A stretch of 6,232 nt of DNA from Deltaproteobacteria bacterium (lineage in GTDB: Bacteria; JAUYMQ01): assembly GCA_030698575.1 (NCBI GenBank), contig JAUYMQ010000134.1:1-6232 (forward strand). The letters run 5' to 3'. Below the pieces are notes generated by a model. That model had not been told where the DNA came from, did not search any database, and saw nothing but the letters and a program-made list of their open reading frames with translations. Position 1 is the stretch's first letter. Each line of letters begins with the position of its first letter. The translations under genes and the position numbers were made by a program. Positions 1 to 6,232 of the stretch are shown here, in pieces.

Positions 1-87
1 GGCGAGTGGCGGCGGCTCGAGCTGGTCCAGTCCGAGTTCGGCCTGATCCTCCATCATTCCGAGGAGGATCCGGGCCCCCGGGTGCAG
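1..87 (-). other. In-frame continuation of the PAS protein beyond its TGA stop
   Basis: These 29 codons follow directly, in the same frame, after the TGA at 88-90 and contain no stop up to the window edge. They translate to a segment beginning LHPGARILLGMMEDQ. Joined to the last residues before the stop (FDEEFRLL), this gives the usual PAS pattern of an acidic turn, a short strand, then Asn/His-Pro-x-Ala and a Leu-Leu-Gly. The first PAS domain of the same protein reads VDLEGRIVLANPSG at the equivalent place. The segment is therefore probably the remainder of a second PAS domain, and a larger protein (perhaps a histidine kinase) may continue off the left edge. Whether it is translated cannot be seen. 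A nonsense mutation, a sequencing error or true termination followed by a gene remnant are all possible. Confidence 0.6.
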
Positions 88-1455
88 TCAGAGGAGCCTG
101 AACTCCTCGTCGAACATGACGACTGGTTCGTTCATCCCTTCCACCAGCGCCTGGATTCTCCTCCGCTCGTCGCTTTCGGCCTCGAACAGGCGGTTGAGCG
201 TCATGGCCATTTCGAGCGCAACGGTTTTGAGGAACTGCTCGTGGATCGCCGCGTAGCTCTCCTTGCCGTAACGCCTGAGCCAGAGATGCCCCAGGGTACG
301 GCCCGCCGCCGAGAGTGGAAGCAGGAGATCCGAATGCTTCCCTGCCTGCTCCTCGGTCAGGATGCCACCGACAACGTGCAGGACCGAGATCTGGCCCGCC
401 TGCCCGCCAGCGCCGTCGGAAACGCTCTTCACTGCCGTCGTGAAATCTTCGAGTCCGCTCTCGAGCACCGCCTCGTCAAGTCTCTCCGGCACATAAATGA
501 ACCCCCGCCACTGCGTGCCTCCCGAGAGCGCAAGCCCCGCCACGTGGGCAAGCTCGTCCCCGAGCAGCGCCGGCGCCGCGACCTCCATCAGGCGATCGAT
601 GTCGCCGACGGTCGCGAGCTTGCTCGAGATCCCATAGAGGCGGGAGAGATCGTCGGCGGCGCGGCTCACCTCGTCGTTCGCCTTCCGGAGCTCCCGGTTC
701 GCCTTTTGGAGCGCGCGCTCGGTGGATTTGCGCGCGCTGATGTCTTTTATGATCGCGACGGAGCCGCGCACCCTCCCCTTTCCGTCCAAAAAGCTCGAAA
801 GGGAGACCGACACAGGAACTGCGCCTCCCGGAGTCGTGAGGCTCGTCTCATGGCCCACCACGCGCCCTTCCTCGGCAAGCCGGTTCAGCATGGCTTCGTA
901 CTCCCGAGCGCCTCCCGCGAGAAATGTGCTTGCCCGCTTTTGCTTCACCTCGTCCCAGCTGCGGTCGAGCATCTCCATGCCCGACGGATTCGCGAGGACG
1001 ATCCTCCCCTCGAGATCGACGATCAATATCGCGTCGGGTGAACTCTCCAGAAGCGCTTCGAGGTATTCCTTCCGATCCCGGATGGCGTCCGCGTCGAGGA
1101 GGGTGCCTACGGCGCCGATGAGTGTCCTTGTCTCCCAGGGCTTGGGAATGAATCGATCAACCTCGCCCCCGTGACAGGCCTCGAGCACCCGCTCGGCCTC
1201 CGCGTAGCCCGAAATTAGAATCCGGATCATCCGCGGACGGATCTGCGCCAACTGTGTGAGCAGTTCGATGCCGTCCGTTCCCGGCATTCTGTAGTCACTG
1301 ATGATGACGTCCACGCGCGTGGACTCGATGGTGTTGAGGGCTTCGGCGGCGGAACCGGCCGTGAGCAGCTTGTAGGGTTTTCCGCGGAACGCGCGCGTGA
1401 GAGCCCGCAGAATTTCGGGCTCGTCATCGACAAGGAGCAGGACGGGCGTTCGCAA
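88..1455 (-). CDS. Response regulator receiver-PAS-GAF-like signalling protein, possibly truncated
   Basis: A cytoplasmic two-component signalling protein of 455 residues. Residues 5-118 form a receiver domain with acidic pair D10/D11, phosphoacceptor D54 (in ISDYRMPG), S82 and K105 (in KPW). Residues about 131-243 are a PAS domain (SSPDAILIVDLEGRIVLANP). A charged helical, probably coiled-coil stretch covers about 243-272. Residues about 273-424 look like a GAF-type sensor domain, though this is a weaker call. From residue 432 a second PAS domain begins (ALVEGMNEPVVMFDEEF) and is cut by a TGA after only about 20 residues. No HisKA, HATPase, GGDEF or HD-GYP output domain is present before the stop. 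The TTG start is supported by a GGGGGAG ribosome binding site five bases upstream and by the receiver domain beginning at once. Its sensory input and partner are unknown. It is separated from the upstream mutase gene by 145 bp. Confidence 0.85.
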   Translation of the reverse strand: MRTPVLLLVDDEPEILRALTRAFRGKPYKLLTAGSAAEALNTIESTRVDVIISDYRMPGTDGIELLTQLAQIRPRMIRILISGYAEAERVLEACHGGEVDRFIPKPWETRTLIGAVGTLLDADAIRDRKEYLEALLESSPDAILIVDLEGRIVLANPSGMEMLDRSWDEVKQKRASTFLAGGAREYEAMLNRLAEEGRVVGHETSLTTPGGAVPVSVSLSSFLDGKGRVRGSVAIIKDISARKSTERALQKANRELRKANDEVSRAADDLSRLYGISSKLATVGDIDRLMEVAAPALLGDELAHVAGLALSGGTQWRGFIYVPERLDEAVLESGLEDFTTAVKSVSDGAGGQAGQISVLHVVGGILTEEQAGKHSDLLLPLSAAGRTLGHLWLRRYGKESYAAIHEQFLKTVALEMAMTLNRLFEAESDERRRIQALVEGMNEPVVMFDEEFRLL

Positions 1456-1600
1456 AAAAACTCCCCCGACAGGTCCCGGCTGGGTGGGGCGCGAAACACG
1501 GAAAGGCCGGATCGCCCGTGCATGGCTGTTTTTATTGTTATTCGGACGGATCGGGAGCGTGCTTGAGGCGGGACTGGAGTGCCGGGGCCAGGCGCGGCCC
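1456..1600. other. Intergenic gap between mutase and signalling gene
   Basis: This 145-bp gap holds no convincing gene. Directly after the mutase stop there is a small inverted repeat, GGGCC/GGCCC, at 1585-1600, but it is not followed by a T-run, so it is at most a weak terminator. An AT-rich patch at 1528-1543, unusual in this GC-rich window, could be part of a promoter for the signalling gene. I could not assign clear -35 and -10 boxes. The ribosome binding site at the left end is listed separately. Confidence 0.5.
1461..1467 (-). promoter_or_regulatory. Ribosome binding site fixing the TTG start of the signalling gene
   Basis: On the minus strand GGGGGAG is followed by five T residues and then TTG at 1455-1453. 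The strong Shine-Dalgarno match and five-base spacing support the TTG start. No ATG or GTG lies between this site and the conserved receiver-domain start. The run of seven T residues across the spacer and start codon is a possible place for indel errors. Confidence 0.7.
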
Positions 1601-2965
1601 TTACCCCTTCTGAAGCTCGGAAAGGGCCTTCTCGAAGAGGGTCCGGATGGCTTCGAGCCGCGCGCTGGTGCGGGCTTCGAAACGCAGAACGAGGACCGGC
1701 CCCGTATTGGAGGCGCGGACCAGCGCCCACCCGTCCGGGAAGACCGCCCGGATGCCGTCGACGTCGATCACCCGGGCCTCGGGGGCAATCTCGGGCAGCC
1801 GCGCTTTCAGGCGCTCGACAATCGCGAACTTCTCATCGTCGGGGCAGGCCACCCGGATCTCGGGTGTTACGTGAGTGACCGGGACATCGGCAAGTAGTTC
1901 CGAGAGGGGTTTTTCTTCGACGTCAAGAATCTCGAGCAGCCGGCAGGTAGCGTAAATCGCGTCGTCGTAACCGAAGTAACGATCGGCGAAGAAGATGTGC
2001 CCGCTCATCTCGCCCGCGAGTTCGGCGCCCTCCTCTTTCATCTTCTGTTTGATCAGGCTGTGGCCCGTCTTCCACATGATGGGGCGCCCGCCGTGGGCGG
2101 CGATGTCGTCGTACAGGTTCTGCGACGCCTTCACCTCGCTGATAATCGTGGCGCCGGGCTTGCGCCCCAGCACTTCACGCGAGAGCAGTATGAGCAGCAT
2201 GTCGCCCCAGATGGTGGTTCCCTTGTCGTCGATCACGCCGATCCTGTCCGCGTCACCGTCGTAGGCGATGCCGACTTCCGCCTTTCCCTCGAGCACCGCC
2301 CGCTTGAGATCCGCCATGTTCTTTTCAACCGTGGGGTCGGGGTGGTGATTGGGAAAGCGGCCGTCCGGCTCGCAGAAGAGTGACTCGACCTCGACGCCGA
2401 GCCGCTTGAGCAGCGGAGCCGCCACCTCTCCCCCCATACCGTTGCCGCCGTCCACGACGACGCGCATGGGCCGGTTGATCCGGATGTTGCCGGCGACGTA
2501 ATCGATGTAGGGAGGGATGACCTCCTCCTCGGTGAGCGTCCCCTTTCCCTTCCTGAAGCTTTTCTCCACCGCCATCCTGAAAAGCTTCTGGATCTCGTGA
2601 CCATAGACCGAGTCATTGCCCAGGCAGATCTTGAATCCATTGTCTTCAGGGGGATTGTGGCTCCCCGTGATCATCACGCCGCCGCCCACCTGGAAATGTC
2701 GAATCGAAAAGTAGAGAAGAGGCGTCGGACAGAGCCCGACGTCGAGGACGTCGAGACCCGTGGCAAGTGCTCCCTCGAGAAAACCTTCGTGCAGTTCGGG
2801 AGATGAAAGCCGGCAATCCCGACCCAGGGTGATGCGTCGCTTCCCGTGCTCGAGCTCGTAGGTCGCCACGGCCTCGCCGATGAGGCGCGCTGATTCCCGG
2901 TTCAGATCCCGGCCTGCCACGCCGCGGATGTCGTACTCTCGGAAAATGTTCGGGTTGAGCTTCAC
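1601..2965 (-). CDS. Phosphomannomutase/phosphoglucomutase (AlgC type)
   Basis: A cytoplasmic alpha-D-phosphohexomutase of 454 residues, the usual full length for the PMM/PGM family. It interconverts mannose-6-phosphate with mannose-1-phosphate and/or glucose-6-phosphate with glucose-1-phosphate, feeding nucleotide-sugar and surface polysaccharide synthesis. Landmarks occur in the expected order: N-terminal FREYDIRG (8-15), GRDCRLSSP (48-56), the phosphoserine loop TGSHNPPEDNGFK with catalytic S102, the Mg2+-binding DGDADR (236-241), the sugar-specificity loop GEMSGH (318-323) and the phosphate-binding RASNTGP (417-423). All key residues are intact. The start is GTG, with a GCGAGGA ribosome binding site about six bases upstream, and MKLNPNIFREYDIRG is the normal N-terminus for this family. 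Sequence alone does not say which sugar is preferred, so no gene symbol is given. Its relation to the RiPP cluster upstream is probably only positional. Confidence 0.95.
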   Translation of the reverse strand: MKLNPNIFREYDIRGVAGRDLNRESARLIGEAVATYELEHGKRRITLGRDCRLSSPELHEGFLEGALATGLDVLDVGLCPTPLLYFSIRHFQVGGGVMITGSHNPPEDNGFKICLGNDSVYGHEIQKLFRMAVEKSFRKGKGTLTEEEVIPPYIDYVAGNIRINRPMRVVVDGGNGMGGEVAAPLLKRLGVEVESLFCEPDGRFPNHHPDPTVEKNMADLKRAVLEGKAEVGIAYDGDADRIGVIDDKGTTIWGDMLLILLSREVLGRKPGATIISEVKASQNLYDDIAAHGGRPIMWKTGHSLIKQKMKEEGAELAGEMSGHIFFADRYFGYDDAIYATCRLLEILDVEEKPLSELLADVPVTHVTPEIRVACPDDEKFAIVERLKARLPEIAPEARVIDVDGIRAVFPDGWALVRASNTGPVLVLRFEARTSARLEAIRTLFEKALSELQKG

Positions 2966-3073
2966 GCTGGTCCTCGCTCGTGGAAGACAGTGCGGTCAAC
3001 GCGCTCTTGCGCGACCGCGCGCCGTCTCGCGCCGATAGTGGGGCGCCTGGGTGGTGGGAGAGGAGCTATTTTT
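2966..3073. other. Intergenic gap between the RiPP cluster and the mutase gene
   Basis: This 108-bp gap has two short GC-rich inverted repeats. One is CGCGC-TCTT-GCGCG at 3000-3013. The other has a GCGCG/CGCGC stem a little further right and competes with it. Neither is followed by a T-tract, so no intrinsic terminator can be claimed. A TTGACC hexamer on the minus strand has no matching -10 box. The left end carries the mutase ribosome binding site. Confidence 0.45.
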
Positions 3074-3568
3074 TCACAGGAAGGCGGAAGGAACAAGGCG
3101 CCGGGCAAGGCGGCGAAGCGGAGCACGTGGCGCAAGATGGAGCGAGACGAACTGTGCAAGGACTGCGCGCCAGGGCGCATCCAGAGAAACCCAGCGCCCC
3201 TTGCGGCGCACGGCGTCCGCGCGGCCGATGATGGCGCTGATCGGAAGGAGCGCGTCGGGGTAGCGCTCGCCGTCTCCTTTGAGACGAACGCGACAGGCGG
3301 TCCTGTCGATGGTGACCACACGGTGAATGACCGCTCCCCCGGCGGTGCGAGCGAGGACCACATCGCCCGGTCGGAGGGCGCGATCGCCCAGATTGCGAAT
3401 GCGAAGCTCCTCGCCGTCCCGGATCATCGGCCGCATGCTTCGCCCGCGGGCCCGCATCACGACCGTGCCGCCTTTTGCGTGGGCAGCCGCCACCGCCTCG
3501 CAGAGAGCCCGGTGGCGCGTGATCCCGTCGGTGTCGACCTGTTCCGCCGTCCGGTGCTCAGCATTCAT
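3074..3568 (-). CDS. S24/S26-type serine peptidase, soluble, signal-peptidase-like
   Basis: A 164-residue protein with the signal-peptidase/LexA-type peptidase fold signature. The catalytic Ser motif is GRSMRPMIRDG with S44 in SMxP. Next comes a typical RPGDVVLAR strand (66-74), then IHRVV with H82 and a KGDGE segment with D99. His at the general-base position followed by KGD resembles the ER/SipW-type branch of family S26 (Ser-His-Asp) rather than the Ser-Lys dyad of bacterial LepB. There is no transmembrane segment or signal peptide; the C-terminus (about 131-164) is basic and possibly amphipathic. The ATG overlaps the kinase stop in an ATGA arrangement, with GAGGG nine bases upstream, which fixes the start and suggests translational coupling. 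Upstream in-frame codons would extend into the kinase gene without a better ribosome site. By context it may cleave the leader from the modified peptide. Peptidase activity and substrate are inferred. Confidence 0.8.
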   Translation of the reverse strand: MNAEHRTAEQVDTDGITRHRALCEAVAAAHAKGGTVVMRARGRSMRPMIRDGEELRIRNLGDRALRPGDVVLARTAGGAVIHRVVTIDRTACRVRLKGDGERYPDALLPISAIIGRADAVRRKGRWVSLDAPWRAVLAQFVSLHLAPRAPLRRLARRLVPSAFL

Positions 3569-4509
3569 GCTGTGACGCCCTCGTTCAGAAGATGATCCAC
3601 CAGGCTCGCCTCGGGTAGAAATCGGAGTGTGTGCACCGGCACCTGCCCGACAATCTCGTTCACGAAGCCCAGCGTCCATTCCATGCCCGCCGCATCATAG
3701 AAGGGAGCGAAGCAGTTCACGAGCATCGACCTTGCCGCATCTCCCGGCGTGGCGGTCACGAGCCGGTTCTCGGGGGCCTGCTCGAGGAGAAATATCCGCG
3801 CAAGCGGCGCTGACTTCGGCGACGAGACCTCCGCGTCGCCATGCCAGGGAGTTCCGTACATGCGGCATCCCGTCTCCCCGTGCCGATCCTCCGGCCTGAC
3901 GATGATCCGGTCGTCGGAAATGATCGCGCATCCCTCGCGGCCCGCCCAGAGCCCGCTCATCGTGCTCTTGCCGGCGCCTGACCGTCCCAGGAAGAGCCAG
4001 CCCTCTCCTCGCGGCGTGATCAGGCCGGCGGCATGGAAGATCGCGCCGCGCCCCCTGGCGAGGTGGTTGATGACGATCACCTCGTCCAGCGGATAGCGAA
4101 GCGGATAGGGGTGAAAAGCGGGCCGGTCTCCCGCGGGTGTCACAAGGACCTCGCCGCGCGTGAAAGCCCCGTCCATGCGCGCGACCCGGTGGAGCGCGCC
4201 TCCCTCGGCGGGAGCGCCCAGCGATACGGCGATCCCGCCGTTGTCGTGGTGGAGATTCCAGAGTCCTCCGTCGGTGCTGTAGATAGGCTTGCCGGGGAGG
4301 CGTGGTGCGCGGGCGCCCCGTTGCACCCGGAGGGCGATGTTGGGCGTTTCACGTCGCTCGACGAGAAAGGCCCGATGCGGATCCTTCCCGGAGAACTCCC
4401 AGGTTCGGGCGGGATCCTCGATCTCGATGACGATCCCGCCGACGGAGAACGACAGGTGTGTCCCCGTCTGCAGCACCGCCGCCGCCGGTGTCGGCGCCCC
4501 GGAAATCAA
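3565..4509 (-). CDS. HPr kinase-like (HprK-related) P-loop kinase of a RiPP cluster
   Basis: A 314-residue protein (from the chosen TTG) with a C-terminal HprK-type nucleotide-binding domain. Visible motifs are FHAAG (H159), Walker A GRSGAGKST (175-183, K182), an IISDDRIIV strand with acidic D199/D200, and GTPWHG (219-224), common in HprK-related and PEP-carboxykinase-like proteins of peptide-modification loci. The N-terminal roughly 140 residues form a beta-rich region seen in this subgroup rather than the usual HprK N-domain. In paeninodin-type lasso clusters, HprK-like enzymes phosphorylate the C-terminal serine of the precursor, and the peptide encoded just upstream ends in Ser. A role as peptide kinase is therefore plausible but unproven. 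The start is uncertain. TTG at 4509 overlaps the precursor TGA by two bases. Other in-frame candidates are TTG 4557, GTG 4527 and GTG 4476, and none has a strong ribosome site. The stop overlaps the peptidase ATG. Confidence 0.85.
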   Translation of the reverse strand: MISGAPTPAAAVLQTGTHLSFSVGGIVIEIEDPARTWEFSGKDPHRAFLVERRETPNIALRVQRGARAPRLPGKPIYSTDGGLWNLHHDNGGIAVSLGAPAEGGALHRVARMDGAFTRGEVLVTPAGDRPAFHPYPLRYPLDEVIVINHLARGRGAIFHAAGLITPRGEGWLFLGRSGAGKSTMSGLWAGREGCAIISDDRIIVRPEDRHGETGCRMYGTPWHGDAEVSSPKSAPLARIFLLEQAPENRLVTATPGDAARSMLVNCFAPFYDAAGMEWTLGFVNEIVGQVPVHTLRFLPEASLVDHLLNEGVTA

Positions 4510-4700
4510 GATCCGACGTTCATGCACGACACGCCCGGCTGGCTGCTCTGCGTGCAAGGGCCAGGCGCCCCCAGGCCGTTCGTGTTGTCGGTTGCGAGCT
4601 TGCAGTTGTTCGGCACGCTGACCATGACGTCCAGTTCCACGTGCGTCACATCAGGCGTCAGATACTTCCGCCTTCCGCGCTTTTCATCCTGACCTTGCAT
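4506..4700 (-). CDS. Candidate RiPP precursor peptide, three Cys, C-terminal Ser
   Basis: A 64-residue peptide I do not recognise as a named family but which has precursor architecture. The N-terminus is charged (MQGQDEKRGRRK). A leader-like KYLTPDVTHVELDV (12-25) contains Y13-x-x-P16-x-V18, close to the YxxP motif that PqqD-like domains bind in lasso-type leaders. From about residue 30 the sequence is polar, Gly/Asn/Thr/Ser-rich, with cysteines at 33, 49 and 59, ending SCMNVGS. There is no signal peptide or transmembrane helix. ATG at 4700 follows AGAGAGG with a seven-base spacer, a strong site for abundant translation. It lies 70 bp after the radical SAM gene and its TGA overlaps the proposed kinase start. 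Cysteines suit radical SAM thioether formation, and the terminal Ser suits phosphorylation by the neighbouring kinase. The maturation chemistry and leader cleavage point are inferred. Confidence 0.8.
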   Translation of the reverse strand: MQGQDEKRGRRKYLTPDVTHVELDVMVSVPNNCKLATDNTNGLGAPGPCTQSSQPGVSCMNVGS

Positions 4701-4705
4701 GGCTG

Positions 4706-4714
4706 ATCCTCTCT
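4706..4714 (-). promoter_or_regulatory. Strong ribosome binding site of the precursor gene
   Basis: On the minus strand AGAGAGGAT precedes the ATG at 4700, with seven bases between AGAGAGG and the start codon. It sits in the 70-bp gap (4701-4770) after the radical SAM stop, the largest gap inside the cluster. The gap also contains an AT-rich GAATAAAACAG stretch. A separate strong site fits a peptide needed in excess over its enzymes. No clear promoter or hairpin was found in the gap. Confidence 0.65.
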
Positions 4715-4770
4715 GTTTTATTCGTCCAGAGGCGTCTCACCTCGGGGAAGATTTCTATCTCGTTCAGGCG

Positions 4771-5937
4771 CTAGCCGCCGCAGTGGCCGCCTGCAGCGAC
4801 GCCCCCATCCGCCCCGAAGAGGGAGAGAGCGATCGATCCGTCCGCGCGGGGCGTGAAGACTTCCTTCCGCATCTCGCCGATGTCGCAGAGATAATCGACG
4901 TGCGCGTGGTGATCGCCCGTTTCCCACTCCGCGAACCCCGGGCACCGGCCGCAGGTTTCGTGGGTGGAGCAGCCATTGCATTTCGAGTCCGGATCCCGCC
5001 CGCCCTGCAGGGCGGGAAGGATCTGCTCGAAGGCTTTGCGAAAGCTCATCTCGCGGAGGCTCAGGCTGATCTTGCGCGTCATGAGGCAGCCGTGCAGGCC
5101 GCCGTAAGGATCGATGTGAAAAGAGCTTTTCCCGGCCCCACAGGTGAAGACGTTGTCCGGAGGCAGCATCTCATCAGGCTTCGAGCAGCGCTCCTCCCAG
5201 GCGCGGGCCGTGTCGGCATGGGTCATGTCGATGTTGAGCACATCCCCGGCGCTCAGGCGGTAAGCCAGCGGGCTCTGGTCTCCGTTCATCTTGGGGGTGA
5301 TGATCGGATCGTAACGGAACGGCAGGCCGTAGCGATCGGCGATGGCCCAGATGTCATCCAGCTCGTGCCGGTTGATCGTCATCACAGGGGTCTTCAGTTT
5401 CAGCGGGAGGCGCCGCGCGGCGATTCGCTCGATCCCCTCAATGCAGCGGGCGTAGCTTCCCTTCACGCCCGTAACGCGCTCGTAGGTCTCCTCGGTGGCG
5501 CCATAAAGCGAGATCTCGATCGAGAACGGCGGATATGCTGCAAAGTGATCGGCTATCTTCTCGGTGATCATGGTGCCGTTCGTGAAGAGATTCACGAAGA
5601 TCCCGCGCGATTTGACGTGTGAGTAGATGTCCAGAAAGTCGGGGCGGAAGAGCGGCTCTCCCCCGGTGATGAGGAGCCACATGAGCCCCTCAGCGGCCGC
5701 CTCGTCGATGATGCGGCGGATCTCCGGCAGCGTCAGCTCGTTCCCTTCCCCCGGCGGGCAATAGCAGTGAACACACTTCAGGTTGCACGGGTGCAGCAGC
5801 TCGATGCTGCCGCTGATCGGCACGCGTTTCTCCGTCACGAAACGGGTGAAGCGGCCGTCCGTTTCACCGCTGCGGATGCTGCGAATTTCGACTTCCTGCA
5901 CGGTTTCTCCCCTCCACGCCCTGCCCCCGGGCGCCAT
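4771..5937 (-). CDS. Radical SAM/SPASM peptide maturase
   Basis: A 388-residue iron-sulfur enzyme predicted to generate the 5'-deoxyadenosyl radical and modify a peptide. The radical SAM core has CNLKCVHC (C51, C55, C58), the CX3CX2C site for the SAM-binding 4Fe-4S cluster, followed by GGEP (92-95) and a LFTNGT strand. A C-terminal SPASM domain has a near-canonical pattern: C266-(12)-G-X4-C284, then C320-X2-C323-X5-C329-X2-C332, and C351, expected to bind two auxiliary clusters. SPASM enzymes beside PqqD-like proteins typically make thioether, C-C or C-O crosslinks in RiPPs. After C351 the protein continues in a glycine-rich tail ending VAAGGHCGG. ATG at 5937 lies four bases past the PqqD stop with GGGAGAA eight bases upstream. 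GTG at 5901 (376 residues) has an even stronger site, so the start is not settled. The reaction and residue specificity cannot be read from sequence. Confidence 0.92.
   Translation of the reverse strand: MAPGGRAWRGETVQEVEIRSIRSGETDGRFTRFVTEKRVPISGSIELLHPCNLKCVHCYCPPGEGNELTLPEIRRIIDEAAAEGLMWLLITGGEPLFRPDFLDIYSHVKSRGIFVNLFTNGTMITEKIADHFAAYPPFSIEISLYGATEETYERVTGVKGSYARCIEGIERIAARRLPLKLKTPVMTINRHELDDIWAIADRYGLPFRYDPIITPKMNGDQSPLAYRLSAGDVLNIDMTHADTARAWEERCSKPDEMLPPDNVFTCGAGKSSFHIDPYGGLHGCLMTRKISLSLREMSFRKAFEQILPALQGGRDPDSKCNGCSTHETCGRCPGFAEWETGDHHAHVDYLCDIGEMRKEVFTPRADGSIALSLFGADGGVAAGGHCGG
4999..5016. repeat. Perfect 18-bp palindrome inside the radical SAM gene
   Basis: CCCGCCCTGCAGGGCGGG is an exact inverted repeat with no spacer, lying within codons for the ALQGG region between the first and second cysteine groups of the SPASM domain. 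It could form a very stable hairpin in the mRNA or bind a dimeric protein. In such GC-rich DNA it may also be a chance product of codon use. No second copy was seen in the window. Confidence 0.6.
5907..5915 (-). promoter_or_regulatory. Shine-Dalgarno-like site for an alternative GTG start of the radical SAM gene
   Basis: On the minus strand GGAGGGGAG is followed by five bases and GTG at 5901. This would give a 376-residue radical SAM protein and remove twelve poorly conserved-looking residues. It competes with the ATG at 5937, whose GGGAGAA site overlaps the last codons of the PqqD-like gene. Both starts leave the radical SAM domain complete. Confidence 0.45.
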
Positions 5938-5941
5938 GGAA

Positions 5942-6226
5942 TCAGTTCTCCCGGATGCTTCCGATCTTGAACAGCTTCGCAAGCAGGGTATCGATGTCTC
6001 GCCGGGCCGTGTCGGCCGCGACGTCGAATTCCTCCACCACCGCGCTCACCAGGTCCTCCAGCGTGTGGCGCCCGTCCAGCCTGTCCCACACGAAGGCGGC
6101 AACCTCGTTCATGGTGAACAGGCCGACTTCCCGCACGTTCTGCCGGATGGGGACCAGGAAGATCTCGGTTGCCACGCGCCGGCAGACTACGTCCGGGTCC
6201 TGCCGGTAGAGCTTGTCCTGCGCCAC
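5942..6226 (-). CDS. PqqD-like RiPP recognition protein
   Basis: A 94-residue protein, the usual size for stand-alone PqqD-like proteins. It has the family pattern: an N-terminal Arg-rich strand region (RRVATEIFLVPI, 16-27), then FTMNEVAAFVWDRLDGRHTL (37-56), matching the 'ln..a..iW..ldG..tv.elv' consensus, and C-terminal EEFDVAADTARRDIDTLLAKL (65-85), matching the 'eefdv..e....dv..fl..L' helix. Such proteins are winged-helix RiPP recognition elements that bind the precursor leader and present it to a partner radical SAM enzyme, here encoded immediately downstream. The GTG start at 6226 lies only six bases from the window edge, the frame is still open there, and its ribosome binding site cannot be seen, so the true start could be further right. 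Homology to the expected N-terminus suggests little or nothing is missing. Confidence 0.88.
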   Translation of the reverse strand: MAQDKLYRQDPDVVCRRVATEIFLVPIRQNVREVGLFTMNEVAAFVWDRLDGRHTLEDLVSAVVEEFDVAADTARRDIDTLLAKLFKIGSIREN

Positions 6227-6232
6227 GAGCCC

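Follow-up and report, generated by a model that had tools for sequence, protein, structure and literature searches.

We identified a compact five-gene cassette that recurs in the same order in the window (the whole stretch of 6,232 nts analyzed in this study) and in Acidobacteriota genomes, and whose small precursor peptides end almost without exception with Ser or Thr. On balance, we lean slightly toward the view that it defines a RiPP family that is widespread mainly in Acidobacteriota and also occurs in one genome from a different phylum. In this view, a single peptide would carry two modifications, one introduced into its three-Cys core by a SPASM radical SAM enzyme and the other, a phosphate, added to its invariant C-terminal Ser by an HprK-like kinase, with an S26B-type enzyme acting as leader peptidase.

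The five-gene cassette and its recurrence

All five genes are tightly packed on the minus strand of the window:

5942..6226, minus strand: PqqD-like RiPP recognition element (RRE), 94 aa (Pfam PqqD, 2.1e-17)
4771..5937, minus strand: radical SAM/SPASM maturase, 388 aa (Pfam Radical_SAM, 2.2e-23)
4506..4700, minus strand: precursor peptide, 64 aa, Cys-containing, C-terminus ...CMNVGS (69-member family, window member E = 6e-13)
3565..4509 (longest ORF from TTG 4557), minus strand: HprK-like kinase (HprK_rel_B, ScmC and hpr-ser matches across the family)
3074..3568, minus strand: S26B-type (archaeal signal-peptidase-like) predicted leader peptidase, 163 aa (Pfam S24, 1.1e-7; TIGR02228, 7.3e-8)

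Only 6 bases separate the start of the PqqD/RRE gene from the end of the contig, and the gene may begin further upstream than position 6226. A GAGAGG sequence resembling a ribosome-binding site is present 5' of the precursor ORF. The longest ORF of the kinase starts with TTG at 4557, inside the precursor gene; a start at TTG 4509, where the precursor stop is overlapped as TTGA, or at GTG 4476 is likelier, and kinase residue numbers given below are counted from TTG 4557. The start of the S26B-like gene sits on the kinase stop (ATGA). Two other genes were observed on the same strand of the window. One, directly downstream of the cassette (1601-2965), encodes a PgmG-like phosphomannomutase/phosphoglucomutase (527 bits against a cut-off of 600), homologs of which with 48-52% identity occur in some distant genomes. 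The other (88-1455) encodes a response regulator with a PAS domain and a weak C-terminal GAF match, for which no link to the cassette was seen. The GC content of the window is 0.645, compared with 0.61-0.68 in the other stretches examined, and the contig may represent foreign DNA or a binning error.

When GTDB contigs were scanned with the maturase, two Acidobacteriota loci (L002 and L003) were found to reproduce the five genes of the window cassette and their order, down to a short Cys-containing peptide between maturase and kinase. A kinase profile built from the window and these two loci gave hits in 75 of the 396 Acidobacteriota genomes that were sampled. The exact order PqqD-radical SAM-precursor-kinase-S26 on one strand was observed in 24 fetched loci, namely the window and 23 from Acidobacteriota. 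Since the order is identical in all 24 and the small ORF fits a 69-member precursor family, the arrangement is not due to chance. The five co-directional genes and the families assigned to them in the sequence-only reading are real. Its proposal that RRE, radical SAM enzyme, kinase and leader peptidase serve a short Cys peptide in one pathway lacking a lasso cyclase is supported, and the pathway is conserved. The same reading had expected the short Cys ORF always to lie between maturase and kinase; this holds for 36 of the 53 same-strand loci containing all three central parts, and most of the others have the peptide elsewhere in the cassette.

In approximately 12 more distant loci, the radical SAM and kinase domains are located in a single open frame (L090, L091, L092, L096, L097, L101-L105, L109 and L157), mostly with three radical SAM domains. 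Moreover, 19 of the fetched loci encode, close to the cassette and often directly after the S26 gene, a large and apparently secreted protein with a C25 (gingipain-like) peptidase domain (such as L003:10433-16843 and L065:6907-10281). The L003 protein also contains DUF11 repeats and shares its open frame with the S26 domain; the window has no gene of this C25 type.

Precursor family and predicted phosphorylation site

An iterated profile search resulted in 69 precursors with a complete C-terminus. Three positions of the window precursor correspond to conserved elements of this family:

4653..4664, minus strand: YxxP leader motif (Y13-P16), predicted RRE docking site ([YW]xxP in 68/69 precursors; YxxP is needed for RRE binding in linear polyphosphorylated peptides, LPP; PMC13381572)
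4599..4604, minus strand: CK dipeptide (C33-K34), predicted core start, with further Cys residues at C49 and C59 (CK in 67/69 precursors)
4509..4511, minus strand: C-terminal Ser64 codon (TCT), predicted phosphorylation site (Ser in 64/69 and Thr in 4/69 precursors, which are related, so that 64/69 does not count 64 independent events)

At least three Cys residues are present in 66 of the 69 precursors (exactly three in 47 and more in 19). The invariant C-terminal Ser/Thr had been missed by the sequence-only reading, and it allows the site of the kinase to be predicted. The only precursor that ends otherwise, L099, matches the family weakly and also lacks the CK dipeptide. All six Ser codons are used at the last position (47 TCN and 17 AGY), which implies that the residue rather than the DNA is conserved and that the amino acid is under selection. 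As a control, just 22 of 288 PqqD, radical SAM, kinase and S26 proteins from the same loci have a terminal Ser. Positions -3 to -5 vary freely, and a small residue (Gly or Ala) is found at -2. The consensus of the family reads YxxPxVxxVxLRPEEAVLGxCK; beyond the cleavage region it contains no conserved Ser, and no internal Ser or Thr is invariant across the precursor family. The window precursor is a divergent member that has VSVPN in place of EAVLG. These features provide a search rule for such peptides in Acidobacteriota: [Y/W]xxP, CK, two further Cys residues and a Ser at the extreme end.

Several CK precursors were detected away from the other cassette genes, some of them on short contigs (L144, L148, L149, L150, L152 and L154-L156), and still end with Ser or Thr. 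A lipobox-like string, L-[AG]-[AS]-C, is present in some precursors and was considered as a possible signal; it was rejected, the window precursor having no hydrophobic segment.

When analyzed alone, the window kinase is weakly recognized (HprK_rel_B, 4.7e-7; no Pfam HprK match), and its earlier assignment as HprK-like holds at the level of the family profile. Among 34 aligned members, HprK_rel_B was matched by all 34, ScmC by 31 and hpr-ser (HPr(Ser) kinase) by 16, and Pfam Hpr_kinase_C by 23 at E <= 0.1. The window kinase nests within the set of related loci, beside L069-L075 (local support 0.955). An AlphaFold2 model built from three sequences only (pLDDT 45) was too poor to serve as evidence. 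A putative catalytic tetrad is strongly conserved: H175 in 64/64, K197 in 64/64, D215 in 63/64 and D216 in 53/64 sequences (Asp or Glu at the last position). According to a review of lasso-peptide tailoring, kinases of the PadeK/ThcoK type have a His-Lys-Asp-Asp catalytic motif and phosphorylate the C-terminal Ser of the precursor, which is conserved wherever such a kinase gene occurs (PMC9266682); our comparison of the tetrad was made against this published description rather than by direct alignment. The match of both the tetrad and the terminal Ser to PadeK/ThcoK is the main reason for proposing the C-terminal Ser as the target. The kinase is therefore predicted to act on the C-terminal Ser/Thr; of all predictions made here, phosphorylation at this terminal position is the strongest.

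The kinase might instead act on an internal Ser or Thr of the core in an LPP-like pathway, the C-terminal Ser being kept for another role, such as a radical acceptor or a recognition site. LppK of the LPP system acts on Ser3 of the core instead of the C-terminus and does not accept Thr in place of this Ser (PMC13381572), whereas four precursors of the present family end with Thr, which speaks against a C-terminal target; RRE, kinase and S26B triad are also common to LPP and the window cassette. On the other hand, no internal hydroxyl residue is invariant, compared with a terminal one in 68 of 69 precursors, and PadeK, ThcoK and SyanK offer a precedent for the C-terminal Ser (PMC9266682). We thus consider an internal target improbable and retain the terminal residue as the predicted site. 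Relatives of the kinase do occur with precursors lacking a C-terminal Ser, both in SynChlorMet loci and in a plasmid-borne Butyrivibrio locus that lacks a radical SAM gene. Since those peptides end otherwise, the C-terminal Ser marks this precursor family and not every HprK-like kinase cluster, and the kinase target may differ between branches.

RRE, maturase, peptidase and the proposed pathway

The remaining three proteins are also well conserved at their key positions. Among relatives of the PqqD/RRE protein, R16 is conserved in 56/57, E21 in 57/57 and P26 in 53/57; its scores lie below the NCBIfam cut-offs of the ScmD, lasso-PqqD and PQQ models. In the radical SAM proteins, the CX3CX2C motif (C51/C55/C58) is present in 66/68 and each of seven SPASM-type Cys residues (C266, C284, C320, C323, C329, C332 and C351) in 55-62/68, so that the protein has both the radical SAM motif and the SPASM cysteines for auxiliary clusters by which a SPASM maturase is recognized. 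Its closest solved sequences are PqqE (3e-13) and SkfB (7e-13), and the nearest NCBIfam models are those of MftC and haem-biosynthesis enzymes, all scoring far below cut-off. Thioethers at the three Cys residues are our simplest guess for its product, the bond itself not being readable from the sequence. The peptidase, earlier described as S26-like, is indeed of this kind and can now be refined to the S26B type with a Ser-His-Asp triad (S44 in 44/46, H82 in 46/46 and D99 in 46/46). It has no clear transmembrane segment (highest 19-residue hydropathy 1.1).

Among NCBIfam models matched over their full length, the mycofactocin maturase gives the highest score for the window radical SAM protein (124 bits against a cut-off of 265), and the window contig has no exporter gene. 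Both observations would suit a different scheme, in which the kinase is a metabolite sensor or a regulator of another protein and the small ORF a regulator or a mycofactocin- or PQQ-like cofactor precursor rather than a secreted peptide. Such a scheme appears highly improbable: precursor, kinase and radical SAM enzyme are co-inherited, their domains are sometimes fused, and a pattern of variable core, constant Cys residues and constant C-terminus is what RiPP products typically show. To our knowledge, mycofactocin systems have no kinase or S26 genes. A mycofactocin or PQQ assignment was accordingly rejected, the scores being far below cut-offs and those systems lacking a kinase or peptidase.

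It is likely that the cassette combines an LPP-like module with a SPASM maturase and yields a radical-modified, C-terminally phosphorylated peptide. Starting from the gene content, conservation, catalytic residues and invariant C-terminal Ser/Thr observed here, we infer a pathway including its bond type, order of steps, cleavage site, and the export and function of its product. First, the PqqD-like protein would bind the YxxP leader. Second, the SPASM radical SAM enzyme would modify the Cys-containing core, most likely by forming at least one thioether or other crosslink at the conserved Cys residues or at the invariant Lys adjacent to the first of these. Third, the HprK-like kinase would phosphorylate the hydroxyl of the C-terminal Ser, as its homologs PadeK/ThcoK (PMC9266682) and LppK (PMC13381572) have been shown to do with precursor Ser residues. 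Finally, the S26B Ser-His-Asp peptidase, with the help of the PqqD-like protein, would remove the leader near the CK motif, giving a radical-modified product of approximately 25-35 residues phosphorylated at its C-terminus. If this is true, two peptide chemistries known separately, radical SAM modification and terminal phosphorylation (the latter so far from lasso peptides), would be joined, and the newly described RRE/kinase/S26B module would extend beyond Bacillota.

Comparison with known systems

The closest experimental precedent is the LPP system of Bacillota (LppA/B/K/S/D/N), in which a module of RRE, HprK-like kinase and S26B leader peptidase has been demonstrated (PMC13381572). There, the RRE binds a leader whose YxxP motif is required, the kinase adds one to several phosphates to the precursor, and the signal-peptidase-like LppS, which needs S29, H68 and D93, removes the leader only in the presence of the RRE (PMC13381572). 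For three of the five cassette genes, there is thus experimental precedent for a joint module. The two systems share a discrete RRE, an HprK-like kinase, an S26B (SpI-like) Ser-His-Asp peptidase, in which S44/H82/D99 of the window family correspond to LppS S29/H68/D93, a YxxP leader and independence from a lasso cyclase. They differ in the precursor: the LPP motif YxxPxVLxHQxIxFETxxS and the phosphorylated core Ser3 are not found in the window family. Neither an LPP-type NTP transferase nor an MsbA-like exporter is encoded in the 6.2-kb contig, which ends just upstream of PqqD; NTP_transf_5-type neighbors occur near six related loci and ABC transporters near six. The LPP paper contains none of the terms radical SAM, rSAM or Acidobacteri(a) (PMC13381572).

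A possible LPP-like cluster was observed on Butyrivibrio fibrisolvens plasmid pNP243 (L178:4081-6104), with the order ABC transporter-kinase-peptide-PqqD-S26 and no radical SAM gene. Its 57-aa Cys-rich peptide ends with Trp, and both this peptide and the HprK-like kinase are annotated as hypothetical.

The second close system is the SynChlorMet cassette (ScmC/D/E/F; NCBIfam TIGR04248-TIGR04251), which consists of a PqqD protein, two radical SAM proteins and the HprK-like ScmC. Archaeal SynChlorMet loci with ScmC above cut-off have the order PqqD-radical SAM-radical SAM-peptide-kinase-S26, which the window cassette resembles except for its single radical SAM gene. It could therefore be argued that the cassette is simply another SynChlorMet, without special C-terminal chemistry, as true Scm loci have like gene types and order, S26 gene included, and the NCBIfam models nearest to the window proteins include ScmC and ScmD. 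This appears rather unlikely for three reasons. All window proteins fall far short of the Scm cut-offs (ScmC 17.5 against 125, ScmD 42.6 against 100, ScmE 62.8 and ScmF 78.7 against 400 bits); most Scm loci contain a pair of radical SAM genes and encode Cys/Gly-repeat peptides with a varying last residue; and the Scm kinases cluster apart from the clade of the window kinase.

In the archaeal SynChlorMet loci (L170-L175), the S26-like protein lies in the kinase open frame or is adjacent to it and falls outside the ScmC/D/E/F models. In two further archaeal kinase-PqqD-radical SAM loci (L176:7569-7691 and L177:4269-4409), the short peptide is of another type (Y.KP...E..EIGAYG.YEGPIP..PFF.LCC) and ends with a residue other than Ser.

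With lasso clusters of the paeninodin type (PadeK/ThcoK/SyanK, PMC9266682), the window cassette shares the HprK-like kinase tetrad, the invariant C-terminal Ser, the Y/WxxP leader and a discrete RRE; it differs in having a radical SAM enzyme, an S26B peptidase and a Cys-rich core, and in lacking the B2 peptidase and the lasso cyclase. A lasso-peptide assignment was rejected on the latter ground, neither a B2 transglutaminase-like peptidase nor an asparagine-synthetase-like cyclase being encoded in the window. Sactipeptide/ranthipeptide, PqqE and MftC systems likewise combine a SPASM radical SAM enzyme and a PqqD/RRE protein with a Cys-containing or crosslinked precursor, and no window protein reaches the cut-offs of their models. 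We know of no HprK-like kinase or S26B peptidase in these systems.

The suggestion of an undescribed or little-described RiPP class needs to be narrowed. Because LPP (PMC13381572) and SynChlorMet are close, the module is not categorically new and the combination not wholly undescribed. No paper describing PqqD, a radical SAM enzyme and an HprK-like kinase combined in one pathway was found in a search that covered mainly freely accessible literature. Within the searchable literature, the family distinguished from both systems by its single SPASM maturase, CK precursor and invariant C-terminal Ser/Thr appears to be undescribed.
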